The notes under the pieces: generated by a model | Told to the model about the DNA's origin: nothing | Database searches by the model: none | What the model saw: only the letters and a program-made list of their open reading frames with translations | Part shown: positions 1-42,118 of the stretch, in pieces | How the letters are laid out: each line of letters begins with the position of its first letter | Numbering within the stretch: the stretch's first letter is position 1 | Program-made: the position numbers and the translations under genes | From: Bacteroidota bacterium | GTDB lineage: Bacteria; Bacteroidota; Bacteroidia; Chitinophagales; Saprospiraceae | NCBI GenBank assembly: GCA_011321935.1 | Contig: DROJ01000092.1 | Span: 1-42,118 of the forward strand | DNA length: 42,118 nt | Direction: 5' to 3'

Positions 1-111
1 ATTTTATGGGCGTAATGTACGAAGGAAAAAAAAATTGTCGGCAAAGAATGCGGGAATTGTCGGGGGGGCACGCCTTGCTGGGTGCTATGGATTTTTTGTA
101 AACCAAAAAGG

Positions 112-149
112 AACAAAAAAAAGCCCAGCAGGATCATGCTGAGCTTTTA
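112..149 (-). terminator. Intrinsic terminator downstream of tRNA-Leu
   Basis: On - strand: AGCTCAGCA-tgatcc-TGCTGGGCT followed by TTTTTTTT. Confidence 0.7.
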
Positions 150-150
150 G

Positions 151-234
151 TACCGACGGAGGGAATCGAACCCTCACTCCCTTGCGGGAACTGGATTTTG
201 AATCCAGCGCGTCTACCAATTCCGCCACGTCGGC
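151..234 (-). tRNA. tRNA-Leu (anticodon CAA)
   Basis: Reverse complement GCCGACGTGGCGGAATTGGTAGACGCGCTGGATTCAAAATCCAG...GGTTCGATTCCCTCCGTCGGTA: paired acceptor stem, long variable arm, GGTTCGATTCC T-loop, anticodon loop TTCAAAA. Confidence 0.95.
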
Positions 235-257
235 GTCTATACTAATGGGCGGCTTTT

Positions 258-794
258 TTACCCTTTGGGCGAAGCGGGCGCAAATCTATTCAAATTTTCC
301 CTAATTCTCCAAAGGTATTTTTTCTTCAAATAAAATTCTTTGATCTTTTTTAGTTCCCCTTCCGGGGTTTTTCCATCCTCGTAATTTTCCAGCAAATCTT
401 TCACTCCGTTCAAAAGCTCGTTTTCCAGCGCATTTACCTTTTCGGTGGCATTTTTAAATGCTGCTTCCTCAAAACCGAATTCCAGTTCCATGATCGCCTC
501 GTTGATGTCCATGACCTCCATCAGGAACGACTGCGGGATTTCGTTTTTGCCTTCTTCCCCTAAAATGCCTTTTTCCTTTAAAATATAGGCCATGCGGAGG
601 TCAAAGTCGGAAAGCGTCTTGTATGCCTTGTTGTTGATGGAAGACATTTCCAGCGCTTTCACCTGCTCTTCCTCCGGTTTCATTGTAAAAAAATCGGGGT
701 GGTACTTTTTGCTCATCTGCAAGAAGCGGCGCTTCAGGTCAGCTTGGTCCAAATAAAAGGAAACGGGAATGCCGTAAAAGTCGAAGTGGTTCAT
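258..794 (-). CDS. hscB: HscB-like Fe-S cluster assembly co-chaperone (J-domain)
   Basis: MNHFDFYGIPVSFYLDQADLKRRFLQMSKKYHPDFF plus C-terminal HscB-like helices. The first 36 aa of the listed ORF translate a short tandem array, so the start is set at 794. Confidence 0.85.
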   Translation of the reverse strand: MNHFDFYGIPVSFYLDQADLKRRFLQMSKKYHPDFFTMKPEEEQVKALEMSSINNKAYKTLSDFDLRMAYILKEKGILGEEGKNEIPQSFLMEVMDINEAIMELEFGFEEAAFKNATEKVNALENELLNGVKDLLENYEDGKTPEGELKKIKEFYLKKKYLWRIRENLNRFAPASPKG

Positions 795-942
795 GTTGAA
801 TGGCTGAATGGCTGAATGGCTAAATGGCTGAATGGTTAAATGGCTAAATGGCTGAATGGTTAAATGGTTGTTTCTCACGGGTGGAAACAACCATTTAACC
901 ATTCAGCCATTCAACCATTCAGCCATTCAGCCATTTAAAACA
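795..942. repeat. Inverted arrays of 8-bp unit (YTRAATGG) facing each other
   Basis: About 8-9 copies of ctgaatgg/ctaaatgg/ttaaatgg, then gttgtttc...gaaacaac, then the reverse-complement array ccatttaa/ccattcag/ccattcaa. Confidence 0.9.
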
Positions 943-2326
943 ACCTTGAAATATCGAGGCCGAGGGCATAGACCATGAGGCCGATCAAAAGGACGAAGCC
1001 GGCCATGGTTGAGTATTCGAGTACCTTGTCGCTGGGTTTTTTGCCGGTCAGCACTTCCCAAAGGAGGAACAATACATGGCCGCCGTCGAGTGCGGGAATG
1101 GGCAGGAGGTTGATAAACCCAAGTATCAGGGAAAGGAAAGCCGTCATCTGCCAGAAGCGGTGCCAGTCCCAAACGGGCGAGAACATGGCGCCGATGGTCA
1201 GGAAGCTGCCGAGGCTGTCGCTGGCCTTGATCTTTCCGCGGAACATCTGGCCAAAGGCACTGATCTGGCTGCCGAGGAAATTGATGCCTTCTTTGATGCC
1301 TGCGGGGAAGGCTTCGGCAAGCGAATATTCTTGGTGGCCAAACTTGAAAAAGTGGTCGTAGCCAAATGGGCCAGCCCCGATCAGTCCGTTTTTATTGACC
1401 AAAACGTTGAGCACGAGGGTATCCAACCGTTGGCTCAAGGTATCTTTGCGGAGTACCGTAACGGCCACCTTTTTCCCTTTGAAATCGCCTGCTTTCATCA
1501 GGTCATAAAATTCGTCAAAAAAAGCGGTCGGCTGTCCGTTCAGGGCGATGACTTTATCGCCTACTTTCATCCCTGCTTTTTCCGCTGGCGCGTCTTCGCA
1601 TTTTTTGTTAAAAAACTTTCCGGTGCAAGATTTCACAAAACCGCCTATTTCAAAAGGCAGCCGTGGGCTTACGAGGCTGTAACCTTTGTTCTCGTATTTC
1701 GACAAACCCTCCGCCACTTCGTCGCTCAGTTTCAGCGTCATTTTTTGCCCGTTCCGCTCAATGTCTATGGTACGCGCCTCGTCAATGATAACCCCCATTT
1801 TAATCGCTCCGGCATTGAATTCTTTCATCTCTTTGCCGCCAACGGCGAGTATTTTGTCCCCTTTTTGAAAGCCCATCACCAAGCCGAGGCTATCGGGGGT
1901 GATACCGTTTACCAATTGGTCGTTTGGCAGGAAGTCGCGGCCATAGCTCCAAAAAATCATGGCGTAAATAAAGAAGCCCAAAATGAAATTTACGGTAACG
2001 CCGCCGAGCATGATGATGAGCCGTTGCCATGCTGGCTTGGAGCGGAACTCCCAGGGCTTCGGTTCTTCTTTCAGGGCCTCCGTATCGAAGCTCTCGTCTA
2101 TCATCCCCGATATTTTTACGTAGCCGCCCAATGGCAGCCAGCCGATGCCGTACTCCGTTTCGCCGATTTTCTTTTTAAAAAGCTCGAACCAGGGGTCAAA
2201 AAAAAGGTAGAATTTTTCTACCCGCGTCTTGAACCATTTGGCGGGCAAAAAATGCCCCAGCTCGTGCAGGACAATCAAGATGGACAGGCTCAAAACCAGT
2301 TGCCCTACTTTTATCAATATTTCCAT
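935..2326 (-). CDS. rseP: RIP/site-2 metalloprotease RseP
   Basis: HELGHFLPAKWF zinc motif, GYVKISGM, PDZ-like region, NLLPIPALDGGHV motif. Confidence 0.93.
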   Translation of the reverse strand: MEILIKVGQLVLSLSILIVLHELGHFLPAKWFKTRVEKFYLFFDPWFELFKKKIGETEYGIGWLPLGGYVKISGMIDESFDTEALKEEPKPWEFRSKPAWQRLIIMLGGVTVNFILGFFIYAMIFWSYGRDFLPNDQLVNGITPDSLGLVMGFQKGDKILAVGGKEMKEFNAGAIKMGVIIDEARTIDIERNGQKMTLKLSDEVAEGLSKYENKGYSLVSPRLPFEIGGFVKSCTGKFFNKKCEDAPAEKAGMKVGDKVIALNGQPTAFFDEFYDLMKAGDFKGKKVAVTVLRKDTLSQRLDTLVLNVLVNKNGLIGAGPFGYDHFFKFGHQEYSLAEAFPAGIKEGINFLGSQISAFGQMFRGKIKASDSLGSFLTIGAMFSPVWDWHRFWQMTAFLSLILGFINLLPIPALDGGHVLFLLWEVLTGKKPSDKVLEYSTMAGFVLLIGLMVYALGLDISRLF

Positions 2327-2339
2327 TTATTTATTTTTC

Positions 2340-2614
2340 GTAACTGATTACCACCCCTTAAAATCCCGGAGGGATTGAATGTGAATAACCCCGGATGCCT
2401 GCCTGTCGGTAGGCAGGCAATCCGGGGAGAGTGCATAAGGCGGCTGACAACCCTGAAGGGGTTGAATGTTGTATCCATATAGCGGACATTCAACCCCTCC
2501 GGGGTTGTTAGCCATCCCCTCCTTTCCCCCGGATTGCCTGCCTACCGACAGGCAGGCATCCGGGGCTATTCACATTCAATCCCTCCGGGATTTTAAGGGG
2601 AGGTAAATAGTTAC
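2340..2614. repeat. Palindromic element, GTAACT-end family, copy A, with nested palindromes
   Basis: Ends gtaactgattaccaccccttaaaatccc / gggattttaaggggaggtaaatagttac; inner arms ccggagggattgaatg; innermost caaccctgaaggggttgaatg...cattcaacccctccggggttg. Confidence 0.88.
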
Positions 2615-2876
2615 TAATTTTCAATGAATAGCGGCAGGTGATTCTATTGGCCACTACATTCCTATTTTTCAAAATTGGCCGCAAAAGTACGTTAGTTTTA
2701 TAGTATGAAATAATTTTGGCGGGAAAGAAAGGAGGCTTTAATATAAAAATAACAAGGAGTGCGAGTCTCTCGAAAAAAAACAATAACAATCGCAGTGCGC
2801 CAAAACGGCCAACAAACGGAAGTTTCCCCTGGGGATTCGGGACAGGCCTTCCGTTTACAATTTATACTTTTGCCGC

Positions 2877-3587
2877 ATGTTTTTGTTTTTTGCAAATGAG
2901 ATCAACGGTACGACGGCCACTTTTGGCGAAGCGGAAAGCAGGCATTGCATCCATGTGCTGCGCAAAGGGGCGGGCGATGAAGTCCATTTTACCGACGGCA
3001 AAGGTGGCTGGTATGTTGGCGTGATTTTGCGGGCGAACAAAAAAGGTTTTTCAGCCAAAATCATTTCCCAAAAACTGGAATACGGGAGGCCTGCCTTCCA
3101 CCTCCACGTCGGCATTGCGCCCACCAAAAACATAGACCGTTTTGAGTGGTTTTTGGAGAAGGCGACCGAGTTTGGCATTTCGGAAATCACGCCGCTGCAC
3201 TGCTCCAACTCGGAGCGGAAAAGGATCAGGCCGGAGCGGCTGGAAAAGGTTTTGCTCGCAGCCATGAAGCAGTCGCTGAAAGCCTATCTGCCGAAGCTGA
3301 ACGAGCTGTGCAGCTTTGAAGGTTTTATGGAAAAAACTGCAACCGATAGCCCGGCCAACCGTTTCATCGCCCACTGCCGCAACGGGCAATTGCCGCACCT
3401 GAAAGACAACTACCTCGCGGGAAATGACGTTGTGGTACTGGTCGGCCCGGAAGGCGATTTTTCGAAAGAAGAAATAAGCCTCGCTGCGCAAAAAGGGTAT
3501 TCGCCGGTCAGTTTGGGCAATGCCCGGCTGAGGACGGAGACGGCGGGCATCGCAGCCGTGCATATCATAAACCTGGCAAACCACTGA
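2877..3587 (+). CDS. rsmE: 16S rRNA (uracil1498-N3)-methyltransferase RsmE
   Basis: MFLFFANEI...ESRHCIHVLRKGAGDEVHFTDGKGGWYVG; C-terminal VLVGPEGDFSKEEI and SLGNARLRTETAG (SPOUT fold). Confidence 0.93.
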   Translation: MFLFFANEINGTTATFGEAESRHCIHVLRKGAGDEVHFTDGKGGWYVGVILRANKKGFSAKIISQKLEYGRPAFHLHVGIAPTKNIDRFEWFLEKATEFGISEITPLHCSNSERKRIRPERLEKVLLAAMKQSLKAYLPKLNELCSFEGFMEKTATDSPANRFIAHCRNGQLPHLKDNYLAGNDVVVLVGPEGDFSKEEISLAAQKGYSPVSLGNARLRTETAGIAAVHIINLANH

Positions 3588-3630
3588 AGCCTTAACCCGC
3601 TAATAACCAGTTATTTAAAACAAAATAAAA

Positions 3631-4275
3631 ATGAGATTTTTACTGCTCCTTGCTTTTCTTTTCCCTTTAAAAAATGAAAATGCGCCGTTGAAACTGGCAC
3701 TGTTGAAATACAACGGCGGCGGCGATTGGTACGCCAACCCGACCTCCCTGACCAACCTCGCCAAGTTTTGCAACAAAGAACTCGGCACCGAATTCGACCC
3801 CGATTACGCAACGGTCGAGGTGGGCAGTGCGGAGCTGTTCAACTATCCTTTTGTGCACATGACCGGGCATGGCAACGTGGTCTATTCTGATGCCGAAGCG
3901 GAGAATTTGCGGAACTACCTCATCGGCGGCGGCTTCCTGCACATTGACGACAATTACGGCATGGACCCATATGTGCGCCCTGCCATGAAAAAGGTGTTTC
4001 CCGAACTCGATTTTGTGGAACTGCCCTTTGAGCACGAAATTTACCGGCAGCAGTTTGAGTTCAAAAACGGCCTGCCCAAAATCCACGAACACGACGGCAA
4101 GCCCGCACAAGGCTTCGGCCTGATCTGGGAAGGGCGGCTGGTCTGCTTTTATTCTTATGAATGCGACCTCGGCGATGGATGGGAAGACCCGGAAGTACAC
4201 AAAGACCCCCCGGAAAAACGCCGGGCTGCCCTGCAGATGGGCGCCAATTTGGTGCAGTTTGTTTTTGAGCAGTAA
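3631..4275 (+). CDS. DUF4159 domain-containing protein
   Basis: LKYNGGGDWYANPTSLTNLAKF...HMTGHGNVVYSDAEAENLRNYLIGGGFLHIDDNYGMD resembles the DUF4159 family. Confidence 0.85.
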   Translation: MRFLLLLAFLFPLKNENAPLKLALLKYNGGGDWYANPTSLTNLAKFCNKELGTEFDPDYATVEVGSAELFNYPFVHMTGHGNVVYSDAEAENLRNYLIGGGFLHIDDNYGMDPYVRPAMKKVFPELDFVELPFEHEIYRQQFEFKNGLPKIHEHDGKPAQGFGLIWEGRLVCFYSYECDLGDGWEDPEVHKDPPEKRRAALQMGANLVQFVFEQ

Positions 4276-4280
4276 AGAGG

Positions 4281-4451
4281 GATGAAAATGAAAATTAAAA
4301 TGAAAATTAAAATGAAAAACTCCATCCGTTGCATAGCTTGAGACTGGTTTTGAGTTCTCAAAGAAACGACTTCCAAGCCATGCAACGGGCGGAGTTTTTC
4401 ATTTTAATTTTCATTTTAATTTTCATTTTAATTTTGATTTTAATTTTCTCG
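4281..4451. repeat. Inverted arrays of 12-bp AT-rich unit (aaaatgaaaatt)
   Basis: Left aaaatgaaaattaaaatgaaaatt array, then aaaaactccatccgttgcat...atgcaacgggcggagttttt stem, then the reverse-complement array. Confidence 0.9.
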
Positions 4452-4668
4452 GCACCGGATCCTCTCCTCCTTCCGACCAGGGGTGGCAGCGGAAAAACCT
4501 TTTTGCCCCCATCCACAGCCCTTTGAAAGGGCCCCATTCTTCAATGGATTCCACCATATATTGCGAGCATGTAGGGTGGTACCGGCAGCTCGGCGGGGTG
4601 AAGGGGGAGATCGCTTTTTGGTAAAACAAAACGGGAAGGATCAATATCTTTTTCAGTAGCCAGAACAT
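4423..4668 (-). CDS. yidD: Membrane protein insertion efficiency factor YidD
   Basis: [49 protein letters not shown]. Confidence 0.95.
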
Positions 4669-4931
4669 TGCGCTATTTGTGGATTTAGATTAACAGGCAT
4701 TACAGGTTTGTTAACAGCAAATGCGGCCGCAAGTTTGAGAAATTTGCAAAACATATGAGTAACCGGAGCGCATTTTTTCCGTTTCCGTTCAAAGAAAAAC
4801 AGATGTTGAACTAATTCCCTTGCCCTTCTTACATTCGCACTTGAATTAAAAAAAAACCGGTGCAGCATTTTGGATCAGAGCATTATCCACTTGCTGCCCA
4901 AACTTCAATTTCTGAAAAGAAACAATCAAAC

Positions 4932-6275
4932 ATGACTATTGATATTTTTGTCCTCCGCATCGGCATTGCTGCCGTTTTCCTCACTGCTTTGATCGGCTTT
5001 TTCCACAAAGGCAAAAAGAACTGGCTGATGACCTTTGTGCAAAATTTTTGCGGTTCGTTCTTCTTTGTTTCCGGCTTCGTAAAGGCCATTGACCCGCTGG
5101 GGACTGCCTTTAAAATGGAGGATTATTTTTCCGAATTCTATTTTACTTTCAGTGAAACGGCGGTGAAGTTCATTGCCCCCATATTCCCGTGGATGTCCGA
5201 GCATTCGGTCGCATTTTCGGTAGCGATGATCGTTTTTGAAATGATACTGGGGCTGATGCTGGTACTTGGGGCAAAGCCGAAATTCACGGCATGGGCCTTC
5301 CTTGCGCTGGTCGCTTTTTTTACGGTGCTGACGGGTTTCACCTATTTTACGGGGCATGTGCCTTCCGATGTCAACTTTTTTGAATTCGGAAAATGGGGGC
5401 CCTGGGTGGAGACCAACATGAAGGTAACGGACTGCGGCTGCTTCGGCGATTTTATGAAACTGAAACCAAAAGTGACCTTTACCAAAGATGTTCTTTTGAT
5501 GGTACCAGCTTTGTACTTTGTGTTCAGGCACAAAGACATGCACCAGCTTTTCAGCAGCAAAACCCGCTCGATCATCCTTTGGGCAGCGGGCATCGCTTCT
5601 TTGGTTTTCTGTTTCAGGAACTATGTCTGGAACGAGCCTATCGTTGATTTCCGGCCTTTCAAGGCCGGGGTAAACGTGCGTGCGCAGCAAGTTTATGAAA
5701 TGGAACAATCGGAACTGGCCAACAAAGTGACCGCTTACAAAATGACCAACAAAAGCTCTGGCAAAGAGGTCATTTTACCGATGGCCGAGTACATGAAAGA
5801 GTACAAAAACTACCCGAAAGAAGAATGGAAACTGGAGCAGGTAAAGGACAACCCTCCCTTTGAAACGACCAAGATCAGCGACTTCGACCTGAGCAACCTC
5901 GAAGGGGACCATGTGACCGAAGAAATACTCAACTACCCCGGTTACTCGCTCATGGTGACGGCCTATAAAATGGAGCCCGAAGACGAGGGCTATAAAAAGC
6001 GGTTTTCTGAAATCATCAACCCCGTGGTAAGCGAGGCCGAAAAGGCAGGCATCAAGGTCTTTGCCATAACGGCAGGTTCAAAAGACGTTATCGAAGACTT
6101 CCGCCACGCCACGCAGAGCGCCTATCCGTTTTACACTGCCGACGACCTCGTTATCAAAACCATCCAGCGGTCGAACCCCGGGCTGGTGCTTTGGAAAGAC
6201 GGGCGGATCATCCAAAAATGGCATTTTAAACAACTGCCTTCTTTTGCGGAAATCAAGCGGCAGTATATCAGGTAA
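4932..6275 (+). CDS. BT_3928-like / DoxX-MauE-type membrane protein
   Basis: Multiple TM helices; GFVKAIDPLGTAFKMEDYF; WVETNMKVTDCGCFGDFMKLKP. Start placed at internal Met (4932). Confidence 0.8.
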   Translation: MTIDIFVLRIGIAAVFLTALIGFFHKGKKNWLMTFVQNFCGSFFFVSGFVKAIDPLGTAFKMEDYFSEFYFTFSETAVKFIAPIFPWMSEHSVAFSVAMIVFEMILGLMLVLGAKPKFTAWAFLALVAFFTVLTGFTYFTGHVPSDVNFFEFGKWGPWVETNMKVTDCGCFGDFMKLKPKVTFTKDVLLMVPALYFVFRHKDMHQLFSSKTRSIILWAAGIASLVFCFRNYVWNEPIVDFRPFKAGVNVRAQQVYEMEQSELANKVTAYKMTNKSSGKEVILPMAEYMKEYKNYPKEEWKLEQVKDNPPFETTKISDFDLSNLEGDHVTEEILNYPGYSLMVTAYKMEPEDEGYKKRFSEIINPVVSEAEKAGIKVFAITAGSKDVIEDFRHATQSAYPFYTADDLVIKTIQRSNPGLVLWKDGRIIQKWHFKQLPSFAEIKRQYIR

Positions 6276-6306
6276 GGGAGTGGCCTGCCGCTTCTATGCC
6301 AGATAG

Positions 6307-6538
6307 GATTGAACACTGATTGAACAGGTTGAACTGATTTTCACAGATTGCTTGCTGTGCAATGCGAATTAGGGGTTAATAAATATTGCTGATTATCAGG
6401 CAGTTACGTTTAATTTATAAATTTAGTGAACATTGGGCCAAAAATATTGATAACCAGTGCCCGCAAATTTTGACCCGTCATTCGCATTTTTAAACAATCT
6501 GTAAAAATCAGTTCAATCTGTTCAATCTGTGTTCAATC
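6307..6538. repeat. 232-bp MITE-like element with 44-bp terminal inverted repeats
   Basis: gattgaacactgattgaacaggttgaactgattttcacagattg (6307-6350) matches the reverse complement of 6495-6538 at 41/44 positions. Confidence 0.85.
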
Positions 6539-6577
6539 TTGTTTGGCAAGCCATTTATTACAAACTCCCTTAAAAAA

Positions 6578-6723
6578 ACCGAGGATATATATCCTCGGTT
6601 GTCGGAAGTTGTCGGAAGGAGCGCGCCATATGGTTTTGAGCGGATACAAAACCGAGGATATATATCCTCGGTTGTCGGAAGTTGTCGGAAGGAGCGCGCC
6701 ATATGGTTTTGAGCGGATACAAA
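6578..6723. repeat. 73-bp direct tandem repeat, 2 copies
   Basis: accgaggatatatatcctcggttgtcggaagttgtcggaaggagcgcgccatatggttttgagcggatacaaa at 6578 and 6651. Confidence 0.95.
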
Positions 6724-6834
6724 AGATTTAATTGTAAAATTTGGCTGGAATCTCAAGTTTATATTTGATTTTCAATATCATTTCCATTTCTTTGCAACTT
6801 CATTGAAATTGATAAGTTGAACCCCTCGTCCGTC

Positions 6835-6997
6835 AGAGTAGGTTGGGGGTTTAGCTTTCGGCGAAAAACAGCCACTTTTTTGATGATACTTTGTTGGAAA
6901 ACCGGTCACGTAGAACCACTATGCTCTCGATTTTCCGCCTTGTCTCATCAAAAAATTGACAATTTTTCACTCGAAACCTAAACCCCCAACCTACTCT
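6835..6997. repeat. Long inverted repeat upstream of nusB
   Basis: agagtaggttgggggtttag...tttttgatga (6835-6889) versus tcatcaaaaa...ctaaacccccaacctactct (6943-6997). Confidence 0.85.
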
Positions 6998-7056
6998 CTG
7001 GTTTGCAACTGCAAATTTTCCTGAAAACCTGACGGACCAGGCACACTGTAGAATAT

Positions 7057-7992
7057 ATGCTCAGTAGAAGAAACATCCGCATTAAAGTAATGCAGGTGCT
7101 CTATGCCATGAACCGCGACAAAGAACTGACGCCCGCGAAGGCCATGTTGCTTTACAAAAACAACATCAAACAATCGTTTGACCTTTACCTCTTCAATCTC
7201 CGCCAATTTATCAACATTGCAGATTATGCAAAAACGGTGGTCAAAAAGGCAAAAGAAAAATACCGGCCCACCGAAGAAGACCTCGCCTTCCAGCCCATCC
7301 TCAGCGACAACCCGCTCATCCAGTCTTTGCACGACAACGAGGGCTTGTCCAAAATTTTCCAAAGAAATAAAATAAAAGAAAAAATAAAGGAATACAACAC
7401 CAAGGTCCTTTACAGGGAGTTCGCAAAAACGGAAGTTTACCAAGAATACCTCAAAAACGAAAACACAGAGGAAGACCACCGCAAAGCCCTGTTGCAGCTC
7501 TTCAAAACGATGGTCGCCAACGAAGTTTTTGAAGATTCGCTGGATGAAAACTTTCTTTTTTGGGACGACGATAAATCCCTTGTCGTCGGTGCCATGAAAA
7601 AGACCATCAAGGGCTTGCCCACCAATACTGATTTTTATGAAGCATTCCGGCCAACCGACGAAACGGTCAAAGAATTTGGCGAAACCTTGCTCCATAAAGT
7701 AACTTCCGAAAACAAAATGCTCCTCGACCTCATTGAGCCTACCCTGAAAAACTGGGACGCGGAACGGGTTGCCGTAATAGACATGATCTTATTGAAAATG
7801 GCCGTTTGCGAACTGGTCAGTTTCCCCACCATACCTACCAAAGTCACCCTCAACGAGTTTGTCGAAATCTCCAAACTCTACAGCACCGACAAAAGCAAGG
7901 ACTTCATCAACGGCATCTTGGACCGCTTGCTGAAAAAACTGGACAAAGAAGGCAAAATCATTAAACAAGGCCGGGGCTTGATTCAGGATTGA
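7057..7992 (+). CDS. nusB: Transcription antitermination factor NusB
   Basis: MLSRRNIRIKVMQVLYAMNRDKEL; C-terminal KVTLNEFVEISKLYSTDKSKDFINGILDRLLKKL. Confidence 0.93.
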   Translation: MLSRRNIRIKVMQVLYAMNRDKELTPAKAMLLYKNNIKQSFDLYLFNLRQFINIADYAKTVVKKAKEKYRPTEEDLAFQPILSDNPLIQSLHDNEGLSKIFQRNKIKEKIKEYNTKVLYREFAKTEVYQEYLKNENTEEDHRKALLQLFKTMVANEVFEDSLDENFLFWDDDKSLVVGAMKKTIKGLPTNTDFYEAFRPTDETVKEFGETLLHKVTSENKMLLDLIEPTLKNWDAERVAVIDMILLKMAVCELVSFPTIPTKVTLNEFVEISKLYSTDKSKDFINGILDRLLKKLDKEGKIIKQGRGLIQD

Positions 7993-8199
7993 AAATAACC
8001 GCCCTGTTTTCTGGGGCGGCGCCTTAAAAGCCATTTTCAGGGAAATTGCCCAAGCCTTCTTTACTGGTCAAACCTCTTCAACAATAGTCACTGTTTGGCG
8101 GAGGCCCATGAGGTGATGCCCCGCCAAACAGTTACCAATAATATTAAATGTTTCATTTACATTTGCCGTGAAGCAAACCCAAACTTGCTTTCAATTTTT

Positions 8200-8297
8200 G
8201 TAACTACTTACCCCCCCTCAAAACTGTTGAATTCACTAACCCCGAGTACTCGGGGTCAGTGAATTCAGCAGTTTAATGGAGGCTGCTAAATAGTTAC
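8200..8297. repeat. Palindromic element, GTAACT-end family, copy B
   Basis: gtaactacttaccccccctcaaaactgttgaattcactaaccccgagtactcggggtcagtgaattcagcagttt...aaatagttac. Confidence 0.88.
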
Positions 8298-8327
8298 CAA
8301 TTTTTCATAAAACAAACACAAGCAGAC

Positions 8328-9767
8328 ATGCGCCATTTTACCCTCCTTTTCATTTTATTGACCAGCACTTTCTTCTCAACCCTTCATGCCCAGACCCAAT
8401 CCAACCCAAACGCCCTTGCATGGCGCTGGATTTGGAACAACTACCAATACCCCATCAGCGAGAAACTCAATTCCGCCGACTATACCACAGGCGGGGAGTT
8501 GGCTTATAGCCGCTATCTGAACCGTTGGTTCAATGTTGCCGTGCCGCTTAAATTCGGGCAGGCTGCCTTGCCGGTCAACGATGCCGGAACGACCAACGGA
8601 AATGAAATGATCGGCAGTATTGACGCCTTGTTGCACATCAAATTTTTGCCGGAAGAAAGCATATTGCAGCCCTACCTCATGGGCGGGGCAGGCATCATGG
8701 CCCAGTTTGAAAACGAAAAGGACATCCATCCAGAATTCCCCGTTGGTATCGGCCTGAACATCAGGTTGGCCAAGCGGCTGTATGCCTCTGCCGAAACGCA
8801 GTACCGCATCAATACCGGCGACAACCGGGATGTGCTGCAACATGCGCTGGGGATCAAATTCGATTTTGGGGGAGCCAACAATGACGACGAAGATGAAAAA
8901 ACCGCCGATACCGACAACGACGGCATCCCCGACACCGAAGACCAATGCCCCAACCAAGCTGGCAGCGCCTCCCTTTTTGGCTGCCCCGATTCCGACGGCG
9001 ATGGCGTTTCCAACAAACTCGACGAGTGCCCCGACATAAAAGGCCCCGCAGAACTGAAGGGCTGCCCCGACTCCGACGGCGACAAAATACCCAACCACTT
9101 GGACGATTGCCCTACCATTCCCGGCCTTGCCTCCAACAAGGGCTGCCCCAGCGACGACCGCGACAACGACGGCATCAAGGACGAAGACGACCGCTGCCCC
9201 GACAAACCTGGCTCGGAATACACCAAAGGCTGCCCCGACCTCGACATGGACGGAGTGGCCGACCTCGACGACCTCTGCCCTTCTGAGTCTGGCCTGCCCG
9301 AAGACAAGGGCTGCCCCGACTCCGACGACGACGGCATCGCCGACCCCTTCGACAAATGCCCTGAAACGCCCGGCACCGCTGCCAACAAAGGCTGTCCCGA
9401 ACTGAAGGCAGAAGAAAAAGAGGTGCTTGATTTTGCCATGAAAGCGGTGCAGTTCGAAACGGGCAGCAACAGGCTGCTTCCAGAATCCTATGTTGTCTTG
9501 AACCAAATTGCCGACATCATGCTGAACCATCCCGAAAGAAAGCTCCGCATCGGCGGCCATACCGACAGCATCGGCACTCCCGAGGCCAATCAAATACTTT
9601 CAGAGCGCAGGGCAAAGGCCTGCCGTGATTATCTGGTCTCGAAAGGGGTGCCTGCTTCCCGGATGAGCTACAAAGGTTTTGGCGAGTCTAGGCCGATTGC
9701 GGACAATATGTTTGCGCCGGGAAGGGAGAAGAACAGGAGGGTGGAATTTGAGATATATGTGGAGTGA
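8328..9767 (+). CDS. OmpA-family protein with thrombospondin type-3 repeats
   Basis: Signal peptide, beta-barrel-like N-terminus, six DxDxDGxxDxxDxCP...GCP repeats, C-terminal OmpA (LRIGGHTDSIGTPEANQILSERRAKACRDYLVSKGV). Confidence 0.93.
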   Translation: MRHFTLLFILLTSTFFSTLHAQTQSNPNALAWRWIWNNYQYPISEKLNSADYTTGGELAYSRYLNRWFNVAVPLKFGQAALPVNDAGTTNGNEMIGSIDALLHIKFLPEESILQPYLMGGAGIMAQFENEKDIHPEFPVGIGLNIRLAKRLYASAETQYRINTGDNRDVLQHALGIKFDFGGANNDDEDEKTADTDNDGIPDTEDQCPNQAGSASLFGCPDSDGDGVSNKLDECPDIKGPAELKGCPDSDGDKIPNHLDDCPTIPGLASNKGCPSDDRDNDGIKDEDDRCPDKPGSEYTKGCPDLDMDGVADLDDLCPSESGLPEDKGCPDSDDDGIADPFDKCPETPGTAANKGCPELKAEEKEVLDFAMKAVQFETGSNRLLPESYVVLNQIADIMLNHPERKLRIGGHTDSIGTPEANQILSERRAKACRDYLVSKGVPASRMSYKGFGESRPIADNMFAPGREKNRRVEFEIYVE

Positions 9768-9852
9768 GGGGGAAAATAAGGTTTTAGAATCGAACTATTT
9801 GATGTGGCTGTTCAGCACAGGCAAATGAAGACATATTTCCCCGAGGGTTCGG

Positions 9853-9963
9853 GACACGCCCGCAAAGTCACGCTAAGGTTTCGCCAAGTCACGCAAAGCT
9901 ATACGTGTACTCGCCTCGCTTTGCGTGACTTGGCGAAACCTTACGTGACTTTGCGGGCGTGTC
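9853..9963. repeat. Inverted repeat, ~46-bp arms (CGCAAAGTCACG type)
   Basis: gacacgcccgcaaagtcacgctaaggtttcgccaagtcacgcaaagc (9853-9899) versus gctttgcgtgacttggcgaaaccttacgtgactttgcgggcgtgtc (9918-9963). Confidence 0.92.
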
Positions 9964-10022
9964 TTTTATCTGCTGAACACTTACTATTTGACGGTGCTCA
10001 AAATAGAGAATAAAAAGCGCCT

Positions 10023-10129
10023 CGTGCAGTGATTAGTAATTAGTTGACTAGTGATTAGTCCGCCAAATCCCTGATAATGTGGCATTTAACCAAAAACTAA
10101 ATGGTTAGCTAATTACGATTTGTACCACT
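10023..10129. repeat. ~106-bp dispersed MITE-like repeat, copy 1
   Basis: gtgcagtgattagtaattagttgactagtgattagtccgccaaatccctgataatgtggcattta...gctaattacgatttgtaccac; homologous to 15678 and 16338. Confidence 0.85.
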
Positions 10130-10234
10130 CGGTATTGTGCCGAAGTGCTTTTTAAAAAAAAATATTGGTAGGAATATGATTATTGCTAATTTGATTATTA
10201 AATTGATTTCAAAAAAGCACAAAAAAGCAAAGGC

Positions 10235-10603
10235 ATGAAATTCGGAATAATTCTAAAATCATTATTATTTGCAATAATATTGCTTGGCTGCGATAATAAA
10301 AACACCAATCATTTAAATTTAAAACAGAGTTTGGTTCAGCAACCGATCAATTCAACAGAAACACAATCTTCAAAAATTAACGGAAAAATCATCATTATAA
10401 AGAAAAGTTACTGTGAAACGTTCGATTGTAGCGATTACTTTCAAGATTACCAAAAGCAAATTCAAGTTTACCCAATAGAGGATATTTTCATGAGAGGAAT
10501 TTCAAATTACTTGGAGATTGAAAATATTGACGAGGAGAACGGGAGAATAATAATCAATAAAAGAACGGGCAAGGATTATAAAAAAATCGAAATAAAAATA
10601 TAA
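10235..10603 (+). CDS. Hypothetical small lipoprotein
   Basis: MKFGIILKSLLFAIILLGCDNKN: signal peptide with LLGC lipobox. Confidence 0.65.
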   Translation: MKFGIILKSLLFAIILLGCDNKNTNHLNLKQSLVQQPINSTETQSSKINGKIIIIKKSYCETFDCSDYFQDYQKQIQVYPIEDIFMRGISNYLEIENIDEENGRIIINKRTGKDYKKIEIKI

Positions 10604-10677
10604 AAAGAAAATATCAGGAACGGAAAATTATAACTTCCTGAAATTCTGTTCGGATACATTCATAAAAAAAACAAGCA

Positions 10678-11184
10678 ATGAATATATTCCCCATATTGCA
10701 TACCAACAGGTTAAAACTTAGAAAAATCCAAATCGAGGATATTCCTTCTTTGGTCAAATATGCCAACAATAAAAAAATATCCGACAATATAATAAACATC
10801 CCCTATCCATATCAAGAACCAGACGCCGCTTTTAGGATCAGTTATGTAGTCCAAGGTTTCAAAAAAAAGGTTCGATATATATTTGCCATAACATTAAAAG
10901 AAAGAAATGAATTTATTGGAGAAATAAGTTTGCATATTGGCAACAATAATAAAACGGCAGAACTGGGGTTTTGGATCGGCGAAATATTTTGGGGCAAAGG
11001 GATTGCTACGGAAGCGGCCGGAGCAATCATAAATTTTGGTTTTGAAAAATTAAACCTCGATAAGATACATGCTACCTGCCATATTGAAAACAAAGCATCG
11101 GAGAAAGTTTTATTGAACAATGGAATGAAAAAAGACAATATTAACGGCAACGTTATCCGGTTCGGTTTGACAAAAAAAACCTGA
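10678..11184 (+). CDS. GNAT-family N-acetyltransferase (RimJ/RimL-like)
   Basis: TNRLKLRKIQIEDIPSLVKYANN...IGEISLHIGNNNKTAELGFWIGEIFWGKGIATEAAGAIINFGFEKLNLDKIHATCHIENKASEKVLLNNG. Confidence 0.9.
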   Translation: MNIFPILHTNRLKLRKIQIEDIPSLVKYANNKKISDNIINIPYPYQEPDAAFRISYVVQGFKKKVRYIFAITLKERNEFIGEISLHIGNNNKTAELGFWIGEIFWGKGIATEAAGAIINFGFEKLNLDKIHATCHIENKASEKVLLNNGMKKDNINGNVIRFGLTKKT

Positions 11185-11208
11185 CGCCCAAATAGGGACG
11201 CCAGGTCT
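11168..11208 (-). terminator. Intrinsic terminator of the M23 peptidase gene, overlapping the 3' end of the convergent GNAT gene
   Basis: On - strand ACCTGGCGTCCCTATTTGGGCGTCAGGTTTTTTTT. Confidence 0.65.
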
Positions 11209-11288
11209 GAAAGTAAGTGTTTGTACAGAATGCGTTCTTCGTTTTGCCTGATATATACAGGTCTTCTGAAAGAGAGGTATATTTTGTT

Positions 11289-12641
11289 TTAAGGTGCAGA
11301 AGTTGCCCCTTCTGTGTTTTGCAATTGTTTGTTGTCCAATACTTTTAATTTAGCGACCATCTCATCCCTCACCACGAAAAATTCTTTTAAAACAGATTCG
11401 GGCAATGGCTTTGGTGCAGGCAGGTTTTCTTTTAAATGGTTTACTTGCCGTCCGTTTTTCCAAAACCTGAAACATACGTGCGGGCCAGTTGCCAAGCCAG
11501 AACTGCCCACATATCCGATCACCTCGCCCTGCGCGACTTGCATACCTACTTTAATGCCTTTTGCAAATTTTGACATATGCAAGTATTGCGTTTGATATAC
11601 GTCATCGTGTTTTATTTTTATATAGCGGCCATTGCCTTTGGTATATGCTTTTCCGATCACTACCCCGCTCCCGACGGCATATATCGGCGTGCCATATGGC
11701 GCTGCATAATCTGTCCCCAAATGCGGGCGGACCCTTTTTAAAATAGGATGGAAACGGTGCCGGTTAAAGTGCGATGATATTCTTGAAAACTTGACCGGGG
11801 ATTTCAAAAAATTACTTTTTATGGCCCGGCCTTCCAAATCATAGAACCCTTTGTACTCGCCGTTGTCGAACCAAATGGCATAGGATTCTCTCCCCTCACG
11901 GTCGTAATATGCGGTATAAACCTGACCTGCCCCGACCTCTTCTCCATCAATATAATTCTGGTCGTAGATCATCCTGAAACGGTCGCCTTTTTGGGTGTGG
12001 CTAAAATCAACGCTCCACTGCAGGGCATCTTCCATTTTGGCAGCCACTTCAAAACTGATGCCTTGGTCCACCAAGGTTTGCCACAGAGTAGAATTGATGA
12101 CACCTTCAATCGTTTTTTCTTTTGTCTCAATGGGCTTTTCGATTTTCTTCACCTCATTCTCGCCCCGCAAATCAAATTGGATATACTCGTAAACATTTGG
12201 CCGGAAAATAAAGTACTCTGGCTCGTCCGTTTTAAGGTCTGATAAGATCAGGTAGCTTTTACCGACCCTGAAACCACTGTTCACATTGAATACACCTTTG
12301 CAATTGTCCACCAGTTTCTGAATGGCCGGATAGCCCACCCCGGCATCGGAAAGCAGTTTTCCCAATGTTTGGTTGGCCTCGACTTTTCCTTCCTTGCTTT
12401 GGTATTCTTCCATCACAAACCCATACCTATAGGTAGGTACGGCGATCGGGAAATCGCCCAGGGCAACTTTTTTGTCGAAGTTGAATGAAAGTATGGAAGC
12501 GGCATAGACGGGTGCTTCTTTTTGGGCCGGATAGAGCAAGGTGGCAACCAAACCGATAAATGCGCCGAGGTAAACAAGCACTTGCTTTTTATTTTTAACA
12601 GGGCCTTTTTTCATTATTTTCTTAATAAAATGTGCGTTCAC
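11289..12641 (-). CDS. M23-family peptidoglycan endopeptidase
   Basis: HLGTDYAAPYGTPIYAVGSGVVIGKAYTKGNGRYIKIKHDDVYQTQYLHMSKFAKGIKVG...GPHVCFRFWKNG. Confidence 0.92.
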   Translation of the reverse strand: MNAHFIKKIMKKGPVKNKKQVLVYLGAFIGLVATLLYPAQKEAPVYAASILSFNFDKKVALGDFPIAVPTYRYGFVMEEYQSKEGKVEANQTLGKLLSDAGVGYPAIQKLVDNCKGVFNVNSGFRVGKSYLILSDLKTDEPEYFIFRPNVYEYIQFDLRGENEVKKIEKPIETKEKTIEGVINSTLWQTLVDQGISFEVAAKMEDALQWSVDFSHTQKGDRFRMIYDQNYIDGEEVGAGQVYTAYYDREGRESYAIWFDNGEYKGFYDLEGRAIKSNFLKSPVKFSRISSHFNRHRFHPILKRVRPHLGTDYAAPYGTPIYAVGSGVVIGKAYTKGNGRYIKIKHDDVYQTQYLHMSKFAKGIKVGMQVAQGEVIGYVGSSGLATGPHVCFRFWKNGRQVNHLKENLPAPKPLPESVLKEFFVVRDEMVAKLKVLDNKQLQNTEGATSAP

Positions 12642-12967
12642 TTTTTTACAAATTTGTTATACATACTATCCATTGTCATCATGCAAAAAAACATTAGCCG
12701 CATGACGTACCTGTGGAAGTACTACACATCATTTCCTGATAGACTGCATCCTTTTTTGTTCAGTAAGTTAGTCGGTAATCCAATTTCCAAGGTCTCATTT
12801 AGGGGCGAGAATTGGATATGGTGGGCTATTTGCTTTTCAATTATGCCGGTGGGATATTTCTAAAAATACGGGGCAAAGATAGATTCTTGGTTTAATATGA
12901 CATAATATTTAATGTAAAAATCACTGTGCCCGCTATCATTCAAAACAAACAACGGCAAGAGTACAAA

Positions 12968-13576
12968 TCACTTCTTTTTCATTTTGAACAACAGTTCGTT
13001 TCCAAGCCGTGGCGAAATAGAATTTTGTGCCAATTCCATGCTCAATATATCAAAATGGGGCTTGAACAAGTCCAAATACTCTTCTTTTGTACCTCCAAAC
13101 GGAGGCCCCTGCTTTGGGAAATGGCTGGCAAACAACAGCCCCGCCACCATGCCGCCATCTTTCAAAAGCCTTTTTGCGGTCAGCAAATAATCCGTTCTTT
13201 TGGATGGGTCAATGGCGCAGAAAAAGGTCTGTTCCAGTATCAGGTCATACGCCCCTTCCAGCAAAAAAAAGTCGCCGCAAAGCAAGTGGCTTTCTGGAAA
13301 GCCCTCTGTTTTTTCCCGGATATAACGGAACGAAGCCTCCGCCCAATCGCACACAAAAACATTTTTAAAACCTGCGCGGTGCATGTATATGGCCTCATGT
13401 GCGTGGCCTGCACCGGGGACAAGGACGGAGGTGTTTTTGTCCAAGCCTTCGATGATCTTTTTGATGGCCGGGGACACTTGGCAGATGTCCCACGGGATGT
13501 TGTTTTCTTGGTAGCGGCTGTTCCAATATTCGGCGGTTCTTTCCATGTTTTTTTTGCGTATTTTAGAAAAAGGCAA
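12968..13576 (-). CDS. Class I SAM-dependent methyltransferase, thiopurine methyltransferase-like
   Basis: ERTAEYWNSRYQENNIPWDICQVSPAIKKII...SVLVPGAGHAHEAIYMHRAGF. Confidence 0.85.
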   Translation of the reverse strand: MPFSKIRKKNMERTAEYWNSRYQENNIPWDICQVSPAIKKIIEGLDKNTSVLVPGAGHAHEAIYMHRAGFKNVFVCDWAEASFRYIREKTEGFPESHLLCGDFFLLEGAYDLILEQTFFCAIDPSKRTDYLLTAKRLLKDGGMVAGLLFASHFPKQGPPFGGTKEEYLDLFKPHFDILSMELAQNSISPRLGNELLFKMKKK

Positions 13577-13658
13577 CCCCTTGCAATTTGAAAGGGAGCA
13601 GGGCTTTGTTTATTCCAGGCCTGTCCGGGGCAACATTTTGGGGAGTGTTCAATTAAGT

Positions 13659-13736
13659 GTGTTTCAGGCAAAGGCGCTAAGTTGCAAAGTGTTGAAAAAT
13701 CAACCATTTACGACTTAGCGCCTTTGCGTGAGACAC
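13659..13736. repeat. Inverted repeat (AAAGGCGC type)
   Basis: gtgtttcaggcaaaggcgctaagt versus acttagcgcctttgcgtgagacac. Confidence 0.8.
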
Positions 13737-13771
13737 AGAAAAATGAAGCCCCCCCATTTTTGCGGCCAGTG

Positions 13772-13880
13772 CTGACATTTGCCGAAGGCGAAAAAACTGC
13801 GCTGTGGGTGCTGTTGAAAATGCTGTTCCGACATTCAAAAACACAGCGGCCAGCATTTTCCCGCCTTCGGCAAATGTCAG
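13772..13880. repeat. Inverted repeat
   Basis: ctgacatttgccgaaggcg (13772-13790) versus cgccttcggcaaatgtcag (13862-13880). Confidence 0.85.
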
Positions 13881-13940
13881 TACAAGTGCTTGGGCCACAG
13901 CATGTTGTCCTAGTCAAAATGAGGGCAAAGGAGCAAACCC

Positions 13941-13979
13941 AAAAGCCCTGCCGGCGCATACAAACGCTGGCAGGGCTTC
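13941..13979 (-). terminator. Intrinsic terminator of the LysM gene
   Basis: - strand AAGCCCTGCCAGCG-tttgta-TGCGCCGGCAGGGCTTTT. Confidence 0.75.
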
Positions 13980-14007
13980 AATGTTCAAACGGCATTTCTA
14001 AAAATAA

Positions 14008-15483
14008 TCACTGCACGTAGAGCCGCTGGTTTTCAGTGAGCTTGCTTTTGGCCGTCAGGCCGTTCAGCTCGCGGATGCGGTCCACGGTGGTATCGTAAAG
14101 GCGGGCAATGGCAAAGAGCGATTCGCCTTTGTTTACCAAATGAACTTTGATCGGACGGAAGTAAACATCGGGGTTTCCCTTTGTTGTCAACCTCGGCGTT
14201 TCCGTATTATAAGGTAGCGGCATCCCCGTGTTATCTGTTTCCAAAGAAGGGCAGGCACAATCGCTGGTATATAGTTTTTGGCCAGCATATACCCGTTCGT
14301 ATTTGCCCAAGCTGTTCATTTTGCGGAAGCGGCTTTCTGTATAGCCGTACATTTCGGCCAGTTGGGCAACCGACTCGCCGGGCTTCACTATATGGAACTC
14401 TGTTTTTGTGTTTTCGACCCAATTGATCCCCCCATTTTTGTTGGTTGCGCCAGAAGAACCGGTGGAGGTTCCCGTACTGGTTTGCGTTCTTGCAGAAGGC
14501 GGTGTCATGAACAGTTCTTGGCAAAGGCTGATGAGGTTGTTTTTGCCGATGCCGTTCCAAGATTTTATTTGAGCAACCGAAACGCCGTACCTTCTTGATA
14601 TGCTGTACAGGGTCTCTCCCTTTTGGACGACATGCACACCGCTGTGCTTTGCTGGAGGGCAAGGCCCCTTGCTACCGTATGAAGTGGGGGTTTCCGTTCC
14701 GCTTTTCTCTGTCAACACCTCATAGCCAACAGGCTGTGTTTTGGCTGATTCAGTATAAGCCACCCTGTTGTTACCAGAATCGCCGGCACAGGCCAATTTG
14801 ATAAATTCATTGAAAGGATAACCATTTACCCGGTCCAGTTTCAAGGAGTTGGTAACCGCACCTTTGTACGGAACGGAGCGCTTGTTTACGATGCCCATTT
14901 CAGGGATAATAATATACTCCTTGTAGGCTTCCGAATCCCAGCGGTCTTTTTTTGTGAAAATATAGCCCGTCAGGCAATCGTATTTGATTGTCCCTTCCAG
15001 GTACACTGCTTTTTGCGAAGTGGGCGTACCGAGGTTCTTGCTCGAATTCAGGCGGTACATATCCATATCAAACTCTGCATCGGCCATGGTCACGTTGAAC
15101 AGCTTGTTGTTCATGTCAAAAAAGGTTGCCTTCTCCACCTTTGTCACCAAGTAATGGGTCGGGCTTTTGCGGACAATGTGCAGTGTTAGGCTTCCATTGT
15201 TGATGGATTGAACGACGCCTTTGTCAAAAGACAAGGCTGCACAATTGGTCAGCTTGCCCGGCACATCTTTCACCCATTTTACAGGTTCTTTGCCAATGTC
15301 AAGTTGAGCTACCCTACCTGCCCCTGCTTTCATGGAATAGGTCACGTAAGGTGTTTTGTCAATATCGGTAATCATCTCGAAGCGGTCCATGCAGGCCTCG
15401 TCGTACAAGATGTAATAAACCTGGCTTTGCGCAGCGATCTGGAAAAGGAAAAAGGAAAATAGGAACGGAATAACTCGTGTCAT
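14008..15483 (-). CDS. Secreted LysM-repeat protein (three LysM domains)
   Basis: Signal peptide; HVVQKGETLYSISRRYGVSVAQIKSWNG, FHIVKPGESVAQLAEMYGYTESRFRKMN, HLVNKGESLFAIARLYDTTVDRIRELNG. Confidence 0.9.
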   Translation of the reverse strand: MTRVIPFLFSFFLFQIAAQSQVYYILYDEACMDRFEMITDIDKTPYVTYSMKAGAGRVAQLDIGKEPVKWVKDVPGKLTNCAALSFDKGVVQSINNGSLTLHIVRKSPTHYLVTKVEKATFFDMNNKLFNVTMADAEFDMDMYRLNSSKNLGTPTSQKAVYLEGTIKYDCLTGYIFTKKDRWDSEAYKEYIIIPEMGIVNKRSVPYKGAVTNSLKLDRVNGYPFNEFIKLACAGDSGNNRVAYTESAKTQPVGYEVLTEKSGTETPTSYGSKGPCPPAKHSGVHVVQKGETLYSISRRYGVSVAQIKSWNGIGKNNLISLCQELFMTPPSARTQTSTGTSTGSSGATNKNGGINWVENTKTEFHIVKPGESVAQLAEMYGYTESRFRKMNSLGKYERVYAGQKLYTSDCACPSLETDNTGMPLPYNTETPRLTTKGNPDVYFRPIKVHLVNKGESLFAIARLYDTTVDRIRELNGLTAKSKLTENQRLYVQ

Positions 15484-15677
15484 TTTCTCTTATTGTTTAG
15501 TTGAATGATTAATCTGTTGATTTTGAATGGTTTAGTAAAATTATAAAGAACTGAACCAATAACAAAATCCCCCCTCAATTTAGGTTCAAAGGTACATAAC
15601 AAAACAAAAACCTTGCACCTTATTAAAAAATTGTCTCATTGATGCTGGCTTTTGGTGGAGATGGCTTGAGAATGCCC

Positions 15678-15783
15678 TAGTGCAGTGATTCGTAATTAGT
15701 TGATTAGTGATTAGTTCGCCAAATCCTTGACAATGTGGTATTTACCAAAAAACAAATAATCCGCTAATTACGAATCGAACCAC
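15678..15783. repeat. ~106-bp dispersed MITE-like repeat, copy 2
   Basis: tagtgcagtgattcgtaattagttgattagtgattagttcgccaaatccttgacaatgtggtatttaccaaaaaacaaataatccgctaattacgaatcgaaccac; near-identical to copy 3. Confidence 0.93.
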
Positions 15784-15928
15784 TTGTCAACCATCTAAAC
15801 CGGCGTTCCATTTATTTTACGGAAATTTAACATGAAATTAAGTGACTTTGAGGCAACAAAGGCCAACTGCAAATGGTTAAAAAGTCGTCTGTACAAATGA
15901 AAGTAAATAAACATTCAATCCTCTCAGT

Positions 15929-16216
15929 ATGAACATCCGAAAAATAAAAATGGCACTCACTGTTGATTTGTTGAACCTGCCAAAATCACAAAGCCCGATC
16001 AGCTTCGCAAGGCAAGCAATGAGCAACTATAAAGATGAAACCGGCGGGTTTCAAGGTCTTTTTGAAACAGAAAAATCAGCCCTTACCGACGATAAAGAAC
16101 TGAATTCTTTTGCCCTGCAATTTGAGCATTGCACTTTGAGCCTTGATTTGATCAAGGACAGAAAAACAAAAAAAGAATTTCTCAAAGGATTCAATATTTA
16201 CGAAAACCTGTCCTAA
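15929..16216 (+). CDS. Hypothetical small protein (95 aa) between two repeat copies
   Basis: MNIRKIKMALTVDLLNLPKSQSPISFARQAMSNYKDETGG...; followed by a hairpin/T-tract; no family recognised. Confidence 0.5.
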   Translation: MNIRKIKMALTVDLLNLPKSQSPISFARQAMSNYKDETGGFQGLFETEKSALTDDKELNSFALQFEHCTLSLDLIKDRKTKKEFLKGFNIYENLS

Positions 16217-16287
16217 GGAACAATAAACGAAATTGCTTGCCGAGCCATCGGCAGCTTTATTATTTTTATGTTTTCTTACACCATATT

Positions 16288-16324
16288 TGCCGGACTTTCC
16301 CTCCAAAGCCCGGCATTTTTTATT
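16288..16324 (+). terminator. Intrinsic terminator after the 95-aa ORF
   Basis: tGCCGGactttccctccaaagcCCGGCATTTTTTat. Confidence 0.6.
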
Positions 16325-16337
16325 GCTTAATAGACCT

Positions 16338-16443
16338 TAGTGCAGTGATTCGTAATTAGTTGATTAGTGATTAGTTCGCCAAATCCTTGACAATGTAGTA
16401 TTTACCAAAAAATAAATAGTCCGCTAATTACGGATCGAACCAT
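16338..16443. repeat. ~106-bp dispersed MITE-like repeat, copy 3
   Basis: Same orientation as copy 2 with a handful of substitutions; internal end pairing gattcgtaattag / ctaattacggatc. Confidence 0.93.
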
Positions 16444-16626
16444 TAGTTGTACTTTAACACTTTGGAAAAATGAGCTGTTTTGCTTGGCCACTTGTAAGAA
16501 AAATCCACCGGCTATGGGAAATTGCCGGGTAAAATCGCTGGCATTGCCCGGCAATTTTCTATTGCCCGGCAATTTGTACAAAAGTGTCAAATCCGAATAA
16601 GGAAAAAAGGTTTCCCAAACCACTCC

Positions 16627-17679
16627 TCAAGCATACTGCTCATCATAATATTTCTGGTATGCCCCCGAGGTCACATTCTCCAACCATTTCTCGTTCGCTA
16701 AATACCATTCCGCAGTCCTTTTCAAACCTTCCTCCGGTTGAATGGTCGGCTCCCATCCGAGTTCGTTTTTCAGTTTTGTGGCATCAATGGCATAGCGGCG
16801 GTCATGGCCGGGGCGGTCTTTTACAAATTCAATTAATTTACGGGACGAACCTACCTCCCTGCCCAATTGCTCATCAACGGTATCGCAGAGGGTTTCCACA
16901 AGTTCAATGTTTTTGCGCTCGTTGTTGCCGCCTATATTATAGGTTTCCCCTTTTTTTCCTTTATGAAAAATAAGGTCAATGGCCTCGGCATGGTCAACTA
17001 CCCAAAGCCAATCGCGGGTATATTTTCCGTCGCCATATATGGGCAGGGGTTTATTGTGTTTTATATTATTGATGACAAGCGGGATCAATTTTTCCGGAAA
17101 TTGATTGGGACCGTAATTATTGGAACAATTGGAAATAACAATCGGCAGGCCATATGTATGGAAATAGGCGCGCACCAAATGATCGGACGACGCCTTCGAG
17201 GCAGAATAAGGCGACCTCGGATCATAAGCTGTCGTTTCAACAAAAAAACCCGTATCGCCCAATGAGCCATAAACTTCATCGGTAGAAACGTGGTAAAATA
17301 ATTTATTTTTAAAATCGCCCCAATTGTTTTTTGCGGCGTTTAATAAATTGACCGTACCGACTATATTCGCTTCAATAAATTCCAAAGGGTTGGTAATGGA
17401 ACGGTCAACATGCGACTCGGCAGCCAAATGTATTACCCCGTCAAAATCGTATTTTTCAAAAAGGGAATTAATAAATTGCTGGTCGGTAATACAGCCTTTT
17501 ACGAAAGTATAATTTTTATTGTTTTCTATATCCGTTATATTTTCCAGATTGCCGGCATAAGTCAATTTATCTAAATTAACGATATGGTAATCCGGGTATT
17601 TATTTACAAATAAACGGACGAGGTGCGAGCCGATAAAACCCGCTCCGCCGGTTATTAAAATTTGTTTTTTGAAATCCAT
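16627..17679 (-). CDS. rfbB: dTDP-glucose 4,6-dehydratase
   Basis: [41 protein letters not shown]...FYHVSTDEVYGSLG...SPYSASKASSDHLVRAYFHTYGLP. Confidence 0.95.
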   Translation of the reverse strand: MDFKKQILITGGAGFIGSHLVRLFVNKYPDYHIVNLDKLTYAGNLENITDIENNKNYTFVKGCITDQQFINSLFEKYDFDGVIHLAAESHVDRSITNPLEFIEANIVGTVNLLNAAKNNWGDFKNKLFYHVSTDEVYGSLGDTGFFVETTAYDPRSPYSASKASSDHLVRAYFHTYGLPIVISNCSNNYGPNQFPEKLIPLVINNIKHNKPLPIYGDGKYTRDWLWVVDHAEAIDLIFHKGKKGETYNIGGNNERKNIELVETLCDTVDEQLGREVGSSRKLIEFVKDRPGHDRRYAIDATKLKNELGWEPTIQPEEGLKRTAEWYLANEKWLENVTSGAYQKYYDEQYA

Positions 17680-17703
17680 AATCAGCGTTATATTTTTAAT
17701 AAA

Positions 17704-17740
17704 AAAACAGCGATTAAATTAATTAATAAAACCGCTGTTT
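17704..17740 (-). terminator. Intrinsic terminator (hairpin plus T-tract)
   Basis: - strand aaaaacagcg-gttttattaattaattta-atcgctgttttttt. Confidence 0.5.
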
Positions 17741-17754
17741 TTATATTTTATTTG

Positions 17755-17959
17755 GTAACTACTTACCACTCCCCTCAAAACTGTTGATTTCACTAACCCC
17801 CGACTTCAGTCGGGGGGAAAGCACAAAACTTTATCGGGTTTTAACCCAAAAACATGCACGTTTGTTTTGGGTTAAAACCCAGATTTGTGCATTGCCCACC
17901 CCCGACTGAAGTCGGGGGTTAGTGAATTAAACAATATTGAAGGGGTGGTAAGTAGTTAC
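17755..17959. repeat. Palindromic element, GTAACT-end family, copy C, with nested palindromes
   Basis: gtaactacttaccactcccctcaaaactgttgatttcactaacccccgacttcagtcgggggg ... gcccacccccgactgaagtcgggggttagtgaatt...aaggggtggtaagtagttac; inner palindrome gggttttaaccc.../...gggttaaaaccc. Confidence 0.9.
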
Positions 17960-18066
17960 TTTTTTAATTTAAAAAAAACAGTGAAACAAAAATGATAAAT
18001 TACAAATTAAAAGAACGGACAACATACTTAATCATTAATCATTAATCATTTATCATTATCCATTAA

Positions 18067-19011
18067 TCATTTCTTCACCGCTTTTTTAAAATACTCATAA
18101 GTTATTTTCAAGCCTTCGGCACGCGTCACTTTGGGCTCCCAACCGAGCACTTCTTTTGCCCGCGAAATATTCGGGCGGCGTTTTTTCGGATCATCAATCG
18201 GTAGCGGCCGGTGGACAATTTTTGCTTTTGGATTTTTGACCAAAGCCATGATTTCCTCCGCAAATTCGAGCATGTTCATTTCCGATGGGTTGCCGATATT
18301 GACAGGCTGGTCGTAATCGCTCATCAGCAGGCGGTAAATGCCTTCCACCAAATCGTCCACATAACAGAAGCTCCTCGTTTGTGTGCCGTCGCCAAAAATG
18401 GTCAGCCCCTCACCACGGATGGCTTGCGAGAAAAACGCGGGCAAAACCCGTCCGTCATCTACCCTCATGCGCGGGCCATAGGTATTGAAAATACGGACCA
18501 TTCGGGTCTCCACCCCGTGGTAGGTATTATAAGCCATCGTGATAGCTTCGAGGAAGCGCTTGGCCTCGTCATATACCCCGCGCGGACCGATGGGGTTCAC
18601 ATTGCCCCAATACTCCTCCACCTGTGGGTGAACGAGCGGATCGCCATAAACCTCCGAGGTGGAAGCTACGAGTATCCTCGCCCTTTTTGCTTTGGCCACG
18701 CCCAAAACATTGTGCGTACCGAGCGCACCTACTTTCAGCGTTTGGATGGGCATTTTCAGGTAGTCAATCGGACTTGCCGGGGAGGCAAAATGGAGGATGT
18801 AATGGATGTCGCCCGGCACATGGATGTACTTGGTGATGTCGTGGTGGTAAAATTCAAAATCCTCCCTCGGAAAGAGGTGTTCGATGTTGGCAATGTTGCC
18901 CGTCAGCAGGTTGTCCATGCCGATAACGTGGCAGCCTTCTTTCAAAAACCGGTCGCAGAGGTGCGAGCCGATAAACCCGGCAGCGCCTGTAATGAGTACT
19001 CTCTTTTTCAA
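18067..19011 (-). CDS. NAD-dependent epimerase/dehydratase, UDP-glucuronate decarboxylase-like
   Basis: [37 protein letters not shown]...[29 protein letters not shown]...TSEVYGDP...[23 protein letters not shown]. Confidence 0.9.
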
Positions 19012-19301
19012 AATGGAAATGTTTTTTCGGGATGCCCGGAAGATGATTTGCTCTATCGTTCCGAGGCCCTGTTTATTAAGTGTTTGTTTTTACGAAGGGG
19101 AATTTAGATTGTTCTGAGTAGGGAGTTGTGGAGTGAGTAGGCGAGACAGTTGCGGGCGCAAAGATAGTGTTTATGTGAAATGAAAAAAGAAAATGGGCCA
19201 TCATTTTTCGAAGAAAACCATTCATCATTTATCATCATCCGCCAAATTTTGTGAAAGAAAAAACATTCCCCATATTCGCACCGCACCAATTACCTTTTAC
19301 T

Positions 19302-20438
19302 ATGGAAAACCTGCACGAAACCTCTTCGCGTTCCGAACCTTTGCCCCCAAGTTCTCCTCACGACAAGCTGTTCAAAGCGGTGTTCAAGCGCACCGACTAT
19401 GCGAGGGCATTCTTGGCAGCCTGCCTGCCTGAACGCCTGCTCGCCCGGCTCGACCTTTCCACCCTGCGGCCCAGCGACACCGGCCGAGTGGACTCCAACT
19501 TCGAGGAAAATTTCTCCGACATCCAACTGACCTGCGACACCTACGACGGTGAGCAAGTGGAAATTGTCTTGATTTTGGAACACAAATCCTACATCCCAAG
19601 ACATGGCAGCTACCAGTACATGCACTACCAAGACGGCGTGTGGGGCATGCAGTTGCAAGAAAAAGATGCCGTGCCCACCCCGGTCGTCCCCGTCCTGATC
19701 TATCACGGCCCGGAAGGTTGGCAGCCCAAACCCTGGAAGGACTACCTCAAAGGTTGGCACGAAGTGTTCGCGCCCTACACCCCGCCCGGCGGCTGTGTTT
19801 TTGTGCCGCTGCATGGCATGTCCGACGAAAAAATAAAGCGCTTCCGCTATGGCTTTATGGTGGCCGCGCTCCTGCTTTTGAAACACCGCCTCGAAAGGGA
19901 CTACCTCTTGGAAAACCTGCCCAAAATATTTAACTTTGTCGAGTGCGACCCCGCAGAGAACGACATTGACAACCGGATAGAAAACCTGAAATATGCCCTC
20001 CGCTACCTGCAAGGCCTCACTGCCATCAAATGGAAGGAAGCAAAGGACAGTCTCAGATCTCTTAACTTAACTTTTCAAACTATGGATGTTCTGGATGAAG
20101 TAAAATACGAAGGAGTTCAAGAAGGTATCGAAATAGGTGTTGAAAAAGGTATCGGAATCGGTGTCGAAAAGGGCATCGAAATCGGTGCAAAAAAAGAAAA
20201 ATTCTTCTCTGTCAGAAGTATGCTCCGCAAAAATTTTGCGCAGGAACTCATCGCAGAGGTACAAAATGTCACCCTTGATTACATCGCCGACGTGGCCAAA
20301 CAAATGAAAAAAGAACCCGAAATAGCCCGCCTCCTCGAACAGGGCAAAACCGACCCCAAAAAAATCGCCGATGCCCTCAAGGTCTCCCCGTTTTTGGTGG
20401 AAGCAGTGAAAAGGGACATGAATGATTTGGCCGCTTAA
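19302..20438 (+). CDS. Rpn-family recombination-promoting nuclease / PD-(D/E)XK transposase_31-like protein
   Basis: SPHDKLFKAVFKRTDYARAFLAACLPERL...LILEHKSYIPRHGSYQYMHYQDGVW...VPVLIYHGPEGW; C-terminal GIEIGVEKGIGIGVEKG repeats typical of the family. Confidence 0.88.
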   Translation: MENLHETSSRSEPLPPSSPHDKLFKAVFKRTDYARAFLAACLPERLLARLDLSTLRPSDTGRVDSNFEENFSDIQLTCDTYDGEQVEIVLILEHKSYIPRHGSYQYMHYQDGVWGMQLQEKDAVPTPVVPVLIYHGPEGWQPKPWKDYLKGWHEVFAPYTPPGGCVFVPLHGMSDEKIKRFRYGFMVAALLLLKHRLERDYLLENLPKIFNFVECDPAENDIDNRIENLKYALRYLQGLTAIKWKEAKDSLRSLNLTFQTMDVLDEVKYEGVQEGIEIGVEKGIGIGVEKGIEIGAKKEKFFSVRSMLRKNFAQELIAEVQNVTLDYIADVAKQMKKEPEIARLLEQGKTDPKKIADALKVSPFLVEAVKRDMNDLAA

Positions 20439-20690
20439 TCCCTCTCTCCCCTCCCCTTCTTCATTTATTTCATAAAAAAAACGACAACGCTAAACCCCGT
20501 CTCCGTGCCCTTCCAAAAGAGGGGGAATTTATTCCCCCTCTTTTTGGCGGAAGCAGTGAAAAACGGCATGAATAATTTGGATGCTTAATCCTTCTCTCCC
20601 CTCCCCTTCTTCTTTTCTTTTATAAAAAACGACAACACTAAACCCCGTCTCCGTGCCCTTCCAAAAGAGGGGGAATTTATTCCCCCTCCG
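20391..20690. repeat. 150-bp tandem duplication covering the rpn 3' end and downstream palindrome half
   Basis: tttttggtggaagcagtgaaaagggacatgaatgatttggccgcttaatcc...attccccctc (20391-20540) repeated as tttttggcggaagcagtgaaaaacggcatgaataatttggatgcttaatcc... (20541-20690). Confidence 0.92.
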
Positions 20691-20745
20691 GCATCCCGAC
20701 AGCGGGGGAATAAATTCCCCCGCTCTCAGAAGGGCACGGAGACGG
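20646..20745. repeat. GTCTCCGTGCCCTTCC palindrome, copy with duplicated inner hairpin
   Basis: ccgtctccgtgccctt...gggggaatttattccccc...gggggaataaattccccc...aagggcacggagacgg. Confidence 0.9.
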
Positions 20746-20814
20746 ACGGCCACATTCTTCCGCTTCTTCTGGAAAGCTGCGCACATATTCCTCCCAACTG
20801 CCGCCCTGCCATTT

Positions 20815-20875
20815 GCCAGTAACACGGACGGAAGTCCGTGCCATTGTTGCACGGACTTCCGTCCGTGTTACTGGC
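20815..20875. repeat. 26-bp perfect inverted repeat whose arms are themselves palindromic
   Basis: gccagtaacacggacggaagtccgtg (20815-20840) / cacggacttccgtccgtgttactggc (20850-20875). Confidence 0.93.
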
Positions 20876-20882
20876 GCCCTAC

Positions 20883-20910
20883 AAAAAAAGAGCTGCCTTT
20901 CGGCAGCTCC
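20883..20910 (-). terminator. Intrinsic terminator of the SprB-repeat gene
   Basis: - strand GGAGCTGCCGAAAGGCAGCTCTTTTTTT. Confidence 0.8.
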
Positions 20911-20962
20911 CTATGTTATGCTAAAAAAACTATGTAATGAAAAAAGACTTAATTCGCTTTTT

Positions 20963-23900
20963 CTAATTGGACTTGAACACCTTCATCAACTGCGTTTTCA
21001 TCCTTCTGCGTTGCAATTTTATCACATACAAACCTTCGTAATAGCCGTTCAGGTCGATCTCGAATTTCTCCGTATTGGCAGGTATCTCGAATGTTTGCAA
21101 CACTTTGCCGAAAGGCGAAACGACCGAGCCAAAGGCCACTTCTTCGTTGGCTTTAAGCAACTCAACCGTAACCCTTCCCGTCGTTGGGTTGGGGAAAGTA
21201 TGAGCCAGCATGGTTCGTTCAGGTTGGAACATTACGCTTGCCGTTTGTGAATATCCCTCCTCTTCGGAGTCGTCCATCTGCTGATACTTTATGCGGTATA
21301 TATTTTCTCCAAAACGCGGTTGCTTGTCCATGTGTTGGTAGGTAGAGTTTTCTACACCTTCTACTCCTCGGAGTATGGCGAAGGTGCTGAAATCACTTCC
21401 ATCCTCTGATTTTTCAAGAAAGAAAATCGTATTTTTTGTGTCTCCATTAACCTCAAATTTCACCATCACCTCTTCGCCCTGCAACTCTGCATTGACATCG
21501 CTAATCAGAAGGGATGGCCTGCTTCCGCAGTTTTCGATTTCTACCGTGGTTGAGACAGAGAAGGAGCAGCCAAAACGGGTAACTGTCAACGAAACTGGAT
21601 AGAACCCTTCATTGGGCCATTGCGACAGCGCAACCCTTGTGGTGGCAGTGGAAGGCGAACCGCCGCTGAACTGCCAAAAATAATCCGCGCCTGCCCCGGC
21701 GATGGCTGCCTCAAAACGGCCTTGCTCGTTCATGCAAAGCAAGTTCGGTTCATCAATGATTTGCGAAAGCGGAAAGGCAATGATTTCTTTGGCCACCACA
21801 TTGCTCTCGCCGATGTAATCGCTGCAGCCTTCCCTCCTTGAACAACGGATATAATAAGTGGAGACACCTATCGGTCCGGGGTCATAAGTAGGGCTGTTCG
21901 AGTTGGGGATGATAGACCAGTTTGGATCGGTCGGGCCATTGTAGATCGGTACCGAACTTTTCAGCCACAGGTACTCGATGTTGCCGTAGCCGCCCGAAGG
22001 AAGGACAATATTTACGATCTCCGCAGGGTCGGCACCAACGCCGCAAAGCTGCTCATCGTAGCCAGTCACGCCGCCATCAGTTACGTTGTCGCATTCCCTG
22101 AAAATGCCCATGTCAATGGTCAGGTTGTCGAGGGTAAAGGGCAGCACGGTGATCGGGTCGGTAAAGCCGCTCACAAGGTCGGCATCGCTGTCAATATTGT
22201 CGTCGTTGCCGACATCTTTTGGTGAAATTTCATAGCCGCCGGGAGGGAAACTCGCGGGCATAAATTCAATCACATAATTGCCGGCAAAAATATCTTCAAA
22301 AAGGTAGTTGCCCAGAAGGTCGGTGACCTGCTGCGCAAGGATGGTATTGGCTGGCCAAGACCTCAACCGGACAATGACCCCCGGCACTCCCGCCTCGTTC
22401 GGGTCTTGCAGCCCGTCGTGGTTTTGGTCGTACCACACCTTGTCTCCCAAATCTATTTTTTCATCTAAAATAATCATCCCGCAGTCCCATCGGCTTTCGT
22501 ATTCTCCCTGTGAAATAGGGAAGCCCTGCGTCTGCCCGGTCGTCGGGTCAGGGTCGCTGTCGAGCAGGTCGTTGCCGACGTTTTGGTAGGTGACCACATG
22601 GTTGGGAGGAGTGTCGAATGTCAGCCGGTAAAAACCCGAAAGCAGGCCATCGAAAGCATAAAAACCATCCGCTTCGGAGACAGTGCTCAGGTCAACGGCA
22701 TCCCCGTTTCCGTCGGTGCCGGTGAGGTGGACAGTGATGCCGCCGACACCAACTTCCATCAAATCCTGGATGCCGTTTTGGTTCTCGTCGTTCCAGATAT
22801 AGTCCCCGATTTTTGAGGGTTCGATGAGGGTGATTTGAGCGGTAGCGGTACAACTGTTTGCGTCGGTAACAGTGACCGAATGAGTGCCGCCGCTGAGGCC
22901 GGAAACATTGGCCACGTTGGCGCCATTGCTCCAAAGGATGGAGTACGGAGGCACGCCTCCAGTTACGGCAACTTCTGCGCTGCCTTCTGTTCCTCCAAAT
23001 GTTTCTACTTCCGAAAGGATATTTGCGGTAGCGACCAAAAGGGGCGGCGAATTGACGGTCGCCGAATTGGTGACCGAGCATCCATCAGAATCGGTAACGG
23101 TCACGTCGTAAGTTCCAAAAAAGAGGTCGTTTATTTGCGGGGTCGTTTCGCCATTTGACCACTCATACGAGTAAGGCGGCGTGCCATCAACTCCCGAAGC
23201 TATTGCCACTCCATTGGCCACATCAAAACAGGTGGCATCAAAGGCATTGGTGGTGGAAGAAATGGTGGTGGTGGAAATGATCTGCGCTGCACTTGAAACC
23301 TGACAGCCGTGCGCATCGGTTATGGTCACCCCGTAGCTGCCGACTCCCAGCCCAAAAATGGCCTGGGTCGCCTGCCCCGTTTCCCATAAAATCTCATAGG
23401 GCTGCGTGCCGCCTTCGACCACGGCAACGGCAACTCCATCCGTATCGTCCACGCATACCACATTTATATTATTAAAACCCAAAGTCAGCCCAGCGGGCTG
23501 CGTCACGTTCACCACCAAGGTTTCGATGCAATTATTGGCATCGGTAACAGTGAGGCCATATGCGCCTGCAACCAAATTTGAAATGGCAGGGGAAGTCGAA
23601 TTGGAAGGGTCGTTCCATTGATAAGTATAAGGCGAAGTACCGCCTGCCACAGACACCGAAACAGCTCCGTCAGAAAAGCCAAAACAGGAGACATTGGTGA
23701 CCTGTTCGGTAATCTGCATCTGCGATGGGGCATCTATTGTGATGCTGCCCTGAGCGGTGCAGCCGTTGGCATCGGTAACGGTTACGGTGTATGTGCCGGC
23801 GCCCACATCGTCCAGCATTTGCACGGCAGGGTTGCCCGGTGCATCCCATTCGTAGAGATAGCCGCCGTTGCCAAATTCAGTGCCTCCCGTCACGTTCACA

Positions 23901-25678
23901 ATGGCCGTCCCGTCGCTTGAATCAAAGCAAGATGCTGGCGTGGAACTCAGCGAAAGGTCGAGTGCCGTCGGCTCCGAAATGCTCGTGCTTCCGGTAACTG
24001 AGCAGCCAATCGGATCGGTTACGGTCACATTATAAACGCCGGGCGCGAGTCCCGTTGCTGTCGGATTTGCCGAAGGCGGAACATTGTCCCAAATTACGCT
24101 AAAACCGCTGATGTCCTGACCGACCACGGCAACCGTTGCCGTTCCGTCATTTGCGCCAAAACAAAGCACATCGGTGGTCGAAATATTCAATACCGCAAGG
24201 TCGGGCGCACCCACTGATTGGCTTGCAGTTGCACTGCAATTATTGGCATCGGTAACAGTCACAGAATAAGTGCCTTGCGGCAAATTGGCAGCCGTCGCTG
24301 TGGTCTGCGCAGCGGGGTCATCCCATAAATAGGTGTAAGGTGCCACGCCCCCAGTCACCTGCGCGGTGGCCGTCCCGTCCGATGAATCGCCGCAAGTGGC
24401 ATCCACGCCGGAAGTGCTCAAATCCAAAGGCACGGCAGCATCAATTTGCGCTGTCCCGGTGCCGATGCAGCCCCGGTCGTCGGTGACCACCACCTCGTAA
24501 GTGGAAGGGGCAAGTGCCGTAGCTGTTTGGGTTGTTTGCGATAGGCCATCGTTCCATGAATATGAAAAAGGAGCGCTGCCGTCGGGCACGTCGGCAACCG
24601 TTGCAGTGCCGTCATTTGCGCCCACGCAAGTTTCTGCGGTAGCAGCAGTTTGCACATTCAGTGCCGGGCCATCGTTCAAGGTATAAGAAAGGCTGCCTGT
24701 GCAGCCATTGGCATCGGTAACGACTACTTCAAAAACGCCCGCGCCTTGATTTATTAAAATGGAATCCGTTTCGCCGGGCAGGCCGGTCCATTGGTAAGTA
24801 TAAGGAGCGGCGCCCCCTGATACGTTTATCACTGCCACCGACCCGTCGTTTGCCTCCAAACAGGTTTCGTCCATTCCGAACATGCCGGGTACAATGTCTC
24901 CGGTTACGGTCACTGTGACCATGTTGGAAACGCCGTCGTAATCGAGGCATCCATGCCTTCTGGAAAGGCGGATGTAATAGGTGGTCTCGGTGATTTCTTC
25001 GGGGTTGAACAAGGACATCGTTGCCCCGTCTATTTCCGTCCAATCGGCATTCATGGGCGTATAAGGAGTGCCGGTGGTACTGCTCACCCATTGGTATTCC
25101 ATGGCCAACGAACCGCCGGAAGGGAAGACCACATTGGTCAGTGCGGCGGGGTCGTAAGGCGGCTGGCAAAACACTTGGTCTTGGCCGATCTCGCCGCCGT
25201 CGGTCACGTTGTCGCAGCAGATGGCTTCTTTGACCACAATGTTGCTTTCGCCGATATAATCAGTGCAACCTGAGCGGCGCACACAGCGCCTGAACCAAGT
25301 CGTTTCGGTAATCGGCCCGGGGTCGTATTCTGCACTCGTCGAACCAATGATAGGGTCCCAAAACGAGGACGGCAGCGTCGGGTCGTCGGTAGTCGATATC
25401 CAGATAAATTCGAGCGTACCCGTACCCCCGATGGGCATTTCCACGCTAGTAATGATGGAGGGGTCCCAGTCGGGGTTGGGGCAGCCGAACTCGTCGGCCT
25501 CGATGATGCCGCCGTTGATGACGTTGTCGCATTGGGAGAAGGAAAGGTTGGCCAGCAGAAGAAAAGAAGCAGCCAAGAGAAGCCCTTTTGAGAAAAGTTG
25601 ATGGACAACAGGTCTCTGGGTTCTGTCATTTTTTTGAGATTGGTCAAACCGCACGAACTGCGTGAAAGAATCTCTCAT
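20963..25678 (-). CDS. Large T9SS-secreted protein with SprB repeats, SdrD-B-like domains and type A sorting domain
   Basis: About nine SprB-type repeats (TCFxxSDGTAxVxVTGGxxPYxYxWxx...GTYxVTVTDANGC), two SdrD-B modules (IGDYIWNDENQNGIQD; LGDKVWYDQNHDGLQD), C-terminal AHTFPNPTTGRVTVELL...GLYVIKLQRRRMKTQLMKVFKSN. Confidence 0.93.
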   Translation of the reverse strand: MRDSFTQFVRFDQSQKNDRTQRPVVHQLFSKGLLLAASFLLLANLSFSQCDNVINGGIIEADEFGCPNPDWDPSIITSVEMPIGGTGTLEFIWISTTDDPTLPSSFWDPIIGSTSAEYDPGPITETTWFRRCVRRSGCTDYIGESNIVVKEAICCDNVTDGGEIGQDQVFCQPPYDPAALTNVVFPSGGSLAMEYQWVSSTTGTPYTPMNADWTEIDGATMSLFNPEEITETTYYIRLSRRHGCLDYDGVSNMVTVTVTGDIVPGMFGMDETCLEANDGSVAVINVSGGAAPYTYQWTGLPGETDSILINQGAGVFEVVVTDANGCTGSLSYTLNDGPALNVQTAATAETCVGANDGTATVADVPDGSAPFSYSWNDGLSQTTQTATALAPSTYEVVVTDDRGCIGTGTAQIDAAVPLDLSTSGVDATCGDSSDGTATAQVTGGVAPYTYLWDDPAAQTTATAANLPQGTYSVTVTDANNCSATASQSVGAPDLAVLNISTTDVLCFGANDGTATVAVVGQDISGFSVIWDNVPPSANPTATGLAPGVYNVTVTDPIGCSVTGSTSISEPTALDLSLSSTPASCFDSSDGTAIVNVTGGTEFGNGGYLYEWDAPGNPAVQMLDDVGAGTYTVTVTDANGCTAQGSITIDAPSQMQITEQVTNVSCFGFSDGAVSVSVAGGTSPYTYQWNDPSNSTSPAISNLVAGAYGLTVTDANNCIETLVVNVTQPAGLTLGFNNINVVCVDDTDGVAVAVVEGGTQPYEILWETGQATQAIFGLGVGSYGVTITDAHGCQVSSAAQIISTTTISSTTNAFDATCFDVANGVAIASGVDGTPPYSYEWSNGETTPQINDLFFGTYDVTVTDSDGCSVTNSATVNSPPLLVATANILSEVETFGGTEGSAEVAVTGGVPPYSILWSNGANVANVSGLSGGTHSVTVTDANSCTATAQITLIEPSKIGDYIWNDENQNGIQDLMEVGVGGITVHLTGTDGNGDAVDLSTVSEADGFYAFDGLLSGFYRLTFDTPPNHVVTYQNVGNDLLDSDPDPTTGQTQGFPISQGEYESRWDCGMIILDEKIDLGDKVWYDQNHDGLQDPNEAGVPGVIVRLRSWPANTILAQQVTDLLGNYLFEDIFAGNYVIEFMPASFPPGGYEISPKDVGNDDNIDSDADLVSGFTDPITVLPFTLDNLTIDMGIFRECDNVTDGGVTGYDEQLCGVGADPAEIVNIVLPSGGYGNIEYLWLKSSVPIYNGPTDPNWSIIPNSNSPTYDPGPIGVSTYYIRCSRREGCSDYIGESNVVAKEIIAFPLSQIIDEPNLLCMNEQGRFEAAIAGAGADYFWQFSGGSPSTATTRVALSQWPNEGFYPVSLTVTRFGCSFSVSTTVEIENCGSRPSLLISDVNAELQGEEVMVKFEVNGDTKNTIFFLEKSEDGSDFSTFAILRGVEGVENSTYQHMDKQPRFGENIYRIKYQQMDDSEEEGYSQTASVMFQPERTMLAHTFPNPTTGRVTVELLKANEEVAFGSVVSPFGKVLQTFEIPANTEKFEIDLNGYYEGLYVIKLQRRRMKTQLMKVFKSN

Positions 25679-25928
25679 AGTTATCTTTTTCAAAACATAG
25701 AATTGTAACAAGAACACCTGCGAATGAACACATAGATGTTCCCGGGTTCATAACTGAATTAGCATTGGAAATAAAGGAGGGGAAGGAAAAGCAGCCGTCT
25801 GGCTACAGGTATATTTCAATTTTTGCAGTGAATGTTCGGAACGGTTTGTTCAAGAATTGATTGGAAAGAAAATTTAAAGAAATAGAGTATCTTTTTAATT
25901 AGCCGAGGTAAATGCACAAAATACTCAC

Positions 25929-26044
25929 TCGGCTCCGCTGTTTTTTGTCATCCGCTTTAGCGGAACTGCGGCGTCTGGTGTGCGCTGCTTCCCTCAAGAC
26001 GTCGCAGTTCCGCTAAAGCGGATGACAAAAAACAGCGAAGCCGA
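25929..26044. repeat. Inverted repeat, ~47-bp arms
   Basis: tcggctccgctgttttttgtcatccgctttagcggaactgcg.. versus ..cgcagttccgctaaagcggatgacaaaaaacagcgaagccga. Confidence 0.9.
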
Positions 26045-26206
26045 ATGCCTGTCCGGGAGGCAGGAATCTTTGTGTACTTACCCTGCCTTATTAAAATGAC
26101 ACGAAACAGAATTCTTTTTTTCAAAAAATAGGATGCCTGCACAGGTTTCAAAAACTATACCATTTAAAAAAAATCGTAATATGTTTGTGTTTTTGGAGTA
26201 TAAAAA

Positions 26207-26809
26207 TCAAGGCTTTTCAGAGCTTTCAATCAATTGCCGGTGAACCTTCCAAACTTGTTTGACCAATGATTCGCTGCCGTCATTTTTTATGATAAAATCA
26301 GCAAACCGGCGCTTTTCGTTTTCGGGCATTTGCTTGTCCATCCTCGCTTTTACGGCTTCTGCGGTCGAGCCGTCCCTTGCCACTACCCTTTCCAGCCTCA
26401 GCTCTTCGGGCGCCGTTACGAGTATCAATTTGTCCAAAAATTTGTGGCCGCCGCTTTCGATCAGCAGGGCTGCTTCCTTTAAGGTATAAGGTACGCCGGA
26501 AAAAGAGGCATGCCACTTTTCGCCATCGGCATGGACGGCAGGATGGACGATGGCATTCAGTGCGGCCAGTTTTTTTTTGTCCTTGAAAACAATGCCTGCG
26601 AGGTAAGCCCGGTTGAGCGAGCCATCTTTTTGATAGGCGTCTGCGCCAAAGAGGTCCATCACTTGTTCCACCACTTTTATATCATCGGTCATGATGGCCC
26701 TGGCGCGGCTGTCGGCATCATAAACGGGTATGCCCATCGCCTCGAATATTTTGCAGACGGTGGTTTTGCCGGCGCCGATCCCTCCGGTTATTCCTATTTT
26801 TTTTGGCAT
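26207..26809 (-). CDS. coaE: Dephospho-CoA kinase
   Basis: KKIGITGGIGAGKTTVCKIFEAMGIPVYDADSRARAIM...NAIVHPAVHADGEKW. Confidence 0.95.
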   Translation of the reverse strand: MPKKIGITGGIGAGKTTVCKIFEAMGIPVYDADSRARAIMTDDIKVVEQVMDLFGADAYQKDGSLNRAYLAGIVFKDKKKLAALNAIVHPAVHADGEKWHASFSGVPYTLKEAALLIESGGHKFLDKLILVTAPEELRLERVVARDGSTAEAVKARMDKQMPENEKRRFADFIIKNDGSESLVKQVWKVHRQLIESSEKP

Positions 26810-26814
26810 AAGAA

Positions 26815-26878
26815 GTAGCCGCCCGTTATTGGGCAGGCTTGGTTTTATTTGAGCCTACCCAACAAATTGAGTGGCTAC
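26815..26878. repeat. Inverted repeat / hairpin upstream of coaE
   Basis: gtagccgcccgttattgggcaggct versus agcctacccaacaaattgagtggctac. Confidence 0.75.
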
Positions 26879-26986
26879 GAACACGTTAAATAAAAATGTC
26901 ATGGCTTAGAATTTGCCAAACCCCTTTTGTCCCCACCGTAGTAATAAATATTCCTTTTCATTTTCCTCCCGCAATTTTAATCAACT

Positions 26987-27502
26987 ATGAATAATAATGA
27001 CAAGTTTGCCTATCCCACACCTGAGGATGGAGGCAAAGCGACGCGCCGGGTATCCGTCCCCTATTTTTGGAGGGGGGGCACTTATGGAGCAGAAAGGTTT
27101 TGGAACGAACCCATGAACTGGTACAACCGCTTTGTGCCGGGCTGGTTCGATGTGGTAGTTATTTCAGGTGAATATGCACACGACGGGTACTTCCCGATCA
27201 TCGAAGAATTTGCCAACGACATCGCTCAATTGATAATAGAACCGGGGGGCAAACTGACAGTCGGCATGCTGGGCAAACTCTGCGTGGACGGGCTTGGCAA
27301 AAAAGGTTTGGGGATTTTGAACGAAGGCGACCTCGTTATTGATGGCGAGCTGACTGTCCACCGGACATTGTTTGCAAGCGTAAGGAACAAGGGTCTGATT
27401 TTTAATAACGGCTCTTTTGCCATCGACAAAAACGAGGACAACGGGATCATCCACTCAAGTTCTGGAAGGTTCGAGAATTATGGCGAATTTCTATTCCTCT
27501 GA
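26987..27502 (+). CDS. Hypothetical protein, possible beta-solenoid
   Basis: WRGGTYGAERFWNEPMNWYNRFVPGWFDVVVISG; later short repeats (LNEGDLVIDGELTV, RNKGLIFNNGSFAI, ENYGEFLFL) suggest solenoid turns; no clear signal peptide. Confidence 0.6.
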   Translation: MNNNDKFAYPTPEDGGKATRRVSVPYFWRGGTYGAERFWNEPMNWYNRFVPGWFDVVVISGEYAHDGYFPIIEEFANDIAQLIIEPGGKLTVGMLGKLCVDGLGKKGLGILNEGDLVIDGELTVHRTLFASVRNKGLIFNNGSFAIDKNEDNGIIHSSSGRFENYGEFLFL

Positions 27503-27528
27503 CAATCAATAGATTCCACCTAAAAAAA

Positions 27529-27566
27529 AAGCTATTTCTCCAAATGGGGAAATAGCCTTGCTTTTC
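27529..27566 (+). terminator. Intrinsic terminator hairpin
   Basis: gctatttctcc-aaat-ggggaaatagcc-ttgctttt. Confidence 0.55.
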
Positions 27567-27749
27567 AAAAATCCGTTTATTACATTTGCGCCAAATTCCA
27601 AGAAATTTTGCCGGTTGGCGAACTTTTTGGGACCTGCCATCTTATCTATTTGGCAGCTAATTTTTGGGGGATCAACAAGGGCATTTTTAATAAAAAGCCC
27701 AATCCAAAATTTGATGCCTTTTTGTTAATTTTTTAAATATTTAGTTTTT

Positions 27750-27971
27750 ATGTATTGGACGCTTGATCTCATTAAGCACCTCGAAGATGCACCCTTCCCC
27801 GCCACCAAAAACGAACTGGTTGACTACGCCATTCGTACCGGCGCCCCGAATGCAGTGGTAGAAAACCTGCAGGACATTGAGGAAGAGGACATTATCTACG
27901 AGAGTATCGAAGAAGTATGGCCTGATTATCCCTCCAAAGGGGACTTCCTTTTCAATGAGGATGAATATTAG
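27750..27971 (+). CDS. DUF2795-like conserved small protein
   Basis: MYWTLDLIKHLEDAPFPATKNELVDYAIRTGAPNAVVENLQDIEEED...YESIEEVWPDYPSKGDFLFNEDEY. Confidence 0.9.
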   Translation: MYWTLDLIKHLEDAPFPATKNELVDYAIRTGAPNAVVENLQDIEEEDIIYESIEEVWPDYPSKGDFLFNEDEY

Positions 27972-28006
27972 GCCGGTGTGATATAACGGGTTTATTTATG
28001 AAAATA

Positions 28007-28045
28007 AAAAATGGGTTTTGCGCTGGCGCAAGGCCCATTTTTTTT
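28007..28045 (+). terminator. Intrinsic terminator downstream of DUF2795 gene
   Basis: aaaatgggttttgcgc-tggcgcaaggcccatttttttt. Confidence 0.6.
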
Positions 28046-28053
28046 AAAATGCT

Positions 28054-30474
28054 ATGCCAACAAACAGGACATCCCTTTTTTCTTTTTTGAAAAAACACAA
28101 ATGGGGAGCAGCCATTTTGCTGGCCGTCCTTTTTCTGTTTTATTGGTTCTGCCTGCCCGACCCACTTTTCAAAGACCCTACCTGCCTTGTTTTGGAAGCC
28201 AATGACGGCAGCTTGCTCGGAGCGCAGATAGCTGCGGACGGGCAGTGGCGTTTCCCCCTCATCAAAGATGTTCCGCTGAAGTTTGAAAAAGCCATTTTGG
28301 CTTTTGAAGACAAACGTTTTTACTCCCATCCCGGCGTGGACTTGCTGGCATTGGGCAGGGCGTTCCGCCAAAATATAAAAAACGGAAAAGTGGTCAGCGG
28401 GGGCAGTACCTTGACCATGCAGGTCATCCGCTTGGCGAGGAAAGGGCAACGCAGGACGGTCTTTGAAAAAGCAATCGAAATGGTCTTGGCCACGAGGCTG
28501 GAACTGCGTTTTTCCAAAAAAGAAATTTTGGCGCTCTATGCCTCCTATGCCCCCTTCGGCGGCAATGTGGTGGGGCTGGAAACGGCCACTTGGAGGTACT
28601 TTGGCAAGCGGCCAAGCTCCCTTTCTTGGGCAGAGGCGGCCACCCTCGCAGTGCTGCCCAACAACCCCTCCATGATCCACCCCGCAAGGAACCGGGATGC
28701 ACTGAAAAGAAAAAGGAACCGCTTGCTCAAAAAACTTTTCGAGGAAGGAGTTTTTGATGAATTAAGCTATGAACTGGCGCTGGAAGAGCTGCTTCCCGGC
28801 AAGCCCCTCCCCCTTCCGAGGCTTGCCCCGCACCTGATGGACAGGGTGGCAAAAGAAAAAAAGAAGCAGCCCGAAATGGCCGGGAACAAAGTGCGGACAA
28901 CCATTGACAAAGCACTGCAAGAAAAGGTGAACCAACTGGTTGACCGCAAAAACAAGGCACTGAAAAACAACGAAATACACAACCTCGCAGCAATCATCAT
29001 CAATATTGAAAAAAACGAAGTCTTGGCCTATGTCGGCAATGCCCAAAACACGGGCGCCGAACACGGCAACTCGGTTGACATCATCACTGCCCCGCGCAGC
29101 ACGGGCAGCATCCTGAAACCTTTTCTTTATGCCATGATGATGCAGGAGGGAAAGCTGCTGCCCAAAAGCCTCGTCAACGACATACCCACCCAACTGAAAA
29201 GCTATCGGCCTGAAAATTACTCCAATACTTACGACGGCGTGGTGGCTGCCGACCGGGCACTTTCGAGGTCGCTGAACATCCCCTTCGTGCGGATGCTGCA
29301 AGAGTACAGCGTCGAGAAATTCCATTTTAATTTAAAAAAACTTGGCATCACGACTTTGCGCAATGCCCCCGTCCACTATGGCCTCACGTTGATACTCGGC
29401 GGCTCGGAAGCAACGCTTTGGGACTTGACCAGTATCTACGCGGGCATGTCCCGCAGGCTCTCCAATTTTTACCCAAACAATGGCTGGTACTCGGAAAGCG
29501 ATTTTACAAAACCGATTTTTTATATAAACCCCAAATCTGGTATTTCACAAAAAAAAGAGCTGTCGAAGGAAACCAAATACCTCACTGCCGATGCCATTTG
29601 GCTGACTTTCGAGGCCATGAAAAAAGTGGAGCGGCCCAACTCGCAAGGCGACTGGCAACGCTTTGAATCATCCCACCAGATTGCTTGGAAAACAGGTACG
29701 AGCTATGGCTTCCGCGATGCCTGGGCCATTGGCGTGACCCCAAAATATGCAGTCGGCGTATGGGCCGGCAATGCAGACGGAGAAGGCAGGTCGGGGCTGG
29801 TGGGCATCTATTCTGCCGCTCCTCTTTTGTTTGAAATATTCGACCTGCTGCCTACTTCGAGGTGGTTCGACCAGCCCTTTGATGCCATGAAGCAGGTGGC
29901 CGTTTGCCATCAGAGCGGCTATTTGGCAAAAGATATTTGTGAAGAAAAAGATACCATCTGGGCGGCCAAAAATGCCTTGAAGGCCCCTGCCTGCCCTTAC
30001 CACCGGTTGGTTCACCTCGACAAAAGCGAAAGTTTTCAGGTGAATAAAAATTGCGTTCCGCAAAATGAAATCACCGCCCGCCCCTGGTTTGTGCTGCCGC
30101 CTGTGGAGGAGTATTATTTTAAAATAAAACACCCCAACTACCGCAGCTTGCCCCCCGTAAGAGAGGGCTGCCAAACTGGCCAATCGGCCAATGCCAATCC
30201 CATGCAGTTGATCTATCCGGGCAACAACACAAAAATTTATGTGCCTACCGACCTTGACGGGAACGTGGGGCGGACTGTTTTCAAGGCAGCCCACCGCTTT
30301 GCAGGGGCAACGATCCATTGGCACATTGACAGGGAATACATCGGCAGCACTACGGACTTCCATAACATGGAACTCAACCCTCCTGCCGGACGGCATTCAT
30401 TGACCCTCGTGGATGACCGGGGCAACCGATTGATGCAAGCCTTTGAAATTTTATTGAAAGAAGGAGGGAAGTGA
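28054..30474 (+). CDS. pbpC: Penicillin-binding protein 1C
   Basis: ILAFEDKRFYSHPGVDLLALGRAFRQN...GGSTLTMQVIRLAR; transpeptidase STGSILKPFLYAMM and KTGTSYGFRDAWAIG; C-terminal BiPBP-like domain. Confidence 0.95.
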   Translation: MPTNRTSLFSFLKKHKWGAAILLAVLFLFYWFCLPDPLFKDPTCLVLEANDGSLLGAQIAADGQWRFPLIKDVPLKFEKAILAFEDKRFYSHPGVDLLALGRAFRQNIKNGKVVSGGSTLTMQVIRLARKGQRRTVFEKAIEMVLATRLELRFSKKEILALYASYAPFGGNVVGLETATWRYFGKRPSSLSWAEAATLAVLPNNPSMIHPARNRDALKRKRNRLLKKLFEEGVFDELSYELALEELLPGKPLPLPRLAPHLMDRVAKEKKKQPEMAGNKVRTTIDKALQEKVNQLVDRKNKALKNNEIHNLAAIIINIEKNEVLAYVGNAQNTGAEHGNSVDIITAPRSTGSILKPFLYAMMMQEGKLLPKSLVNDIPTQLKSYRPENYSNTYDGVVAADRALSRSLNIPFVRMLQEYSVEKFHFNLKKLGITTLRNAPVHYGLTLILGGSEATLWDLTSIYAGMSRRLSNFYPNNGWYSESDFTKPIFYINPKSGISQKKELSKETKYLTADAIWLTFEAMKKVERPNSQGDWQRFESSHQIAWKTGTSYGFRDAWAIGVTPKYAVGVWAGNADGEGRSGLVGIYSAAPLLFEIFDLLPTSRWFDQPFDAMKQVAVCHQSGYLAKDICEEKDTIWAAKNALKAPACPYHRLVHLDKSESFQVNKNCVPQNEITARPWFVLPPVEEYYFKIKHPNYRSLPPVREGCQTGQSANANPMQLIYPGNNTKIYVPTDLDGNVGRTVFKAAHRFAGATIHWHIDREYIGSTTDFHNMELNPPAGRHSLTLVDDRGNRLMQAFEILLKEGGK

Positions 30475-30584
30475 TTAGTAAAGCAGTGATTAGTGATTAG
30501 TAAGACAAAGCATTGATTGTCAGTCGTTTTTCAATCATTTAATGTGTCTTTTAGGGGCTTAGGCAAGGGGGCCCATTTTTTTAG

Positions 30585-30657
30585 GTTTCACGCAAAGGCG
30601 CAAAGTTTCTAAACCAAATTTCTTTGAGACTTTGCGCCTTTGCGGCTTTGCGCGAGA
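30585..30657. repeat. Inverted repeat (CGCAAAGGCGCAAAG type)
   Basis: tttcacgcaaaggcgcaaagtttc versus gagactttgcgcctttgcggctttgcgcgaga. Confidence 0.8.
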
Positions 30658-30700
30658 CAAATAATTTGGCAACACTGAAAAAACCTTCCCTTTAGGGCAT

Positions 30701-30784
30701 AAAAAAACTCCTACATCGGGGAGGCTAAAAAGCTGACGTAGGAGCACTAAACATACTATGAGAAAACTACACAGTGCAAAGAAG
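30701..30784 (-). ncRNA. Putative short structured transcript, paralog 1 (ends in intrinsic terminator)
   Basis: - strand CTTCTTTG...GTAGTTTTCTCATAGTATGTTTAGTGCTCCTACGTCAGC...GATGTAGGAGTTTTTTT. Confidence 0.45.
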
Positions 30785-30819
30785 GGCCAATTTTAGGTGT
30801 AAAAAAAGCGGTGATTAGG

Positions 30820-30847
30820 AAACGGTAGGTCTTGAACCGTGAACGGT
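30820..30847 (-). promoter_or_regulatory. Candidate LytTR operator: two direct repeats 21 bp apart
   Basis: - strand cctACCGTTcac...cctACCGTTtcc; aaacgg at 30820 and gaacgg at 30841 on + strand. Confidence 0.5.
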
Positions 30848-31162
30848 AGGAAGTATTTAGGATGTGGATTTATCATTATGTGTTCTGCGCAAAATACCAC
30901 CAAAACCCCATAACCAACTGATTTTTAATTATTAAAAAATATATTTATTTTTAATAAAAAGAAAATCTGGCATAGAATTGGGCTAAGGCTTCGTGTTCTT
31001 CGATGATTTTCTTGCACCAACTCACACATTTTTCCATTTTCCTTCTTACAGTTCCCACATTTCAAAATTCCAGAACAAAGGCTTTCCTTCAATCGGCAAT
31101 CCGCTTTTTATAGTCGGAATAAAATTCGGTTTAAAAAAAATTTGAACGGGTCAAGAATGGGT

Positions 31163-31245
31163 AAAAAAAAAATTCCTACACCCCAGAAGGGAAGAAAAGG
31201 TGTAGGAGAATTAAACATACTATGAGAAAACTTAGGCCAAAGATA
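31163..31245 (-). ncRNA. Putative short structured transcript, paralog 2
   Basis: - strand TATCTTTGGCCTAAGTTTTCTCATAGTATGTTTAATTCTCCTACACCTTTTCTTCCCTTCTGGGGTGTAGGAATTTTTTTTT. Confidence 0.5.
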
Positions 31246-31300
31246 CACTTGGCTTTTACAGGAAAAAAGCTACTTTTACGCAATGGTTGATCTGGTGAGG

Positions 31301-31349
31301 AAACGGTAGGTATTCTTTAGGAAACGGTAGGTTTTGACTAATAAACGGA
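31301..31349 (-). promoter_or_regulatory. Candidate LytTR operator: three half-sites at exact 21-bp spacing
   Basis: + strand aaacgg at 31301, 31322 and 31343; - strand TCCGTTTAT / ACCGTTTCC / ACCGTTTCC. Confidence 0.55.
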
Positions 31350-31477
31350 AAAAATATGTTTAAAAATTAATTTTATTGGAAATACATAAATACCGGAGGG
31401 CTATTCATTTACGGAAGCACTAAACTTACTACATAAAACAGCTTTAAACTACACCGCCTTTTTGAGAAAACATTTTA

Positions 31478-31533
31478 GGGAGTTTGTAATAAATAACTTC
31501 GCCATAACGGGTAGGTTATTTATTACAAACTCC
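31478..31533. repeat. 20-bp perfect inverted repeat
   Basis: gggagtttgtaataaataac / gttatttattacaaactccc. Confidence 0.9.
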
Positions 31534-31550
31534 CTTAAATTTTGAGGGGA

Positions 31551-31634
31551 AAAAAAAGTCCTGCACCCCAGGAGGGAAAAATAAGGTGCAGGAAGATTAA
31601 ACAAACATACTATGAGAAAACTAGGGCAAAGATA
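31551..31634 (-). ncRNA. Putative short structured transcript, paralog 3
   Basis: - strand TATCTTTGCCCTAGTTTTCTCATAGTATGTTTGTTTAATCTTCCTGCACCTTATTTTTCCCTCCTGGGGTGCAGGACTTTTTTTT. Confidence 0.5.
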
Positions 31635-31731
31635 TTTTTTTATTTACAAATATTAAATTTTTATCATAAAAAAATACATGAAAGCCAGTTGATAAGGCAT
31701 ATGGTTTGTAAACATTCGTCTTTTGCGACCA

Positions 31732-33603
31732 TCATTTCACCTCGATGTCCAAAATAGGTATCAACACTTCCACTCTTGTCCCCGCAGCATTTCCCGTTTC
31801 CTCATCGTACAGGTCAATGATTTTGACGACCTCTTCCCCGTTGCTCTTTTTTTGCAGGATTTCCAACCTGTCTTTCGTTATCCTCGTTCCCATTGATTTG
31901 TGGCTTTTCAGTTCAGGGTTGTTTTCCTGTATTTTGCGGATTTTTTCCCTCCCCACCCCGTTGTCTTCAACAATACAAAGGATGGTGTCCTCGTCTTTCA
32001 ATTTAAACTCGATTTTTATCATGCCCTTTTGTTTTGGCCGGATGCCATGTTCGATTGAGTTCTCCACATAGGGCTGGACGATCATGGTCGGCACCCCATA
32101 AATGTCTTCTTCTATTTCCTCGTCCACGATGATTTTATAAGTGAGTTTACTTTCAAAACGCAGGTTCACGTTGATCTCGAGGTAATTGCGCAAAAACTCG
32201 ATTTCATCTTCCAGCGAAATGATCTCCATGTCTGAATACTCCAGGCTCTGCCGCATCAGATGGGCAAATTGGGCGAGGTATTTAGCGGCCAGTTTGGGGT
32301 CGTTTGAAGTAATGAAATCCTGCACGGAGTTGAGTGCGTTAAAAACAAAATGGGGGTTCATCTGCGCCCGCAATGCCTTTAGTTGCAGGCCTGTGGCCTG
32401 CAATTTGAACATCTCGGCTTCCTTTTCCTTGCGCTCGGCTTCGTACTTTATTTCCAGTTCCCTGATCTCGTCTTCCTTGACTTCCTGCATCGCCCTCTCC
32501 ACTGCTTTTTCGTAAAATTTCTGGTATTCATAGGCATCTTTGTATTCCCCGTCGGCTGCATAAAACTCAGAAATGTCTTTTAAAATACCTGCCACTTGGT
32601 TTTGGTCTTTGCCTTTGTAAGCAAATTCCAATGCACTGAAATAGTGCGTCAATGCCTTTTTCCGCTTGCCCAATGCCTCAAAAGCTTTGGCCTTCCACCA
32701 ATTGATATTGGCCTGGTTGACATCTTTTTTCTCTTTGAAAAGCGGGTAGGCAGTGTCCAAAAGGTCAAGCCCTTCCTGAAATTTTCCTTTCCGGAAATAG
32801 CAATAACCGAGGTTGGCATAAGCAAGGGCCCTTGCCTGCTGGTTCACATCGTCAAGCACCTTGATCCCCAATTTGAAATATTTGATGGCGTTTTCGTCAT
32901 CCAAGGTGGCCATGTAGCTGTTGCCGACATTGAGGTAGTGCCATGACAGCCTCGAACGCATGCCCCGCCGCTCACAGATTTCCACTACTTCCCGGTAAGC
33001 CTTTATGCTCTTGTCGGGTTCATGGTTGAGGGCATGTATTTTTCCGATCCCGCTTTTGATGAGGGTCATAAAATAATAGTCCTTGCTCGACAATGGCTTG
33101 GCCGAAGTTTTCAGCCTCATTTCTGCTTCCAAAAAAGATTTGAGTGCTTTGGGCTTGTTTGAATGCTGGATATGAAGGTAGCCGATCCGGCTGATAAGGT
33201 AGGCCTCCAACCGGTCGTCGGGAAAAGTCCTGAGGTATTTCCTCGCATCTTCAAGGTAAGCATAGGCACTGTCAACCTTTCCCAAATTTATGAGCGTTCC
33301 CGCATAATCAATAAACGCTTCGGCCAATTGGTTGGCATCGCCCCGTGCGTTCAGCAAATCAATGGCTTTTTTGAAATGGATTTCCGACAGCTTATAATTG
33401 TAAAGCTGGTTTTCGACGATGCCAGTATAAAGGTTGTATTTCAGTTCAAAGTCGAGGTCGGAGACTTCCTGTAGCAGCTTGTTGAGTTCGGCAAGATACT
33501 TTTGGGCTTGCTGGATATTGGTAAAAAGGTGCTGCATTGCCCGTTCGTCCAGCCTCGACAACTTTTTGATGCGGTCATCTATGATACCCGGTGAGTGATC
33601 CAT
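31732..33603 (-). CDS. TPR-containing LytS-type sensor histidine kinase, apparently soluble
   Basis: Multiple TPR-like repeats; LKALRAQMNPHFVFNALNSVQDFI (LytS-type phosphoacceptor box), VPTMIVQPYVENSIEHGI, ENDNGVGR-type ATPase motif; no visible TM or signal peptide. Confidence 0.9.
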   Translation of the reverse strand: MDHSPGIIDDRIKKLSRLDERAMQHLFTNIQQAQKYLAELNKLLQEVSDLDFELKYNLYTGIVENQLYNYKLSEIHFKKAIDLLNARGDANQLAEAFIDYAGTLINLGKVDSAYAYLEDARKYLRTFPDDRLEAYLISRIGYLHIQHSNKPKALKSFLEAEMRLKTSAKPLSSKDYYFMTLIKSGIGKIHALNHEPDKSIKAYREVVEICERRGMRSRLSWHYLNVGNSYMATLDDENAIKYFKLGIKVLDDVNQQARALAYANLGYCYFRKGKFQEGLDLLDTAYPLFKEKKDVNQANINWWKAKAFEALGKRKKALTHYFSALEFAYKGKDQNQVAGILKDISEFYAADGEYKDAYEYQKFYEKAVERAMQEVKEDEIRELEIKYEAERKEKEAEMFKLQATGLQLKALRAQMNPHFVFNALNSVQDFITSNDPKLAAKYLAQFAHLMRQSLEYSDMEIISLEDEIEFLRNYLEINVNLRFESKLTYKIIVDEEIEEDIYGVPTMIVQPYVENSIEHGIRPKQKGMIKIEFKLKDEDTILCIVEDNGVGREKIRKIQENNPELKSHKSMGTRITKDRLEILQKKSNGEEVVKIIDLYDEETGNAAGTRVEVLIPILDIEVK

Positions 33604-33610
33604 TTAAAAT

Positions 33611-33670
33611 GAGAATTTGAGAATTTGAGAGTTTGAGAGTTTGAGAGTTTGAGAGTTTGAGAGTTTGAGT
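33611..33670. repeat. 8-bp microsatellite (gagtttga)~7.5, directly upstream of the kinase start codon
   Basis: gagaatttgagaatttgagagtttgagagtttgagagtttgagagtttgagagtttgag, within 10 nt of the ATG. Confidence 0.93.
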
Positions 33671-33737
33671 CCCGATATTTCATCAGGAGAGAGCAGAATT
33701 GCCGTTGGTTGGTACCTATTTTAACTATCTAAGCCAT

Positions 33738-33780
33738 AAATAAAAAGAGACTGCGCACCATGTGCACAACCTCTTTTCAT
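33738..33780 (-). terminator. Intrinsic terminator downstream of the small peptide ORF
   Basis: - strand AGAGGTTGTGCAC-atg-GTGCGCAGTCTCTTTTTATTT. Confidence 0.6.
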
Positions 33781-33845
33781 CCTTTTCAGGAAGCCCCCAT
33801 TTATCAAAAACAGGGATAAAATTTGTGTAGTTTAAAGGTGTACCT

Positions 33846-34064
33846 TTATTGGGGAAGATCCCCGTCGCAAGGCTTTGGGCCGAACAGCCTTCCAAGAAAA
33901 CTCCGCTTTTTGATGTCGCTGCTTTGGTTGTTCGCACCACCAAAGTATTCAGACATTCTGTCTTTTTGTATGCGGTTCACATTCTCAAGATTGCTCAGGC
34001 TTTTGCCTTTTTTGTTGGTAGCCTCCTTCATAGTATCAAGATTTTTAGTAAAAAATCGCATCAT
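33846..34064 (-). CDS. Putative small peptide with Gly-Gly motif (possible secreted or signalling peptide precursor)
   Basis: MMRFFTKNLDTMKEATNKKGKSLSNLENVNRIQKDRMSEYFGGANNQSSDIKKRSFLGRLFGPKPCDGDLPQ; upstream TAAATTTG box at 34116-34123; terminator downstream. Confidence 0.4.
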   Translation of the reverse strand: MMRFFTKNLDTMKEATNKKGKSLSNLENVNRIQKDRMSEYFGGANNQSSDIKKRSFLGRLFGPKPCDGDLPQ

Positions 34065-34400
34065 AGTGTTTCCCGTTTGTAATGATGGGACAAGCGCTAT
34101 GATTTCAATAAAGCCCAAATTTAAGGGTAAATATTGGCCGATGAAAGTGTAGTTTCAAAAAAATCAACAATTTAAATACATTTATTTTTATCAAATAATT
34201 GTATTTTTTAAAGCCAGAACCCTGATTTGAACTTAGTTGAAAGCCTCCCAGCGAACTTGTCAAATCAATGTGTTTATGTTCAAATGTGTAAGTTTCTTAA
34301 ATCAGTGTGTTTTCTCCCGAATAAAAAAAGCCGCTTCAAAGCCCCCGTACCCGCCTCCGTTATTCATTTTCCCCGAGGTTTCGGGGCGGGCTATTTTCAT

Positions 34401-35216
34401 TTACAGTCCTTCTTCCAGCCTGCGCATCTGCTCCATGAAAGCAGGGCGGCGGCGCCTTGATACTTCGATTTTTTTCCCGTCGTCCATTATCAGGTAACCC
34501 CCATCGCCTTTAATGAACTTTCTCATATAGTTGAGGTTGATAACGTGCCGTTTGTGCACCCTGTAGAAGTTCACGCTGGCAAGCATGTCTTCATAGGCTT
34601 TGATGGTTTTTGAGGCCGTGATCCGTTCTTTGTTTTGCAGAAAAATATGGGTGTAATTGTCTTCTGCCTCAAAGCGCACAATGTCCTTGATGCTGACGAA
34701 ATAGATACCGTCAATGGCCGAAATGCTCATTTTTTCAAAAGCGTTCGGGTTTCTCAATTGCTTGTTGAAAATTTCGATCCGTTGCCCCATTTTTTCGGAA
34801 CGGGTCACCCGTACCCTGCTCACCGCTTGGATCAGTTCATCGGGGTCAATGGGTTTGAGGATGTAACCTATCGAGCTGTACTCACATGCTTTGATCGCAT
34901 GTTCGTTGTAGGCAGTAATGAATACGATTTCGAAATTGACGGGCCTAAGCTGGTCGAGCATTTTAAATACAAGGCCGTCGGGCAAGCTGATGTCGAGGAA
35001 GGCAATGTCGGGCTGAAAAGCCGGGTCTTCAAAGAGTTCGAGCGCCTCTTCAATGTTCAAAGCATCTCCAATAAGCTCAACTTCTGGACAATGTTTGCGA
35101 AGCAAGTTCTTGATGTTGTTCATGCTTCTAATCTCGTCTTCGACTATGATTGCCTTTACCACAGAAGTGCTTTTTGTACGTGTGATCGTTTTGATTGGTA
35201 CATGTTGTAAGACCAT
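34401..35216 (-). CDS. LytTR-family response regulator
   Basis: REC domain (VKAIIVEDEIRSMNNIKNLL...IAFLDISLPDG...YILKPIDPDEL) plus LytTR DNA-binding domain (IVRFEAEDNYTHIFLQ...FYRVHKRHVINLNYMRKF). Confidence 0.95.
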   Translation of the reverse strand: MVLQHVPIKTITRTKSTSVVKAIIVEDEIRSMNNIKNLLRKHCPEVELIGDALNIEEALELFEDPAFQPDIAFLDISLPDGLVFKMLDQLRPVNFEIVFITAYNEHAIKACEYSSIGYILKPIDPDELIQAVSRVRVTRSEKMGQRIEIFNKQLRNPNAFEKMSISAIDGIYFVSIKDIVRFEAEDNYTHIFLQNKERITASKTIKAYEDMLASVNFYRVHKRHVINLNYMRKFIKGDGGYLIMDDGKKIEVSRRRRPAFMEQMRRLEEGL

Positions 35217-35458
35217 AAAGAATGGGTGTGTTTGTTCGGGGCAAAGTTACATCCCGCAGATTAAAATATGAAATTTTCTTCATAATTATATCCCAACTGA
35301 CATGCAATAATTTACACTTTATAAAAACAACACCTTAGAATTTATTTTAATACAACGGTTTATGAATTTTATTTTTAATAATAGGTTGACGTATTTTTTT
35401 TATTTCCATAAACCACAACTGTTCAGCAGGCTCTTCGGGGCTTCGCCTCAATGGGCGT

Positions 35459-36190
35459 TCATAAATCTTTCAAAACAGAGCCGATGCCCCCGTCGAGCTG
35501 GAAATTGGCGCCGTGGATGAATCCCTCGTTCTCGGCGGCAAGGAACAGCGCAAGTTTGGCCACGTCTTCCGGGAGGCCGATCCGTTGCACGGGGTGGATT
35601 TTGCGAAGCTCGTCCAGTGCTTTTTCATCGTTTTCAAAGCCAGCCCGCAGCATGTCCGTTTCGATGGCTGCCGGGCTGATGGCATTCACCCGCACCCTAC
35701 CTTCGAGGTCAACGGCGAGGGATTTGGTCAGGCCGATCAGGGCACTTTTTGAAGTGGCATAGGAGATGAACGCCCTTTTTGTCTGCCGTTGGTGGATGCT
35801 CCCGATGTTGATGATGCTGCCCTTCCTTTTTTCCAGCCTTTCCAAAAACAGCTTGCTCAACATCAGCGGCCCGGTCAAGTTCACGTTCAGGGTTTCCTGC
35901 CAATCTTCCAGTTTGAGGTCTTCCAAATGGTCGAGCCGCTGCACCGCTGCGTTGTTTATCAAAACATCGAGCGTGGGCATTATGTCGTCAAAAATCTGGG
36001 TGAAACGGATGCGGTATTCCACATCTGTCACAAACTGGTTCAGGTCGAAACGGAGAAAACGGTCGCACACGTTGTCGAAGTCTTCTTCCTTGTCCACACC
36101 ATATACATAGTACCCGTTTTTGCGGAAGGCATGGGAAAGGCCGGCACCTATGCCTCCGAGGACGCCTGTTATAAAAACATTTTTGCTCAT
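35459..36190 (-). CDS. SDR-family oxidoreductase
   Basis: FITGVLGGIGAGLSHAF, NNAAVQ, SIINIGSIHQRQTKRAFISYATSKSALIGLTKSLA, GGIGSV. Confidence 0.93.
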   Translation of the reverse strand: MSKNVFITGVLGGIGAGLSHAFRKNGYYVYGVDKEEDFDNVCDRFLRFDLNQFVTDVEYRIRFTQIFDDIMPTLDVLINNAAVQRLDHLEDLKLEDWQETLNVNLTGPLMLSKLFLERLEKRKGSIINIGSIHQRQTKRAFISYATSKSALIGLTKSLAVDLEGRVRVNAISPAAIETDMLRAGFENDEKALDELRKIHPVQRIGLPEDVAKLALFLAAENEGFIHGANFQLDGGIGSVLKDL

Positions 36191-36202
36191 TGAATGTAAA
36201 AT

Positions 36203-37135
36203 TTAAACGCCCAAATAGCCAAACAAAATCTCCATTGCCCTTTCGCTCGCCCTCCTCACCGCATCCACGGTATTCGAGCCATTGTGAGTGCCAAATATAC
36301 AACGTTCAAAACTCCTCAGCGGTGAGTCCATCGGCAAAGGTTCATTTTCAAAAACATCCAAAGCCGCTGAATACACTTTCCCCGATTTCAATGCCGCAAC
36401 GAGGGCGCTTTCGTCAATGATCGGCCCACGCGAAACATTGACGATGCGCACGCCGTCCATCATTGCCGAGATGCTCTCCCTGTTTATCATCTGCTTGGTG
36501 GCCGGCGTCAGCGAACAGGTAACAACCACAAAATCAGCGTCTTCCAGTTTCTCAGGAAATTCAATAAAACGGTAGCGTTCCCGGTCGGCATCCGTGGTCA
36601 TCGCAAAGGGGTCATAAACATTGATGCCCATTTTAAAAGCCCGGAGCATCCTCGCCGTTGACCTGCCGATGTCGCCAAAGCCGATCAGCGCCACCGTCCT
36701 GTTTTGCAGGGAAATGCCCGCGGGTTTGGGCCACTCCCCTTTTTTCACGCCATTGTGGACGGAAAAGGTTTCCCTCGCCAGGCCGATCACATAATGCGCA
36801 GCCAGTGCGCCTACTTCTTCGCCGAACATCAGTGGGGTATTGGAAATGGGGATGCCCAGTTTTTTGCAGGCCGCAAAGTCAACATTGTCCACCCCGACGC
36901 CCCATTTTACGGCCGCTTTCAGCTTGCCTTTTTTGCCTGCGGCAAATACGGTTTCAGTGGCGGGGTCGTCGCCGATGATCCAACCGTCCACTTGCGGAAC
37001 GAGGTCAACGAGTTCTTCAACGGAAAGGGTCTGCACCACGTTTGGGGCGATCAGTTCAATGCCTTTTTTTTCAAAAACAGGGCGGAATTCGTCAATCAAG
37101 CGGAGCATTGGGGGGCAGGTAACCAGTATTTTCAT
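36203..37135 (-). CDS. D-isomer-specific 2-hydroxyacid dehydrogenase (phosphoglycerate dehydrogenase-like)
   Basis: ALIGFGDIGRSTARMLRAFKMGINVYDPF; VRIVNVSRGPIIDESALVAALKSGKVYSAALDVFENEP; start at MKILVTCPP. Confidence 0.9.
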   Translation of the reverse strand: MKILVTCPPMLRLIDEFRPVFEKKGIELIAPNVVQTLSVEELVDLVPQVDGWIIGDDPATETVFAAGKKGKLKAAVKWGVGVDNVDFAACKKLGIPISNTPLMFGEEVGALAAHYVIGLARETFSVHNGVKKGEWPKPAGISLQNRTVALIGFGDIGRSTARMLRAFKMGINVYDPFAMTTDADRERYRFIEFPEKLEDADFVVVTCSLTPATKQMINRESISAMMDGVRIVNVSRGPIIDESALVAALKSGKVYSAALDVFENEPLPMDSPLRSFERCIFGTHNGSNTVDAVRRASERAMEILFGYLGV

Positions 37136-37317
37136 TGAAAAATATTTTTTGTGAATGTAGTCTCCCCCTCTTTTTTTCACCAAACGAAACCAGGGGGAAG
37201 GCTGTGCAATAATCCATTTATTACAAGAGTTTTTTCACTAAGTTGCAAAAAAACGGCATAAACACCTGATTATAGTAAAGTTTTAGCAAAATTTGCGCAG
37301 CAGACCATCGGCTTTCC

Positions 37318-40300
37318 ATGAAGACTTTATTTACGACACTTCTATTAACACTTGCCTTTATCCATGCCCGCGCACAGGAAAGCGATGCCTTTTTGGTGAA
37401 AAACTTCTTGATTACATCTGACAGCTTCGCAAACGTTGCTGAATACAAATCGGCCATCCTTTACCAAAAACGGGCGCTGAACCTGCTGCAGACCCAAACG
37501 CCCGTCCCCTACCCCAAACTCGTCAGCGTCTATCGGTCCATCGGTTTTTATTACCGGTTATGGGGCAAGTTTTCCGAAAGTTTGTTTTATCAAAAAAAGG
37601 CCGTCCAGATAGCGGAGTCCAAACTCGATAAAAACCATATCGAACTGGCAAAGGCATACAACAGCTACGGCAGTTATTTCAACGGCATCGGCCAGTACAA
37701 CAAGTCATTTGAGTATTTCAACAAAGCACTGCAGATCAGCCTCAAAGCCAAGCTGCCGACCGTGGGCGACTATTATAACAACGTCGGCATTGCCCAGCAA
37801 AACCTCGGCAACCTGGATGCCTCCCTGAAAACTTATCAAAAGTCACTCGACTACAACCGCTCAAAATACGGCATTTACAGCAGCAAGGCCGCTGACAATT
37901 TCGAGAACATGGGAACGGTGTTTTTTAAACTCGGGCGATACGATGATGCCATCGTGTATTTGGATACTACAGAAATAATATTGGACAGTATTTATGAGCA
38001 AGGCTCTCCTTATTTTGCTTCTTTGTACAACAATTTAGGGGCCGTATATACCACCAAAGGTGACCACCGTAAAGCCTTGAAATATTTGGAGGAGGGGCTG
38101 AAATTATACGAAAGATATTTAGGCAGCGAGCATCCTGACGTAGCGAATATTTATGCCAACACTGGGCTCCTTTTGCAGGACAGGGGCGAACTCGACAAGG
38201 CATTGGCATATTTGCACAAGGCGCAATCTATCCGTGAAATGAATTTTGGAAAAGACAACCCGCAAGTCGCACGCACCCATCTATACCTCGGCAACTGTTA
38301 CCTCGAAAAAAATATTTTTGACAAGGCTTTTGAGCATTTGAATACTGGCCTGGCCACTTATACAAAATTAAATTCGAGGGTTGACCCAGGCAGCATCGCC
38401 CACGCCAGGAACGAACTCGGCCTATATTATGAAAAAATAAAAAACTATAAAGAGGCCCTCAAACAATATAACAAAGCACTGGAAATAAACAGTAAAAAAC
38501 TGGAACTCAACGACCCCGACGTGGCCAATTCTTATGCAAGGATCGGAAAGATATATTTGGAACAAAAAAAATACGAAGAAGCAAATTCTTTTTTCTCAAA
38601 AGCATTAAAAATAAGGATAAAAGCTTTTGGTAAAAAGCATACCGACGTGGCCGACGCCTACCGCCTGCTTGCCCTTTCATGCCCTGAGGACGAGGCTTGT
38701 TTTTCGGAATATATTGACGCTGCTTTTGCTTCTATCAATTATAAAAACGGCAACAATTTCGAGTCCGTATTCTCGCCCATTGGTTTGTTAAATATTTTTC
38801 AGGCAGAAGGAAGTTTGAATTATGGTTTTTATAAAAAAACAAAAAAAGATATTTATTTAGAAAAAGCAGACCATATATACAGCAATGCAATTGAGTTGAT
38901 AAGTTTTATAAAAACGTCATTGGAGCAGCCGGGTTCGAGGCTCGCTTTGCAGGACAATTATTATTTGATATACGAAGAGGCCATCCTTGTAAAACATAAA
39001 TTAAAAGAATTAAACAACGATATAAAATATTGGAAAGAAGCATTTGCAATTGCCGAAAAAAGCAATGCCATATTATTGATAGAAGCGGTGCAAACCATTG
39101 ATGCGGAGCGCTTTGCAGGCATACCCGACAGTCTTGTGGAAATAGAACAACAATTAAAAGTTGACCTTTCTTTTTTGGAAAAACAACGGTTTGAGGAAGA
39201 AATTAAACCTGCCGGAAGCGACCAAAAAATATTAAAAGAAATAAACGACCGAATATTGGAACTCCACTCCCGGCAGCACGAACTTATTTCTTATTTCAAA
39301 AAAAACCACGAAGAGTATTTTAAATTAAAATACGATCCCAAGATTGTTTCCATAAAAAAAATACAAACCAATCTGCTGCGCCCCGACCAGACCATGCTCG
39401 CCTATTTTGTCGGCGAAAATAATCTGTTTGCATTTGTTATTTCAAAAAACAATTTTGAAGTGGTGCAAATCAAAAAAGATTTCCCGCTGGAAATATGGGT
39501 GGAAGAATTTCGGAACAGTATATATCGGTTTAACCCCGCTGATAATAGCCTCGTTTATCTAAACCAAAAACTGGCGAATATCGGATATGAATTATATCAA
39601 TTAATATTCGAACCCGTCGAAAAATCAATTTCCACCGATGCGCTCATTATCGTCCCGGGCGGGGTTTTAGGCTACCTGCCTTTCGATGCCCTTTTGGCCA
39701 GCCCGACCGAAAATTACAATGATTTCGACAACCTCGATTATCTGATCAATAAATATAAAATCAGTTATAGTTACTCCGCCACCTTATTGGAAGAAATGAA
39801 AAAAGGCAAAAGGAAAAGCAGCCCGCTCATTGCTTTTGCCCCCGCCTATTTTGGCGACACCTTAAATGTAAACCGCAGCAACAACCCGTGGCGGGCGGTA
39901 CTTGGGCAATTGAGGTTCAATGCGCAAGAGGCCATCAAAATACACGAAATAATGGGCGGCGAACTATACCTCGACAGCATGGCCACCGAGGCCAAGTTCA
40001 TGGAGCGGGCGCCTTATGCGGGCATCCTCCACCTCGCCACCCACGGCAAGGCCAACGACCGCCACGGCGAATATTCTTACCTCGCCTTTTACCAATTTCA
40101 GGACAGTATAGAAAACGAACTGCTCTTTGTGAAAAACCTCTACAATATGCACATCCCGGCATCGCTCGTGGTTTTGAGCGCCTGCGAAACGGGCATCGGC
40201 GAACTGCAGCGCGGGGAGGGGATCGTCAGCCTGTCGAGGGGCTTTTCTTATGCCGGGGCGGCCAGCATCGTCACTACCCAATGGAGCATTGACGACAATG

Positions 40301-40569
40301 CCTCCGCCACTATCATGGTCAGTTTTTATAAAAACCTAAAAAACGGGCAAACAAAAGACGTGGCATTGAGGAATGCAAAACTGGCCTACATCAAAGCCAA
40401 CAAAGGAAACAATAGGACGCACCCGCTGTTCTGGGCGGCCTTTGTTCCGGTCGGGAATATGGATGCTTTGGAGATGGGGTGGCCGTGGTGGGTGTGGACA
40501 TTGATTGGTATAACTGTCTTCGGAGTGCTTTGGTTTTTGAAAAATAGGTCTGTTTCCCGTCGAAAATAG
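37318..40569 (+). CDS. TPR-CHAT domain protein with N-terminal signal peptide and C-terminal TM helix
   Basis: Signal peptide MKTLFTTLLLTLAFIHARAQ; many TPRs; CHAT motifs ILHLATHGKAND and LVVLSACETGIGELQRGEGIVSLSRGFSYAGAASIVTTQW; WPWWVWTLIGITVFGVLWFLKNR. Confidence 0.93.
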   Translation: MKTLFTTLLLTLAFIHARAQESDAFLVKNFLITSDSFANVAEYKSAILYQKRALNLLQTQTPVPYPKLVSVYRSIGFYYRLWGKFSESLFYQKKAVQIAESKLDKNHIELAKAYNSYGSYFNGIGQYNKSFEYFNKALQISLKAKLPTVGDYYNNVGIAQQNLGNLDASLKTYQKSLDYNRSKYGIYSSKAADNFENMGTVFFKLGRYDDAIVYLDTTEIILDSIYEQGSPYFASLYNNLGAVYTTKGDHRKALKYLEEGLKLYERYLGSEHPDVANIYANTGLLLQDRGELDKALAYLHKAQSIREMNFGKDNPQVARTHLYLGNCYLEKNIFDKAFEHLNTGLATYTKLNSRVDPGSIAHARNELGLYYEKIKNYKEALKQYNKALEINSKKLELNDPDVANSYARIGKIYLEQKKYEEANSFFSKALKIRIKAFGKKHTDVADAYRLLALSCPEDEACFSEYIDAAFASINYKNGNNFESVFSPIGLLNIFQAEGSLNYGFYKKTKKDIYLEKADHIYSNAIELISFIKTSLEQPGSRLALQDNYYLIYEEAILVKHKLKELNNDIKYWKEAFAIAEKSNAILLIEAVQTIDAERFAGIPDSLVEIEQQLKVDLSFLEKQRFEEEIKPAGSDQKILKEINDRILELHSRQHELISYFKKNHEEYFKLKYDPKIVSIKKIQTNLLRPDQTMLAYFVGENNLFAFVISKNNFEVVQIKKDFPLEIWVEEFRNSIYRFNPADNSLVYLNQKLANIGYELYQLIFEPVEKSISTDALIIVPGGVLGYLPFDALLASPTENYNDFDNLDYLINKYKISYSYSATLLEEMKKGKRKSSPLIAFAPAYFGDTLNVNRSNNPWRAVLGQLRFNAQEAIKIHEIMGGELYLDSMATEAKFMERAPYAGILHLATHGKANDRHGEYSYLAFYQFQDSIENELLFVKNLYNMHIPASLVVLSACETGIGELQRGEGIVSLSRGFSYAGAASIVTTQWSIDDNASATIMVSFYKNLKNGQTKDVALRNAKLAYIKANKGNNRTHPLFWAAFVPVGNMDALEMGWPWWVWTLIGITVFGVLWFLKNRSVSRRK

Positions 40570-40580
40570 GTTTCCCGCGA

Positions 40581-40783
40581 GTCAGTCTTCAGTCTTCAGT
40601 CGGTCAGTCCACAGTCTTCAGTCTGACCGGAATCCTATTTTGGTATTTGTGGGTAAACCTCCAAATGCTAAAGCAGGACTCCACAAAGACTGAAGACTGT
40701 GGACTGACCGACTGAAGACTGAAGACTGTGGACTGACCGACTGAAGACTGAAGACTGTGGACTGACCGACTGAAGACTGAAGA
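40581..40783. repeat. Inverted arrays of 29-bp unit (gactgaagactgaagactgtggactgacc)
   Basis: Right arm ~3.3 tandem units (40688-40783); left arm reverse complement gtcagtcttcagtcttcagtcggtcagtccacagtcttcagtctgacc (40581-40628). Confidence 0.92.
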
Positions 40784-40784
40784 C

Positions 40785-41990
40785 TCACCCCTTAATCGCC
40801 TCGATCCCCGGCAGCTCCTTCCCTTCCAGCATTTCCAGCATTGCGCCGCCGCCCGTGGAAACAAAACTCACCTCATCCGACAAGCCCATTTGGTTCACTG
40901 CGGCCACGCTGTCGCCGCCGCCCACCAAGGAGAATGCGCCGCCCTGTTGGGTCGCATTGGCCACGGCCTTGGCGATGGCTTTGGTGCCATTGGCAAAATT
41001 GGGCATTTCAAAAACGCCCATCGGCCCGTTCCAAACGATGGTGGAAGAAGTGCGGATCACATCGGCAAATTTTTCGATGGCCTTCGGGCCGATGTCGAGG
41101 CCCATGTAGCCGTCGGGGATTTTGTTGCTGGGGGTCGTTTTTCGGTCGGCGTTGTTGTCGAAATTATCGGCGGCCACGCTGTCTTCGGGGAGGAATATTT
41201 TCACACCTTTCTTTTTTGCCTTTTCGAGGAGTTTCCTGGCCAGTTCCAGTTTGTCATTTTCCACCAAAGAATTGCCGATTTGGCCGCCCTGCGCTTTCAC
41301 GAAAGTATAGGCCATGCCGCCACCAACGATGATGTTGTCCACCAAGTCCATGAATCGTTCGAGCAGCATTATTTTATCCGAAACCTTTGCGCCGCCCGTG
41401 ATGGCAGTGAAAGGGCGCACCGGGTTGTCGAGTACTTTTTGGGCATTTTTGATTTCATTTTCCATCAAAAAACCGAACGTGCGGTCGGCCGGTTTGAAAA
41501 ATTTAGCGACGACGGTAGTGGAGGCATGGGCGCGGTGGGCAGTGCCAAAAGCATCGTTCACGAACACATCGGCGAGCTCGGCCAATTGTTTGGCGAAGCC
41601 TTCATCCCCTGCGGCCTCTTCTTTTTGAAAACGGGTGTTTTCCAATAAAAGCACCTCGCCGGGTTTTAGCGAAGCGGCCATTTTAGAAGCCGTCGGGCCG
41701 ACTGTTTCAGGGGAAAATTTCACCTTCGTTTTCAATACTTTGGACAGGTGGCCGACCAAGTGCCGCAGCGTGAATTTTTCCGTATCAATGCTGCCGTCCT
41801 CTTTCCGTTTTTTTTGCGGCCTGCCGAGGTGCGACATCAAAATTACCGCGCCTTTTTCTTTCAAAATATGCTGGATAGTGGGCAGTGCGTTTTTGATGCG
41901 GGTGTCGTCGCTGATGTGGTAGTTTTTGTCGAGCGGCACGTTGAAATCTACGCGGACGAGGGCTTTTTTGTTTTTGAAATTGATGGTCAT
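40785..41990 (-). CDS. pgk: Phosphoglycerate kinase
   Basis: ALVRVDFNVPLDKNYHISDDTRIKNALPTIQHIL...ILMSHLGRP...GGAKVSDKI...WNGPMGVFEMPNFANGT...STGGGAMLEMLEGKELPGIEAI. Confidence 0.97.
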   Translation of the reverse strand: MTINFKNKKALVRVDFNVPLDKNYHISDDTRIKNALPTIQHILKEKGAVILMSHLGRPQKKRKEDGSIDTEKFTLRHLVGHLSKVLKTKVKFSPETVGPTASKMAASLKPGEVLLLENTRFQKEEAAGDEGFAKQLAELADVFVNDAFGTAHRAHASTTVVAKFFKPADRTFGFLMENEIKNAQKVLDNPVRPFTAITGGAKVSDKIMLLERFMDLVDNIIVGGGMAYTFVKAQGGQIGNSLVENDKLELARKLLEKAKKKGVKIFLPEDSVAADNFDNNADRKTTPSNKIPDGYMGLDIGPKAIEKFADVIRTSSTIVWNGPMGVFEMPNFANGTKAIAKAVANATQQGGAFSLVGGGDSVAAVNQMGLSDEVSFVSTGGGAMLEMLEGKELPGIEAIKG

Positions 41991-41992
41991 TT

Positions 41993-42118
41993 TATTAAAA
42001 ATTTTGGCAGCAATCTCACCCGCCGTCTCCGTGCCCTTCCGAAAGAGGGGGAATTAATTCCCCCTCTTTCGGAAGGGCACGGAGACGGCGGGTGAGATTG
42101 CTGCCAAAATTTTTAATA
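41993..42118. repeat. 126-bp perfect palindrome reaching the window end (GTCTCCGTGCCCTTCC family core)
   Basis: Symmetric about 42055/42056: tattaaaaattttggcagcaatctcacccgccgtctccgtgcccttccgaaagagggggaatt | reverse complement. Confidence 0.95.

Follow-up and report, generated by a model that had tools for sequence, protein, structure and literature searches.

To our knowledge, post-transcriptional control in the phylum Bacteroidota is almost unexplored beyond the gut Bacteroidales, and as far as we know Bacteroidota are without homologues of the classical RNA chaperones. A Saprospiraceae contig of 42,118 nt (DROJ01000092.1, analysed over its whole length and called the window here) raises the question of what is encoded by three similar short units on its minus strand, and on what their products might act. 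Each unit carries the block AGTTTTCTCATAGTATGTTT, which is present exactly three times in the window, always on the minus strand, followed by a GC-rich hairpin and then a T-run (Table 1), in agreement with the original prediction that had drawn attention to the locus. Some details of that prediction were corrected: the stem of unit 1, given there as CTCCTACACC/GGTGTAGG, is CTCCTACGTC/GATGTAGGAG and includes a G-U pair, and the -7 box TATCTTTG, placed 10–11 nt before units 2 and 3, precedes AGTTTTC by 4–5 nt in these two units. As the -7 boxes are found just before the block, the RNAs are predicted to start at or shortly before it, and to be approximately 65–70 nt long.

Table 1. Features of the sRNA cluster and its surroundings in the window. 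Covariance model (CM) R1 was built from 58 sequences that include the window units, and its bit scores are to be read accordingly.
Feature	Position	Strand	Evidence and remarks
sRNA unit 1 (type C)	30703..30768	-	Block 30749-30768; terminator hairpin CTCCTACGTC...GATGTAGGAG; T-run; CM R1 66.4 bits
sRNA unit 2 (type B)	31168..31232	-	Block 31213-31232; hairpin CCTACACC...GGTGTAGG; T-run; CM R1 79.2 bits
sRNA unit 3 (type A)	31553..31622	-	Block 31603-31622; hairpin CCTGCACC...GGTGCAGG; T-run; CM R1 72.9 bits
Weak Bacteroidota -7-type box TTCTTTG, unit 1	30777..30783	-	Sequence reading; 8 nt upstream of AGTTTTC
-7 box TATCTTTG, unit 2	31238..31245	-	Sequence reading; TAnnTT-type box in 47/66 type B homologues
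-7 box TATCTTTG, unit 3	31627..31634	-	Sequence reading
LytTR-type box TACCGTTTCCTAAT, upstream of unit 1	30814..30827	-	EM motif; window scoring
LytTR-type box 3 AACCATTGCGTAAA, unit 2, promoter-proximal	31275..31288	-	20 bp from box 2
LytTR-type box 2 TACCGTTTCCTCAC, unit 2	31295..31308	-	21 bp from box 1
LytTR-type box 1 TACCGTTTCCTAAA, unit 2	31316..31329	-	EM motif; window scoring
TPR and LytS-type histidine kinase (PF06580)	31732..33603	-	Pfam; directly upstream of the sRNA cluster
LytTR response regulator (PF00072 and PF04397), proposed controller of the sRNA promoters	34401..35216	-	Pfam; synteny
PBP1C-type peptidoglycan glycosyltransferase, convergent neighbour	28054..30474	+	Pfam

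The three window units are paralogues of one sRNA family that lies outside Rfam. The Rfam scan suggested by the original prediction returned no match on the units, either at the gathering score in the window or at E ≤ 10 in positions 30600–31720, with the low-scoring matches mostly on an AT-rich inverted repeat, and a literature search by sequence gave nothing relevant. The view that the units belong to no named RNA family therefore stands for Rfam membership, but it passes over FopS (RF04319) as a close functional parallel. The AT-rich inverted repeat itself (31469–31543, in the interval between units 2 and 3) is strong, with 29-nt arms that are 93% complementary, and attracts chance miRNA-family matches in Rfam; a further inverted repeat, CGCAAAGGCGCAAAG...CTTTGCGCCTTTGCG at 30591–30644, is REP-like and located shortly beyond the PBP1C gene.

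Searching the genome of origin with the covariance model gave four hits. The fourth genomic copy is on another contig (G000:C572:581-634, 47.4 bits), has a different hairpin and sits behind a uroporphyrinogen-synthase-like gene (assigned as hemD by eye from the ORF), with truncated tandem copies of a type D unit beside it (L040:1-48, 200-248 and 388-436, 21–25 bits). Some other block matches in this genome lack a terminator (L006 and L008 with three mismatches, L005 with two), and one (L007) is a leader site on the opposite strand. A degraded fourth copy had also been suspected within the window near 31412–31450, but this sequence scores 11.6 bits (E = 0.83) without a terminator, and was rejected as a working unit; the fragment at 31412–31440 resembles type C TAGTATGTTTAGTGCTCC without seed or terminator, and may be a fossil copy.

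In total, 239 matching sequences were gathered, of which almost all are from Saprospiraceae. The conserved 5′ block comprises 20 nt, and a T-run is present at the expected distance in 222/239 sequences, where block positions 3–19 are 98–100% identical; a stem abuts the T-run in 219/239, with 134 distinct stems. Of 101 related genomes, 39 contain the block with at most two mismatches, all of the window's own family, and the carriers include Phaeodactylibacter luteus and P. xiamenensis (Saprospiraceae), which as named strains may make the sRNAs testable in culture. Within 395 genomes of the class, the exact 15-nt core of the block is part of real units only in Saprospiraceae, with hairpin and T-run absent downstream in the matches inspected outside this family. 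A covariance-model search of relatives had been proposed, and the model found matches in 16 of 199 genomes of the order, again only in this family. The sRNAs are conserved in a part of the Saprospiraceae. Paralogues could be sorted into type A (TTTAATC-TTCCTGCACC), type B (AATTCTCCTACACC), type C (GTGT ahead of the block, GCTCCTACATC) and type D (TG start, GCCCCGG stems), and many Saprospiraceae genera have these types again in a matching gene neighbourhood; of the earlier reading as a locally amplified sRNA family, the sRNA family is strongly supported, but "locally amplified" is misleading given this recurrence.

The terminator hairpin was assessed in 58 diverse sequences aligned by sequence (MAFFT), with the stem placed by hand from the first row. 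All nine pairs of the 9-bp stem have changed on both sides, which was matched by 0/500 shuffles, and 96.5% of the stem cells are paired versus 80.3% in shuffles; when the stem partner was slid, at most 46% were paired. The compensatory changes first noticed between window stems are real, but they come down to a single pair (A-U to G-C, unit 2 versus unit 3), weak alone, and it is the 58 homologues that make the case decisive. Selection for RNA structure on this nine-pair intrinsic-terminator stem is strongly supported, and the earlier suggestion of such selection is borne out by the covariation together with the conserved promoter boxes and conserved terminators. The units are non-coding and have their own promoter (as read from the sequence), a terminator and a conserved structure, as expected for trans-encoded sRNAs.

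The region around the units is not otherwise empty, as had been thought, since it is bordered by genes for a LytS-type kinase and PBP1C and contains regulator-type boxes ahead of units 1 and 2. The motif TACCGTTTCCTAAA, obtained by expectation-maximisation (EM) seeded from a direct repeat in the window, was found in 171/202 non-redundant upstream regions versus 8.6% of shuffled regions, a comparison that denotes enrichment and not unbiased discovery, as the starting motif was picked by eye from the same sequences. At least two such sites are present in 114/202 upstream regions, with spacings of mainly 21, 42, 41 and 20 bp, and this agrees with LytTR sites being direct repeats mostly 12 bp apart, which with 9-bp repeats gives a 21-bp period (PMC6193735). 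The number of boxes differs between the window units, with three for unit 2, one for unit 1 and none detected upstream of unit 3 in the box scan of the window. In many genera a LytS-type kinase/LytTR regulator pair immediately precedes the units, which are convergent to PBP1C: the kinase is located ≤700 nt upstream in 41/101 unit clusters with enough flanking sequence and is not adjacent in the other 60, and PBP1C is convergent within 1.5 kb in 27/96 clusters. The neighbouring LytTR regulator would be the protein that binds the boxes. Boxes of the TACCGTTTCCTAAA type are present at other promoters too, so the sRNAs would belong to a wider regulon. Within the genus, tandem LytTR-type boxes precede other genes and intergenic promoters (L376-L392), for example (L377, L388 and L389) ahead of a conserved TATTATCATCTTTGCA promoter-like stretch.

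Possible partners of the block were sought through its complement, using ACATACTATGAGAAA with at most one mismatch in close genomes and RCATACTATGAGAAA as exact match in 101 relatives. The genus of the window and its neighbour G014 contain 21 exact sites outside same-orientation sRNA units, and 19 of these are in the leaders of giant HYR/cohesin-type secreted proteins; as the species are related, the number of independent events is far below 19. The remaining two are a type D-like unit read backwards, which is not a leader (G006:C137), and a site without clear context (G008:C52). No RCATACTATGAGAAA site was present in 40 genomes of other families, and a reversed-pattern control gave one site in 101 genomes. 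The genome of origin has an exact site in the leader of a HYR protein of approximately 1300 aa (G000:C437:3481; start MVKGNGFAP), and this leader 1 site is also exact in 12 other members of the genus. Some genus members carry exact sites in leader 2, belonging to the tandem second gene after the leader 1 gene, and in leader 3, which belongs to a third giant gene (start MKPEVTKPAFRRL and relatives) and has one internal mismatch in the genome of origin; leader 4 is that of G014. The proteins encoded behind these leaders contain HYR, cohesin, Ig-like and type IX sorting domains (Pfam). Beyond the genus, exact giant-leader complements were found in only three genomes, with many more carrying the sRNAs: besides G014, these are G029 (408 nt upstream of a 1225-aa giant gene) and G028 (1.5 kb upstream of a giant protein gene), whose proteins were judged similar by eye from the N-terminus and not by Pfam. 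The complements in G017 (no block at two mismatches) and G039 (one poor block match) are inside ORFs. Start codons were considered as main targets and rejected, with near-complements being few and mismatched.

As is typical of trans-encoded sRNAs, this complementarity is conserved and directed at mRNAs encoded elsewhere. Predicted duplexes with leaders 1 and 3 of the genome of origin reach -25.2 and -25.8 kcal/mol (z = -6.9 and -5.2, 0/200 shuffles), and the type B 5′ end pairs with the leaders at -18.8 to -34.2 kcal/mol, with 10/12 leaders beating all 200 shuffles; own leader 2 pairs weakly (4/200 shuffles). These energies describe the pairing and are no independent test, as the leaders were preselected for the site. 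Conservation of leader 1 runs past the complementary stretch, so this leader may be kept for another reason, and its consensus fold gave no covariation; the leader 3 site lies in or next to a predicted local hairpin whose stems differ. Two further sequences were noted in this search. The first, TTGGCACAATTTTTTAAATTA, is fully conserved upstream of leader 1 (L300:3380-3480, and at the same place in L301-L312), and contains TGGCAC, which resembles a sigma-54 -24 element, with no -12 GC. The second, ACATACTGTGAGAAAACCGCC, is a G-U variant of the seed complement that is found in several genomes just past the end of a small ORF and upstream of a repeated gene (L313, L314, L315, L324, L325 and L326); G006 and G007 hold two copies.

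Taken together, the units probably represent LytTR-controlled, multicopy, base-pairing sRNAs that regulate giant surface-protein mRNAs, where we infer transcription, LytTR control and pairing in the cell from the sequence features described above. They would be paralogous, independently transcribed trans-encoded sRNAs of approximately 65–70 nt, each starting near its -7 box with the unpaired 5′ block AGUUUUCUCAUAGUAUGUUU as seed and ending at the intrinsic terminator. Units 2 and 1 are most likely driven by the neighbouring LytS-type kinase and LytTR regulator via the TACCGTTTCCTAAA boxes spaced approximately 21 bp apart, and the seed would pair over 13–20 bp with sites in the long 5′ leaders of mRNAs for giant T9SS-secreted surface proteins of the HYR/cohesin type, thereby adjusting their output. 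Repression is the default expectation by analogy with FopS, with activation also possible, and leader refolding, RNA cleavage or transcription termination are candidates for the step from pairing to output. The sites are located far upstream of the predicted starts (approximately 160–600 nt, 1.5 kb in G028), which excludes start-codon occlusion in the FopS style, unless these starts were mispredicted or the leaders fold back onto the ribosome site. A single RRM_1 protein was found in the genome of origin (L269:147-518, 123 aa); it is RbpB-like with a glycine-rich tail and may assist, as RbpB does for FopS in Bacteroides. If the system works as proposed, multicopy sRNAs would link a sensor kinase to surface-protein display, and the covariance model and conserved leader sites yield direct predictions.

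The case for trans-acting base pairing is based on the extreme conservation of the unpaired block, the resemblance of this block to the FopS seed and the complements in leaders, and these favour it over the original suggestion of mini-transcripts that titrate a regulator, which is unsupported. Pairing could instead take place mainly at many mRNA start codons, as for FopS, with the giant leaders being minor targets or sponges. ATGAGAAAA occurs within the block's reverse complement, a conserved 112-aa protein has its start codon within ACATAATATGAGAAAG with one mismatch in five genomes (L316, L317, L336, L337 and L338), and near-complements are found at the starts of an OMP-like gene (L329) and a PorP/SprF-like gene (L330). 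We consider this unlikely, as the exact 15-nt complements in carriers are in leaders and not at start codons, whereas the start-codon cases have a mismatch and are mostly single occurrences. Slightly less likely still is that the RNAs are real but the block is chiefly a protein site, for example for an RRM protein that the RNAs sequester, with the leader sites being secondary. A nearly invariant 17-nt core exceeds what most seeds need, a single RRM_1 protein is available in the genome, and RbpB does bind the 5′ regions of FopS (PMC11697453), but a protein site would not predict complements placed in giant surface-protein leaders in several genera.

Readings in which the units are not regulatory RNAs of the minus strand fit the observations poorly. 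The position of the units in 3′ intergenic spacers and the truncated tandem copies near the fourth copy (L040) are what mere transcription terminators or a dispersed REP/MITE-like repeat might produce, but such elements would not be expected to have their own promoter boxes, an unpaired block with hardly any variation, stems that covary while being unrelated in sequence, a conserved order of types and neighbours, and a low copy number, making this explanation very improbable. The least probable reading places the meaning on the plus strand, where AAACATACT ATG AGA AAA CT would be a translation start for a small peptide preceded by a hairpin leader; ATGAGAAAACT does open plus-strand frames of approximately 12–18 codons in the window units, yet what follows the block on the plus strand is not the same in all copies and corresponds to the minus-strand promoter and box region, and the T-runs and -7 boxes fit the minus strand.

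The base-pairing sRNAs proposed here can be compared with three known arrangements. Streptococcal csRNAs (CiaR-controlled, RF02379) and the vibrio Qrr sRNAs also comprise several near-identical sRNAs under one two-component system, but their sequences are unrelated, and neither CiaR nor LuxO is a LytTR regulator; the RF02379 model gave a low match, far below cutoff, on the AT-rich hairpin at 31446–31527 and not on a unit. The RNAIII of Staphylococcus aureus is a single long mRNA/sRNA, whereas the window encodes multiple RNAs of 65–70 nt next to a kinase with TPR repeats. The two systems would have in common a LytTR regulator working through tandem direct repeats upstream of the promoter of a regulatory RNA, as AgrA acts at tandem direct repeats (PMC4227749).

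The closest parallel is FopS of the Bacteroidaceae (with GibS; RF04319), which consists of an antisense seed plus a terminator and has the 70% consensus GTGTTTTTCATAGTATTAGATTTAAGG (PMC11697453). Aligned to the type C 5′ end as GTTTT[C]TCATAGTAT, this consensus is identical at 14/15 positions with one gap, a score reached by 9/20000 shuffles of FopS, after which the sequences diverge. Both are multicopy paralogous sRNAs with a Bacteroidota -7-type promoter and a conserved unpaired 5′ seed followed by a Rho-independent terminator, and both have mRNAs of secreted or outer-membrane surface proteins as (here proposed) targets and an RRM protein present. The seed cores line up as GTTTT-TCATAGTAT apart from one inserted C. 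They differ in host (Bacteroidaceae versus Saprospiraceae), in the continuation of the seed (GTTT in the window family instead of TAGATTTAAGG), in the clustering of the window family beside a LytS/LytTR pair with tandem boxes, and in the location of the sites, as FopS represses susC-type mRNAs near the start codon and the exact complements here are in long leaders at least 160 nt upstream. The RF04319 model detects Bacteroidaceae-type loci at 69–78 bits (four loci from class genomes), and in the window nothing reached its gathering score of 56 bits, with no match up to E = 10 in 30600–31720; conversely, model R1 gave no match to FopS loci. In a search for FopS-like patterns across the class, genuine FopS was mostly confined to one family, with one further locus elsewhere, and most of the other matches were set aside as apparently antisense of ordinary starts or chance. 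By analogy, the window family is therefore best described as FopS-like in its presumed working and as a close functional parallel, and it is not filed as a FopS member. A more speculative reading, to which we give less than even credence, is that the seed GUUUU(C)UCAUAGUAU is ancient in Bacteroidota, with FopS and the Saprospiraceae family sharing common descent, and that in Saprospiraceae it was rewired to LytS/LytTR and to giant T9SS-secreted proteins via long 5′ leaders instead of start codons. If the sRNAs work as proposed, the FopS seed would be either older than, or converged upon beyond, the gut Bacteroides.

Follow-up and report, generated by a model that had tools for sequence, protein, structure and literature searches.

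A multicopy small-RNA family in Saprospiraceae, its probable control by a LytTR response regulator and its candidate surface-adhesin targets

The window analysed here, a stretch of 42,118 nucleotides from a Bacteroidota bacterium of the family Saprospiraceae, harbors on its minus strand a TPR histidine kinase (PF06580; 31732..33603) and a response regulator with a receiver and a LytTR DNA-binding domain (PF00072 + PF04397, both over the Pfam cut-off; 34401..35216). Three short units lie between the kinase and penicillin-binding protein 1C (PBP1C; 28054..30474, plus strand), which is a conserved syntenic neighbor on their other side. A preliminary description of this DNA had placed both open reading frames correctly and had called the kinase LytS-type. 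Pfam detects TPR and the histidine kinase domain (PF06580) in the protein but no LytS-type membrane sensor domain, so the term is a loose one.

All three units are read on the minus strand and show, in this order, a -7 promoter box, the invariant sequence AGTTTTCTCATAGTATGTTT, a hairpin and a T-run. Unit 3 (type A; 31550..31622) begins with AGTTTTCTCATAGTATGTTTGTTTAAT at its 5' end, continues into a terminator hairpin and T-run, and is preceded by the box TATCTTTG (31627..31634, minus strand). The same box, TATCTTTG (31238..31245, minus strand), precedes unit 2 (type B; 31163..31232), in which the invariant 5' stretch is followed by a CCTACACC/GGTGTAGG hairpin and a T-run. Likewise, unit 1 (type C; 30701..30768) combines this stretch with a CTCCTACGTC/GATGTAGGAG hairpin and a T-run downstream of the box CTTCTTTG (30777..30784, minus strand). 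The predicted product is an sRNA of ~70 nt, starting 5-9 nt after TANNTTTG, with an invariant, putatively single-stranded 5' end of 20 nt and an intrinsic terminator hairpin. We dropped the notion of operator-dependent promoters without a -33 box, as unit 3, too, has no consensus -33 element at normal spacing. Between units 2 and 3 (31469-31543) lies a palindromic element, AGGGAGTTTGTAATAAATAAC...GTTATTTATTACAAACTCCCT, which recurs in many contigs, often in opposed pairs ~130 bp apart, and resembles REP/REPIN-type or MITE-like repeats.

These units belong to a larger family. At up to one mismatch, we found the 19-mer core of the seed in 50 of 150 relatives, mostly as two to four tandem copies; the reversed control gave no hit. 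Nearly all of these genomes are from the window's own family, the lone outsider being a single one-mismatch hit (G146), and the records with type-C units are labelled as Saprospiraceae or Bacteroidetes/Bacteroidota MAGs. Between PBP1C and the kinase, the order of cassette types A, B and C is constant. The terminator stem shows two-sided compensatory changes in four of its eight predicted pairs, and the loops keep CCUCC/CCCUUCU motifs. The units are thus paralogs in which an intrinsic terminator follows a conserved, unstructured seed, as expected of a multicopy family of base-pairing sRNAs. This family is new, in that it has no Rfam match: at the gathering threshold, the window yields tRNA only and the target loci yield nothing. 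Our literature search retrieved neither work on Saprospiraceae sRNAs nor work on LytTR-sRNA systems in Bacteroidota. An extra member is found just downstream of hemD at 12 loci of the genus and in a second genus (L266). At one contig downstream of hemD (L144, G000:C572, 1-640), there are also tandem ~190-bp repeats with CATAGTATGTTTGTTTGAAGCCCCGG hairpins. Downstream of genes unrelated to one another, L175 and L179 carry a variant motif, TTTTCTCATAGACTGTTT, together with a hairpin and T-run, possibly another branch of the family.

Upstream of units 1 and 2, the window contains phased direct repeats. On the plus strand, aaacgg occurs at 31301, 31322 and 31343 on the unit 2 side, and aaacgg (30820) and gaacgg (30841) on the unit 1 side. 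On the minus strand, the array of unit 2 (31299..31349) accordingly reads TCCGTTTAT (31341-31349), ACCGTTTCC (31320-31328) and ACCGTTTCC (31299-31307) in exact 21-bp steps, and that of unit 1 (30818..30847) reads ACCGTTCAC (30839-30847) and ACCGTTTCC (30818-30826), again 21 bp apart. Unit 2 has a degenerate fourth element, ACCATTGCG (31279..31287, minus strand), in a promoter-proximal position 20 bp from the next element; its counterpart in relatives is conserved as CCA-TGCGTAAA. No operator array is present upstream of unit 3 (31550-31622). One element matches the LytTR consensus [TA][AC][CA]GTTN[AG][TG] at 9/9 positions and the others at 7-8/9, positions 8-9 usually being CC. The preliminary description had reported these repeats, their 21-bp steps and their consensus scores, together with their location upstream of two sRNA-like units beside a kinase/LytTR pair, and in all of this it agrees with the sequence.

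This spacing follows the rule for LytTR operators, in which direct repeats of ~9 bp lie 10-13 bp apart and are bound about two helical turns from one another (PMC11347149). AgrA binds near -60 (PMC4227749), and VirR boxes require helical phase (PMC2838878). The entire 6.74-Mb genome contains a single exact pair ACCGTTTCC-N12-ACCGTTTCC. In relatives, the stretches preceding 42 units of types B and C contain 33 pairs of ACCGTT-like elements with 21-bp spacing (0.08 expected from shuffles), and the same spacing analysis revealed no fixed operator site for type A and hemD-linked units. Across 77 cassette units, operator 13-mers like ACCGTTNCCTAAA fall at -84/-83 (37), -63/-62 (29) and -42/-41 (32) relative to the -7 box and are almost absent elsewhere. 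Judged by sequence, these three fixed positions are how an activator array would be arranged along one DNA face.

The distribution of the components across genomes connects the arrays with the neighboring regulator. Full-length kinase orthologs are encoded in 36 of 52 genomes of the family, and the sRNA core is found in 34 of these 36, including unlinked cases, as opposed to 0 of 16 genomes that lack the kinase. For the unselected run G015-G051, the corresponding figures are 19/20 and 0/16. The co-occurrence tests treat related genomes as independent, so that their p-values overstate independence. In one complete kinase-positive genome (G019), no seed match was found. Almost every kinase-positive genome searched has an ortholog of the regulator (44-73% identity), also where its gene is separate from that of the kinase, while kinase-negative genomes have only paralogs of at most 41% identity. 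G040 and G042 are borderline cases at 42%. The operator motif behaves likewise: in kinase-positive genomes, pattern searches returned 101 sites (reversed control, 21), and in kinase-negative ones 3 (reversed control, 13). The PBP1C-sRNA-HK-RR synteny is kept in most of the genomes fetched, and kinase, regulator and seed co-occur even when they lie on different contigs; we argue that such unlinked retention reflects a functional bond. The preliminary description had proposed the LytTR protein as regulator of the small transcripts, and had named the absence of the phased motif beside orthologous kinase/LytTR pairs as evidence that would speak against it. The opposite is found, the motif being located at the PBP1C-sRNA-HK-RR loci of most relatives. 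Comparative evidence thus gives good support to the proposal, and with it to the assignment of the unit 1 and unit 2 operators as putative sites through which the neighboring regulator would control the sRNAs. Not every copy would be under its control, since the type A unit 3 has no operator in the genus. The hemD-linked member, the candidate mRNA targets and the wider regulon go beyond the preliminary description.

What might these RNAs act on? The 14-mer seed complement CATACTATGAGAAA is repeated in all 29 genomes searched and has no reversed-control hits. Outside the units, its recurrent sites precede genes for large secreted proteins by a few hundred bases. In three genera, namely the window's own, with its own genome included (L177), and two others (G014, G029), the genes behind such leaders encode HYR proteins (PF02494), as identified by Pfam in proteins of G000, G003, G005, G008, G011, G014 and G029. 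Two genomes (G003, G008) carry two tandem HYR genes with one site each, as well as a PKD-type secreted protein after a seed-complement site. In the window's own genome, the predicted duplex of unit 1 with the HYR leader reaches -31.1 kcal/mol, compared with a mean of -12.0 and a minimum of -20.0 in 200 shuffles. Within the genus HYR leader, a TTTCTCA segment is predicted to pair with a TGAGAAA of the leader itself, forming an internal helix that the sRNA could displace. The long F leader was found only in the genus, with a strict pattern that missed variants with one A fewer. As judged from sequence alone, the HYR leaders are preceded by a TTGGCAC-type, sigma54-like element, the -12 half of which is imperfect. 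HYR genes are probably common in the family, and several other seed-complement sites lie at unrelated start codons or in intergenic places. We rejected targets near SusC/RagA starts, as seed complements with up to three mismatches in the own genome were confined to the units and the hemD-linked unit. In several genus genomes (L181, L184, L186), a 112-aa ArsR-like gene has a start-codon region, AAACATAATATGAGAAAG, that is nearly complementary to the seed. A type-A unit in G025 (L270) has an ACCGTT operator and is divergent from an rpoN (sigma54)-like gene.

We consider it probable that these parts form one circuit, in which a multicopy sRNA family, switched on by the LytTR regulator, controls HYR surface-adhesin mRNAs by pairing. 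The TPR histidine kinase and the LytTR response regulator would constitute a two-component system. The binding sites of the regulator would be two to four direct repeats with the consensus ACCGTTYCCTAAA and a period of 21 bp, all on one DNA face and at constant distances from the -7 box on its upstream side; from there, the regulator would activate the sRNA promoters. The 5' end of the sRNA would then pair with the 5' leaders of giant HYR-domain surface-protein mRNAs and alter their expression; repression by pairing seems a little more probable than activation, which would come from opening the leader's own hairpin. From the observed sequence features, conservation, phasing, co-occurrence and complementarity, we infer DNA binding, activation, transcription, and target regulation with its sign.

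Other readings of the locus fit the data less well. Simple-sequence drift could be suspected in a genome rich in 7-8-bp tandem repeats, given a window full of short-period repeats and a period of 21, a multiple of 7; yet the operator repeats are not tandem heptamers and are held at fixed promoter positions across many genera, so that the chance of this is negligible. It is also very improbable that the units are short plus-strand peptide genes (ATGAGAAAACT = MRKL...) with a hairpin leader rather than minus-strand sRNAs. The plus strand does read AAACATACTATGAGAAAACT, a plausible start context, but the ORFs over the units range from 5 to 41 codons and have no relation beyond MRKL, for which reason we rejected this reading, and the minus strand fits the -7 boxes and T-runs in nearly all units. 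Whether the operators serve the neighboring LytTR protein, or a different regulator with that protein as a bystander, is a more substantial question, as related genomes encode many LytTR paralogs, the repeats match the LytTR consensus at only 7-9 of 9 positions, and in several genomes the regulator gene lies away from the kinase or the sRNAs. However, direct repeats in two-turn phase are what LytTR proteins are known to use (PMC11347149), the adjacency is kept in most genomes, and the operators follow the presence of kinase and regulator from genome to genome; a different regulator is therefore improbable.

The family and its LytTR control might also be real while its main partner is something other than the HYR leader: the 5' end could chiefly be a protein-binding site or act on other mRNAs, or the RNA could work via its C-rich hairpin loop. 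In the FopS sRNAs of Bacteroides, RbpB binds a conserved 5' stretch (PMC11697453), and in our family the 5' 20 nt are conserved far beyond the usual need of pairing alone, the CCUCC/CCCUUCU loop motifs are retained, and long seed-complementary leaders were recovered from only a part of the family. By contrast, exact seed complements precede HYR genes in three genera within leaders that are otherwise little alike, with no reversed-control hits and with duplex energies far beyond those of shuffles, which makes a different main partner unlikely and argues for HYR leaders as targets.

Beyond the sRNA family, the motif precedes further genes and RNAs, which are leads rather than established members of the regulon. 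In genus genomes, it lies before a ~470-aa TPR gene (contig C171 in the own genome). Units of operator, promoter, hairpin and T-run with other sequences (L234 and L235 in G001, L238 in G009) are candidates for further small RNAs of the regulon. The L234 unit includes ATAGTATCAGT, a complement of the second HYR leader (L192 2089). At L237, L240, L241 and L242, the operator is followed by a partly conserved ncRNA of ~130 nt with a terminator-like hairpin and then by variable genes, one encoding a SIR2 defence protein and another having a weak TIR-effector match. In the own genome (G000:C219, L247), three 21-bp-phased ACCGTTCCC repeats near 3058-3108 lie upstream of cas6b/csm1 (type III-A), between these genes and the CRISPR array, and CRISPR-Cas control by the same LytTR regulator is possible. 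We set aside hits in a glycosyltransferase ORF (L232, L243, L246, L248), which recur because the protein segment FLNQNYRSF is conserved. A rather doubtful, broader reading is that one LytTR two-component system runs a wide RNA-centred regulon. Small RNAs of several unrelated types would belong to it, along with a TPR protein and, in a subset of genomes, antiphage modules (the type III-A CRISPR operon here and the ncRNA with the SIR2 gene in a relative), and the main sRNA family would remodel the long, structured leaders of giant surface proteins by displacing an internal seed copy (TTTCTCA), which pairs with TGAGAAA in the leader.

What is known of small-RNA regulation in Bacteroidota stems mostly from gut Bacteroides, and for the most part the regulators that turn on these RNAs have yet to be identified. 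Saprospiraceae, in turn, are known here almost only from environmental metagenomes. In the present case, sequence suffices to recognize the sensor, the regulator, the operators, the sRNAs and the candidate target mRNAs, which together would make up a complete, testable circuit from a sensed signal to surface adhesins.

Parallels exist outside the phylum, for instance in Listeria, whose LisR is not known to be a LytTR regulator. The LisRK-LhrC1-5-LapB system is among the closest working analogues, albeit from another phylum; LhrC pairs via redundant CU-rich sites, whereas the Saprospiraceae sRNAs would use one invariant 5' stretch (PMC4132741). VirSR-VR-RNA of Clostridium perfringens (PMC2838878) and AgrA-RNAIII of Staphylococcus (PMC4227749) are equally close to the proposed circuit: in both, a LytTR regulator that binds phased direct repeats ahead of the promoter drives a regulatory RNA. 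VR-RNA and RNAIII are, however, single longer RNAs rather than several short paralogs, and the Saprospiraceae operators differ in sequence and have up to three or four repeats. Three direct repeats with two-turn spacing (18-21 bp) also characterize the CoxC/RcoM operators, but these serve CO-responsive one-component regulators instead of a kinase/regulator pair, and CoxC represses (PMC11347149). Within the phylum, FopS/GibS of Bacteroides come closest, a likeness judged by description: they are multicopy, share a 5' seed, have Bacteroidota-type promoters and target surface-protein mRNAs (PMC11697453). FopS has 14 loci in Bacteroidaceae, acts near susC start codons and has no known transcriptional regulator in that work, while the Saprospiraceae units come as tandem copies, with a linked LytTR system and candidate targets in far-upstream leaders.

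Follow-up and report, generated by a model that had tools for sequence, protein, structure and literature searches.

A peptide with a double-glycine (GG) leader, a soluble TPR histidine kinase, a LytTR response regulator and a set of small RNAs probably form a self-contained feedback circuit of Saprospiraceae. The circuit was recognized in a stretch of 42,118 nucleotides, hereafter the window, in which all its parts lie on the minus strand (Table 1). What we observe is that the genes are conserved and syntenic, that the four parts occur together in genomes, that the RNAs covary, that a repeat array precedes some of them, and that their complementarity to the start of the peptide gene is significant.

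Table 1. Features of the locus, in the numbering of the window
Feature	Position	Strand	Evidence or remark
LytTR response regulator	34401..35216	-	PF04397 E=3e-19, PF00072 E=2e-13
Bacteroidota -7 promoter box of the peptide gene, TAAATTTG	34116..34123	-	52 nt upstream of ATG 34064
GG-leader peptide gene	33846..34031	-	61 aa from ATG 34031; conservation, dN/dS
Pairing region (AATCTTGATACTATGAAGG), approximate, covers ATG 34031	34016..34040	-	predicted duplex with small RNA 5' ends
Intrinsic terminator 3' of the peptide gene	33742..33774	-	hairpin -13.8 kcal/mol + T5
Soluble TPR histidine kinase	31732..33603	-	PF06580 E=4e-22, TPR_12
Promoter box TATCTTTG of small RNA copy 1	31627..31634	-	
Small RNA copy 1 (type 1)	31550..31622	-	covariance model 75.1 bits, E=9e-12
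Four direct repeats (CCGTTTATTAG, CCGTTTCCTAA, CCGTTTCCTCA, CCATTGCGTAA), 20-21 bp apart	31276..31348	-	upstream of small RNA 2
Promoter box TATCTTTG of small RNA copy 2	31238..31245	-	
Small RNA copy 2 (type 2)	31165..31232	-	covariance model 81.4 bits, E=7e-13
CCGTTTCCTAA repeat (exact copy 30815-30825) and a weaker repeat	30815..30868	-	upstream of small RNA 3
Small RNA copy 3 (type 3)	30700..30768	-	covariance model 71.7 bits, E=4e-11

The small ORF between the kinase and the regulator is a real, conserved gene. The preliminary description had placed an ORF of about 72 aa at 33846-34123, with a promoter box some 50 nt upstream and a hairpin followed by a T-tract downstream. The box and the terminator are both where they were said to be, and the ORF is indeed found on the minus strand, ends at 33846 and measures 72 aa when read from the in-frame upstream ATG at 34064; position 34123, however, belongs to the promoter box and not to the ORF. 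We favour ATG 34031 as the start, since it aligns with the starts in other genera (MGK...) and agrees with the predicted pairing of the small RNA. Read from there, the peptide is MKEATNKKGKS...SEYFGG, its leader ending in ...NRIQKDRMSEYFGG, followed by the core ANNQSSDIKKRSFLGRLFGPKPCDGDLPQ. The exact start in the window's own genus remains unsettled, because the extension before the second ATG is in frame there as well. In the genus and its nearest relative, 13 of 14 orthologous loci have a TAnnTTTG box at a similar distance (-86 to -100 from the MGK-type start), and terminators below -8 kcal/mol follow the peptide at 35 of 56 loci and in none of the shuffles. Upstream of the peptide, k-mer enrichment gave no signal beyond relatedness, and an inverted repeat at about 34180-34210 was rejected as an operator, being common only to the closest relative.

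Orthologues occupy the same position in relatives, with identities of 77-79% and 54-57%; a scan of genome contigs gave 79% and 57% for two that are flanked by the same pair of genes. Among the closest pairs dN/dS is 0.015-0.11 overall, and 0.015-0.08 within the window's genus. An ORF that was not conserved, or was frameshifted in close relatives, would have refuted the preliminary description; it is conserved instead, and under purifying selection. Profile searches found the peptide throughout Saprospiraceae, and searches at the level of the order and the phylum yielded no convincing homologues outside the family; the matches obtained there were discarded as generic GG-leader peptides, mostly Cys-containing, without the kinase pair.

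The anatomy of the precursor was counted on 55 sequences, the one locus with GT instead of GG (L048) being left out of the 56. Counting back from the cleavage point, the leader has L or I at -12 (50/55), M at -7 (51/55), I, V or F at -4, and GG at -2/-1 (55/55), and as far as its residues tell it is a match to the standard consensus for C39 (GG) exporters. No hydrophobic signal peptide was seen by eye in the precursors, which read as GG-leader peptides. The core is basic (net positive in 53/55), variable in its middle and conserved at its end, where a tail like CGGI[VLM]PQ has C in 47, P in 54 and Q in 49 of the 55 sequences, with G, G, I and L/M/V between C and P. The Cys is thus not obligatory; the peptide of the window ends in PCDGDLPQ. 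One locus (L146, G046) carries two different GG peptides in tandem, with the regulator on one side and the kinase on the other.

The kinase consists of TPRs (about residues 7-350) and a LytS-type kinase part (about 400-623). The preliminary description had noticed no transmembrane segment in it, and this holds more widely: none of the 25 kinases scanned has a hydrophobic segment, the highest Kyte-Doolittle mean over 19 residues being 0.83 in the window's kinase and at most 1.45 in its orthologues. An AlphaFold2 model built from three sequences gave a confident TPR solenoid over residues 11-330 (block pLDDT mostly 80-96) and a poor kinase part. The bacterial solved structures nearest to the TPR model are the RRNPP sensors Rap and NprR (TMt 0.63 for NprR), but the best PDB matches overall are to eukaryotic LGN, so the resemblance is to TPR solenoids in general. 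Near-invariant polar residues are found at 13 of 163 positions in the A helices and at 0 of 130 in the B helices (p=7e-4). The A helices of TPRs line the concave surface. Because the near-invariant polar residues fall in A helices, binding of a peptide by the modelled TPR region is plausible; it has not been shown. That the kinase senses this particular peptide is an inference, without binding data. Just upstream of the kinase start, 7.5 tandem copies of an 8-bp unit (TGAGAGTT) occupy 33610-33669, and slippage in this array could vary expression.

The preliminary description suspected a single circuit of peptide, TPR kinase and LytTR regulator, a suspicion that is now strongly supported by synteny and by co-occurrence even where the genes lie far apart. 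The regulator is located upstream of the peptide at 54 of 56 loci and the kinase downstream at 48; both partners are present at 46 loci, and at least one is adjacent at all 56. We then have the survey of 198 Saprospiraceae genomes at least 90% complete. A strict search identified the kinase in 95 of them, and among these 95 are all 81 genomes whose peptide was picked up by a profile (E < 9e-4). Fourteen genomes appeared to have the kinase only; reading 13 of them by hand upstream of the kinase revealed 8 diverged peptides, so that 6 remain without one. The final tally is a peptide in 89 of the 198 genomes, every one of them with the kinase (89 of the 95 kinase genomes), and 103 genomes with neither (Fisher p=1e-49, not corrected for phylogeny; the p-values given in this work ignore shared ancestry). 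Linkage by itself cannot account for the co-occurrence, since 18 of the 81 genomes have no kinase within 1 kb of the peptide. At one locus (L063, G010) the regulator directly adjoins the kinase with no peptide between them, and a small RNA copy is still found downstream.

By which exporter would such a precursor leave the cell? Secretion had been doubted in the preliminary description for want of a transporter nearby, and there is indeed no C39 exporter near the locus; the genome of the window, however, has two C39 proteins elsewhere, and the presence of C39 tracks that of the peptide, with exporters in 79 of the 81 genomes with a profile-detected peptide against 40 of the 117 without. In genus g27 (L144, L150, L154) kinase, RNA and peptide are present and C39 is missing from all three genomes; its peptides have no GG leader and keep the tail ([YF]CG..TPQ) as YCGVSTPQ, YCGTTTPQ or FCGMPTPQ. 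Most simply read, the leader is there for the exporter and the tail for the kinase. The case is suggestive and no proof, because it is a single evolutionary event and because genome G079, whose leaderless peptide has lost GG and has the conserved tail, retains C39. In a C39 phylogeny, the transporters of peptide genomes with a single C39 are mostly separate from those of peptide-less genomes. The closest exporter candidate in the window's genome (contig C24) groups with the latter; the attempt to assign a cognate exporter by phylogeny was thus given up, and it is uncertain which C39 of this genome is the cognate one. Where a genome has a single C39, the exporter often stands beside an alpha/beta hydrolase, a methionyl-tRNA formyltransferase and/or a downstream HlyD-like protein (L126, L127, L128, L131, L134, L135).

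A repeated segment downstream of the kinase, when followed up, led to three small-RNA genes in tandem 3' of the kinase and on the same strand, which lie outside the coordinates of the preliminary description and were missed there. The RNAs are roughly 60-73 nt long, have a predicted 5' start at AGUUUUCUC and share the invariant 5' segment AGTTTTCTCATAGTATGTTT; their promoter boxes lie about 12-16 nt upstream and are weak for copy 3. The terminator stem has changes on both sides at 7 of 10 pairs, that is, covariation. A search of the window with Rfam at the gathering threshold left the small RNAs unmatched and reported only a tRNA. A covariance model detects one to four copies in 88 of the 198 genomes, namely 87 of the 95 with the kinase and 1 of the 103 without it; three more genomes, of genus g49, in which the RNA was recognized by eye next to the kinase, raise the former number to 90 of 95. 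In several genomes the small RNAs are on other contigs or megabases away. Type-1 RNAs (e.g. L042, L044, L045, L047) have AT-rich inverted repeats just 5' of the promoter box, whose arms change yet stay complementary. As to the surroundings of the locus, a PBP1C gene (28054-30474) is convergent with the kinase and RNA array, likewise at L041-L043, L050, L052 and L056; the window also encodes a protein of 1584 aa (20963-25717), in which SprB repeats and SdrD B-like domains are combined with a type 9 secretion sorting tail, and a TPR-CHAT domain protein of 1083 aa (37318-40569).

The promoters of type-2 and type-3 RNAs contain direct repeats of CTACCGTTTCCTAAA at a spacing of about 20-21 bp, and the same arrangement is found upstream of both types in other genera. 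A repeat pair precedes 24 of 43 type-2 and 10 of 33 type-3 RNAs, against 0.2-0.3% in shuffles; it was found upstream of 2 of 29 type-1 RNAs and of none of the 56 peptide genes. All three exact matches to ACCGTTTCCT[AC]A in the window fall in the repeats upstream of small RNAs 2 and 3. A LytTR site usually consists of elements repeated in tandem, each with a CGTT core and about two helical turns from the next. It is because of this resemblance that we take the CCGTTTCCTAA repeats for a good candidate LytTR operator and the regulator for the protein that would bind them; the binding itself is inferred.

Between the 5' end of the small RNA and the start of the peptide mRNA there is complementarity, typically over 12-16 bp across the AUG. 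The predicted duplex in the window amounts to -17.2 kcal/mol, compared with a mean of -8.7 for shuffles, and duplexes of -14 kcal/mol or stronger are predicted at 33 of 56 loci (59%) against 10 of 157 control gene starts (6%; p=1e-10), even though each control start was given three chances; among 35 further RNA-bearing genomes 22 reach -12. Predicted pairing is weak or absent in about a third of the RNA-bearing genomes. Genera without RNA might serve as a negative control, and this holds for g7, which keeps peptide and kinase and has neither a detected RNA nor pairing; since g7 keeps the two genes in this state, the RNA arm is dispensable there. The control failed for g49, which scored as RNA-negative by the model and had pairing (-15.1), until its RNA was found beside the kinase. 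As the pairing covers the start codon, repression of peptide translation is the likeliest effect of the RNA, again by inference.

Taken together, the circuit that we propose would run as follows. A C39 peptidase ABC transporter whose gene lies elsewhere would cut the precursor behind its double-glycine leader and export it, steps that are so far only inferred. The ligand, be it the basic peptide in its mature form or a C-terminal piece of it that ends in (C)GxxxPQ, would sit in the concave TPR groove of the cytosolic kinase, and whether it gets there after re-import or inside the producing cell is unresolved; no direct evidence of such binding exists. The kinase would then phosphorylate the LytTR regulator, which may bind the 21-bp-spaced CCGTTTCCTAA repeats, an interaction likewise without direct evidence, and so turn on one to four copies of the small RNA. 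The RNA, pairing through its invariant 5' end at the site where translation of the peptide mRNA begins, would repress that mRNA, giving feedback on signal production, although the direction of this control has no direct support either. The RNA probably pairs with other mRNAs, too.

Could the same parts be put together differently? That the small ORF is a chance reading frame without function might be suggested by the lack of any Pfam match and of any NCBIfam match above cut-off, but conservation and purifying selection refute it, and we give it practically no credence. A more substantial alternative is that the peptide acts on the kinase within the cell that produces it, as its ligand or as a brake, C39 merely removing the excess, so that no signal passes between cells. 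The kinase is cytosolic, no importer is linked to the locus, and the leaderless peptides of g27 and G079, in g27 without any C39, keep the conserved tail, all of which would suit this possibility; a textbook GG leader and a C39 kept in most genomes are nevertheless hard to explain if export were irrelevant, and on the whole we hold it to be unlikely, though a possibility to be kept in mind. It is quite improbable, in our judgement, that the kinase and regulator sense something else and control the peptide as an output such as a bacteriocin or RiPP. Such GG leaders are typical of Bacteroidota natural-product precursors, and a single homologue weakly matches TIGR04149 (E=0.012, best 15.5 bits against a cut-off of 25). 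However, there is usually one copy per genome, the 56 loci have LytTR, kinase and unrelated genes as neighbours and no modifying enzyme or immunity gene adjacent, and the tail is conserved across about 50 genera rather than diversifying, its Cys moreover being dispensable. A RiPP or bacteriocin precursor was rejected for lack of a family match above cut-off and of enzymes.

The RNAs might also belong to a separate LytTR-regulated system with other mRNAs as targets, the pairing with the peptide start being incidental to a shared AUG and an A-rich context. Their 5' segment is conserved beyond what any one target would call for, and strong pairing is missing from the third of RNA-bearing genomes mentioned above; control gene starts, on the other hand, pair far less, g7 lacks pairing and RNA alike, and in g49 the pairing preceded the discovery of its RNA. 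We regard such independence of the RNAs as rather unlikely, and the feedback circuit that includes them as the preferred reading.

Each ingredient of this circuit resembles a known kind. With ComCDE/Blp of streptococci it shares a short GG-leader peptide, a C39 exporter in the genome, a histidine kinase and a LytTR regulator. The kinases of ComCDE/Blp are membrane receptors; the one described here is a soluble TPR protein rather than a polytopic membrane protein, and small RNAs are part of the locus. RRNPP systems (Rap, NprR, PlcR, Rgg) also have a cytosolic TPR solenoid adjoining a short peptide gene with an informative C-terminus, but here the receptor carries a histidine kinase domain (PF06580) in one protein with its TPRs and is not an HTH factor or phosphatase, the peptide has a GG leader and the host is a Gram-negative member of Bacteroidota. 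Like the Qrr RNAs of Vibrio, the small RNAs come in several near-identical copies with an invariant pairing segment and a terminator, in a two-component signalling pathway. Qrr RNAs are controlled by sigma-54 and LuxO, whereas those described here are unrelated in sequence, have TAnnTTTG promoters with LytTR-like repeats, and have the signal precursor as predicted target. TIGR04149 and related GG-leader RiPP precursors of Bacteroidota share the leader type and differ in that our peptides score below the family cut-off, lack modification enzymes and have a conserved C-terminus. As neither ComCDE, with its membrane kinase, nor RRNPP, with its receptor class, fits, the circuit is to be seen as a variant. 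A large survey of RRNPP systems was restricted to Firmicutes and viruses and, among receptors, to lengths of 250-500 aa (PMC10075063), and owing to these limits of taxon and receptor size it would have missed the Saprospiraceae circuit. The accessible part of a Bacteroidales RiPP survey describes kinase or TPR genes near precursors, but not this arrangement (PMC10352776). No peptide-pheromone circuit in Bacteroidota was found in the open-access literature searched, an absence that is suggestive only.

Most of what is known of peptide quorum sensing concerns Gram-positive bacteria. Whether we face an undescribed, family-wide peptide communication in Bacteroidota, in which a GG-exported peptide acts on a soluble TPR kinase and LytTR-driven small RNAs silence the translation of the peptide, can be answered only tentatively, and we would stop somewhat short of an even chance. 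The small RNAs themselves represent an unreported small-RNA family, and with the locus comes the notion of a soluble TPR kinase as peptide receptor. It is present in about half of the sampled genera of Saprospiraceae, bacteria that are common in activated sludge and marine biofilms. With a candidate locus that offers a receptor, a regulator, an operator, a regulatory RNA and a predicted C-terminus of the ligand, peptide talk among Saprospiraceae becomes directly testable.
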